Below, piece after piece: positions 1-64,000 of a stretch of 64,000 nt of DNA. This DNA is from Salibaculum griseiflavum (GTDB lineage Bacteria; Pseudomonadota; Alphaproteobacteria; Rhodobacterales; Rhodobacteraceae): NCBI RefSeq assembly GCF_003129565.1, contig NZ_QETF01000001.1, positions 186,001-250,000 of the forward strand. The letters are read 5' to 3'. The number at the start of each line of letters is the position of its first letter. Position 1 is the stretch's first letter. The position numbers and the translations under genes are program-made. The notes under the pieces were generated by a model that was not told the DNA's origin, did not search any database, and was given only the letters and a program-made list of their open reading frames with translations.

Positions 1-630
1 TTCCTCGACTGCTCCGAGGACGTGCTGGTCCGGCGTTATTCCGAGACAAGGCGCCGCCATCCGCTCGTGCCAGATGCCCCCGCCATTACAGGCATTGAGC
101 AGGAGATCGGCTTGCTGGCGCCGATTCGTGCCCAAGCCGATATCGTCATCGACACGAGCGAGTTGAGCCCGCATGACCTCAAGGCGGCTCTGGCCGAGTG
201 GTTCTCGGATGACCGGGCATCGACGATGGGGGTCACTCTGCACTCGTTTTCCTACAAGAGGGGCCTGCCCAAGGGCGTCGACATGATGTTCGATTGCCGA
301 TTTCTGCACAATCCTCACTGGGATCCCGCCCTGAGGCCGCTCAACGGGCTTGAAAAGGCGGTCCAGGCCCATGTCGAGCAGGATCCCCGCTTTGCCGGGT
401 TTACCGGCCAGGTGCAGGCGCTGTTACTGGATCTGTTGCCGGCCTTCCGAAAAGAGGGCAAGGCCCATCTTTCCGTCGGCTTCGGATGTACCGGAGGGCA
501 ACACCGTTCGGTCGTCGTCACCGAAACCGTGGCCCGGGGGCTTGCAGAGGCGGGGTGGCAGGTGTCTATAAGGCACGGGGAACAAGATCGCTGGGGTCGC
601 GGGGCGACCAAACGGGACAGGCAGGCGTGA
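1..630 (+). CDS. rapZ: RNase adapter protein RapZ, C-terminal part (5' end outside window)
   Basis: The frame is open from base 1 and ends at TGA 628-630, giving 209 residues. The beginning reads FLDCSEDVLVRRYSETRRRH, which matches the RapZ family just after its nucleotide-binding region, so roughly the first 90 residues (including the Walker A loop) lie outside the window. The C-terminal half holds the family blocks KGVDMMFDCRFLHNPHW and GCTGGQHRSV. RapZ proteins bind nucleotide and, in enterobacteria, small RNAs, controlling amino-sugar synthesis. In alphaproteobacteria the gene commonly sits between hprK and the EIIA/HPr genes, as seen here on the downstream side. The GTG at 22 is internal and is not the true start. 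Confidence 0.93.
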   Translation, partial: FLDCSEDVLVRRYSETRRRHPLVPDAPAITGIEQEIGLLAPIRAQADIVIDTSELSPHDLKAALAEWFSDDRASTMGVTLHSFSYKRGLPKGVDMMFDCRFLHNPHWDPALRPLNGLEKAVQAHVEQDPRFAGFTGQVQALLLDLLPAFRKEGKAHLSVGFGCTGGQHRSVVVTETVARGLAEAGWQVSIRHGEQDRWGRGATKRDRQA

Positions 631-1019
631 TCGGGATCGTTATCGTGGCGCATGGGGGATTGGCAGCGGAATATCTTTCCGCGGTCGAACATGTCGTGGG
701 CCGTCAGCCCGGCATCCGCGCCATCGCGATCGAGGCCGAGGTCGACCGGTCGGCCAAGCAGGAAGAAATCTGCACAGCCGCGGATGCCGTCGATAGCGGC
801 GATGGCGTCGTGATCGTGACCGACATGTTTGGTGGATCGCCTTCCAACCTGTCATTGCGCGCCTGCAGCCCGGAGAATCGCCGCATCATCTATGGGGCCA
901 ATCTGCCCATGCTGGTGAAACTGGCCAAGTCGCGCCGCAAGCCGGTTCCCGTCGCGGTGGAGGACGCACTTGCCGCGGGCCGAAAATACATCAACAGCCA
1001 TTCCGTCGGGCTGGACTAG
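627..1019 (+). CDS. PTS EIIA component, mannose family (regulatory PTS)
   Basis: A 130-residue EIIA-Man domain protein. I chose GTG 627 because it overlaps the rapZ stop (GTGA) and places the family start IGIVIVAHGG at the N-terminus; His9 is the expected phosphorylated residue. The DMFGGSPSN block is also typical of the fold. It is followed 11 bases later by HPr. No sugar-specific EIIB or EIIC gene is present, so the protein probably belongs to a regulatory phosphorelay, not to sugar uptake (inference). Translational coupling to rapZ is likely from the overlap. Confidence 0.9.
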   Translation: MIGIVIVAHGGLAAEYLSAVEHVVGRQPGIRAIAIEAEVDRSAKQEEICTAADAVDSGDGVVIVTDMFGGSPSNLSLRACSPENRRIIYGANLPMLVKLAKSRRKPVPVAVEDALAAGRKYINSHSVGLD

Positions 1020-1030
1020 GGAGAGGGCCC

Positions 1031-1300
1031 ATGGCGCATCGCAACCTGGAGATCGTCAATATCAAGGGGCTGCACGCCCGCGCCTCGGCCAAGTTCGCCG
1101 AAACCGTCGAGCAGTTCGACGCAGAGGCCGAGGTGACCAAGGATGGGCTGTCCGCCGCAGGCGACAGCATCATGGGGCTTTTGATGTTGGCAGCATCCAA
1201 GGGAACCTTTATTGAGGTCGAAACCACGGGCGCGCAGGCCGAAGAACTTGCTGCGGCGCTCGAGGCGCTGGTGGCAGACAAGTTCGGCGAAGGGGACTGA
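1031..1300 (+). CDS. ptsH: Phosphocarrier protein HPr
   Basis: An 89-residue HPr, the normal length for the family. His15 in GLHARAS is the phosphoryl-carrying histidine. Ser46 in GDSIMG matches the regulatory serine targeted by HPr kinase/phosphorylase, which fits the rapZ neighbourhood where hprK is usually found. A GGGAGAGGG ribosome-binding site lies just before ATG 1031. It is the third gene of the rapZ-EIIA-HPr run. HPr would pass phosphate to the EIIA encoded upstream. Confidence 0.95.
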   Translation: MAHRNLEIVNIKGLHARASAKFAETVEQFDAEAEVTKDGLSAAGDSIMGLLMLAASKGTFIEVETTGAQAEELAAALEALVADKFGEGD

Positions 1301-1335
1301 ATCCCGACCGCATCTCGAACGAGGGAAATTCACGT

Positions 1336-2235
1336 TTGACGGAAACGTCTTCCAGAAACCTGCACGACGCGCAGGGCCGTGGCGCTCCGAAGATCTATGA
1401 TCGCCGGAGCCTGACCTATTCCGATACCTTCGACAGCGTGCTGCTGCGGCTGCTCATCAAGTCCATGGAATGGTGTACCGGCAAGATCGAGGTGATCCGT
1501 CGCATCCGCCGCTTCGAAAGCCGCGACATTCCCAAGGGACAGGCCTTTTGGCCGGCCACGATGGAGATCATGGGGATCGACATTCAGACCCCGGAACACC
1601 AGCTCGACCGGATTCCCGAAAGCGGGCCGGTGATCCTCGTGGCCAACCACCCGCACGGCCTGATCGATGGCATGGTGCTGGCCGACGTGGTGGGCCGGCG
1701 GCGCAACGATTACCGCATTCTCACCCGTGCCTTGCTGACCGGCATCGACGAAAGCGCGGCCAGCTACATGATCCCCGTGCCATTCCCGCACGAGGCCGAC
1801 GCCCAGAAACAAATGATCGAGATGCGCGCCAAGGCGATGGATCATCTGGACAAGGACGGGCTGATCGCGCTGTTCCCGTCAGGCGTGGTGGCGCAGGCCG
1901 AAACCATGTTCGGCCCTGCGATCGAGGCGGAATGGAATGTCTTTACGGCCAAGATGATCCGCCGGTCGGGGGCGACCGTGGTGCCTTGCTATTTCCCGGG
2001 GTCGAATTCCCGTGCATACCAGATTGCCGCCAATGTCTCGCCGATCCTGCGGCAGGGCTTGTTGATCCATGAGGTCGTCCATGCCTTCGACAAACCCCAG
2101 GCCCCGGTGATCGGCAAGCCGATCTCGCCCGAGATGGCTGCGGAGAAAGGTCGGGACCCGCGCGGGTTCATGTCATGGCTGCGCCAGCACACGATTGCGC
2201 TGGGCGAGGATCCCGATCGCGACCCGGCGGCCTAG
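1336..2235 (+). CDS. Lysophospholipid acyltransferase family protein (PlsC-like)
   Basis: A 299-residue protein with glycerolipid acyltransferase features: NHPHGLIDG around residues 104-112 and FPSGVV further on, corresponding to the catalytic and substrate-binding blocks. The spacing from the first histidine (His105) to Asp111 is H-x5-D, not the common H-x4-D, a variant found in a subgroup of the family. I used the TTG start at 1336 because GAGGG at 1321-1325 is well placed and the next in-frame ATG is over 40 codons in. It probably acylates lysophosphatidate or a related lipid at the inner membrane; the exact substrate is unknown. Its stop overlaps the convergent hbd stop by four bases. Confidence 0.8.
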   Translation: MTETSSRNLHDAQGRGAPKIYDRRSLTYSDTFDSVLLRLLIKSMEWCTGKIEVIRRIRRFESRDIPKGQAFWPATMEIMGIDIQTPEHQLDRIPESGPVILVANHPHGLIDGMVLADVVGRRRNDYRILTRALLTGIDESAASYMIPVPFPHEADAQKQMIEMRAKAMDHLDKDGLIALFPSGVVAQAETMFGPAIEAEWNVFTAKMIRRSGATVVPCYFPGSNSRAYQIAANVSPILRQGLLIHEVVHAFDKPQAPVIGKPISPEMAAEKGRDPRGFMSWLRQHTIALGEDPDRDPAA

Positions 2236-3107
2236 CGGGTCGGCACCGGCGTCTCGCCACGGTAATCGTAGAAGCCACGCTCGGTCTTGCGGCCCAGCCA
2301 CCCGGCCTCGACATATTTCGTCAGAAGCGGGCAGGGGCGATACTTGGTGTCCGCCAACCCGTCATGCAGCACGTTCATGATGGCCAGGCAGGTATCCAGA
2401 CCGATGAAATCGGCCAGTTCCAGCGGCCCCATCGGATGATTGGCCCCCAGTTTCAGCGAGGTGTCGATTGACTGGACGCTGCCCACGCCCTCGTAAAGCG
2501 CATAGACCGCCTCGTTGATCATCGGCATCAGGATGCGGTTGACGATGAATGCGGGAAAATCCTCGGCCGTGGCGGCCGTCTTGCCCAGCCGTTCGACCAC
2601 GCCATAGCAGGCGTCGAACGTGTCCTTGTCCGTGGCGATGCCGCGGATCAGCTCGACCAGCTGCATGACAGGCACCGGATTCATGAAGTGGAAGCCCATG
2701 AATTTCTCGGGCCGGTCGGTGCGACTTGCCAGGCGGGTGATCGAAATCGACGAGGTGTTGGAGGTCAGGATCGTGTCCGGCGTCAGGTGCGGCAGTAGAT
2801 CCTCGAAGATCGCTTGCTTGACGGTTTCCCGTTCTGTTGCGGCCTCGATGACCAGGTCCGTGGGGCCAAGATCGGTCAGGGTCTGGGTTGTGCCGATCCG
2901 CGCCATCGCCTCTGCTTTCTGGGCTTCGGTGATCACCTCCCGGCTGACCTGGCGGTCGAGGTTCTTGCCGATCGTGGCCATGGCCTTGTCGATGGCATTC
3001 TGGTCGATGTCATTGAGCAGCACCTCGTAGCCTGCCACGGCGCAGACATGAGCGATCCCGTTGCCCATCTGCCCGGCCCCGACGACGCCAATCCGTTCAA
3101 TAGCCAT
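2232..3107 (-). CDS. hbd: 3-hydroxybutyryl-CoA dehydrogenase
   Basis: A 291-residue soluble dehydrogenase that interconverts 3-hydroxyacyl-CoA and acetoacetyl-CoA with NAD(P). The N-terminus has the Rossmann motif GAGQMG (residues 10-15) and an acidic residue after the second strand (LLNDID). The central FHFMNPVPVM block carries the catalytic histidine, and the C-terminal domain follows with NRILMPMINEA. Length is standard for the single-domain bacterial enzyme. It lies on the same strand as etfA and etfB but is separated from them by a plus-strand gene, so it is probably transcribed on its own. A role in short-chain acyl-CoA or polyhydroxybutyrate metabolism is likely. Confidence 0.93.
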   Translation of the reverse strand: MAIERIGVVGAGQMGNGIAHVCAVAGYEVLLNDIDQNAIDKAMATIGKNLDRQVSREVITEAQKAEAMARIGTTQTLTDLGPTDLVIEAATERETVKQAIFEDLLPHLTPDTILTSNTSSISITRLASRTDRPEKFMGFHFMNPVPVMQLVELIRGIATDKDTFDACYGVVERLGKTAATAEDFPAFIVNRILMPMINEAVYALYEGVGSVQSIDTSLKLGANHPMGPLELADFIGLDTCLAIMNVLHDGLADTKYRPCPLLTKYVEAGWLGRKTERGFYDYRGETPVPTR

Positions 3108-3287
3108 ACGCTCGATCCCTGATCCTGTTCGTTGCCGATACCCTATGCCCCGTTCCGGTCCGGCTCAAGGTGCCGCGATGCAGAAAGACGGATCGTCAGG
3201 ATTTGAGACGAAATAGCGGTTTAAGGCTGCTGAAAGGGAATCGGCGGAAATTGGGCCTTGGTGAGACAAGACATGGTGGTGGGACCT

Positions 3288-4064
3288 ATGACACTTCACG
3301 TGAGATCCGTGCGCAATGCGCGCCTGACGACCTGCAATTACGGCCTTTCGCGGGTGGCCTTCCGGGGCCCGCGGCGCCCAACCGACGGGGCCTATGTGGC
3401 CTGTATCGGTAGCAGCGAAACCTTTGCCCGCAACGTGACCCAGCCCTTTCCGAACCTTCTGGAGGATCGAACCGGCACGGTCTGTATAAATCTGGGTCAG
3501 CAAATGGCCGGGCCTGATCTGTTCTTGCAGGATGACGCCGTGCGCGCCCTCATTCACGATGCCTCAGCGATGGTGTTGCAGGTGATGGGTGCGGCCAATC
3601 TCAGCAACCGGTTCTACAAGGTGCATCCGCGCCGGAATGACCGGTTCATCGCCCCCAAACCCGCGTTGCGACAGCTTTACCCGGACGTCGATTTCACGGG
3701 TGTCGCCTTTACCGGCCATCTCTTGACCAAACTGGTCGAGAAAGACCCTGTCCGGTTTTCGCAAGTGCGGGCCGTCCTGCAGCGCAGCTGGGTTCGGCGC
3801 ATGCGGCAATTGGTTGGCCTGGCCAAGGGGCCTGTTCATCTGCTTTGGTTCGCCCCGCGCGACCCTCGGTCCCCAGCGGTCGACGGGCACGACCCGAACC
3901 TGGTCACGCCAAAGATGCTGGGCGCACTGGAAGAGGCCGGGGCGAAACTGACGACTGTCATCTACGAGGGTTGCCCGGGTGCGTTGCCGCAATCGCCCGA
4001 TGCCGACGACCACCGCCGCGTTGCATCGGCACTGTCCAAGGCAATGGGGCGGGGCCTCAAATGA
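3288..4064 (+). CDS. DUF6473-like protein of unknown function
   Basis: About 258 residues. The sequence matches a family I know mainly from Rhodobacteraceae and believe is named DUF6473: CIGSSETFARN near the N-terminus, VLQVMGAANLSNRFYKVHPR in the middle, then LYPDVDFTGVAFTGHL and a C-terminal LLWFAPRDP strand. The GSSET and NLG pieces recall SGNH-hydrolase or sulfotransferase-like folds, but I cannot assign a reaction. The start is uncertain: TTG 3258, GTG 3261, ATG 3273 and ATG 3288 are all in frame. I took ATG 3288, which has a GTGGG stretch upstream. No membrane segment or signal peptide is seen. It is divergent from hbd and convergent with etfA. Confidence 0.6.
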   Translation: MTLHVRSVRNARLTTCNYGLSRVAFRGPRRPTDGAYVACIGSSETFARNVTQPFPNLLEDRTGTVCINLGQQMAGPDLFLQDDAVRALIHDASAMVLQVMGAANLSNRFYKVHPRRNDRFIAPKPALRQLYPDVDFTGVAFTGHLLTKLVEKDPVRFSQVRAVLQRSWVRRMRQLVGLAKGPVHLLWFAPRDPRSPAVDGHDPNLVTPKMLGALEEAGAKLTTVIYEGCPGALPQSPDADDHRRVASALSKAMGRGLK

Positions 4065-4065
4065 A

Positions 4066-4090
4066 AAGGCCCGCCGGTTTGGCGGGCCTT
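4066..4090 (-). terminator. Intrinsic terminator of etfBA
   Basis: A perfect 10-base-pair stem (4066-4075 with 4081-4090) and a five-base loop. Read on the minus strand it is followed by TTTTCATTT, so it fits termination of etfBA. It directly abuts the stop of the plus-strand gene, so it may work in both directions, though the plus side lacks a T-run. Confidence 0.8.
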
Positions 4091-4111
4091 ACAGTCACAT
4101 TATCAGTGGGC

Positions 4112-5044
4112 TCAGCCAAGCTTCTCGGTGAGTTCCGGAACGGCCTCGAAGAGGTCAGCAACGAGGCCGTAATCGGCGACCTGGAAAATCGGCGCTTCTT
4201 CGTCCTTGTTGATCGCAACGATCACCTTGGAGTCCTTCATGCCGGCCAGGTGCTGGATCGCACCCGAGATGCCCACGGCGATATAAAGGTCCGGGGCGAC
4301 GACCTTGCCGGTCTGGCCCACCTGCCAGTCGTTGGGGGCAAAGCCCGAGTCGACCGCGGCGCGCGATGCGCCCACGGCTGCGCCCAGCTTGTCGGCCAGT
4401 TTCTCGATCAGGGCGAAGTCGTCCTCAGAGCCGACACCGCGCCCACCGGACACGACAACACCGGCCGAGGTCAGTTCCGGGCGATCGCTTTCTGCGACCT
4501 TGTCCTCGACCCATTCCGACAGGCCTTCGGAAGCGGGCACATCCACGGTTTCGACCGGGGCCGCGCCGCCTTCACCGGCGGCGTCAAAGGTCGAGGTGCG
4601 GAAGGTGACGACCTTCTTGGAATCGGACGACTTCACCGTCTGGATCGCGTTGCCCGCGTAGATGGGGCGTTCGAACGTGTCGGCATCGACCACGGCGGAA
4701 GCATCCGAGATCACCATGACGTCCAGCAGCGCGGCCACGCGCGGCATCACGTTCTTGGCGTCCGTGGTGGCCGGGGCGGTGATGTGGTCGTAGTCACCGG
4801 CGAGCGAGACGATCAGACCGGCAGTGGATTCGGCCAAGCGATGGCCCAGGCTGTCATCCTCGGCCACCAGGACCTTGGAAACACCGTCGATCTTGGCGGC
4901 GGCGTCGCCCGCAGCGGCGGCAGACCCGCCCGCGCACAGCACGGTCACGTCACCCAGTTGCTTGGCAGCGGTCACCGCCTTGGCGGTGGCATCCATAGCC
5001 AATTCGCCGTCATTGACTTCGGCAAGCAGCAGAACAGCCATCAC
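4112..5044 (-). CDS. etfA: Electron transfer flavoprotein subunit alpha
   Basis: A 310-residue alpha subunit, normal length. The C-terminal FAD-binding domain is intact: [11 protein letters not shown], then [36 protein letters not shown] and [12 protein letters not shown]. With EtfB it forms the soluble heterodimer that takes electrons from acyl-CoA and other dehydrogenases and delivers them to ETF-ubiquinone oxidoreductase. Its ATG overlaps the etfB stop by four bases (5041-5044), so the two are translationally coupled. A strong terminator follows the gene. Confidence 0.97.
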
Positions 5045-5799
5045 ACGACCCCCTTCTCTTTGAGTTTCTCGACCAGTTCGTCGACCGAGCCGACGATCTC
5101 GCCAGCCTGGCGCGCTTCGGGTTCGGACGTCGAGACGATGGACAGGCGCGGGGTGACATCGACGCCGTAATCCTCGGCGGTCTTCTCATCCAGCGGCTTC
5201 TTCTTCGCCTTCATGATGTTGGGCAGCGAGGCGTAGCGCGGCTCGTTCAGGCGCAGGTCGACCGTGACGATGGTCGGCATCTTGACCTTGATGGTCTGAA
5301 GCCCGCCATCGACCTCACGGGTCACCACGGCGCTGTCGCCGTCCACGTCCAGAGCGCTGGCAAAGGTGCCCTGGGACCAGCCCAGCAGCGCCGACAGCAT
5401 CTGGCCGGTGGCGTTCATGTCGTTGTCGATCGCCTGCTTGCCCGCGATGACCAGACCGGGCTGCTCTTCCTCGACGACCTTGGCAAGGATCTTGGCGACG
5501 GCCAGCGGCTCGATGTCCTGGTGGACGTCCTCGGCGGCCACGACCAGGATCGCCCGGTCGGCCCCCATGGCGAGCGCGGTGCGCAGGGTTTCCTGGGCCT
5601 GTTTCACGCCGATGGATACAGCCACGACCTCATCGGCCTTGCCGGCCTCTTTCAGGCGGATCGCCTCTTCGACCGCGATTTCGTCGAACGGGTTCATCGA
5701 CATCTTGACGTTGGCGAGATCGACCCCGGAACCATCCGCCTTGACGCGGACCTTCACGTTGTAATCGATCACGCGTTTGACGGGCACGAGCACCTTCAT
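5041..5799 (-). CDS. etfB: Electron transfer flavoprotein subunit beta
   Basis: A 252-residue beta subunit beginning [20 protein letters not shown], the usual N-terminus of this AMP-binding subunit. The central ETF signature region [15 protein letters not shown] and the tail [18 protein letters not shown] are present. AGGGAGAT lies a few bases before the ATG on the minus strand. It is first in the etfBA pair. The gap of 190 bases upstream suggests its own promoter, but I could not point to convincing -35 and -10 boxes. Confidence 0.97.
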
Positions 5800-5989
5800 C
5801 AGCGTAAATCTCCCTATGGATTCCTAATCTCGACGGTGTTGGTAGCGCGGGCGCGGGCCGTGCGACAGTGCAAAATCGTCACGTTAGCGCCAACCTACGC
5901 CGCGTTCTTTCGAAACCGGGCCGCCGAGCGCCGCTCGTTGCCGCCATGCCGGGCGGCAACATCGCCCCGCCCGCCGTCCCGTGCACGGA

Positions 5990-6565
5990 TCAGCGGTTGG
6001 CGCCCGGCTGCCAGAGAACGTCGTCGTGGCCGTCGTTGTTCGCGATGCGTGCGGCTACGAAGAACCAGTCGCTGAGGCGGTTGAGGTATTTCACCGCCGC
6101 AGGGTTCACGGTTTCCATCGTCGCCAATTCCACCGCCAGCCGTTCGGCCCGGCGCGATACCGTGCGGCAGACATGAAGGTGGGCGGCCAGGGCGGAGCCT
6201 CCGGGCAGGATGAAGCTGCGCAGCGGCTGCAACTTGCCGTTCATCGTATCGATTTCGGCCTCCAGCCGGGTGACCTGGCTGTCCGACACCCGCAGGGGCG
6301 GGTATTCGGCTTCGGCGTCCTTTTCCATATCGGGACGGCACAGGTCGGCACCGAGGTCGAACAGGTCATTCTGAATCAGGCCAAGAAGCGCATCCAATTC
6401 GCCGTCGGCATGCTGGCGGGCCATGCCCACCGTGGCATTGGTTTCATCCACTGTCCCATAGGCGATGACGCGCATCGAATGCTTGGCCACGCGTGCCCCG
6501 TTTCCAAGGGCGGTTTCGCCCGCATCGCCGGTCTTGGTGTAGATCTTGTTGAGGACAACCATCAT
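5990..6565 (-). CDS. Cob(I)yrinic acid a,c-diamide adenosyltransferase, PduO type
   Basis: A 191-residue PduO-family ATP:cob(I)alamin adenosyltransferase. It has the N-terminal KIYTKTGDAGETAL block that binds ATP, TVDETNATVG, and the late SRRAERLAVEL and NRLSDWFFVAAR blocks of the active site. It transfers the adenosyl group to cobalt(I) corrinoid, supplying coenzyme B12 for enzymes such as methylmalonyl-CoA mutase. Its first codons (ATGATG on the minus strand) overlap the stop of the small membrane-protein gene (ATGA). Closeness to etfBA and hbd suggests a link to acyl-CoA or propionate metabolism (inference). Confidence 0.92.
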   Translation of the reverse strand: MMVVLNKIYTKTGDAGETALGNGARVAKHSMRVIAYGTVDETNATVGMARQHADGELDALLGLIQNDLFDLGADLCRPDMEKDAEAEYPPLRVSDSQVTRLEAEIDTMNGKLQPLRSFILPGGSALAAHLHVCRTVSRRAERLAVELATMETVNPAAVKYLNRLSDWFFVAARIANNDGHDDVLWQPGANR

Positions 6566-6762
6566 TCCGCTCCGTTCAGCAAAAGGGCACCGATCACGAT
6601 AATGGCGACCGCAATGAATTGCGCGATGATCCGCAGCTGCATCACCTTGTTGGATTTCTTGGGATCGGCCCCGGTGCCGAACATGGCGACCCCTCGGATG
6701 AGGATCAGAGCCACCACCACGCAGGCGATGACGATCGCGACGATAAGAGGTTGGGCAGTCAT
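6562..6762 (-). CDS. Twin-transmembrane small protein (HIG1-domain-like)
   Basis: A 66-residue protein with two predicted membrane helices (about residues 6-22 and 46-62) joined by a short basic loop holding GTGADPKKSNKVMQLRI. The K-x-SNK-x-M-x-x-R pattern between the helices resembles alphaproteobacterial proteins annotated as twin-transmembrane or HIG1-like, a family linked to respiratory complexes in mitochondria. Function here is not established. Its stop overlaps the start of the adenosyltransferase gene, so the two are co-translated. Confidence 0.75.
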   Translation of the reverse strand: MTAQPLIVAIVIACVVVALILIRGVAMFGTGADPKKSNKVMQLRIIAQFIAVAIIVIGALLLNGAE

Positions 6763-6823
6763 GACCGGGCCTTTCTGTTTCTGGTTTCGTCGGACTTAGC
6801 AGCTATGGCGGCAAAGGAAAGGG

Positions 6824-7657
6824 TCAGCCCCTGGCGATCAGCCAGTCCAGCCCCCGCGTGGGCAGCAATCGGCGCGCCATTCCCATGAGATAGGTCGGCG
6901 TTGTGACATAGTAGCGCGGGCGCGGGCGCGGTGCCTCCAGCGCATGAACCAGCTTGCGCGTGACGGCTGAGGGCGGCAATTCGAAGGCGTCGGGTTTGTC
7001 CTTGTCGTGGTAGAGCCGCTTCAGAAGACCCGATTCATATTGGTCTTTTCGGGCCGATTCCTTCCAGTCGATCCAGGTTTCGAATGGGCGGCGCGAGTTT
7101 TCCCGGATACGGCTGGTGATCGGGCCGGGCTCGATCAGGATGACGTCGATCCCGGTGTCAGCCATTTCGAGGCGCAAGACATCCGTCAGCCCCTCCATCG
7201 CGTATTTCGTGGACACGTAGGCGCCGCGCCATTTCATCGGGATGAACCCGAGGATCGAGGAGCAATTGATGATCCGCCCGTGCCCCTGGGCACGCATCAC
7301 CGGGATCACCTCGCGGGTCAGGTCATGGACGCCGAACAGGTTGGTTTCATAGATGGCGCGCAGGGCATCGCGCGGCACATCCTCGACCGCGCCCGGGATC
7401 GCATAGGCGCCATTGTTGAAGACCGCATCGAGCGTGCCGCCGGTGGCGTCCAGAACTTCGTCCAGCGCGGTGCGGATTGAAACCGGGTCCTCGTAATCGA
7501 GTCGCGGACTCTGCAGCCCCTCGGCCCGCAGTTTCTCGCAATCGTATTCCGCCCGGCAAGAGGCGAAGACCTGCCAGCCGCGCGCGTGCAATGTGCGGGC
7601 GGCATCTGCACCAATACCCGACGAACAGCCGGTGATCAGGATGGAACGCTGTGTCAT
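6824..7657 (-). CDS. Short-chain dehydrogenase/reductase (SDR) family oxidoreductase
   Basis: A 277-residue classical SDR. Cofactor loop TGCSSGIG at residues 9-16, NNGAY near 81, serine in NCSSILG near 133 and the catalytic YVSTK with Tyr147 and Lys151 are all intact, so it should be an active NAD(P)-dependent oxidoreductase. I chose ATG 7657 over an upstream in-frame start because it puts the first beta strand at the N-terminus. The C-terminal part (RPRPRYYVTTPTYLMGMARR) is typical of a subgroup acting on lipid-like or unknown substrates. It precedes the twin-membrane protein gene by 61 bases on the same strand. Confidence 0.88.
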   Translation of the reverse strand: MTQRSILITGCSSGIGADAARTLHARGWQVFASCRAEYDCEKLRAEGLQSPRLDYEDPVSIRTALDEVLDATGGTLDAVFNNGAYAIPGAVEDVPRDALRAIYETNLFGVHDLTREVIPVMRAQGHGRIINCSSILGFIPMKWRGAYVSTKYAMEGLTDVLRLEMADTGIDVILIEPGPITSRIRENSRRPFETWIDWKESARKDQYESGLLKRLYHDKDKPDAFELPPSAVTRKLVHALEAPRPRPRYYVTTPTYLMGMARRLLPTRGLDWLIARG

Positions 7658-7697
7658 GGCCCCGCTTTTGTCCGTAACCGGCGCCGGGGACAAGGGC

Positions 7698-8216
7698 TCA
7701 GCTCGGGTCGGTCAGCAGACGGACGGCCATCCAGCCGCGCTGGCCAGTCTGAACCACCTCGAGCCGGGCCCAGCCCTGCAAGACCTCGCGCACCTCGACC
7801 TCGGTGCCGCGGGGCAGGGTGGCGACGACGCCGTGCGTCGTGCCGGGGCCGAGTCGCATGTTCACGAAACTGCCGGCAACCGTGCGCAGGTCGGGCGGTG
7901 GTGTGGGCGCCGGGGCGGGCTCCTGTCGATCCGCGTTGTCCTGCGGCCACGATGCGACGTCGAGAGCGGCGGCGGGCTGCGGTTGTTGCGCGGCATAAGC
8001 GGCCGGCGTCACGGAGGGCGCGGCGTCGCCGTCGGAGGGGGCGATCGCCGAAAGAGCCGACGTATCGGCACGGGTCGTGATCACCGACGGTTCCGCCTCT
8101 TCGGTAGGTGCTTCGGCCTTGGCGTCGCGCTCTTGCGGTTGGAAATCAGCTCCGCCGGAGATTTCATAATAGGCCCAGCCCATGAAGGCGAAGGACAGCC
8201 AGACATAGGTTTTCAT
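7698..8216 (-). CDS. SH3 domain-containing protein, membrane-anchored or secreted
   Basis: About 172 residues. A short N-terminal hydrophobic stretch ([17 protein letters not shown]) could be a membrane anchor or signal. A long low-complexity region rich in Ala, Pro, Glu and Gln follows (about residues 25-112). The C-terminal 55 residues form a bacterial SH3-like domain with [19 protein letters not shown] and GWARLEV. Such domains usually contact peptidoglycan or protein ligands in the periplasm. ATG 8216 was chosen over an upstream in-frame start because GGGGGGATC precedes it. It is divergent from parC. No specific function can be given. Confidence 0.75.
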
Positions 8217-8335
8217 ACCTGATCCCCCCAGAGATCTCTGGATACGCAAACAACGCCAGTACCATAGCGCGGGTTCCGAAATCCGGCGAGTCATCATTGC
8301 GGGGAATTTCGCCGCGCCGAATGCGCAATTGGCGA

Positions 8336-8364
8336 TTTACGGCGCGCGCGGGCTTGGCTACACA
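8336..8364 (+). promoter_or_regulatory. Candidate parC promoter
   Basis: TTTACG (8336-8341), 17 bases, then TACACA (8359-8364). The predicted transcription start falls at or next to the parC ATG at 8371, and no Shine-Dalgarno sequence precedes that ATG. This would make a leaderless or nearly leaderless messenger. Assignment is by eye only. Confidence 0.4.
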
Positions 8365-8370
8365 GCATTT

Positions 8371-10824
8371 ATGTCCGACGAGACGACAGACCCCAACATG
8401 GACCTCATGGAACTGGCCGAGCCGCTGCGCCGTGCCATTGGCGAACGCTATCTGACCTATGCGTTGTCGACCATCATGCACCGGGCCCTGCCCGATGCAC
8501 GTGACGGGTTGAAGCCGGTTCACCGGCGAATCCTCTTTGCCATGCGGGAACTGAAGCTGTCGGCCACCGGCGGGTTCCGCAAATCCGCGAAGATCAGCGG
8601 CGACGTGATGGGCAACTACCACCCACATGGGGACGCGGCGATCTATGATGCCATGGCGCGCCTGGCGCAGGATTTCGCGGTGCGCTATCCGCTCGTCGAC
8701 GGGCAGGGCAATTTCGGCAATATCGACGGCGATAACCCCGCCGCCAGCCGCTACACCGAGGCGCGGATGACCAAGGCCGCCGAAGCCCTTCTGGAAGGGC
8801 TGTCGGAAAACGCGGTCGATTTCCGGGAAAATTATGACGGCACCCTGCGCGAACCTGTGGTGCTGCCCGCGGCGTTTCCCAATCTGCTGGCCAATGGCGC
8901 CAGTGGCATTGCCGTGGGGATGGCGACGAATATTCCGCCGCACAACCTCGACGAGGTCATCGCGGCCTGCCTGCACCTGATCAAGACCCCGGATGCCCGC
9001 GACGACACGCTGCTCAACTATATCAAGGGGCCGGATTTCCCCACCGGCGGCGTCATCGTCGAACCGCCGGAAAGCATGGCCGAGACCTACCGCACCGGCA
9101 AGGGCGGGTTCCGCCTTAGGGCGCGCTGGGAGATCGAGGAACTTGGTCGCGGCCAGTGGCAGATTGTTGTCACAGAGATCCCCTACCAGGTTCAGAAATC
9201 CAAGCTGATCGAGAAACTGGCCGAGTTGATCCAGACCAAGAAGGTGCCGATCCTGGCCGATGTGCGCGACGAAAGCGCCGACGATATCCGGATCGTTCTG
9301 GAACCGCGCTCGAAGAATGTCGAAGCCGAGGTTCTGATGGGCATGCTGTTCCGCAACTCCGACCTGGAAACGCGGTTCAGCCTGAACATGAACGTGCTGA
9401 TCGACGGGCTGACGCCGAAGGTCTGCAGCCTCAAGGAGGTTCTGCGCGCCTTTCTCGATCATCGGCGCGAGGTGCTCTTGCGGCGCAGCCAGTATCGGCT
9501 GGACAAGATCGACAACCGGCTCGAGGTCCTGTCAGGCCTGATCACCGCCTTCCTCAACCTTGACCGTGTGATCGACATCATCCGCTATGACGACGATCCC
9601 AAGGCGGCGCTGATGTACGAAGACTGGAGCCGCCCGCATCAGGACACGATCCGGCGGGCCACATCCGAGGCGGACTATGTCTCTCCGCTTATCGGCGTCG
9701 ATGTGGCCAGCCTGTCCCTGATCGTGGACGAGGCCGCCATCGCTCCCGGTTTTGCCGACGGTGAAAGCGAGCGCAAGGTGCCCTCAAGCTATGCGGGCCG
9801 CGAAAACGGCCTGTCGGACGTGCAGGCCGAGGCGATCCTGAACATGCGTCTGCGCAGTCTGCGGCGGCTTGAGGAAGAGGCCCTGATCCGCGAGCGCGAC
9901 GAGTTGATGATTGAGCGCGCGGAAATCGAGGACCTGCTGGACGATGAAAGCCTGCAATGGGATCGCATCGGCGAACAGCTCAAGGAGGTCCGCAGGGAAT
10001 TCGGCGCCAAGTCCGAGGGCGGCGCAAGACGCACCGGTTTTGCCGAGGCAGGGGAAGTCGAGGATGTGCCGCTGGAGGCCATGATCGACCGCGAGCCCAT
10101 CACCGTTGTCTGTTCCCAGATGGGCTGGATTCGCGCACTTTCGGGTCACATCGACCTGAACCGCGAGTTGAAATTCAAGGATGGCGACGGGCCGCGCTTC
10201 ATCTTTCATGCGGAAACCACCGACCGTCTGCTCGTCTTCGGCAGCAACGGGCGGTTCTATACCCTGTCGGCGGCCAATCTGCCCGGCGGGCGCGGCATGG
10301 GTGAACCTGTGCGGCTGATGGTGGACCTGCCCAACGAATGCAGCATCGTCGACCTGATCGTGCATCGCCCCGGCGAAAAACTGCTGGTTGCCTCCAGTGC
10401 CGGAGACGGGTTCGTCGTGCCTGAAAACGACGTGGTGGCCCAGACCCGGGCGGGCAAACAGGTGCTGAACGTCAAGGAAGATGTTGTCGCTGCCGCCGTG
10501 CGGCGCGTCGCAGGGGACCATGTGGCGATCGTGTCGGAGAACCGGAAGTTCCTTGTCTTTCCGCTGGCCGAAATACCCGAGATGGGCCGGGGCAAGGGCG
10601 TCAGGCTTCAGAAATACAAGCAGGCGCGCGGCCGGCAGGGTGTGCTGGAACTCGATGGCGGCCTTGCCGACATCACCACATTCGCCTGGGAAGACGGGCT
10701 CAGCTGGACCATGGGCGGGGGCAATACCCGCACCGAGCGTGACCTGGGGCCGTGGCTCGGCAAACGGGCCGGCGTCGGCAAGCAACCGCCGCATGGCTTT
10801 CCCCGCGACAACCGTTTCCGCTGA
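8371..10824 (+). CDS. parC: DNA topoisomerase IV subunit A
   Basis: An 817-residue type IIA topoisomerase A subunit that with ParE decatenates replicated chromosomes. The N-terminal winged-helix region holds [12 protein letters not shown] and the active-site tyrosine (Tyr128 in AASRYTE). A coiled-coil gate domain and a C-terminal beta-pinwheel follow. The C-terminal part lacks the glutamine/arginine/glycine-rich GyrA box, which favours ParC over GyrA. ATG 8371 (MSDETTDPN) was chosen over the upstream in-frame start at 8329. It is divergent from the SH3 gene. Confidence 0.93.
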
Positions 10825-10899
10825 CAGATCGCGCGCCGATTGCGTGACCGGCCCGGCTGAGCTAGTCATGTCGGGTAGATGACGCGAGGGGGATTTGCG

Positions 10900-11538
10900 A
10901 TGCGTTTGGTGATCGGCCTGTTCGGCCTGCTGGTTCTGACCGCCTGTGGCGGGGTTCGTGACGACCTGACTGTCTCACCCGAACCGATTGGTCAGTTCCG
11001 CCTGGGCCACAACATCGCCGTGACGCCCGATCCCGAACGCGGGCCGTTTTCTCGCAAGGCAACCGCCGAGGAATGGAATGCCGCGATGCGTCAGGCCGTA
11101 GCGGACCGGTTCAACGAAACCCGCTTCCCGGGCGATGCCTACTACCATATTGGCGTGGCCATCGAAGGCTACGTGTTGGCCGCGCCCGGAATTCCCCTGG
11201 TATATTCGCCGAAATCGGTCCTGATCATCACCGTGAACTTCTTCGAGGACGCGACCCAGACCAAGTTGAACGAAGAACCGATCCAGCTGACCGTGTTCGA
11301 ACCGTGCTGTTCGATCCCGTTCCTCGGGTCGGGCCTGTCGAAGTCCCGCGAGGAACAGCTCGAAGGGCTGGCGTTCAACGCGGCCCGCGCCATCGAGCGG
11401 ACCATGCGAGAAAACGCGGAGTGGTTCGGCGGGACGCCTGAAGTCCTGCCCGAGGACGAAACCATCGTCGAGGGCAACGTTCTGGTCGATGATCCCGACG
11501 CGATCCTGCCCGATCAAAGCCCGCCAGCGACCAATTGA
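10900..11538 (+). CDS. Putative lipoprotein of unknown function
   Basis: A 212-residue predicted lipoprotein. The N-terminus is a short basic segment, a hydrophobic core ([11 protein letters not shown]) and the lipobox LTAC, with lipidated Cys near residue 17. The mature part has a conserved-looking middle ([19 protein letters not shown]) and a paired CC. ATG 10900 was chosen because GAGGGGGA precedes it. I do not recognise a functional family. It lies between parC and tuf and may be co-transcribed with parC (75-base gap). Confidence 0.7.
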
Positions 11539-11566
11539 TCGGGCTTCGGCGCGGCGCAAGTCGCGC

Positions 11567-11595
11567 TTGATTTTCCCCGGTGAAGGAAATAAACG
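11567..11595 (+). promoter_or_regulatory. Candidate promoter of the first tuf gene
   Basis: TTGATT (11567-11572), a 17-base spacer, then TAAACG (11590-11595). A GC-rich hairpin (arms 11594-11600 and 11612-11618) overlaps the expected transcription start. It is the best promoter match in the 127-base gap before tuf. Confidence 0.5.
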
Positions 11596-11665
11596 GCCCG
11601 CGATGTAAACCCGGGCCGCTGATGCATTCTGCCAAGGCCCCCGAAACGACAAGGCGCCGCGCACC

Positions 11666-12841
<1,176 letters not shown>

Positions 12842-12865
12842 TCAAGGCGATATCGACGAAATTGG

Positions 12866-12896
12866 AAAGGGCCGCCTTCGGGTGGCCCTTTTCCTT
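12866..12896 (+). terminator. Intrinsic terminator after tuf copy 1
   Basis: A stem of about 11 base pairs (12866-12876 with 12881-12891, one G-T pair) closed by a TTCG tetraloop and followed by TTTTCCTTTTCC. Confidence 0.88.
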
Positions 12897-12953
12897 TTCC
12901 TGCGTCGCGGGGGTTGGTAGGGTCGCGGCGACCCGAAGGTTGCGAGGTGCGAT

Positions 12954-13409
12954 ATGGTCGAAGGACTTCTGCCCGTTTTGGTGCTTCTGGTCGTCCTGGT
13001 TGTCATCGGGCGGGCGATCCGCCGGGCAGTGAACGCGGGCCAGCGCCCTGCGACGGCGCCCGTCACGCCATCGGCGCCCCCGTTTGAAACAATGGAAAAA
13101 CCGACCCCGCGCGGGGAAGTTTCCGCCTCGAACGACGCGGCTGGCCCTTGGGGCGCGCCGCTCGAACCCGTGTTCGAGGACACTCCGGTCTCGGACCCCG
13201 CTATTCCCGATATTCAGCTGCCCGATGGCGATTTCGCCGACCGGGTCGGGGACACAGGAATGGTCGAGACCAAGCCGCAAACCCCGGCCGAGGCCACCAC
13301 CGGCCAGCCGTTCCGCTTCAAGACCCCGGACGAGATCATCAAGGCCGCTTTCGGCCGTGTGACCGAGATCGAAAGGCGCGACGGGCCGGCCTCTGGTTCG
13401 GGGCGCTAG
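12954..13409 (+). CDS. Hypothetical membrane-anchored protein
   Basis: A 151-residue protein with one N-terminal membrane helix (LLPVLVLLVVLVVIGRAI, about residues 4-21). A low-complexity proline/alanine/glutamate-rich region follows, then a small C-terminal block with FRFKTPDEIIKAAFGRV that may be the only folded part. I do not recognise a family. The ATG at 12954 is preceded by GCGAGGTGCGAT, a modest ribosome-binding site. Its stop overlaps the stop of the convergent acyltransferase gene by four bases. Codon use looks like that of its neighbours. Confidence 0.6.
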   Translation: MVEGLLPVLVLLVVLVVIGRAIRRAVNAGQRPATAPVTPSAPPFETMEKPTPRGEVSASNDAAGPWGAPLEPVFEDTPVSDPAIPDIQLPDGDFADRVGDTGMVETKPQTPAEATTGQPFRFKTPDEIIKAAFGRVTEIERRDGPASGSGR

Positions 13410-14086
13410 GGGTCCAGCGGACGGTCGGCGGCCGCGACGGTCTCATCGAGAAAGTCACTGAGCGAGCGGCGCAGCCGATCCAGTTCGTCGGGCTCCGGGC
13501 GGCGTGCCGGGGTCTCCGGCCAGCGGCGGAACACGTAACGGCCCCGGCCGAACAGGCGTGGCAGGATCATGCTGTCCCAAGTGCCGAGCTTGCGCTGCCG
13601 GCTGTGAGAAAAGGCATAGGAATAGACCGGGCATCCCATTGCACGCGCCCAGTCCAGCGCGGAGTCCTTGAGGACGAAGGCCGGCCCCAACGGGCCGTCG
13701 CCGGTGATGCCTACGCTGATGCCCGACCGGACCCGGCGCAGCACTTCCCGCGAGGCGGCGACATTGGACGCATCGCCCGCCATCTTCATGGCTTGCAGGC
13801 CGAACTGCCTTTGCATGGCCCCCGAGACCCGCCCGATGGGCGAGGCATCGTAGAGGCTGGACAGCGGGCCTTCCTTAACGGGCCAGTGCAGCGGACCCAT
13901 CAAAAGGCGCTGGTGCCAGACGATCAGCAGGACAGGCCCCTGCGCCAGGTCACGGCGTAGCTCGTCCAGTCCTTCGACCTGCCACCGCGTTGTGCGGTTG
14001 ACCAGCCGCAGGTAACTGCCGACGCAGAACGCCAGAAGTTCGGCCAGTGCCCGGGAGTTTTCGAGGCGTTGGCGCAGTCGTTTCAT
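13406..14086 (-). CDS. DUF374 lysophospholipid acyltransferase family protein
   Basis: A 226-residue protein matching the DUF374 branch of the acyltransferase superfamily. The catalytic-block equivalent is LIVWHQRLLMGPL near residues 54-65, and the second block is ITGDGPLGPAF near 127-137. Family members are thought to acylate lipid A precursors or related lipids at the inner membrane, but the substrate is unproven. ATG 14086 was preferred over an upstream TTG at 14101. It is convergent with the small membrane-protein gene and faces away from tRNA-Trp. Confidence 0.8.
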   Translation of the reverse strand: MKRLRQRLENSRALAELLAFCVGSYLRLVNRTTRWQVEGLDELRRDLAQGPVLLIVWHQRLLMGPLHWPVKEGPLSSLYDASPIGRVSGAMQRQFGLQAMKMAGDASNVAASREVLRRVRSGISVGITGDGPLGPAFVLKDSALDWARAMGCPVYSYAFSHSRQRKLGTWDSMILPRLFGRGRYVFRRWPETPARRPEPDELDRLRRSLSDFLDETVAAADRPLDP

Positions 14087-14152
14087 CGGATGATCACCCA
14101 AGGCGGTTTTCGCCTACATGCGATATTTTCACGCCCGAAGACAAGCCGCCCC

Positions 14153-14181
14153 TTGATCCCCGTCTCGTGTCGGGATAAGTG
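14153..14181 (+). promoter_or_regulatory. Candidate tRNA-Trp promoter
   Basis: TTGATC (14153-14158), a 17-base spacer, then TAAGTG (14176-14181). The expected transcript start lies about nine bases before the tRNA. Confidence 0.5.
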
Positions 14182-14196
14182 CAATCCCGGCTCTTT

Positions 14197-14272
14197 AGGG
14201 GTATAGCTCAGCTGGTAGAGCGACGGTCTCCAAAACCGTAGGTCGCGGGTTCGAACCCTGCTGCCCCTGCCA
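14197..14272 (+). tRNA. trnW: tRNA-Trp (anticodon CCA)
   Basis: A 76-base cloverleaf. The acceptor stem AGGGGTA (14197-14203) pairs with TGCCCCT (14262-14268) with one G-T pair. The anticodon stem ACGGT/ACCGT (14223-14227 with 14235-14239) encloses loop CTCCAAA with anticodon CCA at 14230-14232. The T arm GCGGGTTCGAACCCTGC is standard. Discriminator G and an encoded CCA end the gene. A tRNA-Trp directly before secE-nusG is a common arrangement in alphaproteobacteria. Confidence 0.98.
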
Positions 14273-14335
14273 ACACTCACCCCCGCATCGGACAGACGCC
14301 ACGCTTGCGGAATGCCGGCGCGCACCGATAGCGGG

Positions 14336-14364
14336 TTGAAAAGCCGACCGGGGCGACGTATCTG
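14336..14364 (+). promoter_or_regulatory. Candidate secE promoter
   Basis: TTGAAA (14336-14341), a 17-base spacer, then TATCTG (14359-14364). The resulting leader would be about 20 bases and contains AGAAGAGG before the secE start. Confidence 0.5.
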
Positions 14365-14391
14365 GGCCGGGTTCGTAGAAGAGGTCTATCC

Positions 14392-14589
14392 ATGGCACGC
14401 ACAAATCCTGTCCAGTTCATGCAGCAGGTTCGCGCAGAGGTTTCCAAGGTCGTCTGGCCGACCCGCCGCGAGGTGGTGATGACCACGATCATGGTGTTCC
14501 TGCTTGCGGCATTCATGGCGGCGTTCTTCTCGATCATCGACCTGTTCATCCGGATGGGACTCGAAGGGGTGCTGAGCGTCTTCGGCTAG
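14392..14589 (+). CDS. secE: Preprotein translocase subunit SecE
   Basis: A 65-residue single-spanning SecE, the short form usual outside enterobacteria. The amphipathic segment VRAEVSKVVWPTRREV, with the conserved VxWP, precedes one membrane helix (about residues 29-57). It stabilises SecY, encoded at 43985. It lies 119 bases downstream of tRNA-Trp and 191 bases upstream of nusG. Confidence 0.95.
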   Translation: MARTNPVQFMQQVRAEVSKVVWPTRREVVMTTIMVFLLAAFMAAFFSIIDLFIRMGLEGVLSVFG

Positions 14590-14616
14590 GCCCGCGGGAA
14601 AAGGCTGTTTACCCCC

Positions 14617-14645
14617 TTGAAATCAAAGGGTCATGGCGGTATTTG
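14617..14645 (+). promoter_or_regulatory. Candidate nusG promoter
   Basis: TTGAAA (14617-14622), a 17-base spacer, then TATTTG (14640-14645), inside the secE-nusG gap. The predicted transcript would start near 14652 and run straight into the hairpin at 14671. Confidence 0.5.
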
Positions 14646-14670
14646 CAGCGGACTTTCCGGATGGGCGTGC

Positions 14671-14705
14671 GGCGAATCAAGTTGCGCGCCGCTTTTCTTT
14701 TTCGG
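14671..14705 (+). terminator. Terminator-like hairpin in the nusG leader
   Basis: GCGGCG (about 14671-14676) pairs with CGCCGC (about 14689-14694) across a 12-base loop and is followed by TTTTCTTTTT. The stem is short for a full terminator but the T-run is strong. It may end the secE transcript or attenuate the nusG transcript. Confidence 0.45.
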
Positions 14706-14780
14706 AGACAGCGCGTCAAGCGGCTGGAATAATTGGAAACTTTTGGCTTTCGGGCCTGTGGCGGCGAGGTGTCGGAGAAC

Positions 14781-15314
14781 ATGGCGAAACGTTGGTATTC
14801 GGTTAGCGTTCTCTCGAATTTCGAGAAAAAGATCGCCGAGCAAATCCGCACCAAGGTCGCCGAGCAGGGGCTGGAGGACCAGATCGACGAGGTTCTCGTT
14901 CCGACCGAAGAGGTGATCGAGGTGCGTCGCGGCAAGAAGGTGACGGCCGAGCGCCGCTTCATGCCGGGCTATGTTCTCGTGCACATGGAGATGTCCGACG
15001 AGGGCTATCACCTGATCAACGGCATCAATCGCGTGACCGGGTTCCTCGGGCCGCAGGGCCGTCCGATGCCGATGCGCGATGCCGAGGTTCAGGCGATCCT
15101 GGGCCGCGTCGCCGAGGGCGAAGAGGCGCCGCGCACGCTGATCTCGTTCGAGATCGGCGAGAAGGTCAAGGTCAACGACGGTCCCTTCGAGGACTTCGAT
15201 GGCATGATCGAGGAAGTGGATGACGAGAACCAGCGCCTGAAGGTGTCGGTCTCGATCTTCGGCCGGGAAACCCCGGTCGAGCTGGAATTCACTCAGGTCA
15301 CGAAACAGGCCTGA
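14781..15314 (+). CDS. nusG: Transcription termination/antitermination protein NusG
   Basis: A 177-residue NusG: an N-terminal NGN domain (starting [20 protein letters not shown], with [10 protein letters not shown]) and a C-terminal KOW domain ([20 protein letters not shown]). It binds RNA polymerase and couples it to Rho or ribosomal S10. ATG 14781 was chosen over an upstream in-frame start because GGAGA directly precedes it and the family begins here. Confidence 0.97.
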
Positions 15315-15422
15315 GTGTGAACTTCGTGGGAGCTGCGGCGCACGCGTGTGACCGGGCTGACCACGACGACGAAGACGGGGCGGAACGCGTTTCGCCCTGA
15401 GTTGAAAAAAAGGAGAGGCCAA

Positions 15423-15848
15423 ATGGCCAAGAAACTTGCTGGCACGATGAAGCTGCAGATCCCTGCAGGTCAAGCCAACCCCTCGCCGCCCGTGGGCCCC
15501 GCCCTGGGTCAGCGCGGCATCAACATCATGGAATTCTGCAAGGCGTTCAACGCCAAGACGCAGGAGATGGAGCCGGGTGCGCCGTGCCCGACCATCATCA
15601 CCTACTACCAGGACAAGTCCTTCTCGATGGACATCAAGACGCCGCCGGCGTCCTACTACCTCAAGAAGGCCGCCAAGCTGAAGTCCGGCGCCAAGACCCC
15701 GTCGCGCGAAACCGTCGGCACTGTCACCAAGAAGCAGGTGCAGGAGATCGCCGAGGCCAAGATGAAGGACCTCAGCGCCAACGACATGGAAAGCGCCATG
15801 AAGATCATTCTGGGTTCGGCCCGGTCCATGGGCATCGAGGTGAAGTAA
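15423..15848 (+). CDS. rplK: 50S ribosomal protein L11
   Basis: A 141-residue L11, standard length. The N-terminal domain has [20 protein letters not shown], whose proline helix contacts EF-G and the stalk base. The C-terminal domain binds 23S rRNA ([10 protein letters not shown] at the end). ATG 15423 follows AGGAGAGG. The gene ends one base before rplA. L1 normally autoregulates this pair in bacteria; no clear L1-site copy was identified in the 108-base leader. Confidence 0.97.
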
Positions 15849-15849
15849 G

Positions 15850-16551
15850 ATGGCAAAATTCGGAAAACGCACCCGCGCCGCCCGTGAAGCCTTTGCCGGC
15901 AAGGAAAACGTCTCGGTCTCCGAAGCCGTTTCGCTGGTCAAGGACAACGCCAAGGCCAAGTTCGACGAAACCGTCGAGATCGCCGTTTGCCTGGGCGTCG
16001 ACCCGCGCCACGCCGACCAGATGGTCCGCGGCAAGGTCAGCCTGCCCAACGGCACCGGCAAAGAGGTCCGCGTGGCTGTCTTCGCCCGTGGCGACAAGGC
16101 CGAGGAAGCCAAGGCCGCCGGGGCCGATATCGTCGGCGCCGAGGACCTGATGGAAACCGTTCAGGGCGGCACGATCGACTTCGATCGCTGCATCGCCACC
16201 CCCGACATGATGCCGATCGTCGGCCGTCTGGGCAAGGTTCTGGGCCCTCGTAACCTGATGCCGAACCCCAAGGTCGGCACCGTGACCATGGACGTCAAAG
16301 AAGCCGTCGAAGCCGCCAAGGGCGGTGAGGTTCAGTTCAAGGTCGAGAAGGCCGGTGTGGTCCATGCCGGGATCGGCAAGGCCAGCTTTGACGCAAAGCA
16401 GCTTGAAGAAAACCTGCTGGCTTTCGTGGATGCCGTCCAGAAGGCCAAGCCGGCCGGCGCCAAGGGTGCCTACATGAAGAAAATCGCGCTGAGCTCGACC
16501 ATGGGCCCGGGCGTGAGCGTCGCCGTGGACAGTGCCACCGGCAACGCCTGA
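15850..16551 (+). CDS. rplA: 50S ribosomal protein L1
   Basis: A 233-residue L1, normal length, with the signature [20 protein letters not shown] in the second half. It forms the L1 stalk that helps release deacylated tRNA and represses translation of rplKA in other bacteria. One base separates it from the rplK stop. It is followed by a 243-base structured leader before rplJ. Confidence 0.97.
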
Positions 16552-16583
16552 GAAATTCCGCGTCCCTCGGGGCGCTGAATGGC

Positions 16584-16738
16584 GGGGCCAGACCATCGGC
16601 CCCGTCCTGTCCGAGACGGAGGGTTGGATTTCGATCCTGTAATTCCTTCCTGAGATGGGGAACGAGACGAGATTTCCGTTCGGGTCGGCTTCGACCCTCG
16701 GGCGATCAAGGCCTCGGGACCCTCACGGACCCGAACGG
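16584..16738 (+). promoter_or_regulatory. L10 leader: structured region upstream of rplJ
   Basis: The 243-base rplA-rplJ gap contains several complementary segments. A small hairpin pairs 16584-16589 with 16598-16603. A perfect 11-base-pair long-range stem pairs 16676-16686 with 16728-16738. Part of the long stem (16682-16686) can instead pair locally: GGGTCG at 16682-16687 with CGACCC at 16692-16697, GCTT loop. The location and branched form fit the L10(L12)4-binding leader known from other bacteria. Confidence 0.65.
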
Positions 16739-16794
16739 TGGCAACAGCCGCCAAACATGAGCCGGGGAGAAATCCCCATACTTGGAGTGAAACT

Positions 16795-17307
16795 GTGGAT
16801 AGAGCCCAGAAAGAGAAAGTGGTCGAGGAACTCGGCCAGATCTTCGAAAGCTCTGGCGTCGTGGTGGTTGCCCACTACGAAGGCATGACAGTTGCTGAGA
16901 TGCAGGACCTGCGCGCCCAGATGCGTGAAGCGGGCGGGTTCGTGCGCGTTGCCAAGAACAGGCTCGCCAAGATCGCCCTTGAGGGGAAGCCGTGCGAAAG
17001 CATCGGTGACCTGCTGACGGGCATGACCGTGCTTTCCTATTCTGAAGATCCCGTGGCTGCGGCCAAGGTTGTTCAGAACTACGCCAAGGACAATGACAAG
17101 CTTGTCATCCTCGGCGGTGCAATGGGGGACACGGCACTGGACACCGCCGGTGTCGAACGTGTGGCCAAGATGCCGTCCCGCGAGGAGCTTATCGCCTCCA
17201 TCGCCGGCTGCATTGGCGCACCCGCTTCGAACATCGCCGGGGCCATTGGCGCACCTGCTTCGAACATCGCGGGCGTTCTCTCGACCATCGAAGAGAAAGC
17301 TGCCTGA
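16795..17307 (+). CDS. rplJ: 50S ribosomal protein L10
   Basis: A 170-residue L10, the base of the ribosomal stalk and binding partner of L7/L12 dimers. I chose GTG 16795 (reading [17 protein letters not shown]) because the family begins here and GGAG at 16783-16786 is well placed. The C-terminal helix carries a duplicated decapeptide [10 protein letters not shown], encoded by a near-exact 30-base tandem repeat, followed by [10 protein letters not shown]. This repeat lies in the L12-binding tail. Confidence 0.96.
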
Positions 17308-17378
17308 GCAACTTGAATACCTTCGTGGGGTGAAGGCCCCGACGTTGGAACACAACTGAAAAGAACGGAAACAGTAAA

Positions 17379-17756
17379 ATGGCTGATCTGAAGAAACTTG
17401 CTGAAGAGATCGTGGGTCTGACCCTTCTCGAAGCCCAGGAACTGAAAGAAATCCTGAAAGACGAATACGGCATCGAGCCCGCTGCTGGCGGCGCTGTCAT
17501 GATGGCCGGTCCTGCCGGTGGCGACGCTGGCGGTGCTGCCGAAGAGCAGACCGAATTCGACGTCGTTCTGAAGAACGCCGGCGCGTCCAAGATCAACGTG
17601 ATCAAGGAAGTCCGCGGCATTACCGGTCTTGGCCTGAAAGAAGCCAAGGAGCTGGTCGAAGGCGGCGGCAAGATCAAGGAAGGTGTCGACAAGGCTGAAG
17701 CCGAAGACATCAAGGGCAAGCTGGAAGCAGCTGGCGCCGAGGTCGAGCTGGCCTAA
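17379..17756 (+). CDS. rplL: 50S ribosomal protein L7/L12
   Basis: A 125-residue acidic stalk protein. The N-terminal dimerisation helices (residues 1-33) are followed by an Ala/Gly-rich hinge ([16 protein letters not shown]) and the C-terminal factor-binding domain with [20 protein letters not shown]. It recruits EF-Tu, EF-G and other GTPases. It is translated from its own ribosome-binding site 71 bases after rplJ. Confidence 0.98.
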
Positions 17757-17817
17757 GCCACGCATCCTGCGGGCGGATCGGGTTTCCGGAAACTCCGATG
17801 CCGTCGCGACAATATTG

Positions 17818-17887
17818 GCTGGATCCGCTGAAAATGCGGGTCCAGCCGAACCCGTCTTAAAGGCCGCATTCGCGGATGCGTCCTTTT
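17818..17887 (+). promoter_or_regulatory. rplL-rpoB intergenic hairpins, possible attenuator
   Basis: Two hairpins lie in the 266-base gap before rpoB. The first pairs 17818-17828 with 17836-17846 (11 pairs, one G-T). The second, imperfect, pairs 17860-17869 with 17876-17885 and ends in TTTT, like a weak intrinsic terminator. An rplL-rpoB attenuator is known in Escherichia coli; equivalence here is inferred from position and shape. I found no convincing rpoB promoter in the gap. Confidence 0.5.
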
Positions 17888-18022
17888 GGATTGGTTCAAA
17901 GGTCGGGAGGCCCCCGGTGGGACGGGCGCCAGGAATTGACCGAAACGATCCGCTCTCACGCGGGGTCCGGCCGTCGCCCAACGGCTAGGACCACCGGCAG
18001 AGACTGAAAGGTGACAAAGCAC

Positions 18023-22162
<4,140 letters not shown>

Positions 22163-22218
22163 GGCGCCCCGCGCCTTGCTTTCCTTCCCCTTCTCCGACC
22201 TGACCGAAAGGTAAAGAC

Positions 22219-26466
<4,248 letters not shown>

Positions 26467-26486
26467 TCTCGGCAAGAAACGGATCG

Positions 26487-26517
26487 AAAAGGCCCCGCTG
26501 CGCGCGGGGCCTTTTTG
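26487..26517 (+). terminator. Intrinsic terminator after rpoC
   Basis: A 12-base-pair stem (26487-26498 with 26504-26515) and a five-base loop. The right arm ends in a run of five T residues. Confidence 0.92.
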
Positions 26518-26546
26518 CATTTCGGGAGGTGCGTTATCCTTCCCCC

Positions 26547-26834
26547 ATGTCAGCCAATGAACCGATCAGGGCCGTCAAGGTTTCGGTCACCGGGCGCGTG
26601 CAGGGGGTCTGGTTCCGCGACTGGACCCGGCAGGAGGCCAACCGCTATGGCCTGTCGGGCTGGGTGCGCAATGAACCGGACCGCAGCGTCAGCGCGGTGC
26701 TGGAAGGGCCGCCCGAAAAGGTCGAAATCCTGCTGCGTGCCCTGTGGTCGGGGCCTGACCTGGCCGAAGTGCGCGACGTTGCCGCCCGCGATATTCCGGC
26801 CGAGGGTCATAGCGTGTTCCGCATTCTGCACTAG
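26547..26834 (+). CDS. acyP: Acylphosphatase
   Basis: A 95-residue acylphosphatase that hydrolyses acyl phosphates. GRVQGVWFRDWTR carries the phosphate loop with catalytic Arg24, and GWVRNEPD supplies catalytic Asn42. Most relatives have VGFR where this has VWFR, a small variation. I chose ATG 26547 over an in-frame GTG at 26529; GGGAGG at 26524 would serve either only moderately. It sits between the rpoC terminator and a permease gene. Confidence 0.9.
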   Translation: MSANEPIRAVKVSVTGRVQGVWFRDWTRQEANRYGLSGWVRNEPDRSVSAVLEGPPEKVEILLRALWSGPDLAEVRDVAARDIPAEGHSVFRILH

Positions 26835-26872
26835 CGCTGGTGCCCGCCGCGCAGCCGTGGCAAAGCAATCCC

Positions 26873-27772
26873 ATGGGTTTGACGGACAACATGCGTGGCG
26901 CGCTTTGGATGGCGTTGTCGATGACCAGTTTCGTGGTGAACGATACGTTCATGCGGCTGGCGTCGGACGCGGTGCCATTCTACCAGGCGATCTTTCTGCG
27001 GGGGCTGATGATCAGCATCGGCCTTGCAGCCATCGCCTGGTCGCGTGGGCATCTGCGCTACCGTCCGGCGCAACGGGACTGGGGCCTGATCGGGCTGCGC
27101 ACCCTGGCGGAAGTCATCGGAACCCTGCTGTTCCTGACGGCGCTTTTGCATATGGCCTTCGCCAACCTGTCCGCGATTTTGCAGGCATTGCCGCTGACGG
27201 TCTCCTTAGGGGCCGCGCTGGTGTTTCGTGAGCCGCTGGGTTGGCGGCGCCTGACGGCGATCCTGGTAGGGTTCGTCGGTGTGCTGCTTATCGTCCAACC
27301 GGGCACCGAGGCCTTCAACCTCTACGCGGTCCTTGGGGTTGCGACCGTTCTCGTCGTGACCGTCCGGGACCTGTCCGCACGCCGCCTCTCGCGGGACGTG
27401 CCCTCGGGCATCGTCGCCCTTGCGGCCGCCCTGGGCGGCACGGCCATGGGGGCGATCGGTGTCGCGGCGACGGGCGAGTGGGCGGCGCTTGCCCCGGTGT
27501 CCTGGATCTTCCTCGGATTGGCGGCCCTCTGCCTGATGGCCGGATACACGGCCTCGGTTTCAGCCATGCGATCGGGCGAAATCGGCTTCGTCGCGCCGTT
27601 TCGCTATACCTCTCTCCTGGTGGCATTGGTCATCGGGCTTGCGGTTTTCGACGAATGGCCCAACACGCTCGCACTGACAGGGGCCGTTCTGGTGGTCGGC
27701 ACGGGCCTTTTCACGCTCTATCGAGAACGCGAATTGACGCGCCGCACCACATTGGGGCTGCGGATTCGCTAG
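26873..27772 (+). CDS. DMT-superfamily permease (EamA family)
   Basis: A 299-residue integral membrane protein with about ten hydrophobic helices arranged as two EamA repeats, the second starting near residue 150 (LYAVLGVATVLVVTVRDLSA). Such proteins export metabolites or amino acids; the substrate cannot be read from sequence. ATG 26873 was used; GTG 26840 is an alternative in the same frame. The stop is followed at once by a hairpin that overlaps the -35 box of the rpsL promoter. Confidence 0.82.
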   Translation: MGLTDNMRGALWMALSMTSFVVNDTFMRLASDAVPFYQAIFLRGLMISIGLAAIAWSRGHLRYRPAQRDWGLIGLRTLAEVIGTLLFLTALLHMAFANLSAILQALPLTVSLGAALVFREPLGWRRLTAILVGFVGVLLIVQPGTEAFNLYAVLGVATVLVVTVRDLSARRLSRDVPSGIVALAAALGGTAMGAIGVAATGEWAALAPVSWIFLGLAALCLMAGYTASVSAMRSGEIGFVAPFRYTSLLVALVIGLAVFDEWPNTLALTGAVLVVGTGLFTLYRERELTRRTTLGLRIR

Positions 27773-27806
27773 GGCTGTTGACAGCCCTGCCGACTCTGCC
27801 TATAGA
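27771..27806 (+). promoter_or_regulatory. Strong promoter of the rpsL-rpsG-fusA-tuf operon
   Basis: A perfect TTGACA (27778-27783), a 17-base spacer and TATAGA (27801-27806): the best sigma-70-type promoter in the window. A perfect 7-base-pair inverted repeat (27771-27777 with 27782-27788) overlaps the -35 box and could act as a terminator stem for the preceding gene or as an operator. The rpsL leader would be about 220 bases. Confidence 0.85.
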
Positions 27807-28035
27807 CCGGCGCACTTGGCTGGGGCTTTGCGCCTCGCACCTGAGTATCAAAATTCCAGTGGTCAAGATCCGGCCTATTGTTGGCCCGATCCTCTGAATA
27901 ACCCACCGCACCGTTCCTCCGGTAAGGGAACGACTGCGGGCTTGTCGTGCTTTGTGGACGCATGAGGCGCGGAAATCGAAAACCGCGGACCATCAGGTTC
28001 GCTACACATGTGTAGGAAGTGGGGAACAAAGCCCA

Positions 28036-28407
28036 ATGCCAACGATCCAGCAGCTGATCCGGAAGCCCCGGCAGCCCAAAGTCAAACGTTCGAAGTCTCT
28101 TCACCTTGAAGGCAACCCGCAGAAGCGCGGCGTCTGCACGCGCGTCTATACCACGACGCCGAAGAAGCCGAACTCGGCCATGCGTAAGGTTGCCAAGGTG
28201 CGCCTGACCAACGGCTACGAGGTGATCAGCTACATTCCCGGCGAAAGCCACAACCTTCAGGAACACTCCGTCGTCCTGATCCGTGGCGGCCGTGTGAAAG
28301 ACCTTCCCGGTGTGCGCTACCACATCCTGCGTGGTGTGCTCGACACCCAGGGCGTCAAGGACCGGAAGCAGCGCCGTTCCAAGTACGGCGCCAAGCGTCC
28401 TAAGTAA
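28036..28407 (+). CDS. rpsL: 30S ribosomal protein S12
   Basis: A 123-residue S12 at the decoding centre. The streptomycin-related block [19 protein letters not shown] and the [10 protein letters not shown] region are both present. It starts at ATG 28036 after a long leader that contains a 14-base perfect palindrome at 28002-28015. It is first gene of the str operon, 12 bases before rpsG. Confidence 0.98.
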
Positions 28408-28419
28408 GAGGAAGAACAG

Positions 28420-28890
28420 ATGTCTCGTCGTCACGCCGCAGAGAAGCGCGAAGTCCTGCCCGACGCCAAATATGGCGACCGGGTTCTCACCAAGTTCATG
28501 AACAACCTGATGTACCACGGCAAGAAATCCGCCGCGGAACGCATCGTCTACGGCGCCTTCGATCGCGTCGAGGACAAGCTGAAGAAGGCCCCCGTGGAAG
28601 TGTTCCACGAGGCGCTGGACAACATCAAGCCGGCCGTCGAGGTCCGTTCGCGCCGCGTTGGTGGTGCCACCTACCAGGTGCCCGTCGAAGTGCGCCCCGA
28701 GCGCCGCGAGGCCTTGGCGATCCGCTGGCTGATCACCGCCGCCCGTTCGCGCAACGAGAACACCATGGAAGAGCGCCTGGCCGGTGAGCTTCTGGACGCC
28801 GTCAACGGCCGCGGCACCGCGGTCAAGAAGCGCGAAGACACCCACAAGATGGCCGACGCCAACAAGGCGTTCAGCCACTACCGCTGGTAA
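28420..28890 (+). CDS. rpsG: 30S ribosomal protein S7
   Basis: A 156-residue S7 that nucleates assembly of the 30S head. The N-terminus [19 protein letters not shown] and the [12 protein letters not shown] strand are typical. The spacer to rpsL is only 12 bases, so the S7-binding regulatory hairpin found between these genes in Escherichia coli is absent here. fusA begins 15 bases later. Confidence 0.98.
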
Positions 28891-28905
28891 CAGGATACCA
28901 TAGAC

Positions 28906-31029
28906 ATGGCACGCGACTATCCCCTCGAAAGATACCGTAACTTCGGGATCATGGCCCATATCGACGCAGGCAAGACCACCTGCTCGGAGCGGATCCTGTT
29001 CTACACCGGCAAGTCCCATAACATCGGCGAAGTCCATGACGGCGCCGCCACCATGGACTGGATGGAGCAGGAGCAGGAGCGTGGCATCACGATCACCTCG
29101 GCTGCGACCACCACCTTCTGGCAGTGGCAGGAAGACCCGACCGCCGAAGGCACCTACGACACCAAGTACCGGATGAACATCATCGACACGCCCGGCCACG
29201 TGGACTTCACCATCGAGGTGGAACGCTCGCTGGCCGTGCTTGACGGTGCCGTTGCCGTGCTGGACGCCAATGCCGGTGTCGAGCCCCAGACCGAAACCGT
29301 CTGGCGCCAGGCCGACCGCTACAAGGTTCCGCGGATCGTCTTCGTCAACAAGATGGACAAGATCGGCGCCGACTTCTTCAACTGCGTGAAGATGATCGAA
29401 GAGCGCACCGGTGCGATCCCCGCTCCGATCCAGTTCCCCATCGGCGCCGAGAACGAGCTGGAAGGCATCGTCGACCTGGTGACCATGGAAGAATGGACCT
29501 GGAAGGGCGAAGACCTGGGTGCATCCTGGACCCGTCAGCCGATCCGCGACAGCCTCAAGGAGCTGGCCGAGGAATGGCGCGGCAAGCTGATCGAGAACGC
29601 CGTCGAAATGGACGACGACGCCATGATGGCCTATCTCGAAGGCGAAGAGCCCGACATCCCGACTCTGCGCAAGCTGATCCGCAAGGGCACGCTGGAACTC
29701 AAGTTCGTTCCGGTCCTGGGTGGCTCTGCCTTCAAGAACAAGGGTGTCCAGCCGCTGTTGAACGCCGTTGTCGACTACCTGCCCAGCCCGCTGGACGTGG
29801 TCGATTACATGGGCTTCGCGCCGGATGACGAAACCGAGACCCGCAACATCCCGCGTCGTGCCGATGACGACATGCCGTTCGCCGGCCTCGCCTTCAAGAT
29901 CATGAACGACCCCTTCGTCGGTTCGCTGACCTTCACCCGCATCTATTCGGGCGTCCTGAACAAGGGCGACAGCATCCTGAACTCGACCAAGGGCAAGAAA
30001 GAGCGCATCGGTCGTATGATGATGATGCACTCGAACGATCGCGAAGAGATCGAAGAGGCATTCGCCGGTGACATCATCGCGCTGGCCGGTCTGAAGGACA
30101 CGACCACCGGGGACACGCTGTGCGACGCCAAGGCGCCCGTGGTTCTGGAAACCATGACCTTCCCCGATCCGGTGATCGAGATCGCCGTGGAGCCCAAGAC
30201 CAAGGGCGACCAGGAGAAGATGTCGCAGGGTCTGGCCCGTCTGGCCGCCGAGGACCCGTCCTTCCGCGTGGAAACCGACCTGGAATCGGGTCAGACCATC
30301 ATGAAGGGCATGGGCGAACTCCACCTCGACATCCTCGTCGACCGCCTGAAGCGCGAATTCAAGGTCGAAGCCAATATCGGTGCGCCGCAGGTGGCCTATC
30401 GCGAGACCATCGGTCACGAGGTCGAGCACACCTACACCCACAAGAAGCAGTCGGGTGGCTCCGGTCAGTTCGCCGAGGTCAAGCTGATCATCTCGCCGAC
30501 CGAACCGGGCGAAGGCTACTCCTTCGAATCCCGCATCGTCGGTGGCTCCGTGCCCAAGGAATACATTCCGGGCGTGGAGAAGGGCATCGAGTCGGTCATG
30601 GAATCGGGCCCGCTGGCCGGCTTCCCGGTGATCGATTTCAAGGTGGCCCTGATCGACGGTAAGTTCCACGACGTGGACTCCAGCGTCCTGGCCTTCGAAA
30701 TCGCCGCCCGCATGGCGATGCGTGAAGGTCTGCGCAAGGCTGGCGCCAAGCTGCTCGAACCGATGATGAAGGTCGAGGTGATCACCCCGGAGGAATATAC
30801 CGGCGGCATCATCGGCGACCTGACCTCGCGTCGGGGGCAGGTGTCGGGTCAGGAACCCCGCGGCAACGCCATCGCCATCGCGGCGGACGTTCCGCTGGCC
30901 AACATGTTCGGCTACATCAACACGCTGCGTTCCATGTCTTCGGGCCGTGCGCAGTTCACCATGCAGTTCTCGCACTACGATCCGGTGCCGCAGAACATCA
31001 GCGACGAAATCCAGGCGAAATACGCCTGA
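28906..31029 (+). CDS. fusA: Translation elongation factor G
   Basis: A 707-residue EF-G that drives ribosomal translocation. GTPase motifs are AHIDAGKTT (17-25), [12 protein letters not shown] and [10 protein letters not shown]. Domains II to V follow with the family block [16 protein letters not shown] near the end. It is third in the str operon. A GC-rich hairpin (31041-31062) separates it from tuf. Confidence 0.98.
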
Positions 31030-31040
31030 TCAGGGTAAAT

Positions 31041-31062
31041 CGGCGGGCCGCCCGGCCCGCCG
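31041..31062 (+). promoter_or_regulatory. GC-rich hairpin between fusA and tuf copy 2
   Basis: A perfect 9-base-pair stem (31041-31049 with 31054-31062) and a four-base loop, without a T-run. It ends 21 bases before the tuf start. It may stabilise or process the messenger; it does not look like a terminator. Confidence 0.6.
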
Positions 31063-31083
31063 CGACAGTCAAAGGAGGCCACC

Positions 31084-32259
<1,176 letters not shown>

Positions 32260-32281
32260 TCAAGGCGGACGTTTGACCAAC

Positions 32282-32305
32282 GGGGTGGGCCGCAATGCCC
32301 ACCCC
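32282..32305 (+). promoter_or_regulatory. Hairpin between tuf copy 2 and rpsJ
   Basis: A perfect 9-base-pair stem (32282-32290 with 32297-32305), six-base loop, no T-run. It lies in the 125-base leader of rpsJ and could be a regulatory or processing element. No promoter was recognised in this gap. Confidence 0.5.
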
Positions 32306-32384
32306 CCTGCAATTCAGGGTTCGACGTGGGGGCGCAATCCCGTGAGCTCCACCTCTCAATCCTCAGCCTAAGAGGGCGCGAAAA

Positions 32385-32699
32385 ATGGCAATCGCTAGCC
32401 AAAATATCCGCATCCGGCTCAAGGCCTTCGATTACCGCGTGCTGGACGCCAGCACCCAGGAAATCGTCAACACGGCCAAGCGCACCGGTGCGTCGGTTCG
32501 GGGTCCGATCCCGCTTCCGAACAAGATCGAGAAGTTCACCGTTCTGCGTGGACCTCACGTTGACAAGAAATCCCGCGACCAGTTCGAGATCCGCACGCAT
32601 AAGCGTCTGCTCGACATCGTGGACCCGACCCCGCAGACCGTGGACGCGCTGATGAAGCTCGACCTCGCGGCCGGCGTGGATGTCGAGATCAAGGTTTAA
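32385..32699 (+). CDS. rpsJ: 30S ribosomal protein S10 / NusE
   Basis: A 104-residue S10 with [14 protein letters not shown] at the N-terminus and [20 protein letters not shown] in the long loop. It is a 30S head protein and, as NusE, an antitermination factor that contacts NusG. It is first in the S10 cluster. An AGAGGG site precedes ATG 32385. Confidence 0.97.
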
Positions 32700-32714
32700 G
32701 GGGGGCAATCGGAT

Positions 32715-33551
32715 ATGTTGCGCTCTGGTGTTATCGCAAAGAAGGTCGGGATGACCCGTATCTTCCAGGAAGACGGTCGGCAGATTCCTGTGACCGTTCT
32801 CCAACTCGACAAGCTGCAGGTCGTGGCCCAGCGGACCGCCGAAAAGGATGGCTACAGCGCCGTTCAGCTTGGCGCCGGTACGGCCAAGGCCAAGCGGACC
32901 TCCGCGCCGATGCGCGGTCACTTCGCCAAGGCGAAGGTCGAGCCGAAGCGGAAAGTCGCGGAATTCCGCGTCGATCCGGAAAACCTGATCAATGTCGGCG
33001 AGGAAATCATCGCCAGCCACTACTTCGAGGGCCAGTTCGTCGATGTCAGCGGCACGTCGATCGGTAAAGGCTTTGCCGGTGCCATGAAGCGGCACAATTT
33101 CGGCGGCCTGCGCGCCACGCACGGTGTGTCGATCAGCCACCGCTCGCACGGCTCCACCGGCCAGTGTCAGGACCCCGGCAAGGTGTTCAAGGGCAAGAAG
33201 ATGGCCGGCCACATGGGGGCCGCCAAGGTCACCACGCAGAACCTGCAGGTGGTCCGCACCGATGCCGACCGTGGCCTGATCATGGTCAAGGGCGCGGTGC
33301 CGGGTTCCAAGGGCAGCTGGGTCACCATCAAGGATGCGGTCAAGAAGCCGATCCCTGAAAACGTGATCTACCCGGCCGCTCTGAAATCCGCCGCCGAGGA
33401 AGCCGAACGTCTGGCCGAGGAAGCCGCTGCACAGGCTGCTGCCGAAGAGGAAGCCGCCGCCAAGGCCGCTGCCGAGGCAGAGCAGGCTGCGATGGAGGCC
33501 GCCGAAGCAGAAGAGTCCGCGCCGGAAGGAGGCGAATCCGATGAAAGCTGA
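32715..33551 (+). CDS. rplC: 50S ribosomal protein L3 with acidic C-terminal extension
   Basis: A 278-residue L3. The core ends near residue 224; the signature GMRGHF-like region and [20 protein letters not shown] are intact. Residues 225-278 form an Ala/Glu-rich tail ([19 protein letters not shown] and onward) with a predicted helical, strongly acidic character, absent from the 209-residue Escherichia coli protein. The stop lies inside rplD: the reading frames overlap by 11 bases. Confidence 0.96.
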
Positions 33552-34158
33552 TGCGATCAAACTGGACGGCAAGAAGGCCGGCTCCGTGGAGCTGTCTGAC
33601 GACGTCTTCGGCCTGGAACCGCGTGCCGACATCCTGCACCGCGTGGTCCGCTGGCAGCGTAACAACGCCCAGGCCGGCACTCACAAGGTCAAGACCCGCT
33701 CGGAAACCAGCTACTCGACCAAGAAGATCTATCGCCAGAAGGGCACCGGCGGCGCACGCCACGGGGACCGCAACGCACCGATCTTCCGCAAGGGCGGTAT
33801 CTACAAGGGACCGACCCCGCGTAGCCACGGCCATGAGCTGACCAAGAAGTTCCGCAAGCTCGGTCTCAAGCACGCCCTGTCCGCCAAGGTGAAGGCCGGC
33901 GAACTGGTCGTGATCGAGAACGCCGAAGCCGACGGCAAGACCGCGGCGCTGGCCAAGCAGGTGAACGCCCTTGGCTGGAAGCGTGCGCTGGTCATCGACG
34001 GGGCCGAGGTGAACGAAGGGTTCGCCAAGGCTGCCCGCAACATCGCCAACCTGGACGTTCTGCCCTCGATGGGTGCCAACGTCTACGACATCCTCAAGTC
34101 GGATACGCTTGTCCTGACAAAGGCGGGTGTCGAAGCTCTGGAGGCTCGACTGAAATGA
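33541..34158 (+). CDS. rplD: 50S ribosomal protein L4
   Basis: A 205-residue L4 with the extended loop [19 protein letters not shown] that lines the peptide exit tunnel. In Escherichia coli L4 represses the S10 operon; whether it does so here is unknown. ATG 33541 is preceded by GGAAGGAGG within the end of rplC, so the two are coupled. Its stop overlaps rplW by four bases. Confidence 0.97.
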
Positions 34159-34451
34159 GTGCCAAGGCAGAACATTACGACGTGATCCGCAAGCCGGTCA
34201 TCACCGAGAAATCCACCATGGCTTCCGAAGCCAATGCCGTGGTTTTCGAAGTGGCGATCGACGCGAACAAGCCGCAGATCAAAGAGGCCGTCGAAAGCCT
34301 GTTTGGTGTGAAGGTGAAGGCGGTCAACACCACGATCACCAAAGGCAAGGTCAAGCGGTTCCGCGGCCAGCTGGGCACCCGCAAGGATGTCAAGAAAGCC
34401 TACGTCACCCTCGAAGAGGGCAACACCATTGACGTGAGCACCGGCCTTTAA
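34155..34451 (+). CDS. rplW: 50S ribosomal protein L23
   Basis: A 98-residue L23 located near the exit tunnel, where it docks trigger factor and SRP. It has [11 protein letters not shown] at the N-terminus and the [19 protein letters not shown] block. ATG overlaps the rplD stop (ATGA). A terminator-like hairpin follows before rplB. Confidence 0.97.
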
Positions 34452-34469
34452 TAGGTAGCACCATCCGTC

Positions 34470-34501
34470 AAGCCCCGGATTCGTCCGGGGCTTGGCCTTT
34501 T
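34470..34501 (+). terminator. Terminator-like hairpin between rplW and rplB
   Basis: A perfect 10-base-pair stem (34470-34479 with 34484-34493) with a TTCG tetraloop, then GGCCTTTTC. The T-run starts four bases after the stem, so termination may be partial. It lies in a 152-base gap within the S10 cluster. Confidence 0.6.
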
Positions 34502-34603
34502 CATGTAACGGGCCTGTTTCGCCCAACTCGAACCGGGGACCTTCGGGGCCCTTCACCACATAGGCCTCTGACCAGGCCGCAAAGCAACGGAAAGACAGTA
34601 AAC

Positions 34604-35446
34604 ATGGCACTCAAGTCGTATAAACCGACGACGCCGGGCCAGCGTGGGCTGGTTCTGATCGACCGTTCGGAGCTTTGGAAAGGTCGCCCTGTCAAGTCCC
34701 TCACCGAGGGCCTGACGAAGAATGGCGGTCGGAACAACACCGGACGGATTACCGCGCGTCGTCGCGGCGGTGGGGCAAAGCGCCTCTACCGGATCGTGGA
34801 TTTCAAGCGCACCAAGACCGACGTCGAAGCCGTGGTCGTGCGTATCGAATATGACCCGAACCGCACCGCCTTCATCGCCCTGATTCAATACACCGATGGC
34901 GAACAGGCCTATATCCTTGCCCCGCAGCGTCTGGCTGTTGGCGACAAGGTGGTCGCGAGCGCCAAGGCCGACATCAAGCCCGGCAACGCCATGCCCTTCA
35001 GCGGCATGCCCATCGGGACAATCGTCCACAACATCGAGCTGAAGCCCGGCAAGGGCGGCCAGATCGCACGCGCCGCGGGCACCTATGCCCAATTCGTCGG
35101 CCGTGACGGTGGCTATGCCCAGATCCGCCTGTCTTCGGGCGAACTGCGCATGGTGCGCCAGGAATGCATGGCCACGGTCGGCGCGGTGTCGAACCCGGAC
35201 AACTCCAACCAGAACTTCGGCAAGGCCGGTCGCACCCGCCACATGGGCAAGCGTCCGTCGGTCCGTGGTGTCGTCATGAACCCGATCGATCACCCCCATG
35301 GTGGTGGTGAAGGCCGGACCTCTGGTGGTCGTCACCCCGTTTCGCCGTGGGGCAAGCCCACCAAGGGCAAGCGTACACGCAACAAGAACAAGGCGTCGCA
35401 GAAGCTGATCATCCGCTCGCGTCACGCCAAGAAGAAAGGGCGCTAA
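34604..35446 (+). CDS. rplB: 50S ribosomal protein L2
   Basis: A 280-residue L2, required for peptidyl-transferase activity and subunit association. The [13 protein letters not shown] motif near the C-terminus includes the conserved histidine. Length is standard. It follows the rplW hairpin and precedes rpsS by three bases. No promoter was identified in the preceding gap. Confidence 0.97.
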
Positions 35447-35449
35447 GAT

Positions 35450-35728
35450 ATGGCTCGCTCTGTATGGAAAGGCCCGTTTGTCGACAGCTTCGTGCTCAAG
35501 AAAGCCGAAGCTGCGCGCGAAAGCGGCCGTAACGATGTGATCAAGATCTGGTCGCGCCGCTCGACGATCCTGCCCCAATTCGTGGGTCTGACGTTCGGCG
35601 TCTATAACGGCCACAAGCACGTTCCCGTGAACGTAACCGAGGACATGATCGGTCAGAAATTCGGTGAATATTCGCCGACCCGTACCTACTACGGGCACGC
35701 TGCCGACAAGAAAGCGAAGCGGAAGTAA
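35450..35728 (+). CDS. rpsS: 30S ribosomal protein S19
   Basis: A 92-residue S19 of the 30S head. [10 protein letters not shown] at the start and [20 protein letters not shown] in the middle are diagnostic. It is three bases from both rplB and rplV, tightly packed in the S10 cluster. Confidence 0.97.
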
Positions 35729-35731
35729 GTC

Positions 35732-36112
35732 ATGGGCAAGGATAAAAACCCCCGCCGCGTGGCAGAAAACGAAGCAATGGCGAAAACCCGCATGCTTCGC
35801 ACCAGCCCGCAGAAACTGAACCTCGTCGCCGGCATGATCCGCGGCAAGAAGGTGGAAACCGCCCTGAACGACCTGACCTTCTCCAAGAAGCGTGTCGCCC
35901 AGGACGTCAAGAAATGCCTTCAGTCCGCCATCGCCAACGCCGAGAACAACCACAATCTCGACGTCGACGAACTGGTCGTGGCCGAGGCTTATGTCGGCAA
36001 GAACCTGACCATGAAGCGCGGTCGTCCGCGGGCTCGTGGCCGGTTTGGCCGCATCCTGAAGCCGTTCGCGGAAATCACCATCAAGGTGCGTCAAGTTGAG
36101 GAGCAAGCCTAA
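35732..36112 (+). CDS. rplV: 50S ribosomal protein L22
   Basis: A 126-residue L22 that lines the exit tunnel. It has the [17 protein letters not shown] block and the tunnel hairpin [14 protein letters not shown]. Its short basic N-terminal extension ([16 protein letters not shown]) is usual in Rhodobacterales. Its last base is the first base of rpsC (TAATG). Confidence 0.97.
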
Positions 36113-36819
36113 TGGGTAACAAAGTCAATCCCGTCGGAATGCGCCTCCAGGTCAACCGCACCTGGGACAGCCGCTGGTATGCCGACACCAAGGATTACGG
36201 TGATCTTCTTCTCGAAGACCTCAAGATCCGTGATTTCATCAAGGAAGAGTGCAAGCAGGCCGGTGTTGCCCGTGTGATCATCGAACGTCCGCACAAGAAG
36301 TGCCGCGTCACGATCCACACCGCACGCCCCGGCGTCATCATCGGCAAGAAAGGCGCGGATATCGAAACGCTGCGCAAGAAAATCGCCGCGATGACCGACA
36401 GCGAACTGCACCTGAACATCGTCGAAGTGCGCAAGCCCGAGCTTGACGCCCAGCTGGTCGGCGAAAGCATCGCCCAGCAGCTGGAACGTCGTGTTTCGTT
36501 CCGTCGCGCCATGAAGCGGGCCGTGCAGAACGCCATGCGTATGGGCGCCCTCGGCATCCGTGTGAACCTGGCTGGCCGCCTTGGCGGCGCCGAGATCGCC
36601 CGGACCGAATGGTACCGCGAGGGCCGCGTGCCCCTGCACACCCTGCGGGCCGATATCGACTACGCGCATAGCGAAGCCATGACGCCTTACGGCATCATCG
36701 GGATCAAGGTCTGGATCTTCAAAGGCGAGATCATGGAGCACGATCCGTCCGCGCGCGATCGCAAGCAACAAGAGCTGCAAGACGGCCCCGCCCCGCGCGG
36801 CGCCGGCGGCCGTCGCTAA
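36112..36819 (+). CDS. rpsC: 30S ribosomal protein S3
   Basis: A 235-residue S3 with an N-terminal KH domain ([18 protein letters not shown]) and the C-terminal domain signature [20 protein letters not shown]. It sits at the messenger entry channel. The start overlaps the rplV stop by one base. Confidence 0.97.
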
Positions 36820-36832
36820 GGAGGACTGAACC

Positions 36833-37246
36833 ATGCTTCAGCCAAAGCGCACAAAATTCCGCAAGATGCACAAGGGCCGCATTCGTGGCGAGGCGAAGGG
36901 CGGGTCCGACCTGAACTTCGGCACCTATGGCCTCAAGGCGGTCGAGCCCGAGCGCGTCAGCGCCCGTCAGATCGAAGCCGCACGTCGTGCCATGACGCGT
37001 CACATGAAGCGCCAGGGCCGCGTTTGGATCCGTATCTTCCCGGACACCCCCGTGACCGCCAAGCCCATCGAAGTGCGTATGGGTAAGGGTAAAGGCTCTG
37101 TTGACCGCTGGGTCTGCAAAGTGAAGCCCGGCCGCGTGATGTTCGAGATCGACGGCGTCAGCGAAACCGTTGCCCGCGAGGCCCTGCGCCTAGCCGCGAT
37201 GAAGCTGCCGGTCAAGACCCGGACAGTCGTTCGCGAGGATTGGTAG
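36833..37246 (+). CDS. rplP: 50S ribosomal protein L16
   Basis: A 137-residue L16 that contacts A-site t[23 protein letters not shown] and the [12 protein letters not shown] block are intact. The basic [11 protein letters not shown] loop contains the region where Escherichia coli L16 is hydroxylated on arginine. It is the last plus-strand gene before a strong terminator. L29, normally next, comes only after two minus-strand genes. Confidence 0.97.
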
Positions 37247-37313
37247 AACCAATCCCCGGGTGCGGGTAAACGATTGACGCAGTCAATTGCGGCCGCACAG
37301 GCTCAAGAATAAT

Positions 37314-37351
37314 GAAACCCCCGCCGGGAAACTGGCGGGGGTTTCGTTTTT
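37314..37351 (+). terminator. Strong intrinsic terminator after rplP
   Basis: A perfect 12-base-pair stem (37314-37325 with 37334-37345), eight-base loop, followed by GTTTTTGC. On the other strand the stem is followed by ATTATTC, so it may also end the minus-strand pair. This closes the first half of the S10 cluster. Confidence 0.92.
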
Positions 37352-37352
37352 G

Positions 37353-38033
37353 CTACCCCGCATCGGGCCAGATCGCGCGCAACGACCCGTCGAAAGTGGC
37401 CCAGGTCATCGTGGCCTTGTTGCCCGCATAGCCGTGGTAATAGGACCGCCCGTTGGGCAAGGGCAGGCCGGCCCAGATGCGGGCGAGGCTGTGCATGAAC
37501 CGGGCCCGGGGCAGAGTGCCGGATTCGAAATCCTTCAACCCCGCCTCTTCCAACAGGACGATGGCCAGACGGTCCTGCACATCGGGCGTAAAACGGGTCT
37601 GGGCGGGCAACCCCTCCGCCCGGACAAGGCGACGCAGGGTCGCCGGTATGAACTGGTAGCGCCCGATCGCGTGGGGCTGGCCGGGGGTGGCGTCGATCCA
37701 GGCGTCGATCTCGGCCAGGGTCAGCGCGGTGGGCGGCCCTGGCGGGAGGATACGCGCGCCATGCTGCACGGCGTCGTAATTGGCCGGCCCCGCCTCGGCC
37801 CGCGCGATGAGGGTCAGAAGCCGGTCGATCCGGTTGCTGTCATGGGGCGTGGTCAGCGCGGCGGGCTGCCGCAGAACCGCCCGGAACAGCCCGGCCTCGG
37901 CCCCGGCGAACAGGCTGCCCGGCGCGGCGTGCGACACCGGCGAGGGGGCTGATCTGGGGAAGAGCGACTGCAATTCGCCCGCCGCCCCGCTCGCCAGCCA
38001 GATGAACACCATTGCCAAAAGTCGCCCCGCCAT
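37353..38033 (-). CDS. Predicted secreted lysozyme-like protein
   Basis: A 226-residue protein with an N-terminal signal-like segment (LLAMVFIWLASGAAG). The body resembles lysozyme-fold muramidases of the GH104 type: LIARAEAGPANYDAV with the candidate catalytic glutamate, then AIGRYQFIPATLRRL, FTPDVQDRLAIVLLEEAGL and SYYHGYAGNKATMT. The AIGRYQF and QDR patterns are shared with that fold. It would act on peptidoglycan in the periplasm, but catalysis is not shown. It lies inside the ribosomal cluster on the opposite strand, 79 bases after the oxygenase gene, and is probably co-transcribed with it. Confidence 0.65.
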   Translation of the reverse strand: MAGRLLAMVFIWLASGAAGELQSLFPRSAPSPVSHAAPGSLFAGAEAGLFRAVLRQPAALTTPHDSNRIDRLLTLIARAEAGPANYDAVQHGARILPPGPPTALTLAEIDAWIDATPGQPHAIGRYQFIPATLRRLVRAEGLPAQTRFTPDVQDRLAIVLLEEAGLKDFESGTLPRARFMHSLARIWAGLPLPNGRSYYHGYAGNKATMTWATFDGSLRAIWPDAG

Positions 38034-38112
38034 TCTGGCCGCCTCCGAAAATTGGAATTGGCCTGGTTATGGCGCGCGACTCTTTCTCAATGCTTTCCGC
38101 GGCAGGGGCGGT

Positions 38113-38733
38113 TTATTCCCATTTGTAATTAAAGCTGACGGAAATCCGTTCGTCCTCGGCCATGTTCATGGGCACCTCGTGGCGCAGCCAGCTTTCCCAC
38201 AGCAGCACATCCCCCACCTTCGGCGCGACATAGACGAAGGTGCGCAGCTCTTCGCGCGCATTCTGCTTGCGTGGGGGCGCAGCCATGAGCCTACCCGAGC
38301 GCGGATCTTCCAGTTTCAGCGCCGAGGCCCCGTCGGGCATGGAGACATAGGTCGTCCCGGAAATGACGGAATGCGGATGCAGGTGGCTGGAATGGGTGCC
38401 GCCCTCGGGCAGGATATTGATCCAGAGATCCTCGAGCACCAGTTTGCGGTCCGCCAAGTCGAATTCCAGATCCTCTGCAAAGGCCGCGACATGTTGATCG
38501 AGGCTGTCGACGATCTGCTGGAAAATCGGGAACCTCCACGGAAGGTCGGTGAGCGATGCATAGGACGTGTAGCCCGGATAGCCTTCCTTTTCGCACCATT
38601 CCTGCCCGGCCTCGTCATCCTCGGCGATGGAGTAACAGGAGGCTTCCAGTTCATCGGCATCGACGGGCGTGCCGAATTCGGACAGCTGGGCGTGGTAGAG
38701 GCGGGTCACGAAGAGGGATTTGATATTGGCCAT
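38113..38733 (-). CDS. TIGR02466-type putative 2-oxoglutarate/Fe(II) oxygenase
   Basis: A 206-residue protein. LEDLWINILPEGG then the His cluster HSSHLHPHSVISGTTYV (His114, 117, 119, 121), ALKLEDPRSG, LLWESWLRHEVPMN (His185) and DERISVSFNYKWE (Arg196) match the TIGR02466 family, placed in the double-stranded beta-helix oxygenase superfamily. His185 and Arg196 fit the distal iron ligand and the 2-oxoglutarate-binding arginine; the proximal ligands lie in the His cluster. Substrate unknown. ATG 38733 was chosen over upstream in-frame starts because the family begins MANIKSLFVT. It diverges from rpmC and lies 866 bases downstream of rplP. Confidence 0.75.
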   Translation of the reverse strand: MANIKSLFVTRLYHAQLSEFGTPVDADELEASCYSIAEDDEAGQEWCEKEGYPGYTSYASLTDLPWRFPIFQQIVDSLDQHVAAFAEDLEFDLADRKLVLEDLWINILPEGGTHSSHLHPHSVISGTTYVSMPDGASALKLEDPRSGRLMAAPPRKQNAREELRTFVYVAPKVGDVLLWESWLRHEVPMNMAEDERISVSFNYKWE

Positions 38734-38798
38734 GGCCCCTGATAGCCCAGCCCTTGGCCGCAGGCGAGGGGGCATTTTCGACCAAGGGAACAAAGGGG

Positions 38799-38827
38799 TT
38801 GCCACATGCAGCAATCCCCCCTATACG
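38799..38827 (+). promoter_or_regulatory. Candidate promoter of the rpmC-rpsQ-rplN cluster
   Basis: TTGCCA (38799-38804), a 17-base spacer, then TATACG (38822-38827), giving a leader of about 75 bases before rpmC. It restarts transcription of the ribosomal genes after the inverted gene pair. Confidence 0.7.
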
Positions 38828-38907
38828 GCCCACTTCTACACGAACTCCACCGAATCTGTGGGTTACCCGTGCGGGGCCCCTCGGTGATGTTGGAAAGGAA
38901 AAAGGCG

Positions 38908-39114
38908 ATGGACGCCAAGGAACTTCGTGACAAGACCCCCGATCAGCTTCGGGACGAGCTTGCCAATCTGAAAAAGGAGGCTTTCAACCTCCGCTTCCAG
39001 CAGGCCACCGGCCAGCTGGAAAACACCGCCCGCATGCGCGCCGTCAAGCGTGACGCCGCCCGGGTGAAGACCATTCTGAACGAAAAAGCGGCGGCTGCCG
39101 CGCAGGAGGCGTAA
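38908..39114 (+). CDS. rpmC: 50S ribosomal protein L29
   Basis: A 68-residue two-helix L29 with [18 protein letters not shown] and [20 protein letters not shown] 38908 follows GGAAAGGAAAAAGG; an in-frame ATG at 38887 is a weaker alternative. L29 normally follows L16 directly, but here it begins a separate transcription unit. rpsQ follows after three bases. Confidence 0.96.
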
Positions 39115-39117
39115 GAC

Positions 39118-39348
39118 ATGCCCAAGCGTATCCTTCAAGGCACCGTGACCAGCGACCAGAACGCCCAGACCGTGACTGTTTCGGTCGAGCGTCGCTTCAA
39201 GCACCCGCTGCTGCAGAAAACCGTCCGTAAGTCCAAGAAATACCGGGCTCACGACGAAAACAACCAGTTCAAGGTTGGGGACACCGTGCGCATCCAGGAA
39301 TGCGCGCCCAAGTCCAAGACGAAACGCTGGGAGGTGATCGCCAACTAA
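39118..39348 (+). CDS. rpsQ: 30S ribosomal protein S17
   Basis: A 76-residue S17, a primary 16S rRNA binder, with the block [20 protein letters not shown] and the [17 protein letters not shown] ending. It lies three bases after rpmC. A small hairpin (39352-39357 with 39368-39373) lies in the 74-base gap before rplN. Confidence 0.96.
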
Positions 39349-39422
39349 GGCGCTCACATTCCGGTTTGAGCGAAACCCTGGGGAAATGGCAATGATGCCC
39401 CCCAAAGGTCGGGAGAAACCAC

Positions 39423-39791
39423 ATGATCCAGATGCAGACCAATCTGGATGTCGCTGACAACTCCGGCGCACGCCGTGTTCAGTGCATCAAGGTCCTCGGC
39501 GGGTCCCACCGCCGTTACGCATCGGTCGGCGACATCATCGTCGTCTCCGTCAAAGAGGCCATTCCGCGCGGCCGCGTGAAGAAAGGCGACGTCCGCAAGG
39601 CCGTTGTCGTGCGCACCGCCAAGGAAGTCCGCCGCGAGGACGGGACCGCGATCCGCTTCGACCGCAATGCCGCCGTCATCCTCAACAACAACGACGAACC
39701 CGTCGGCACCCGTATCTTCGGGCCGGTGGTTCGCGAGCTGCGCGCGAAGAACTTCATGAAGATCATCTCGCTCGCTCCGGAGGTGCTCTAA
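39423..39791 (+). CDS. rplN: 50S ribosomal protein L14
   Basis: A 122-residue L14 with [19 protein letters not shown] and [19 protein letters not shown]. It forms an intersubunit bridge. CGGGAGAAA precedes its ATG. The last base of its stop is the first base of rplX. Confidence 0.97.
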
Positions 39792-40096
39792 TGGCTGCGA
39801 AACTGAAAAAGGGTGACAAGGTCATCGTCCTGTCCGGCAAGGACAAGGGCAAGACCGGCGAGATTTCCCGAGTCGATCCCAAGGCCGGCAAGGCCGTAGT
39901 CGATGGCGTGAACATCGCTGTCCGTCACGAAAAGCAAAGCCAGAACAGCCAGGGTGGCCGCACGCCGAAAGCGATGCCGCTGGACCTGTCGAACCTGGCC
40001 ATCGTCGACAAGAACGGCAAGCCGACCCGCGTCGGGTTCAAGATGGACGGCGACAAGAAGGTCCGCTTTGCCAAGACCACGGGGGACGTGATCTGA
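39791..40096 (+). CDS. rplX: 50S ribosomal protein L24
   Basis: A 101-residue L24 with the KOW motif [19 protein letters not shown] at the N-terminus. It starts large-subunit assembly. ATG 39791 overlaps the rplN stop by one base, and its own stop overlaps rplE by one base, indicating coupled translation. Confidence 0.97.
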
Positions 40097-40659
40097 TGCT
40101 GGATACCGCAACCTACACCCCGCGTCTTCGGACCCTCTTCAAGGACAGCATCAAGGCTGCCATGAAAGAAGAGTTCGGCTACAAGAACGACATGGAAATC
40201 CCGCGCCTGGACAAGATCGTCCTGAATATCGGCTGCGGGGCCGAGGCCGTGAAGGACTCCAAGAAGGCCAAAGCGGCCCAGGACGACCTGACCGCTATCG
40301 CCGGCCAGCAGGCCGTCATCACCAAGGCAAAGAAGTCGATCGCCGGCTTCCGCGTTCGTGAAGACATGCCGCTGGGCGCCAAGGTGACCCTGCGCGGCGA
40401 CCGGATGTACGATTTCCTCGATCGCCTGATCACCATCGCGATGCCGCGTATCCGCGACTTCCGCGGCGTATCCGGCACCTCGTTCGATGGCCGTGGCAAT
40501 TACGCCATGGGCATGAAGGAACACATCGTGTTCCCGGAAATCAACTTCGACAAGGTCGACGAGGTTTGGGGGCTTGATATCGTCATCACCACCACCGCCA
40601 AGACCGATGCAGAAGCCAAAGCGCTGTTGAAGCATTTCAACATGCCGTTCAACAGCTGA
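40096..40659 (+). CDS. rplE: 50S ribosomal protein L5
   Basis: A 187-residue L5 that binds 5S rRNA. Typical blocks are [30 protein letters not shown] and the [19 protein letters not shown] ending. The start overlaps rplX by one base; rpsN follows after 12 bases. Confidence 0.97.
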
Positions 40660-40671
40660 GGGACGTATACG

Positions 40672-40977
40672 ATGGCTAAGAAATCCATGATCGCCCGCGA
40701 GAAGAAGCGCGAGAAGCTGGTGGCCAAATACGCCGCCAAGCGCGCCGCTCTCAAGGAAATCGCCAACGACGAATCGAAGCCGATGGAAGAGCGCTTCAAG
40801 GCCCGCCTGGAACTCGCCAAGCTGCCGCGCAACAGCTCGCCCACCCGTCTTCACAACCGCTGCCAGCTGACCGGGCGTCCGCACGCCTATTATCGCAAGC
40901 TGAAGATCAGCCGGATCGCGCTGCGGGACCTCGGGTCCAACGGCCAGATCCCCGGCATGGTCAAGTCGAGCTGGTAA
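40672..40977 (+). CDS. rpsN: 30S ribosomal protein S14 (zinc-free type)
   Basis: A 101-residue long-form S14. The C-terminal block is [18 protein letters not shown]-like ([16 protein letters not shown]), with only one cysteine, so the zinc-binding CxxC pairs of the short form are absent. It belongs to the 30S head. Confidence 0.97.
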
Positions 40978-40989
40978 GGAGGGACAGAT

Positions 40990-41379
40990 ATGAACGATCC
41001 TATCGGTGATATGCTGACCCGTATCCGCAACGGCCAACTGCGTGGCAAGTCGACGGTTTCGACCCCGGCTTCCAAGCTGCGCGCCTGGGTTCTGGATGTG
41101 CTGGCCGACGAAGGCTACATCCGCGGCTACGAAAAGACCGAAGAGAACGGACACCCGGCCTTCGAGATCAGCCTGAAGTATTACGAGGGAACCCCCGTTA
41201 TTCGCCAGCTCAAGCGTGTTTCCACGCCGGGCCGTCGCGTCTACATGGGTTCCAAGGACATTCCGCAGGTTCGTCAGGGCCTGGGCGTGTCGATTGTCAG
41301 CACGTCCAAGGGCGTGATGTCGGACGCAAATGCACGCGCTGCCAAAGTCGGCGGCGAGGTGCTTTGCCAGGTCTTCTAA
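40990..41379 (+). CDS. rpsH: 30S ribosomal protein S8
   Basis: A 129-residue S8 with [17 protein letters not shown] at the start and [20 protein letters not shown] at the end. It is a central 16S rRNA binder and in Escherichia coli the spc operon repressor; its target site was not identified here. AAGGAGGG precedes the start. Confidence 0.97.
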
Positions 41380-41391
41380 GGAGAGCTGATT

Positions 41392-41925
41392 ATGTCTCGT
41401 ATTGGTAAAAGACCGGTCGAGCTGCCCAGCGGCGTCACCGCCACTGTCTCCGGCCAGACCGTCGAAGTGAAAGGCCCCAAAGGGACCCGCAGCTTCACCG
41501 CAACCGACGATGTCACCATCGCCGTCGAAGAAAACACCGTTTCTGTCGAGCCGCGCGGCAAGTCCAAGCGCGCCCGTCAGCAGTGGGGCATGTCCCGCAC
41601 CATGGTGCAGAACTGCGTCACCGGCGTGACCGACGGGTTCAAGAAAGAGCTCGAGATCAACGGCGTTGGCTACCGGGCCCAGATGCAGGGCAATGTCCTG
41701 AAGCTGAACCTCGGCTACAGCCACGATGTCGATTTCGAAGTGCCGGAAGGTGTGACTGTCACCGCGCCCAAGCCGACCACCGTGATCGTGGAAGGCGCCG
41801 ACCAGCAACAGGTCGGTCAGGTCGCCGCGAACATTCGCGAATGGCGTGCCCCCGAACCCTACAAGGGCAAAGGGATCAAGTACGTCGACGAGTATATCTT
41901 CCGCAAGGAAGGCAAGAAGAAGTAA
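41392..41925 (+). CDS. rplF: 50S ribosomal protein L6
   Basis: A 177-residue L6 with two similar domains; [20 protein letters not shown] and the C-terminal [20 protein letters not shown] are diagnostic. It lies near the sarcin-ricin loop. It starts 12 bases after rpsH behind AAGGAGAG. Confidence 0.97.
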
Positions 41926-41936
41926 GGACGCGACAG

Positions 41937-42296
41937 ATGGCAAACAGCAAGAGACAACTGTTCCAGAAACGCCGCCTGCGCGTCCGGAACAAGCTTCGCA
42001 AGGTCAATGCCGGGCGCCCGCGCCTGAGCGTTCACCGCTCCAACAAGAACATCAGCGTTCAGCTGATCGACGACGTGAATGGTGTGACCCTCGCCGCCGC
42101 CTCCTCGATGGAGAAGGACTTGGGCGTGATCGGCCAGAACAACGTCGAAGCCGCCGCCAAGGTCGGCACGGCGATCGCCGAACGGGCGAAGAAGGCCGGT
42201 GTCACCGAAGCCTATTTCGACCGTGGCGGGTTCCTGTTCCACGGCAAGGTGAAGGCCCTGGCCGACGCCGCCCGCGAAGGTGGCCTGAAGATCTAA
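41937..42296 (+). CDS. rplR: 50S ribosomal protein L18
   Basis: A 119-residue L18, a 5S rRNA binder, starting [19 protein letters not shown] and containing [20 protein letters not shown] and [23 protein letters not shown] 41937 is 11 bases after rplF. A GC-rich hairpin with a GCAA loop follows the stop. Confidence 0.96.
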
Positions 42297-42303
42297 GACC
42301 TGA

Positions 42304-42323
42304 GGGGGGCGGCAACGCCCCCC
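42304..42323 (+). promoter_or_regulatory. Hairpin between rplR and rpsE
   Basis: A perfect 8-base-pair GC stem (42304-42311 with 42316-42323) capped by a GCAA tetraloop, without a T-run. It lies at the start of the 102-base rpsE leader and probably stabilises the upstream messenger end or marks a processing site. Confidence 0.5.
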
Positions 42324-42398
42324 CGATGATCCGGGGGTCCGCGCGGCTCACCAGGATTGAGTTGAACGGCGCGCCGCGCCACATCGAGAGGAAGCCAA

Positions 42399-42986
42399 AT
42401 GGCTCGTGAACCGCAAAACCGTGGGAACCGTCGCGACCGCGATGAAGCCCCGGAATTCGCCGATCGCCTTGTCGCGATCAACCGTGTGTCCAAGACCGTG
42501 AAAGGTGGTAAGCGCTTTGGCTTCGCCGCTCTCGTCGTCGTGGGCGACCAGAAAGGTCGTGTCGGCTTTGGCAAGGGCAAGGCCAAGGAGGTCCCCGAGG
42601 CCATCCGCAAGGCCACCGAGGCTGCCAAGCGCAAGATGATCCGCGTGCCTCTGCGCGAAGGCCGCACCCTGCACCATGACGGATATGGCCATCACGGCGC
42701 CGGCAAGGTGGTGCTGCGCACCGCCCCGCAAGGTACCGGGATCATCGCCGGTGGTCCGATGCGTGCCGTGTTCGAGATGCTGGGCGTTCAGGACGTCGTC
42801 GCCAAGTCGGTCGGCACCCAGAACCCCTACAACATGATTCACGCGACACTGAACGCGCTGCAATTCCAGCAGAGCCCGCGTTCCGTGGCTCAGCGCCGCG
42901 GCAAGAAGGTCAGTGACATCCTGCCCAGCCGTGACGAAGCGCCGACCCACGGCGATCCGCAGACCCAGCTTGCCGAGGAGGCTTGA
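42399..42986 (+). CDS. rpsE: 30S ribosomal protein S5
   Basis: A 195-residue S5 important for decoding fidelity. The N-terminal double-stranded RNA-binding domain has [16 protein letters not shown] and [17 protein letters not shown]; the second domain has [18 protein letters not shown]. It has an extra C-terminal tail of about 25 residues relative to Escherichia coli, usual for alphaproteobacteria. Confidence 0.97.
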
Positions 42987-42988
42987 TC

Positions 42989-43180
42989 ATGGCGAAGAAA
43001 ACCATCGTCGTTAAGCAGATCGGCTCACCGATCCGCCGCCCGCAGGACCAGCGCGCCACGCTGATCGGCCTGGGCCTGAACAAGATGCACAAGACCCGCG
43101 AACTGGAAGATACCCCGTCCGTGCGTGGCATGATCGCCAAGATCCCCCACATGGTCGAGATCATCGAGGAGAAGGGCTGA
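42989..43180 (+). CDS. rpmD: 50S ribosomal protein L30
   Basis: A 63-residue L30 with [15 protein letters not shown] and [21 protein letters not shown] 42989 was taken over an in-frame ATG three bases... earlier codons overlap the rpsE stop; GAGGAGG within rpsE serves as ribosome-binding site. It is the last gene before an intrinsic terminator. Confidence 0.95.
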
Positions 43181-43209
43181 GCGCCTGCCTCGATGAACGC
43201 TGAACAAGT

Positions 43210-43238
43210 GCCCCGGTCAGATATGGCCGGGGCGTTTT
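43210..43238 (+). terminator. Intrinsic terminator after rpmD, inside the spc cluster
   Basis: A 9-base-pair stem (43210-43218 with 43225-43233, one G-T pair), six-base loop, then GTTTTGCTTT. It separates rpmD from rplO, which has its own promoter-like sequence 44 bases further on. Confidence 0.82.
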
Positions 43239-43281
43239 GCTTTAGACCGTGTGCCGAAAACAGGGCGACGTCCCTTGGGCC

Positions 43282-43310
43282 TTGATAACGGAAGTCCAAG
43301 CCCGTATACG
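43282..43310 (+). promoter_or_regulatory. Candidate promoter of rplO-secY-adk
   Basis: TTGATA (43282-43287), a 17-base spacer, then TATACG (43305-43310). The -10 box is the same as that before rpmC. The leader to rplO would be about 90 bases. Confidence 0.72.
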
Positions 43311-43405
43311 CCCCCGGTGGCCTTCTTTGGCCCGATTCACATTCATTAAACGCCGTGTCCCCTGCGTATCGCTTCGGCAGGGTCGTCCGGCAAAGGAGAA
43401 GCGAT

Positions 43406-43879
43406 ATGAAACTGCACGAACTCCGTGACAACGAAGGCGCCGCGAAAAAGCGCATGCGCGTGGGCCGTGGCCCGGGCTCTGGCAAGGGCAAGACCGGTGG
43501 CCGTGGCCTCAAGGGTCAGAAATCCCGTTCGGGTGTGGCCATCAAGGGCTATGAAGGCGGCCAGATGCCGCTCTACCAGCGCCTTCCCAAGCGTGGCTTC
43601 AACAAGCCGAACCGCAAGAAATTCGCCGTGGTGAACCTCGGCCTGATCCAGAAGTTCATCGACGCCAAGAAGCTCGACGCCAAGGGCGAGATCACCGAAG
43701 ACAGCCTGCTGGAAGCCGGCGTCATCCGCCGCAAGCTGGACGGTGTCCGCGTGCTGGGCAAGGGCGACATCACCGCGAAGGTGACGCTGAATGTCACCGG
43801 CGCCTCCAAGGGCGCGGTCGAAGCCGTTGAAAAGGCTGGCGGCAAAGTGACCGTCGCAACCGCGGCTGCGGCAGAGTAA
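43406..43879 (+). CDS. rplO: 50S ribosomal protein L15
   Basis: A 157-residue L15 with [20 protein letters not shown], the glycine-rich [19 protein letters not shown] stretch and [15 protein letters not shown]. It links several 23S rRNA domains. ATG 43406 follows AAAGGAGA. It is first gene of a unit with secY and adk. Confidence 0.97.
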
Positions 43880-43889
43880 CGGGTTGTGG

Positions 43890-43962
43890 GGGGCGTCCGC
43901 GCCCCTTACATCCATATCCAAGTTTCCTGACGCCGCCGTCCGGGATACCGGTCTGGCGGCGT
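43890..43962 (+). promoter_or_regulatory. Two hairpins in the rplO-secY gap
   Basis: The first pairs 43890-43895 with 43900-43905 (TCCG loop). The second pairs ACGCCGCC (43930-43937) with GGCGGCGT (43955-43962) and can hold an inner CCGG/CCGG stem. Neither has a following T-run, so they look like stabilising or translation-control elements for secY. Confidence 0.5.
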
Positions 43963-43984
43963 TCGTCTGAACAGGTGGGCATAT

Positions 43985-45342
<1,358 letters not shown>

Positions 45343-45346
<4 letters not shown>

Positions 45347-45990
45347 ATATCATCCTTCTCGGACCGCCCGGCGCGGGGAAGGGCACCCAAGCCCGCATCC
45401 TCGTGGAAGAACGCAACATGGTGCAACTCAGCACCGGTGACATGCTGCGCGAGGCCCGCACCAGCGGAACCGAGATGGGCAAGAAAGTCGCCGCCGTCAT
45501 GGATGCCGGCAATCTTGTGACCGATGAGATCGTCATCGGGCTGATCCGCGAAAAGCTGGAAGCGGGCGGTGAGCACGGCGGGTTCATCTTCGACGGCTTC
45601 CCCCGGACGCTGGCCCAGGCCGATGCCTTGGGCCAATTGCTGAAGGAAGAGGGGCAGACCCTCGATGCCGTGGTCGAGATGCAGGTCGACGATGATGAAC
45701 TCGTCGGTCGGATCACCGCCCGGTCCACCTGTGGCAATTGCGGTGAGGTCTATAACGACAACACCAAGCCGATCCCGGCCGATGGAATTTGCACCTCCTG
45801 TGGCGAAAAGGCCGAATTCAAGCGCCGCGCCGACGATAACGAAGAAAGCCTGAAGACCCGCCTTCTGGCCTATTACAAACAGACCAGCCCGCTGCTTGGC
45901 TACTACTATGCCAAGGGCAACCTGGCGACGGTAAACGGGCTGGGCGAGATCGACGAGGTGGCCAGCGCGATCAAGTCCGCGCTGGGCTGA
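45343..45990 (+). CDS. adk: Adenylate kinase with zinc-binding LID
   Basis: A 215-residue long-form adenylate kinase (AMP + ATP to 2 ADP). P-loop GPPGAGKGT is at residues 7-15, and [10 protein letters not shown] holds the NMP-binding arginine. The LID has four cysteines (Cys130, Cys133, Cys150, Cys153) in C-x2-C ... C-x2-C spacing, indicating a structural metal site, instead of the hydrogen-bonded LID of Escherichia coli. It overlaps secY by four bases. Confidence 0.97.
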
Positions 45991-46011
45991 TAGATCAGCC
46001 TTGACAGGGGG

Positions 46012-46040
46012 TTGACCATTCGGTCGCTGCCCCCTAGACA
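46012..46040 (+). promoter_or_regulatory. Candidate promoter of the alpha operon (rpsM)
   Basis: TTGACC (46012-46017), a 17-base spacer, then TAGACA (46035-46040). A further TTGACA lies at 46001. The leader to rpsM would be about 145 bases. Confidence 0.68.
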
Positions 46041-46113
46041 GCCCCATCCCGCAAGGGACCGCTTCGAATCGGGTCGCGCCCGAGGACAGGCAGACTACCT
46101 AAACCATGCTCAG

Positions 46114-46173
46114 GCCCGGCAGCGGAATGCTCCGGGCTTCAGTTGTGAAAAAAGGTTCCGGCACTACGGAACC
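46114..46173 (+). promoter_or_regulatory. Two hairpins in the rpsM leader
   Basis: The first pairs 46114-46119 with 46132-46137, with an inner AGC/GCT stem. The second is a perfect 7-base-pair stem (46154-46160 with 46167-46173) ending 20 bases before the start codon. rpsD, the Escherichia coli alpha-operon repressor gene, is not in this cluster, so any regulator would differ. Confidence 0.5.
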
Positions 46174-46193
46174 GCAACGAAAGGAAAGATAAC

Positions 46194-46562
46194 GTGGCAC
46201 GTATCGCCGGCGTGAACATCCCGACTGCAAAGCGGGTCCCGATCGCCCTCACCTACATCACCGGTATCGGCCATACTTCGGCCAAGGCCATCTGTGAAGC
46301 CGTCAACATCGACGAAACCCGTCGTGTGAACGAGTTGTCCGATTCCGAAGTGCTCGCCATCCGCGAACATATCGACGCCAACTACACCGTCGAAGGCGAC
46401 CTGCGCCGCGAGGTGCAGATGAACATCAAGCGCCTGATGGACCTTGGCTGCTACCGTGGCCTGCGCCATCGCCGCAACCTCCCCGTGCGCGGTCAGCGCA
46501 CCCACACCAACGCCCGCACCCGCAAGGGCCCGGCGAAGCCGATCGCCGGCAAGAAGAAGTAA
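46194..46562 (+). CDS. rpsM: 30S ribosomal protein S13
   Basis: A 122-residue S13 of the 30S head. It uses GTG 46194 as start (reading [20 protein letters not shown]), preceded by AAAGGAAAG. The C-terminal [19 protein letters not shown] block is diagnostic. It is first of rpsM-rpsK-rpoA-rplQ; rpsK follows after 15 bases. Confidence 0.97.
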
Positions 46563-46577
46563 GGGAGGTAGCTACCA

Positions 46578-46970
46578 ATGGCACGTGATACTCGTCGTGG
46601 GGGCAAGAAGAAGGTCTCCAAGAACATCGCTGCTGGCGTCGCGCATGTGAACTCCAGCTTCAACAACACCAAGATCCTGATCTCTGACGTGCAGGGCAAC
46701 GCCATTTCCTGGTCGTCCGCCGGCACCATGGGCTTCAAGGGCTCGCGCAAGTCGACCCCCTATGCCGCGCAGATGGCCGCCGAAGATGCCGGCCGCAAGG
46801 CACAGGAACACGGCATGAAGACCCTTGAGGTCGAAGTGCAGGGGCCGGGTTCGGGCCGTGAGAGCGCCCTGCGTGCGCTGGCCGCTGTCGGGTTCAACAT
46901 CACCTCGATCCGTGACGTGACCCCGATCGCACATAACGGCTGCCGCCCCCCGAAGCGTCGCCGCGTCTAA
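46578..46970 (+). CDS. rpsK: 30S ribosomal protein S11
   Basis: A 130-residue S11 of the 30S platform. [20 protein letters not shown] and the C-terminal [16 protein letters not shown] are diagnostic. GGGAGG lies before the ATG. rpsD, which follows in enterobacteria, is missing, as is normal in alphaproteobacteria. An intrinsic terminator follows the gene. Confidence 0.97.
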
Positions 46971-46985
46971 GAGACTAGATTTCAC

Positions 46986-47012
46986 GGGACCCCGCACGCG
47001 GGGTCCCTTTTC
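46986..47012 (+). terminator. Intrinsic terminator between rpsK and rpoA
   Basis: A perfect 9-base-pair stem (46986-46994 with 46999-47007), four-base loop, then TTTTCGTC. It should reduce transcription into rpoA unless read-through occurs. Confidence 0.82.
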
Positions 47013-47075
47013 GTCATTTCAACCTCGGGCGTCCGCCCCGCCGGATCAGCAGGGCAGACAAGTATGGAGGGACGC

Positions 47076-48092
47076 ATGATCCATAAAAACTGGGCCGAAC
47101 TTATCAAACCCACGCAGCTTGACGTGAAGCCGGGCAATGACCCGGCACGCCAGGGCACCGTGGTTGCCGAACCGCTGGAGCGCGGCTTTGGTCTGACGCT
47201 GGGCAATGCCCTGCGCCGTATCCTTCTTTCGTCGCTTCAGGGCGCCGCCATCACCGCCGTGCAGATCGACAATGTCCTGCACGAGTTTTCGTCCGTGTCC
47301 GGTGTGCGTGAAGACGTCACCGATATCGTGCTGAACCTCAAGGGCGTCGCCATCCGCATGGAAGCCGATGGCCCCAAGCGCCTGCAGGTGCAGGCCAAGG
47401 GTCCGGGCGTCGTGACCGCCGGCGACATCTCGGAAAGCGCGGGTATCGAGATCCTCAACAAGGAGCACGTGATCTGCCACCTCGACGAAGGTGCCGACCT
47501 CTATATCGAGCTGACCGTGAACACCGGCAAAGGCTACGTTGCCGCCGACAAGAACAAGCCCGAGGATGCGCCGATCGGCATGATCGCCATCGATGCCATC
47601 TACTCGCCGGTCAAGAAAGTCAGCTACGACGTGCAGCCCACCCGTGAGGGCCAGGTGCTCGACTATGACAAGCTGACCATGAAGATCGAAACCGATGGGT
47701 CGATCACGCCGGAAGATGCCGTGGCCTATGCCGCACGCATCCTTCAGGACCAGCTGCAGATTTTCGTCAACTTCGACGAGCCCGAAGCTGCCCAGTCCAG
47801 CCAGGATGATGACGGTCTGGAATTCAACCCGCTCCTGCTCAAGAAGGTGGACGAGCTGGAACTGTCCGTCCGGTCGGCGAACTGCCTGAAGAACGACAAC
47901 ATCGTTTATATCGGCGACCTGATCCAGAAGACCGAAGCCGAGATGCTGCGCACCCCGAACTTCGGCCGCAAGTCGCTGAACGAGATCAAGGAAGTGCTGT
48001 CGGGCATGGGCCTGCACCTTGGCATGGATGTCGAGGATTGGCCGCCGGACAACATCGAGGACCTGGCCAAGAAGTTCGAAGACCAGTTCTGA
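47076..48092 (+). CDS. rpoA: DNA-directed RNA polymerase subunit alpha
   Basis: A 338-residue alpha subunit. The N-terminal assembly domain (residues 1 to about 235, with [20 protein letters not shown]) is followed by a linker and the C-terminal domain with helix-hairpin-helix residues ([20 protein letters not shown], then [12 protein letters not shown]) that contact UP elements and activators. ATG 47076 was chosen over an upstream in-frame ATG because TGGAGGGA lies just before it. I found no clear promoter between the preceding terminator and this gene. Confidence 0.97.
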
Positions 48093-48105
48093 TACCATTC
48101 GGGCG

Positions 48106-48131
48106 GGACCGGATTTCCAGAATTCCGGTCC
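48106..48131 (+). promoter_or_regulatory. Hairpin between rpoA and rplQ
   Basis: GGACCGGA (48106-48113) pairs perfectly with TCCGGTCC (48124-48131) across a ten-base loop. There is no T-run. It lies in a 138-base gap before rplQ. Confidence 0.45.
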
Positions 48132-48230
48132 TCCCACCCCGGGCATTCCGCCCCAAGGAGAGCGGGTCACACGCATGGCCCGCCGGACAAAGCAAAACCG
48201 CCCGTAGAGGGCAAAGTAGGAGACTAGAAA

Positions 48231-48659
48231 ATGCGTCACGCTCGCGGATACCGCCGCCTGAACCGGACCCACGAACACCGCAAGGCCCTGTTTTCGAACA
48301 TGGCCGGTTCGCTGATCGAACACGAACAGATCAAGACCACCCTGCCCAAGGCCAAGGAACTCAAGCGCGTCATGGACAAGCTGATCACCCTCGGCAAGCG
48401 TGGCGATCTGCATGCCCGCCGCCAGGCCGCGGCCCAGCTCAAGCAGGAAAAGGACGTCGCCAAACTGTTCGACGTTCTGGCCGACCGTTACAAGGATCGT
48501 CAGGGCGGCTATACCCGTGTCCTGAAGGCCGGGTTCCGCTACGGTGACATGGCGCCCATGGCGATCATCGAGCTGGTCGACCGTGACCCCGAGGCGAAAG
48601 GCGCCGCCGACCGCGCGCGCCTGGAGGCCGAAGAAGACATGGAGGCCGTCGAGGACTGA
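48231..48659 (+). CDS. rplQ: 50S ribosomal protein L17
   Basis: A 142-residue L17 with [20 protein letters not shown] and [18 protein letters not shown]. The tail of about 20 residues is acidic ([14 protein letters not shown]). GTAGGAGA precedes the start. It is the final gene of the ribosomal supercluster and is followed by a strong terminator. Confidence 0.97.
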
Positions 48660-48681
48660 TCCCGACGCCCCGTCAAAGTCG

Positions 48682-48711
48682 ATGGCCCGCCCCAACCGGC
48701 GGGCCATTTTC
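48682..48711 (+). terminator. Intrinsic terminator after rplQ
   Basis: A perfect 10-base-pair stem (48682-48691 with 48698-48707), six-base loop, then TTTTCGTTC. It ends the ribosomal cluster. Confidence 0.9.
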
Positions 48712-48766
48712 GTTCTGGCGCCTGCTGCATCTGGCCTCGGGCGCGGCGCAGGCATAGAGTTGCGTC

Positions 48767-50080
48767 ATGGCTGACCTTTTCGACATGCCCGGTGATGACG
48801 CCAGCGCGAACGCGCCCCGACCGTTGGCCGACCGGCTGCGGCCGAAAGCGCTGGATGAGGTGATCGGCCAGGAACACTTGCTTGGCCCCGACGCACCGCT
48901 GGGCGCGATGCTGGCGGCGGGCAGCCTGTCGTCGCTGGTTCTCTGGGGTCCGCCGGGCGTGGGCAAGACCACCATCGCGCGGTTGCTGGCCGACGCGACC
49001 GACCTGCATTTCGTTCAGATCAGCGCAATCTTCACGGGCGTGCCGGAACTGCGCAAGGTCTTCGACGCGGCCCGCATGCGCCGCCAGAATGGCAAGGGCA
49101 CGCTACTGTTCGTCGACGAGATTCACCGCTTCAACAAGGCACAGCAGGACGGGTTCCTGCCGCATATGGAAGACGGCACGATCCTTCTGGTCGGGGCGAC
49201 CACGGAAAATCCCTCGTTCGAGCTCAACGCCGCGCTTCTCAGCCGGTCGCAGGTTCTGGTGCTCGAACGGTTGTCGTTGGCGGATCTGGAACGGCTGGCC
49301 CAGCGGGCCGAGGGAGAGATTGGCAAACCGCTGCCCCTGACCGGCGAGGCGCGCGAGGCGTTGCTGGAAATGGCTGATGGCGACGGGCGCGCGCTCTTGA
49401 ACCTGGTTGAACAGGTCGCGGCATGGAAAGCCGACGACAAGCTCGACACAGAGGCCCTGACCACCCGACTGATGAAACGGGGGGCCAATTACGACAAGTC
49501 GGGGGATGAACATTACAACCTGATTTCCGCCCTGCACAAATCGGTGCGCGGATCGGATCCCGATGCGGCGCTCTACTGGTTCGCGCGGATGCTTCAGGGC
49601 GGTGAGGATCCGCGGTTCCTTGCCCGACGCCTGACGCGCATGGCGGTCGAGGATATCGGGCTGGCCGATCCACAGGCCCAGGAAATATGCATCGGGGCCT
49701 GGCAGGCCTATGAACGCCTTGGCAGTCCCGAAGGCGAACTGGCCCTGTCGCAGGCCGTGATCTATTTGGCGCTCGCCCCGAAATCGAACGCAGGCTACGC
49801 CGCCTACAAGAATGCCGTGGCCGCTGCGAAGAAAACCGGCAGCGAACCGCCCCCGAAACATATCCTGAACGCGCCCACATCCCTGATGAAGGACATCGGC
49901 TATGGCGAAGGCTATGCCTATGACCACGATGCCAAGGATGGTTTTTCGGGCCAGAACTACTTTCCCGACGGGATGAAGCGCGGGGTCTATTACAGCCCTG
50001 TCGATCGGGGCTTCGAACGCGAGTTGAAAAAGCGGGTCGACTATTTTGCCAAGCTGCGCACCCGGCGACAGGGCAGTTGA
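48767..50080 (+). CDS. rarA: Replication-associated recombination protein A (RarA/MgsA family AAA ATPase)
   Basis: A 437-residue AAA+ ATPase related to clamp-loader subunits, acting at stalled replication forks. Walker A is GPPGVGKTT, Walker B is LLFVDEIHRFNK, sensor 1 is GATTENPSF. The C-terminal tetramerisation domain has HYNLISALHKSVRGSDPDAA and NYFPDGM. Full length. It starts a short run with crcB, rluC, a HAD gene and the ATP12 gene. Confidence 0.95.
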   Translation: MADLFDMPGDDASANAPRPLADRLRPKALDEVIGQEHLLGPDAPLGAMLAAGSLSSLVLWGPPGVGKTTIARLLADATDLHFVQISAIFTGVPELRKVFDAARMRRQNGKGTLLFVDEIHRFNKAQQDGFLPHMEDGTILLVGATTENPSFELNAALLSRSQVLVLERLSLADLERLAQRAEGEIGKPLPLTGEAREALLEMADGDGRALLNLVEQVAAWKADDKLDTEALTTRLMKRGANYDKSGDEHYNLISALHKSVRGSDPDAALYWFARMLQGGEDPRFLARRLTRMAVEDIGLADPQAQEICIGAWQAYERLGSPEGELALSQAVIYLALAPKSNAGYAAYKNAVAAAKKTGSEPPPKHILNAPTSLMKDIGYGEGYAYDHDAKDGFSGQNYFPDGMKRGVYYSPVDRGFERELKKRVDYFAKLRTRRQGS

Positions 50081-50111
50081 CAAAGCCCCCCATAGCGTCA
50101 AGGAACGCGCC

Positions 50112-50492
50112 ATGTTGATCACCATGCTTCAAGTCGCCCTTGGCGGGGCTATCGGCTCTGCCGCACGCTTTGCTGCCGGGGTCGCGATTGCCCGCGGCTT
50201 TGGCGCGGGCGGCTTTCCCCTTGGCGTGTTGACCGTGAATATCCTCGGCTCGTTCCTCATGGGCGCATTCGTGGTTTTCCTGGGGCAACGTGGGCTGACG
50301 GCGCTCAACCCGTTCCTGATGACCGGGCTGCTGGGTGGCTTCACGACCTTCTCTGCCTTCTCGCTGGAAACGCTGACGCTGGTCGAACGCGGCGCGTTGG
50401 GCCAGGCGGGCCTCTATGTCGGCCTTTCGGTCGCCGGGTCGCTCTTGGCGATCGCTGCCGGTGTCTGCGCGATGCGCTCGGTGCTGGCATGA
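50112..50492 (+). CDS. crcB: Fluoride efflux channel CrcB/Fluc
   Basis: A 126-residue protein with four membrane helices. GGAIGSAARF, the pore motif GVLTVNILGSFLMG with the conserved asparagine, and GLLGGFTTFSAFSLE with the phenylalanine box identify a Fluc channel, which works as an antiparallel dimer to expel fluoride. ATG 50112 follows AAGGAACGC. It overlaps rluC by four bases. No fluoride riboswitch fits in the 31 bases upstream. Confidence 0.93.
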   Translation: MLITMLQVALGGAIGSAARFAAGVAIARGFGAGGFPLGVLTVNILGSFLMGAFVVFLGQRGLTALNPFLMTGLLGGFTTFSAFSLETLTLVERGALGQAGLYVGLSVAGSLLAIAAGVCAMRSVLA

Positions 50493-51529
50493 GCGGCGTT
50501 CTGAATATCACCGTCGAGTCGGGTGAGGGCGATCAGCGGTTGGATCGCTGGCTCAAGCGCCGGTTTCCGCAGATCACGCAGGGCCGTATCGAGAAGGGCT
50601 GTCGCAAGGGCGAAATCCGGGTCGATGGCGGCCGGGTCAAGGCCAATACCCGGCTGGAAGAGGGGCAAGAGGTCCGCATTCCCCCGCTGCCCGATACCAA
50701 GGCGCCCGCCAAGCCAAAGGACAGCATCTCGGACGCCGAGGCACGCATGATCCGCGACTGCGTCATCTACAAGGATGATCACGTCATCGCCCTAAACAAG
50801 CCCGCCGGTTTGCCCACGCAGGGGGGTAGCAAACAGACGCGCCACGTGGACGGGCTGTCCGAGGCGCTGAAATTCGGGCTGGAGGAAAAGCCACGCCTTG
50901 TGCACCGGCTGGACAAGGACACATCCGGCGTTCTTCTTCTGGCACGGAGCCGGCAGGCGGCGCAGGGTCTGACCGCGTCGATGCGGCACAAGGATACGCG
51001 CAAGATCTACTGGGCGCTGGTGGCTGGCGTGCCCACGCCTTACCTGGGCGAGATCAAGTATGGTCTGGTCAAGGCCGGTGGGCGCGGTGCCAAGGGCGAG
51101 GGCGAAAGGATGCACGCCGTTCACCCGCGCGATATCGACAGCACGCCGGGCGCCAAGCGCGCCCATACCCTCTATGCCACGCTCTACCGGGTCGCCAACC
51201 GCGCCGCCTGGGTGGCGATGGAGCCGCTGACCGGGCGCACGCACCAGCTACGGGCCCATATGGCCGAGATCGGTCACCCGATCATCGGGGATGGCAAATA
51301 CGGTGGGTCCGGGCAGGAAAACCTGGGCGATGGCTGGGGCGCGCAACTGGGCGGGATCATCTCGAAAAAGCTGCACCTGCATGCCCGCATGATGCGCTTC
51401 GAAAACCCGATCACACGTGAGGTCATCACCGTGACCGCCCCCTTGCCCGACCACATGGCGCAGTCCTGGGAAACCTTCGGCTGGACCGAGGACCTGGCTG
51501 CCGAAGACCCGTTCGAAGAGTTGATGTGA
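50489..51529 (+). CDS. rluC: 23S rRNA pseudouridine synthase, RluA family (RluC-like)
   Basis: A 346-residue enzyme that isomerises uridines in 23S rRNA. An N-terminal S4 RNA-binding domain (QRLDRWLKRRFPQITQGRI, residues 17-66) precedes the catalytic domain. Catalytic Asp142 is in HRLDKDTSGVLL (139-150), and LTGRTHQLRAHM is the second conserved block. The arrangement after crcB is common in Rhodobacterales. RluC is the best guess among RluA, RluC and RluD. Confidence 0.9.
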   Translation: MSGVLNITVESGEGDQRLDRWLKRRFPQITQGRIEKGCRKGEIRVDGGRVKANTRLEEGQEVRIPPLPDTKAPAKPKDSISDAEARMIRDCVIYKDDHVIALNKPAGLPTQGGSKQTRHVDGLSEALKFGLEEKPRLVHRLDKDTSGVLLLARSRQAAQGLTASMRHKDTRKIYWALVAGVPTPYLGEIKYGLVKAGGRGAKGEGERMHAVHPRDIDSTPGAKRAHTLYATLYRVANRAAWVAMEPLTGRTHQLRAHMAEIGHPIIGDGKYGGSGQENLGDGWGAQLGGIISKKLHLHARMMRFENPITREVITVTAPLPDHMAQSWETFGWTEDLAAEDPFEELM

Positions 51530-52218
51530 TGCCCGACCTGCGATTGGTCATTTTCGACGTCGATGGCACGCTGGTCGACAGCCAGACCGATATTCTCGGT
51601 GCCATGGCCATGACCTATGCGGCCGAGGGGATGCCAACCCCGGACCGTGCGGCGGTTCTGTCGATTGTCGGCCTGTCCCTGCCGGTCGCCATGGAGACCC
51701 TGACGCCGGGGTTGGATCCGGCACGCCGCGATCGCATGGTCGAGACCTACAAGGACAGCTATGTCGCCTTGCGGGAAAAGGCCAAGGTGAACGAGACGAG
51801 CCCGCTTTATCCCGGCGCGCGAGAGGCGCTGGCACGGCTGCACGCCGACCCCTGGACCCTGCTGGGCGTGGCGACGGGCAAGTCCCGGCGGGGGCTGGAC
51901 AAGTTGATCGAAGGGCATGGGCTGGAGGGGCTTTTCGTGACCAGCCAGGTCAGCGACCATCACCCGTCCAAACCGCATCCGGCGATGGTGCTGGAATGCC
52001 TGTCCGAGACCGGAATCGCGCCGGACCGGGCGGTGATGGTCGGTGACACGACCTATGACATGGACATGGCGCGGGCCGCCGGTATCCGGCGTATCGGTGT
52101 CGGCTGGGGGTATCATCCGGCCAATGCCCTTGATGCCGATGTGCTGATCGACGACTTCGCCGAGCTGGAGGGCGCGGTGGATCGCCTGATCGGACAGCCA
52201 GAGGAGAAGAGCGCATGA
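51529..52218 (+). CDS. HAD-superfamily hydrolase (phosphoglycolate phosphatase-like)
   Basis: A 229-residue HAD phosphatase. Motif I is FDVDGTLVDSQ with nucleophile Asp10 and Asp12. Motif II threonine is in VATGKSRRG, motif III lysine in SKPHPAM, and motif IV in VGDTTYDMDMARAAG. The substrate cannot be fixed; phosphoglycolate and pyrophosphate-like substrates are possible. ATG 51529 overlaps the rluC stop by one base; a GTG at 51526 is an alternative. Its stop overlaps the next gene by four bases. Confidence 0.88.
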   Translation: MPDLRLVIFDVDGTLVDSQTDILGAMAMTYAAEGMPTPDRAAVLSIVGLSLPVAMETLTPGLDPARRDRMVETYKDSYVALREKAKVNETSPLYPGAREALARLHADPWTLLGVATGKSRRGLDKLIEGHGLEGLFVTSQVSDHHPSKPHPAMVLECLSETGIAPDRAVMVGDTTYDMDMARAAGIRRIGVGWGYHPANALDADVLIDDFAELEGAVDRLIGQPEEKSA

Positions 52219-52919
52219 GCGAATGGCAGGCGAAGCGGTTCTGGAAAGAGGTGACCGTTGTGGAAACCGAAGACGGTCACGGGATCGAGCTGGACGGACG
52301 CCCGGTCAAGACCCCGACCAAGGCCCCGGTCGCAGTGCCCTCCGCTGCCCTTGCCCATGCCATCGCCAGGGAATGGGACGCGGTCGAGGACGTGATCGAG
52401 CCGGTTCGCATGCCCATGACCCGCGCCGCCAACTCGGCCATCGACAAGGTTTCGGTCCAGTTTGACGAGGTCGCCGACATGCTGGCCGATTACGCTGGCA
52501 GCGACCTGCTGTGTTATCGTGCCGAAGGGCCGGAAGAGCTGTGCGAACGCCAGCGGGTCGAATGGGATCCGCTCCTGGACTGGGCCGAGGAGACCTACGG
52601 CGCGCGGCTCCGGCTGGGGCAAGGCATCATGCCGGTGGCGCAGGATGACGACGCGCTGAACCGGCTTCGCCGTGCTGCCCATGACCAGACCGTCTTCCAG
52701 CTTACCGCGCTGCACGACCTCGTGACGATCACGGGATCGCTGGTGCTTGGTCTTGCGATTTCGCGTGGTCATCTTGGGGCCGACCGGGCCTTTGACCTGT
52801 CGCGGCTGGACGAGGATTGGCAGATCGAACAATGGGGCGCAGATGACGAGGCGGTGGCGGTCGCAGCGATCAAAAGGCAGCAACTGGAACAGGCCGCGCT
52901 TTTGTATTCCATGGTATAG
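52215..52919 (+). CDS. ATP12-family chaperone, F1-ATPase assembly
   Basis: A 234-residue ATP12-like protein, related to the mitochondrial chaperone that protects the F1 alpha subunit before assembly. KRFWKEVTVVETEDGHGIEL, GRPVKTPTKAPVAVPS, and SDLLCYRAEGPEELCERQ with WDPLLDW are the family blocks. It is typical of alphaproteobacteria. It overlaps the HAD gene by four bases (ATGA), and this run of genes is likely one operon. Confidence 0.92.
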   Translation: MSEWQAKRFWKEVTVVETEDGHGIELDGRPVKTPTKAPVAVPSAALAHAIAREWDAVEDVIEPVRMPMTRAANSAIDKVSVQFDEVADMLADYAGSDLLCYRAEGPEELCERQRVEWDPLLDWAEETYGARLRLGQGIMPVAQDDDALNRLRRAAHDQTVFQLTALHDLVTITGSLVLGLAISRGHLGADRAFDLSRLDEDWQIEQWGADDEAVAVAAIKRQQLEQAALLYSMV

Positions 52920-52950
52920 CGACCCGTATTCGGTCGAATCGCCTTCTTTT

Positions 52951-53117
52951 TTGGCGGTTTGCAGTCGAAAAAACCGCCAACTCACCTGCGTTTGACGTTT
53001 ACTTTCCCTTGACCTTGGCTGGTGAATCCGACCACTCTCTTTCTGTTCGCAGGATTCCTGCGTCGTATCGCCCTCGTCCCTAGGGACGAACCAAAAAAGA
53101 ACCCCTGCACTCGGGGG
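52951..53117 (+). promoter_or_regulatory. bztA leader with several inverted repeats
   Basis: The 218-base gap holds a perfect 10-base inverted repeat (52951-52960 with 52971-52980), a 7+7 palindrome (53048-53062), a perfect 16-base palindrome (53074-53089) and a C/G hairpin near 53102-53117 just before the ribosome-binding site AGGAAGAGG. One or more may be operators or stability elements. I could not define the promoter. Confidence 0.5.
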
Positions 53118-53137
53118 AACTCAGGAAGAGGTAAACA

Positions 53138-54154
53138 ATGAAAAAATCCGTATTTCTCGGCGCGCTGACTGTTGCTGGTCTCGCTGCCGGTGCCGCTGCG
53201 GCGGGTACGCTTGACGACGTGAAAGCGCGTGGCACGCTCAACTGCGGTGTGACCACCGGTCTTGTCGGCTTTGCCGCGCCGGACGCGAATGGCGAATGGC
53301 AGGGCTTTGACGTCGGCGTTTGCCGCGCAGTCGCCGCCGCCGTTCTCGGCGATCCGTCCGCTGTTGAATTCGTTCCGACCACCGGTCAGACCCGCTTCAC
53401 CGCGCTGGCCTCCGGTGAAATCGACCTTCTGGCACGTAACACGACCTGGACCTTCAGCCGTGACGTCGACCTGAAGTTCGAATTCGTCGGCATCAACTAC
53501 TATGACGGTCAGGGCTTCATGGTCCCGCGCGAGCTGGGCGTGTCCTCGGCCAAGGATCTGGACGGCGCCACCGTCTGCATCCAGACCGGCACCACGACCG
53601 AGCTGAACCTGGCGGACTTCTTCCGCACCAACAACATCAGCTACGAGCCGGTTCCGATCGAAACCAACGCCGAAGCGCAGCAGCAGTATCTGGCTGGCGC
53701 CTGTGACGTCTACACCACCGACGCCTCCGGTCTGGCGGCCACCCGTGCCACCTTCGAGAACCCGGCCGATCACGCGATTCTGCCCGAGATCATCTCCAAA
53801 GAGCCGCTCGGCCCGCTTGTGCGCCATGGCGATAACGAATGGGGTGACGTGGCGCGCTGGACTCTGAACGCGCTGATCGCTGCGGAAGAGCTGGGTGTGA
53901 CCTCTGCCAACGTCGAAGAACTGGCGGCTGGCACCAACAACCCTGAAATCAACCGTATGCTGGGCACCGAAGGTGAACTTGGCGCCATGCTTGGCCTCGA
54001 CGCCGAGTGGGCCAAGCGCGCCATCATGGCCGGCGGCAACTACGGTGAGCTGTTCGAGACCCATATCGGTGAAAACACCCCGATCGGTCTGGCCCGTGGC
54101 CTGAACGCTCAGTGGACCGAGGGCGGCCTGATCTACGCCCCGCCGTTCCGCTAA
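53138..54154 (+). CDS. bztA: Glutamate/glutamine/aspartate/asparagine ABC transporter, periplasmic binding protein
   Basis: A 338-residue solute-binding protein of the BztA/AapJ type. The signal peptide runs to about residue 22 (cleavage after AAAA). Mature family blocks are TLDDVKARGTLNCGVTTG, GFDVGVCRAVAAAVLGD and ISKEPLGPLVRHGD. It captures acidic and amide amino acids in the periplasm for BztB/BztC/BztD. A hairpin with a T-rich tail follows, which would favour more BztA than permease. Confidence 0.94.
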   Translation: MKKSVFLGALTVAGLAAGAAAAGTLDDVKARGTLNCGVTTGLVGFAAPDANGEWQGFDVGVCRAVAAAVLGDPSAVEFVPTTGQTRFTALASGEIDLLARNTTWTFSRDVDLKFEFVGINYYDGQGFMVPRELGVSSAKDLDGATVCIQTGTTTELNLADFFRTNNISYEPVPIETNAEAQQQYLAGACDVYTTDASGLAATRATFENPADHAILPEIISKEPLGPLVRHGDNEWGDVARWTLNALIAAEELGVTSANVEELAAGTNNPEINRMLGTEGELGAMLGLDAEWAKRAIMAGGNYGELFETHIGENTPIGLARGLNAQWTEGGLIYAPPFR

Positions 54155-54164
54155 GAGACCCAGG

Positions 54165-54198
54165 GCAGGGGGCGCAAAATGCGCCTCCTGCTTTCCTT
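54165..54198 (+). terminator. Terminator-like hairpin between bztA and bztB
   Basis: A 12-base-pair stem with one mismatch (54165-54176 with 54180-54191), three-base loop, then TTTCCTTTC. A second small hairpin (54201-54205 with 54210-54214) follows. Likely partial termination or 3' end protection of bztA messenger. Confidence 0.65.
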
Positions 54199-54295
54199 TC
54201 GGCCCCTATGGGCCGGGAAGAACCACCCCCAAGTAATTCGCGCAATTCGGACAACGGGTGCGCAAGAATAACATCGGGGATCAGGGAGATATCTG

Positions 54296-55600
54296 ATGTC
54301 AGCGTCGACCGACGTGCCGAAGGAGTCCTTTCGGCTCAGCCAACTCATCTACGACACCCGCTACCGTTCGCTCACCATCCAGGTCATTGCCTTGGCCTTG
54401 TTGGTCGGTGCCCTGTGGTGGCTGATCAATAATACCGTCCAGAACCTTGAGACGCTGGGCAAGGATTTCGATTTCGGCTTCCTGACCCAACCGGCCGGGT
54501 ATGATATCAATCAGCGGCTCATCGAATATACCAGCCAGAGCACCCATGGCCGCGCAGCCATGGTCGGGATCCTGAATACGATACTTGTCGCCATCTTGGG
54601 ATGCGCGCTTGCCACCGTTCTCGGGGTCATCGCGGGCGTCCTTCGCCTTTCGAAGAACTGGCTCGTCAACAACCTGATGGCTGTCTACGTCGAAGGCTTC
54701 CGCAATGTCCCGCTGCTGCTCTGGATCATCCTGATCTTCGCGGTGATGACCGAAAGCATGCCGCAACCGCGTGATTTCCGCGGCGATGAGCCCGAGGCCT
54801 CGATGTTCGTGAATGACAGCGTGGCTGTCACCAACCGGGGCGTCTATATTCCGCGCATCGGTTTCGAGAATTCCATCGGGTCCGCCGGTGCCACATGGCG
54901 CAGCGAAAACCCCGCGGCGATCGAAGCGGGCGAAGACGGCACACCGCCGCCCTCGTCGGTATGGGATTGGCTTATCGTTATCGGCGTGCTCGGCGCCTCG
55001 ATCTACGGCGCACGCTGGAATACCAGACGGGCCGATGCGATCCAGGAGGCCACCGGCGAACGGCCGACCACCTGGTATATCAATCTGGGCATCATCGTCG
55101 TGCCGACGCTGCTTGTCATGCTCGCGCTGGGGGCGACCATCGCGCAACCCTACCTGCGTGGATTCAATTTCACCGAGGGCATCCACCTGCGCAACTCGCT
55201 GATTGCCCTGTGGCTGGCACTGTCGCTCTATACCGGTGCTTTCATCGCGGAGATCGTCCGCGCGGGCATCCTCGCTGTCAGCAAGGGCCAGACCGAAGCC
55301 GCCAATGCGCTGGGCCTGCGCCCGGGACGTACGATGAGCCTCGTCATCCTGCCGCAGGCGCTTCGGGTCATTATCCCGCCGCTCATCTCGCAATATCTGA
55401 ACCTGACCAAGAACTCCTCGTTGGCCATCGCCGTTGGTTACATGGACGTGCGCTCGACCTTGGGCGGCATCACCATCAACCAGACCGGACGAGAGCTGGA
55501 GGGCATGCTCTTGTTGGGTCTGTTCTATCTTGTTCTGTCGCTTGTGATCTCTGCGGTCATGAACGTCTACAACAATGCAGTGAAGTTGAAGGAGCGGTGA
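54296..55600 (+). CDS. bztB: Amino-acid ABC transporter permease BztB
   Basis: A 434-residue inner-membrane permease, longer than typical His/Glu-family permeases because of a large insertion between the early helices and the core, characteristic of BztB/AapQ. The EAA loop is EAANALGLRPGRTMSLVILP near the C-terminus, followed by QYLNLTKNSSLA. It pairs with BztC and the ATPase BztD. It is one base before bztC. Confidence 0.93.
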   Translation: MSASTDVPKESFRLSQLIYDTRYRSLTIQVIALALLVGALWWLINNTVQNLETLGKDFDFGFLTQPAGYDINQRLIEYTSQSTHGRAAMVGILNTILVAILGCALATVLGVIAGVLRLSKNWLVNNLMAVYVEGFRNVPLLLWIILIFAVMTESMPQPRDFRGDEPEASMFVNDSVAVTNRGVYIPRIGFENSIGSAGATWRSENPAAIEAGEDGTPPPSSVWDWLIVIGVLGASIYGARWNTRRADAIQEATGERPTTWYINLGIIVVPTLLVMLALGATIAQPYLRGFNFTEGIHLRNSLIALWLALSLYTGAFIAEIVRAGILAVSKGQTEAANALGLRPGRTMSLVILPQALRVIIPPLISQYLNLTKNSSLAIAVGYMDVRSTLGGITINQTGRELEGMLLLGLFYLVLSLVISAVMNVYNNAVKLKER

Positions 55601-55601
55601 T

Positions 55602-56918
55602 ATGAGCGAGACCCACGCCGAAACCACCCGCTTTGTCCGGACGGAGATGCTGGCGGAACAAGAACCGCCCATCACCGAAAAGGGGATCGTAAAGTGGATC
55701 CGCGAGAACCTGTTCTCTGGTTGGCTCAACGTGATCCTTACCGTTCTGTCGCTTTTCGTCATCTATTGGGTGCTGGCGGCCTTGGTGCCGTGGCTGGCGA
55801 ACTCGGTCTGGACAACCGGCAGTCTTGCGGAATGCCGCGAGGTGCTGGCCGAAAAGGGGCTGAACTCCCACGGTGGCGCCTGTTTCTCGGTGATCACGGA
55901 GCGTTGGCCCCAGCTGATCTTTGGCTTCTACCCGCCGGAACTATACTGGCGCCCGATCGTTGCCTTCGTGATCTTCCTTCTGGGGATCGCACCGGTGCTG
56001 TTCCAGTCCATGCCGCGCCAGGCGCTCTGGGGCTCTCTGGCCGCACCGTTCCTGGTCTACTGGATGATTTGGGGTGGGTCGCTCTGGGGGCCGATCATCA
56101 CGGCTGCGGGCTTTGGTGTCGGTGCGCTGGCCTTCGTCTTCATCGGCAAGGCGGCAGGCAACATCCTTGGCACGATATCCGCGATCCTGCTTCCGATCCT
56201 GTTCTGGTTGTTCCTGACCGGCCCGATCGTCGCCGGACTGAGCGGTGCTATTCCGCTCGAAATCACCAAGGTCGAATCCAACGACATCGGTGGCTTCATG
56301 CTGGCGCTGATCATCGGTATTTCCGGCATTATCCTGTCGCTGCCGCTGGGCATCCTGCTGGCGCTGGGGCGGCAATCGCATCTGTTCATCATCAACAAGG
56401 TGTCGGTGGCTTTCATCGAGGTCATCCGGGGTGTGCCGCTGATTGTCTGGCTGTTCACCGCATCGCTCTTGCTGAATTACTTCCTGCCGCCGGGGACGAA
56501 TTTCGACCTCATGCTGCGGGTGATCATCATGGTGACGCTCTTCGCCTCGGCCTATATCGCCGAAGTGGTCCGGGGTGGCCTGGCCGCCCTTCCCAAAGGC
56601 CAGTATGAGGCCGCCGATGCGTTGGGGTTGGATTATGCCAAGTCCATGCGCCTGATCATCCTGCCGCAGGCCCTGAAGATCTCGATCCCCGGGATCGTGA
56701 ACACCTTCATCGGTCTGTTCAAGGACACCACACTGGTGGTCTTCATCGGCCTGCTTGACCCGATCGGCCTGTCCAACGCGATCCGCGCGACGACAGAGTG
56801 GAACGGGATCTACTGGGAACTCTTCATCTTCATCGGCCTGATGTTCTTCATCTTCTGCTACAGCATGAGCCGTTATTCCATCTTCCTCGAAAAGAAGCTC
56901 CAGCGTGAGCATCGGTAA
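55602..56918 (+). CDS. bztC: Amino-acid ABC transporter permease BztC
   Basis: A 438-residue permease of the BztC/AapM type with several extra N-terminal helices. The EAA loop is [20 protein letters not shown], then [11 protein letters not shown]. The soluble N-terminal segment carries [11 protein letters not shown], typical of this subunit. bztB ends one base upstream, and bztD starts 12 bases downstream. Confidence 0.93.
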
Positions 56919-56929
56919 GGAGACCTGAA

Positions 56930-57721
56930 ATGTCCGAACTCGTAACCGAACGCGAAATTGATCGCAGCCATATGCAGGTCTCTGACGAGGTCGCGATCCA
57001 GATCACCGATATGAACAAGTGGTACGGGGCGTTCCACGTTCTGCGTGACATCAACCTGACCGTTTACCGCGGTGAACGGATCGTCATCTGTGGCCCGTCC
57101 GGGTCTGGCAAGTCGACCCTGATCCGCTGCATCAACCGCCTGGAGGAACACCAGGCGGGGCAGATCGTGGTGGATGGTACGGAGCTTTCCAGCGATCTCA
57201 AGAATATCGACAAGATCCGATCCGAGGTTGGCATGTGCTTTCAGCACTTCAACCTGTTCCCGCATCTGACGATCCTCGAGAACTGCACGCTGGCCCCGCT
57301 CTGGGTGCGCAAGACGCCCAAGAAAGAGGCCGAGGAAATCGCGATGCATTACCTCGAAAAGGTGAAGATCCCTGAACAGGCCGACAAGTATCCCGGCCAG
57401 CTTTCGGGCGGTCAGCAGCAGCGTGTGGCCATAGCCCGGTCGTTGTGCATGCGCCCGCGGATTATGCTCTTTGACGAGCCGACCTCGGCGCTTGACCCCG
57501 AGATGATCAAGGAAGTCCTCGACACCATGATCGAGCTGGCCGAAGAAGGCATGACGATGCTCTGCGTCACGCACGAGATGGGCTTTGCCCGTCAGGTTGC
57601 GAACCGGGTCATCTTCATGGACCAGGGCCAGATCGTCGAACAGAACGAACCCGAAGAGTTCTTCAACAACCCGCAAAGCGATCGGACCAAGCTGTTCCTC
57701 AGCCAGATCCTCGGCCACTAG
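56930..57721 (+). CDS. bztD: Amino-acid ABC transporter ATP-binding protein BztD
   Basis: A 263-residue ABC ATPase. Walker A is GPSGSGKST, the Q-loop is in [11 protein letters not shown], the signature is LSGGQQQR, Walker B is [14 protein letters not shown] and the switch histidine is in VTHEMG. All catalytic residues are present. It powers uptake through BztB/BztC. It ends the bzt operon, convergent with the phosphohistidine phosphatase gene 32 bases on; no strong terminator is seen between them. Confidence 0.95.
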
Positions 57722-57753
57722 GGCGGCAACGAAGTTCTGGCATTTCGTTCGTC

Positions 57754-58260
57754 CTAGCCTGTCAGATCGCGCGGCACGATGAAATCGACGACGCGGCCCA
57801 AACCCGGGGCCGCGTCGTTCCATTTCGGGATGTCGAAATCCAGGATGGTGGTGGCACAGGTTGGGTATTGGTGGAATTTCGGGTGGCCGGGTGGTTCGGT
57901 TGCCATGGCCGATGCAAACTCGCCGATGCCGGGATTATGCGCAACCAGCGCCACGCGCCGCGCAGGCGCCGCACGCAGAACCTCCAAGAGAATTTGCGGT
58001 GCGGCGTGATAGAGCGCGGGAAGAAAGGTGATCGGGACATCCGCACCCCAGCTTGCCTTCATCCGCGCGACGGTTTCGGTCGTCCGGGCACTGTCGGAGC
58101 TTAACACATGGTCCGGCAGATATTCCCCGTCACGAAGCCATGTTCCGATCGCGGTTGCGGCGTCCCGGCCCCGCGCGTTCAGGATGCGCGCATGATCGTC
58201 CGCAAAAGGATCATCCCAGCTGGACTTGGCATGGCGGATCAGGATCAGGCGATGGGTCAT
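57754..58260 (-). CDS. Histidine phosphatase family protein (SixA-like)
   Basis: A 168-residue branch of the phosphoglycerate-mutase superfamily. The catalytic motif RHAKSSWDDP carries the nucleophilic histidine, SDSARTTETV supplies the second arginine, and VAHNPGIGEF the second histidine. The RHAKS form is typical of SixA-like phosphohistidine phosphatases, small and without lid. ATG 58260 overlaps the stop of the preceding gene (ATGA). It is the last gene of the yidC-led run. Confidence 0.88.
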   Translation of the reverse strand: MTHRLILIRHAKSSWDDPFADDHARILNARGRDAATAIGTWLRDGEYLPDHVLSSDSARTTETVARMKASWGADVPITFLPALYHAAPQILLEVLRAAPARRVALVAHNPGIGEFASAMATEPPGHPKFHQYPTCATTILDFDIPKWNDAAPGLGRVVDFIVPRDLTG

Positions 58261-58886
58261 AGAAAGGCTTTCATGTGAAATGCGGATTGCCGCGGATCGC
58301 GGGCAAAGGACTGGCTGACCGGGCAGGCCGCCCGGACCGCGCAGCCCGTGTCCATGCACTCGGCGCCGTCACGCAGGTAATCCTTGCAGGCGGCCACATC
58401 GTAGCCCTCGGGCGTCAGCGCCGAAACCGGGCACGCGGTGCGACAAGGCTGGTCGGGGCAGCTGTCGCAGGGGCGCTCCATGGTCAGTGGAAGTTCGAGC
58501 GTGCCCTCGAAGGCAAGGGCACCGCGAAAAGAGACCCACAGCCCCTGTTCCGCATGGACCAGAAAGTTCACCGGAGACTGCCAGATGCGTCCTGTCCGTG
58601 TCGCCCATGAAAAAAAGGGATGAAAGGGTGGCTCGCCAAAGGGAAACAGAGCCCGCGCTCCGACGACTTCGGCGATGCGGGTGACGACACGCCTTGACCA
58701 GCGGTCGAGCGGGTCGGGATGACCGTCGCGCATCTCGGGGGATTGCGCGAAATGGTGCCAGAAATCCGGGCCGGGCCCGAGCAGAAAAAGCGTTCCGCCC
58801 AGGCCTTCGTCAGGGTCGGGGTGAAAGCCGCCGAGGATGGAAAGCCGGGCCGCGCCCGCCGCCGCTTGAACTTCGGCGAGGCTCAC
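58257..58886 (-). CDS. Iron-sulfur (ferredoxin-like) protein of unknown function
   Basis: A 209-residue protein with a novel-looking N-terminal region (about 1-135, including [20 protein letters not shown]) and a cysteine-rich C-terminus. Cysteines at 140, 143, 148 and 152 (CDSC ... CRTACP) and at 167, 177, 182 and 188 could bind two [4Fe-4S] clusters. The layout of an N-terminal domain followed by such clusters recalls epoxyqueuosine reductase QueG, but I cannot claim that reaction. GTG 58886 overlaps the argB stop (GTGA). Confidence 0.72.
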
Positions 58887-59749
58887 CGTGGCGTGCGGAT
58901 CAACGAACCCGCCCCGTGGTCGGTGAACAATTCAAGCAAGACCGCATTTGGCGCCCGCCCGTCCAGTATAACAACGGCCCGAACGCCCCCTGCGATGGCC
59001 GCAAGCGCGGTCTGTGTCTTGGGGATCATGCCGCCGGCAATCACGCCCTCATCGGTCAGTGTCTTGATCTGATCCGGCGACAGCTCCGTGACCAGTTTGC
59101 CGGCAGCATCCTTGACGCCCTCGACATCGGTCAGAAGCAGCAAACGGTCAGCCTTGAGCGCCGCGGCCACCGCCCCGGCGGCGGTATCGCCATTGATGTT
59201 GAGCGTCTCCCCGTTGCGGCCCGCACCAAGGGGGGCGATCACGGGGATCGTATGCGCCTCGAACAGGGTATGAAGCAGCGACGGATCAACCTCGGCCGGG
59301 GTGCCCACAAGGCCTAACTCGGGGACGTCCTGATCACAGGTTATGAGGTTCGCGTCCTTGCCCGACAGGCCCACCGCGCGACCGCCCTGCTGGTTGATGG
59401 CATGGGTGATCCACTTGTTCACCTTGCCGGCCAGCACCATTTCGACAACCTCGACCACCGCCTCGTCGGTGACGCGCTTGCCGTTCACGAAATCGGACTT
59501 GATCGCCAGCCGATCCAGCATGTCGTTGATCATCGGACCGCCGCCATGCACGATCACAGGGTTCACGCCCACCTGCTGCATCAGCACCACGTCGCGGGCG
59601 AAATCCTCCATCGCATCCTGGCTGGACATGGCATGGCCACCCAGCTTGATCACAACGATCGCCCCGGCATAGCGCTGCATGTAGGGCAGGGCCTGGTTGA
59701 GGGTCTTGGCGGTGGCGATCCAGTCGCGGTTCATGTCTTGCTTCTTCAT
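58883..59749 (-). CDS. argB: Acetylglutamate kinase
   Basis: A 288-residue amino-acid kinase that phosphorylates N-acetylglutamate in arginine synthesis. VIKLGGHAM and [20 protein letters not shown] form the nucleotide and substrate loops; [10 protein letters not shown] is the family signature. The N-terminal helix ([17 protein letters not shown]) suggests the hexameric, arginine-inhibited type (inference). ATG 59749 is used; ATG 59734 is possible. It follows engB by seven bases. Confidence 0.95.
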
Positions 59750-59756
59750 GTCCGGG

Positions 59757-60407
59757 TCAGTCTATAGCGGCGATGATGCTGCGCAATACGTCTATCCCCT
59801 GGCCCTTCTCGGACGAAGTCAGGACCAGTTCGGGATAGGCGGCGGGATGTTTGGACAGTTTCGCCCGCACCTGGTCCAGCACCTTTGTGCGGTCCTTTTC
59901 CTTGACCTTGTCGGTCTTGGTCATGACGCATTGGAAGGTCACCGCTGACTTGTCGAGTAGAGTCATGATCTCTTCGTCCACTGCCTTGATCCCATGGCGG
60001 CTGTCCACCAGAACGAACGCCCGCCGCAGGGTCTGGCGCCCCGACAGGTATTGCTTGAGCAGCCTTTGCCATTTCTCGACGACCGCAACCGGCGCGTTTG
60101 CAAAGCCGTAGCCCGGAAGATCGACCAGGTAGTGGCTTTGACCGAGTTCGAAATAGTTGATTTCCTGCGTGCGACCCGGTGTATTCGAAGCCCGTGCCAG
60201 CCCTTTGCGCCCGGTCAATGCGTTGATCAGGCTGGACTTTCCGACATTCGAACGCCCGGCGAAACAGACCTCGGGGCGGTCCGGATCGGGCAGTCCTGAC
60301 ATGGCGACCACACCTTTGAGAAACTCGGTCTGACCTGCGAACAGCTTGCGCCCGGCCTCGCGCTGGGCATCGGTCTCGATCTCGGCGGCAGGGAAGGGGA
60401 GTTGCAT
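59757..60407 (-). CDS. engB: Ribosome biogenesis GTPase EngB (YsxC/YihA)
   Basis: A 216-residue GTPase needed for large-subunit assembly. G1 is GRSNVGKSS (about 51-59), G2 SNTPGRTQ, G3 DLPGYG, G4 TKTDK, G5 TSSEKG. ATG 60407 shares one base with the MOSC-gene stop (TGATG); GTG 60410 is an alternative. It belongs to a tightly packed run from yidC to the SixA-like gene. Confidence 0.95.
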
Positions 60408-61156
60408 CACAGGACCTCGCTCTTGTCGCCTAGGCGGATATCGCCGCCGTCAATCACTTCACAATAGACACCGAAGTCACAGTGACCCCAGCCGACCTCC
60501 AACGCGTCCAGCGTGGCCGTGTCGCGTTTTCCGGTGATCGGGTTGGCCGCCGTGTGAAGGCACCGAGTGATCCGTTTACGGACATGCAGGCTGGCTGAGC
60601 CGATGCGAATGGTCTTGCCGATCCATTCGAATTCCTCCCAGGGCCCGAGTCCGTCCAGCCAGATGTTCCCACGCCAGCGTTCCGGCTCGATGTCCCGGCC
60701 AAGTTTCTGCGCTACGGCGCGATGCGAACTCAGGTTCATGACAGAGATGGATGGGAAGTCGCTGTCGGTCATGCCGCGCCCCTGCACGGAAACCACGGCC
60801 GAGGGCCGTGCGCGGTTTTCGGGGCAAAGTGGCGCGATCCAGTCGAGGAACCGCGCCGCCTCGGCGGGGTCGTCGGGTGCGAAGGTCAGTTCACCAAGGT
60901 CGCGATGGGTCAGGGTGACGCGCCGCGCCTCTTCGTCGACACGCGCCCAGAGCCCGGCAAGGCCCGGCGTGCGGGCGCCGATCATGAAGTTCTGGCAACT
61001 CACCCAGCCCGTTCCGTCGAACCGGCTGGCCTCGTGCGTCACGGCCCAATGCCTGTCCAAGGGCATGCACTGGCCGACGGAAAGGGTGACCGCTTCAAGG
61101 GCCTCGCGTCCGTGGCTCTTGATCGGGTGTCGCCACAGTTGGGCGACGCTTCCCAT
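60407..61156 (-). CDS. MOSC domain-containing protein
   Basis: A 249-residue protein with an N-terminal beta-barrel domain (VAQLWRHPIKSHGREALEAV, then LDRHWAVTHEASRFDG) and a C-terminal MOSC domain (FPSISVMNLSSHRAVAQKLG and RITRCLHTAANPITGKRD, whose cysteine is the likely active residue). MOSC proteins deal with molybdenum-cofactor sulfur or N-hydroxylated substrates; the role here is unknown. ATG 61156 shares one base with the yidC stop. Confidence 0.88.
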   Translation of the reverse strand: MGSVAQLWRHPIKSHGREALEAVTLSVGQCMPLDRHWAVTHEASRFDGTGWVSCQNFMIGARTPGLAGLWARVDEEARRVTLTHRDLGELTFAPDDPAEAARFLDWIAPLCPENRARPSAVVSVQGRGMTDSDFPSISVMNLSSHRAVAQKLGRDIEPERWRGNIWLDGLGPWEEFEWIGKTIRIGSASLHVRKRITRCLHTAANPITGKRDTATLDALEVGWGHCDFGVYCEVIDGGDIRLGDKSEVL

Positions 61157-62988
61157 CACTTTTCCTCCGAGCCCTCATCGCGGCGAAATGCCCCGAGGAT
61201 GTTGCCGAGCAGGTCGGGCTTGTAACCCTGGCTGCGCATGATCGTGTATTGCTGGATGAAGGTGATCGTGTTGTTCGCGATCCAGTAGATCACCAGGCCG
61301 CTGGCGAAGCCGCCCAGCATGAACATGAAGACCCAGGGCATCCAGGCGAAGATCATCTTCTGCGTGGGGTCGGTGGGGGCCGGGTTCAACTTCTGTTGCA
61401 GCCACATGGAGACGCCCAGGAGGATCGGCAGGATGCCGAGGCTGAAGATGAAGAACAGCGAGCCGGGCTCTGGAGTCGACCAGGGCAGCAGGCCAAAGAG
61501 GTTCAGGATCGAGGACGGGTCAGGAGCCGAAAGGTCCTTGATCCAGCCGATCCAGGGCGCGTGGCGCAATTCAATGGTGACGAAGATCACCTTGTAGAGC
61601 GAGAAGAAGATCGGGATCTGCAAGAGGATCGGCAAACAACCAGAGGCCGGGTTGACCTTGTTCTTCTTGTAGAGCTCCATCATGCCCTTTTGCATTTCCT
61701 CTCGGTTGTCGCCCGCGCGTTCCTTGAGCTTCTCCATCTCGGGCTGAAGCTCGCGCATCTTGGCCATCGAGACATAGGATTTGAAGGCCAGCGGGAAGAG
61801 GATCGCCTTGATGATCAAGGTCAGGCCGATGATCGCCCAGCCCATGTTGCCGATCAGCGCATTCAGCCAGTGCAGCACGGCGAAGATCGGCTTGGTCAGG
61901 AAGAAGAACCAGCCCCAGTCGATCGAGTCGATGAACCCCTCGATGCCGCCCTGTTCGTATTCGCGGATGGTTTCCCATTCCTTGGCACCCGCGAAAAGCT
62001 GGCTTTCGGCGGACAGCGTGTCACCCGCCGCGACGGTTTGCTGGGGATAGATGGTTTCCGTCTGATAGACGCCGCTGCGGGGATTGTCCTCGTCGACGCC
62101 GGCAGCTCGGGCCACCGACCGGAATTCAGAACCCGGCGCAGGGATGAGCGTGGTCATCCAGTACTTGTCGGTGAAGCCGACCCAGCCGTTTTCAACCACT
62201 TCGACCCGACTTTCATCGGTCGAAAGATCGGGCATGTCGTCATAGTCGATCTCTTCGAGTTCACCATCCGACATCCGCACGACGCCTTCATGCAGGATGA
62301 AGAATCCAACGGTATCCGGCTCTCCGTGGCGGGCGACCAGGCCATAGGGGCGCATCGCGACATCGGCGCCGCTGTTGTTCTCGACCGTCTGGTTCACAGT
62401 GAACATGTAGTCGTCGTCTACCGCGAACGTCTTGCGGAAGGTCAGTCCGGCCCCATTGTCCCAGGTCAGCGTCACGGGTGCGCCGGGGGCCAGGGTGCTG
62501 CCGCTCTCGACGGACCAGACAGTGTCCGGCCCCGGCACCTGATCCTGATCGACGCCGACCGTGGCGATCCAGCCATGAAGGGCGTAATAGGGCGCCTCGG
62601 TGCCGACCGGTGAAAGCAGGCGCACCAGGTCCGAATCTTCGCTCAATTCCTCGCGGTAATCGGACAGGGAAAGGTCGTCTATCCGCCCCCCTTCCAGTGA
62701 GATCGAGCCGGTCAGGCGCGGCGTCTCGATATCGACACGATCATTGCCTGCAAGCGCGGCATCGACCGTCTGGTCGGGCAGTTCGCCTGGGGCCTGGCTT
62801 TCGGTCGGGGTGGCGACGCCGGGGCTTGCCACTTCGCCGGTCGCGGTCGAGGCTGGCGCTGTTACTTCGCCACTGGCATCGGTGACACCGGGGGCCTGTT
62901 CGGGCGGTGGGAACAGCAGGAACCAGACCAGGATGACGACAAAGCTGAGCGCTGTCGCAAGAATGAGGTTCTTGTTCTGATCGTCCAT
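61156..62988 (-). CDS. yidC: Membrane protein insertase YidC
   Basis: A 610-residue Gram-negative YidC. The first helix (LILATALSFVVILVWFLLF) anchors a long low-complexity Thr/Ala/Pro/Glu stretch and the periplasmic domain. The conserved C-terminal core spans about residues 360-600 with GWAIIGLTLIIKAILFPLA (conserved positive residue), SGCLPILLQIPIFFSLYKV and VIYWIANNTITFIQQY. It inserts and folds inner-membrane proteins alone or with SecYEG. rpmH, rnpA and yidD, usual upstream neighbours, are not present in the visible upstream sequence. Confidence 0.97.
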   Translation of the reverse strand: MDDQNKNLILATALSFVVILVWFLLFPPPEQAPGVTDASGEVTAPASTATGEVASPGVATPTESQAPGELPDQTVDAALAGNDRVDIETPRLTGSISLEGGRIDDLSLSDYREELSEDSDLVRLLSPVGTEAPYYALHGWIATVGVDQDQVPGPDTVWSVESGSTLAPGAPVTLTWDNGAGLTFRKTFAVDDDYMFTVNQTVENNSGADVAMRPYGLVARHGEPDTVGFFILHEGVVRMSDGELEEIDYDDMPDLSTDESRVEVVENGWVGFTDKYWMTTLIPAPGSEFRSVARAAGVDEDNPRSGVYQTETIYPQQTVAAGDTLSAESQLFAGAKEWETIREYEQGGIEGFIDSIDWGWFFFLTKPIFAVLHWLNALIGNMGWAIIGLTLIIKAILFPLAFKSYVSMAKMRELQPEMEKLKERAGDNREEMQKGMMELYKKNKVNPASGCLPILLQIPIFFSLYKVIFVTIELRHAPWIGWIKDLSAPDPSSILNLFGLLPWSTPEPGSLFFIFSLGILPILLGVSMWLQQKLNPAPTDPTQKMIFAWMPWVFMFMLGGFASGLVIYWIANNTITFIQQYTIMRSQGYKPDLLGNILGAFRRDEGSEEK

Positions 62989-63101
62989 CTAAACCGCCTG
63001 CAATTGCTGATCTCGGGTCAGGGCGGTTCAACAGGTCGAGGGCGCAAAGGTCAAGCGATTTCGCCTGATTTTGCGGGCCGAACGGGGGGTGATGATCGGG
63101 G

Positions 63102-64000
63102 TCAGGCCCGTCGTCTTGGCAATTCCACCATCCGGTCAGCCAAGGCACCAAGATCGGCAAGCCACCGGTCGGCCTCGTCCCTTGGCATTGGGCGGGCGAA
63201 CAGGAAGCCTTGGGCATACCCGCAGCCCAGCCGGGTCAGCATGGCGTGTTCGCCGGGGGTTTCGACCCCCTCGGCAAGGGTTTGCAGGTTCAACCGGTCG
63301 GCCATGGTCATGATCGCGGCAATCATGTCTTGTTGTTCGCGGTCCTCGTCCACGCGCGTGATGAAACTGCGATCAATCTTGATACGGTTGATGGAAAGCG
63401 TCCGTATATTGGTGATCGAGGCATAGCCGGTGCCGAAATCGTCCAGGTCGATGCCGCAACCCAACCGCGACAGCCCGGCCAGGTTCCGTGCAACCTGATC
63501 GTCGGCGCAGCGCGCCACCACGGTTTCAAGAACTTCGATCACCAGCCGTTCGGGGGCGATATCGCGGGTTTCCAGCGTCATGGCGATCCTGTCGACCAGG
63601 TGCGGCGACTGCAATTCATCGGTCGAGAAGTTCACGCCCACCCGTGGCACATGATGGCCCAGCCCGTCCCAGTGGCGTAGCGCATCCAAAGCACCCGAAA
63701 CCATCAGCTGTCCAAGCTGTTCCATCCGCCCGGTTTCACGAAGAACCGGCAGGAACTCGGCCGGTGATACGAGGCCGCGCTTGGGATGGTGCCAGCGTGA
63801 CAGGGCCTCGAATCCCGCCAGGTGTCCGGTCGCAAGATCGAATTGCGGTTGGAAATACGGCTGTATCTGGCCGATTTCCAAGGCGACCTGGGCATCCCGA
63901 CCCAGCCGGCTGCGCGACGCGATGCGCTTGCGCATACCATCGGAAAAGGATCGGACCGCGGCGGGCCCATTGCGCTGAGCCTCGACCAGGGCGCAGGTCG
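63102..64000 (-). CDS. EAL-domain protein, C-terminal part (5' end outside window)
   Basis: 299 codons, open to the window edge. The N-terminal 20 or so visible residues (VEAQRNGPAAVRSFSDGM) look like the end of a GGDEF domain. Residues after QIQPYFQPQFDLATG form an EAL phosphodiesterase domain with GFEALSRW, GVNFSTDEL, IEVLETV, DLDDFGTGYASIT, IKIDRSFI and LAEGVETPGE. All the metal-binding and catalytic positions appear kept, so cyclic-di-GMP hydrolysis is likely. It ends 113 bases before yidC. Confidence 0.9.
   Translation of the reverse strand, partial: TCALVEAQRNGPAAVRSFSDGMRKRIASRSRLGRDAQVALEIGQIQPYFQPQFDLATGHLAGFEALSRWHHPKRGLVSPAEFLPVLRETGRMEQLGQLMVSGALDALRHWDGLGHHVPRVGVNFSTDELQSPHLVDRIAMTLETRDIAPERLVIEVLETVVARCADDQVARNLAGLSRLGCGIDLDDFGTGYASITNIRTLSINRIKIDRSFITRVDEDREQQDMIAAIMTMADRLNLQTLAEGVETPGEHAMLTRLGCGYAQGFLFARPMPRDEADRWLADLGALADRMVELPRRRA

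What the first reader, a model, noticed from the sequence alone, without database searches (positions are those of the whole stretch)
37247..38907. Ribosomal supercluster broken between L16 and L29 by two inverted genes
rplP and rpmC are almost always adjacent in bacteria. Here a strong terminator follows rplP, two minus-strand genes (lysozyme-like and oxygenase) occupy 37353-38733, and a TTGCCA-17-TATACG promoter restarts the ribosomal genes at rpmC. The S10 and spc parts are therefore separate transcription units, and the inserted pair is antisense within one of the most highly expressed loci.
Basis: partly seen in the sequence, partly recalled or inferred. Interest (0 to 1): 0.58.

Follow-up and report, generated by a model that had tools for sequence, protein, structure and literature searches.

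The report
Ribosomal gene cluster with open joints
In the bacterial family to which this genome belongs, the main ribosomal-protein gene cluster, usually kept intact, comes apart at three fixed joints where other genes settle, and each joint carries its own control RNA, two of which appear to be undescribed.

Summary
rplP and rpmC lie 1661 bp apart. The gap contains a terminator hairpin, two minus-strand genes and a TTGCCA-17-TATACG promoter. It is not a local oddity. In 99 colinear genomes of the family (nearly all from different genera) this gap exceeds 400 bp in 68. A TIGR02466 oxygenase lies inside it in 60 of the 68 (38 plus, 22 minus strand); the remaining cargo is mostly unshared. Across all 22 junctions from S10 to adk, in 80 genomes plus the window, gaps over 400 bp occur at only three: L23|L2 (29 of 73), L16|L29 (53 of 81) and L30|L15 (38 of 66). 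The other 19 junctions have none. The rearranged genomes I could resolve break at these same joints. Each joint precedes a leader RNA. L2 has the known L2-Alphaproteobacteria leader. rpmC has an unlisted three-part hairpin with compensatory changes. rplO has an unlisted hairpin whose loop pairs with the segment between the Shine-Dalgarno sequence and the start codon. I read these as four separately transcribed, probably separately regulated modules, with joints that tolerate insertions and inversions. Transcription and leader function are inferred; leader ligands are unknown.

The parts
36833..37246 (+). rplP (L16), last gene of module 2
   Evidence: PF00252 and TIGR01164
37312..37347 (.). terminator-like hairpin between rplP and the convergent lysozyme-like gene
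   Evidence: minus strand; plus strand; a hairpin follows rplP in 55 of 68 wide-gap genomes
37353..38033 (-). lysozyme/endolysin-like ORF, occasional resident of the joint
   Evidence: phrog_90 endolysin 1e-17; no Pfam match; 10 of 99 family gaps
38113..38733 (-). TIGR02466 / PF13759 2OG-Fe(II) oxygenase, usual resident of the joint
   Evidence: solved relatives 3bvc and 2rg4, both named uncharacterized; inside the gap in 60 of 99
38799..38827 (+). promoter of the rpmC module, TTGCCA-17-TATACG
38846..38907 (+). rpmC leader RNA (model R1), candidate r-leader not in Rfam
   Evidence: Rfam negative
38908..39114 (+). rpmC (L29), first gene of module 3
   Evidence: PF00831 and TIGR00012
34452..34603 (+). 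joint L23|L2 (unexpanded here)
34535..34601 (+). known L2-Alphaproteobacteria leader RF03142 at joint L23|L2
   Evidence: 50.7 bits, gathering score 37.8
43181..43405 (+). joint L30|L15 (unexpanded here)
43282..43310 (+). promoter-like TTGATA-17-TATACG upstream of rplO
   Evidence: pattern in 38 of 39 genomes with an expanded or inverted joint
43352..43405 (+). rplO leader RNA with pseudoknot to the SD-start segment, candidate r-leader not in Rfam
   Evidence: Rfam negative

Best explanation
In this family the S10-spc cluster consists of four rigid modules: [S10-L3-L4-L23], [L2-S19-L22-S3-L16], [L29...L30] and [L15-SecY-Adk]. They are separated by three joints. At each joint the downstream module opens with a conserved leader RNA, and at L29 and L15 also with a conserved promoter pattern (a promoter at L23|L2 was not tested). 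After L16 the upstream module usually ends in a terminator-like hairpin. Shown: the gene order, the conserved promoter and hairpin sequences, the leader structures with compensatory changes, and that large gaps and the resolved breakpoints fall only at the joints. Inferred: each module is its own transcription unit, and its leader lets an encoded ribosomal protein tune translation (for rplO, the loop-start pseudoknot would hide the start site). Co-transcription across a joint is then no longer needed, so foreign genes, inversions and breaks there are nearly neutral. The oxygenase settled at L16|L29 early, was inherited vertically and flipped in place many times. The lysozyme-like gene is one of many later arrivals.
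For: Gaps over 400 bp: L23|L2 29 of 73, L16|L29 53 of 81, L30|L15 38 of 66; the 19 other junctions 0 (n = 51-81 each). The nine genomes with separated or inverted halves break at these joints, and one further genome (G038, L240) has both flanking modules inverted at L23|L2 and L30|L15. L16|L29 by gap size: under 150 bp, 17 genomes, none with the promoter pattern, 3 with leader; 150-400 bp, 14 of 14 with promoter pattern and leader but no oxygenase; 400 bp or more, 64 of 68 promoter, 67 of 68 leader, 60 of 68 oxygenase. Promoter and leader therefore also occur without inserted genes. rpmC leader: 8 of 12 pairs with changes on both sides, 76 cells, 0 of 500 shuffles. rplO leader: loop-start pairing of at least 5 Watson-Crick pairs in 63 of 63, mean 6.30 against 5.41 (maximum 5.73 in 200) when tails are swapped between genomes. 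rplO promoter pattern: 0 of 17, 7 of 10 and 38 of 39 by rising gap class, 2.9 expected in all. Oxygenase against r-protein distances: Mantel r 0.56, permutation maximum 0.335; orientation unrelated to its phylogeny, p = 0.47.
Against: No transcript, start-site or binding data. The order of events (leader and promoter before insertion) rests on a weakly resolved tree (14 of 101 branches starred); short-gap genomes inside the large clade may be reversals, and leader presence needs 9 changes on it. The rows of A1 were chosen with a filter that demanded P1 pairing and a loop word, which inflates P1 support and fixes two of the invariant columns, though it does not demand P2 or P3 pairing. Four wide-gap genomes (G019, G069, G089, G114) lack the rpmC promoter pattern and G100 lacks a recognisable leader. 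Moderate gaps over 150 bp occur at three other junctions (S17-L14 8 of 81, L18-S5 14 of 78, L15-SecY 1 of 63). The rpmC leader resembles no rRNA site (nothing below E = 2.7); the rplO leader was not tested for this.
Confidence: 0.8

Rival explanations
1. An ordinary chance insertion of two genes (perhaps phage-derived) into one genome, with a promoter regained afterwards.
For: The lysozyme-like ORF resembles phage endolysins and the oxygenase family occurs in phages.
Against: The gap is expanded in 68 of 99 genomes and the oxygenase is inside it in 60; promoter pattern and leader occur in 14 of 14 genomes with a 150-400 bp gap and no oxygenase.
Confidence: 0.05
2. The joint is a hotspot made by mobile elements or site-specific recombination rather than by relaxed operon constraint.
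For: Cargo is very diverse: 288 gap ORFs fall into 164 clusters, 136 of them with one member; orientation of the oxygenase needs at least 13 changes on the ribosomal tree.
Against: None of the 25 families shown of 62 found among 81 cargo ORFs is a transposase or integrase (37 families not shown). The longest exact inverted repeat between the gap ends is 14 bp; none of 65 gaps reaches 15. Two other joints with different leaders behave alike.
Confidence: 0.12
3. The oxygenase is kept next to rplP because it modifies a ribosomal protein, as YcfD/RoxA hydroxylates L16 in E. coli (recalled, no call).
For: Of 78 family genomes with a strong oxygenase hit, 75 have it beside rplP and/or rpmC (61 inside, 14 within 8 kb of one of them), 2 elsewhere, 1 unresolved on its own contig.
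Against: Outside the family, in 7 genomes with a strong hit (over 200 bits) it is in none within 60 kb of rpmC on the same contig (five of these pairs lie on different contigs). Local inversions alone would keep it at the joint. Eight of the 68 wide gaps lack it.
Confidence: 0.06

Closest known systems
[quoted passage not shown]
   Same: There too most rearrangements (75 of 115) disrupt operon-operon concatenation and leave the operons intact, and genes are inserted at boundaries (passages; section 14 read).
   Different: Those data are from Gammaproteobacteria and Bacilli with the classical operon borders. Here the borders lie at L23|L2, L16|L29 and L30|L15 and coincide with leader RNAs.
L2-Alphaproteobacteria r-leader RF03142 (Eckert and Weinberg, PMC7247131)
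   Same: Same kind of element, present at joint L23|L2 in the window and found in 4 of 4 other genomes scanned, in 3 above its cut-off.
   Different: The rpmC and rplO leaders have other structures. Neither gene is in that paper's Table 1 (section 5 read) and neither leader matched Rfam 15.
S8 regulation of the E. coli spc operon
   Same: A ribosomal-protein operon with an RNA element and autogenous control (described in a passage of PMC2704228).
   Different: In E. coli the site lies between L24 and L5; here the element stands before rpmC and shows no detectable rRNA similarity.

Membership tests
Ribosomal leader (r-leader), rpmC element | conserved secondary structure with covariation | tested here: met
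   8 of 12 pairs with double changes on A1 (4 of the 6 pairs outside the filtered stem), 9 of 12 on matches in named loci (alignment fitted to the model and not fully independent)
Ribosomal leader (r-leader), rpmC element | consistently upstream of ribosomal-protein genes | tested here: met
   84 of 99 genomes directly before rpmC (78 in the model, 6 of the 21 others); 11 of 11 rearranged or contig-split loci that hold rpmC; 30 of 37 named loci of the group; one strong copy in the window's genome
Ribosomal leader (r-leader), rpmC element | not an already catalogued r-leader | tested here: met
   no Rfam 15 match at this place; not in Table 1 of PMC7247131; that paper's supplement listing older leaders was not seen
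Ribosomal leader (r-leader), rpmC element | binds a protein encoded in the operon | not testable with these tools
   only an indirect test: no rRNA mimicry found
Ribosomal leader (r-leader), rplO element | conserved structure with covariation | tested here: met
   pseudoknot and P2 exceed swapped controls; relatedness of the sequences not removed
Ribosomal leader (r-leader), rplO element | consistently upstream of ribosomal-protein genes | tested here: met
   63 of 66 genomes with rplO and an ATG start; not seen before rplO in 22 Rhizobiales-type named loci, where a simple pattern matched once, L059, apparently by chance
Ribosomal leader (r-leader), both elements | lies inside the transcript | tested here: inconclusive
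   placed after predicted promoters only
TIGR02466 2OG-Fe(II) oxygenase | score above the curated cut-off | tested here: met
   291.1 bits against 62.5
Phage endolysin / lysozyme | curated family match and catalytic residue | tested here: inconclusive
   PHROGs matches only, best phrog_90; no Pfam, NCBIfam or solved-structure match; catalytic residue not examined
Mobile genomic island | recombinase gene and flanking repeats | tested here: inconclusive
   25 of 62 families seen; inverted repeats only; direct repeats not tested

The most novel reading that the evidence does not exclude
Two undescribed r-leader classes (rpmC; rplO with a start-site pseudoknot) together with the known L2 leader cut the S10-spc cluster of this family into four self-regulating modules. 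Acquisition of a leader and a promoter at a gene border is what frees an otherwise rigid ribosomal cluster to open, so leader RNAs predict where ancient operons break.
Probability: 0.65. Interest if true: 0.72.

Novelty: new variant of a known kind. Interest (0 to 1): 0.62.

Why it matters
The S10-spc cluster is among the most conserved gene orders in bacteria, and what holds it together is debated (general knowledge, no call). Here the same cluster is rigid at 19 junctions and loose at three, within one family and with many apparently independent events, so the question becomes testable: does local control (promoter plus leader) release a junction? The two candidate leaders would also add ribosomal-protein control elements in a group that includes common marine bacteria.

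Tried and rejected
Rejected: a single recent insertion (family-wide); Leu_leader, His_leader and other sub-threshold Rfam hits, taken as chance; rRNA mimicry of the rpmC leader; long inverted repeats as the cause of oxygenase flips; a class-wide link between oxygenase and rpmC. The strict sigma-70 scan finds no promoter: it demands a final T in the second hexamer, which TATACG lacks. That promoters without this T depend on CarD in Rhodobacter is recalled only; the search for it listed nothing that I could use. A 16S search of the window's own genome found none and the 23S search found pieces, so rRNA of other family genomes was used. PMC2481283 (passages) concerns conservation of the locus in Leptospira and was no parallel.

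Rows dropped: of 99 genomes, 21 were not in A1: 14 failed my filter (outer-stem complementarity plus a loop word), 4 have gaps under 60 bp (G013, G049, G054, G083) and 3 were left out by name because the filter had hit the wrong place (G021, G031, G092). All 21 were then searched with R1 and 6 matched. G079 (gap about 19.7 kb) is not among the 99 because its fetched stretch was cut short of rplP. For the rplO leader 3 of 66 rows (L220, L253, L270; gaps of 33-70 bp, no motif seen) were left out by hand. Supercluster stretches were fetched for 80 of 98 colinear genomes, the first 80 by handle number; some were cut by contig ends, hence n below 81 at outer junctions. Some named loci (L026 and L047 at least) carry leaders that look identical to model members, so one search is not a fully independent test. 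One search also returned two weak matches in L052 (E about 0.4), taken as chance but included in A2. Twelve genomes with rplP and rpmC on different contigs could not be decided and are not counted as separated.

Full report
Observation. rplP (36833-37246) and rpmC (38908-39114) are separated by 1661 bp that hold a lysozyme-like ORF and a TIGR02466 oxygenase, both on the minus strand. A strong hairpin at 37312-37347 follows rplP. The scan lists it as terminator-like on the minus strand only; my own scan, which trims the stem, lists it on the plus strand. It may thus serve the two convergent genes.

Family-wide gap. L29 was found in 122, L16 in 121, both in 121. Of these 121, 100 are colinear within 20 kb, 17 have the genes on different contigs, 3 on opposite strands and 1 far apart. 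In the 99 colinear genomes read in full, the window included, the gap is under 100 bp in 11, 100-400 in 20, 400-900 in 3 and at least 900 in 65; the oxygenase is inside in 60, 38 on the plus and 22 on the minus strand. Neighbouring junctions in the same genomes never exceed 400 bp: S3-L16 0 of 99, L29-S17 0 of 99, S17-L14 0 of 98. In 29 named loci from other alphaproteobacterial groups (L050, L052-L062, L064-L068, L070-L081) the rplP-rpmC distance is 23-82 bp. The closest named rplP sequences are 93% identical and belong to Ruegeria, Cognatishimia, Tropicibacter, Pelagimonas and an unnamed Rhodobacteraceae.

Residents and cargo. The 288 gap ORFs that my own caller finds in unnamed and named loci form 164 clusters, 136 of them with one member; the oxygenase has 76 members, the lysozyme-like protein 9, the next 6, 5 and 4 (one search printed 169 because it counted five query proteins as clusters; the caller misses some oxygenases and lysozyme-like genes that tblastn finds). 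Among 81 other cargo ORFs of at least 120 aa from the family genomes, the 25 Pfam families shown of 62 include methyltransferases, SnoaL, ferritin, an ion channel, TctA, a DMSP lyase and Usp. Oxygenase distances follow ribosomal-protein distances (Mantel r 0.56; permutation maximum 0.335) and orientation is unrelated to its phylogeny (p = 0.47). Orientation needs at least 13 changes on the ribosomal tree and 14 on the oxygenase tree. That fits vertical inheritance with repeated local inversion; the trees are weakly supported. Of 78 genomes with a strong oxygenase hit, 61 have it inside the gap, 14 within 8 kb of rplP or rpmC, 2 elsewhere and 1 on a separate contig. In 7 genomes outside the family with a hit over 200 bits it is in none within 60 kb of rpmC on one contig.

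Control signals at the joint. Terminator-like hairpins follow rplP in 55 of 68 wide-gap genomes (0.9 expected) and in 14 of 31 others (0.1 expected). The promoter pattern stands 70-125 nt before rpmC in 78 of 99 (1.5 expected); it is absent in all 17 genomes with gaps under 150 bp, present in 14 of 14 with 150-400 bp and in 64 of 68 with larger gaps. In the shortest gaps there is no room for it, so that absence is partly trivial.

A leader RNA before rpmC. The last 60-80 nt before rpmC are strikingly conserved: an outer stem, a middle stem and an inner stem around a conserved internal loop, followed by the Shine-Dalgarno region. On 78 sequences 95.9% of cells pair, 8 of 12 pairs show changes on both sides, and none of 500 shuffles reaches these values; RNAalifold finds much the same structure unaided, 10 pairs. 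My row filter demanded outer-stem complementarity and a loop word, so only the middle and inner stems (4 of 6 pairs with double changes) are free of it, and two invariant columns are so by construction. Model R1 finds the element just before rpmC in 30 of the 37 named loci of the group that hold both genes (E at most 2e-8); the seven misses (L034, L036, L038, L039, L046, L049, L051) have rplP-rpmC distances of 19-101 bp. It also precedes rpmC in 11 of 11 further loci with separated, inverted or contig-split halves. In the 99 genomes it is present in 84 and absent in 15; 14 of the 15 have gaps of at most 124 bp, the other is G100. The window's genome has one strong copy and two matches under 20 bits. 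In a class-wide sample of 289 genomes 8 match at E 0.01: five of the family at 45 bits or more, and three others at 22-27 bits (how many further family genomes the sample held was not shown). Rfam 15 has no family here.

The whole cluster. To see whether the joint is unique I fetched up to 20 kb around it from 80 of 98 colinear genomes and measured all 22 junctions from S10 to Adk, the window included. Gaps over 400 bp occur at L23|L2 (29 of 73), L16|L29 (53 of 81) and L30|L15 (38 of 66), and at no other junction (0 in each of 19, n = 51-81). Gaps of 150-201 bp occur at S17-L14 (8 of 81), and gaps over 150 but not over 400 bp at L18-S5 (14 of 78) and L15-SecY (1 of 63), without insertion. Expansion at the three joints is correlated between genomes (Fisher p 1.9e-6, 5e-5 and 7e-4; shared ancestry not removed). 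In one genome (G038) S10-L23 and L15 are both on the strand opposite to the middle block. In genomes with separated or inverted halves the breaks fall at the same joints: in G040 the L2-L16 block lies about 206 kb away and S10-L23 now abuts the oxygenase and rpmC; G008, G101 and G055 show L2-L16 without L23 upstream in the stretch read; in G029 the block L29-L30 is inverted beside L16; in G124 the block L29-L30 has moved and L15-SecY stays. From contig positions and lengths nine genomes (G008, G029, G040, G045, G055, G061, G101, G115, G124) have the halves separated or inverted; twelve more are undecided.

A third leader. Upstream of rplO stand a promoter pattern (38 of 39 genomes with an expanded or inverted joint, 7 of 10 with 150-400 bp, 0 of 17 below; 2.9 expected in all) and a leader seen in 63 of 66 genomes examined. 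Its outer stem is nearly invariant; its inner stem changes sequence freely but stays paired (mean 6.52 pairs against 5.63, maximum 6.17, in chimeras of halves). Its loop pairs with the segment between the Shine-Dalgarno sequence and the start codon in all 63 (at least 5 Watson-Crick pairs; 6.30 on average against 5.41, maximum 5.73 of 200, when tails are swapped), with at least six different pairing words. In 22 Rhizobiales-type named loci, where L30 and L15 are 4-25 bp apart, I do not see it; a simple pattern matched one of them, L059, apparently by chance, and the same pattern missed some clear family members such as L043 and L047. Rfam 15 does not list it. The first joint carries the known L2-Alphaproteobacteria leader.

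Reading. The simplest account is that each module acquired its own start of transcription and its own translational control, after which the border no longer mattered for dosage, and insertion, inversion and breakage became tolerable there and only there. Leaders and promoters occur at joints without inserts, and leaders occur without promoters in short gaps (G011, G082, G094 at rpmC; several at rplO), which suggests the order leader, promoter, insertion. The tree is too weak to prove it, and some short gaps inside the large clade may be reversals. Function of the leaders, their ligands, and real transcript ends remain to be measured.

Known kinds. That borders of this cluster open while operons stay whole is known from Gammaproteobacteria and Bacilli (PMC8046335: passages; section 14 read). 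R-leaders are a known kind (PMC7247131: abstract and outline; section 5 read). What I did not find in print, in the searches and 100 of an open-access library (some listings capped), are these borders, these two leaders, or the link between them. Subscription papers on S10-spc-alpha organisation were not available to me. The checking round changed some counts (clusters 164 instead of 169, the terminator scan, the Rhizobiales distances) but none that moved the odds.

Noticed in passing
L082, L093, L105, L116, L123, L127, L170 (upstream of rpmC): Seven short-gap genomes without the rpmC leader share, by eye, another element with TTGGAAAAGCG-like and CTTCTGATGAAAGGA-like ends around a variable hairpin; possibly an alternative leader at the same place.
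   Followed up: no
window 46135-46226: Weak match (27.2 bits, below the cut-off of 38) to the Alpha operon ribosome binding site RF00140 upstream of rpsM; a similar weak match in L285.
   Followed up: no
joint L23|L2, upstream of rplB in L210-L289: The L2 leader region often holds repeated GGGGACCTTCGGGGCCC-type hairpins in varying number before a nearly constant ACGGAAGACAG segment (by eye).
   Followed up: no
G000:C23:214494-215066: A second, diverged TIGR02466 copy (104 bits) exists in the window's genome, with similar-scoring copies in several family genomes.
   Followed up: no
L140 (G079): The largest colinear rplP-rpmC gap in the sample, about 19.7 kb, contents not analysed; it carries the rpmC leader.
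   Followed up: no
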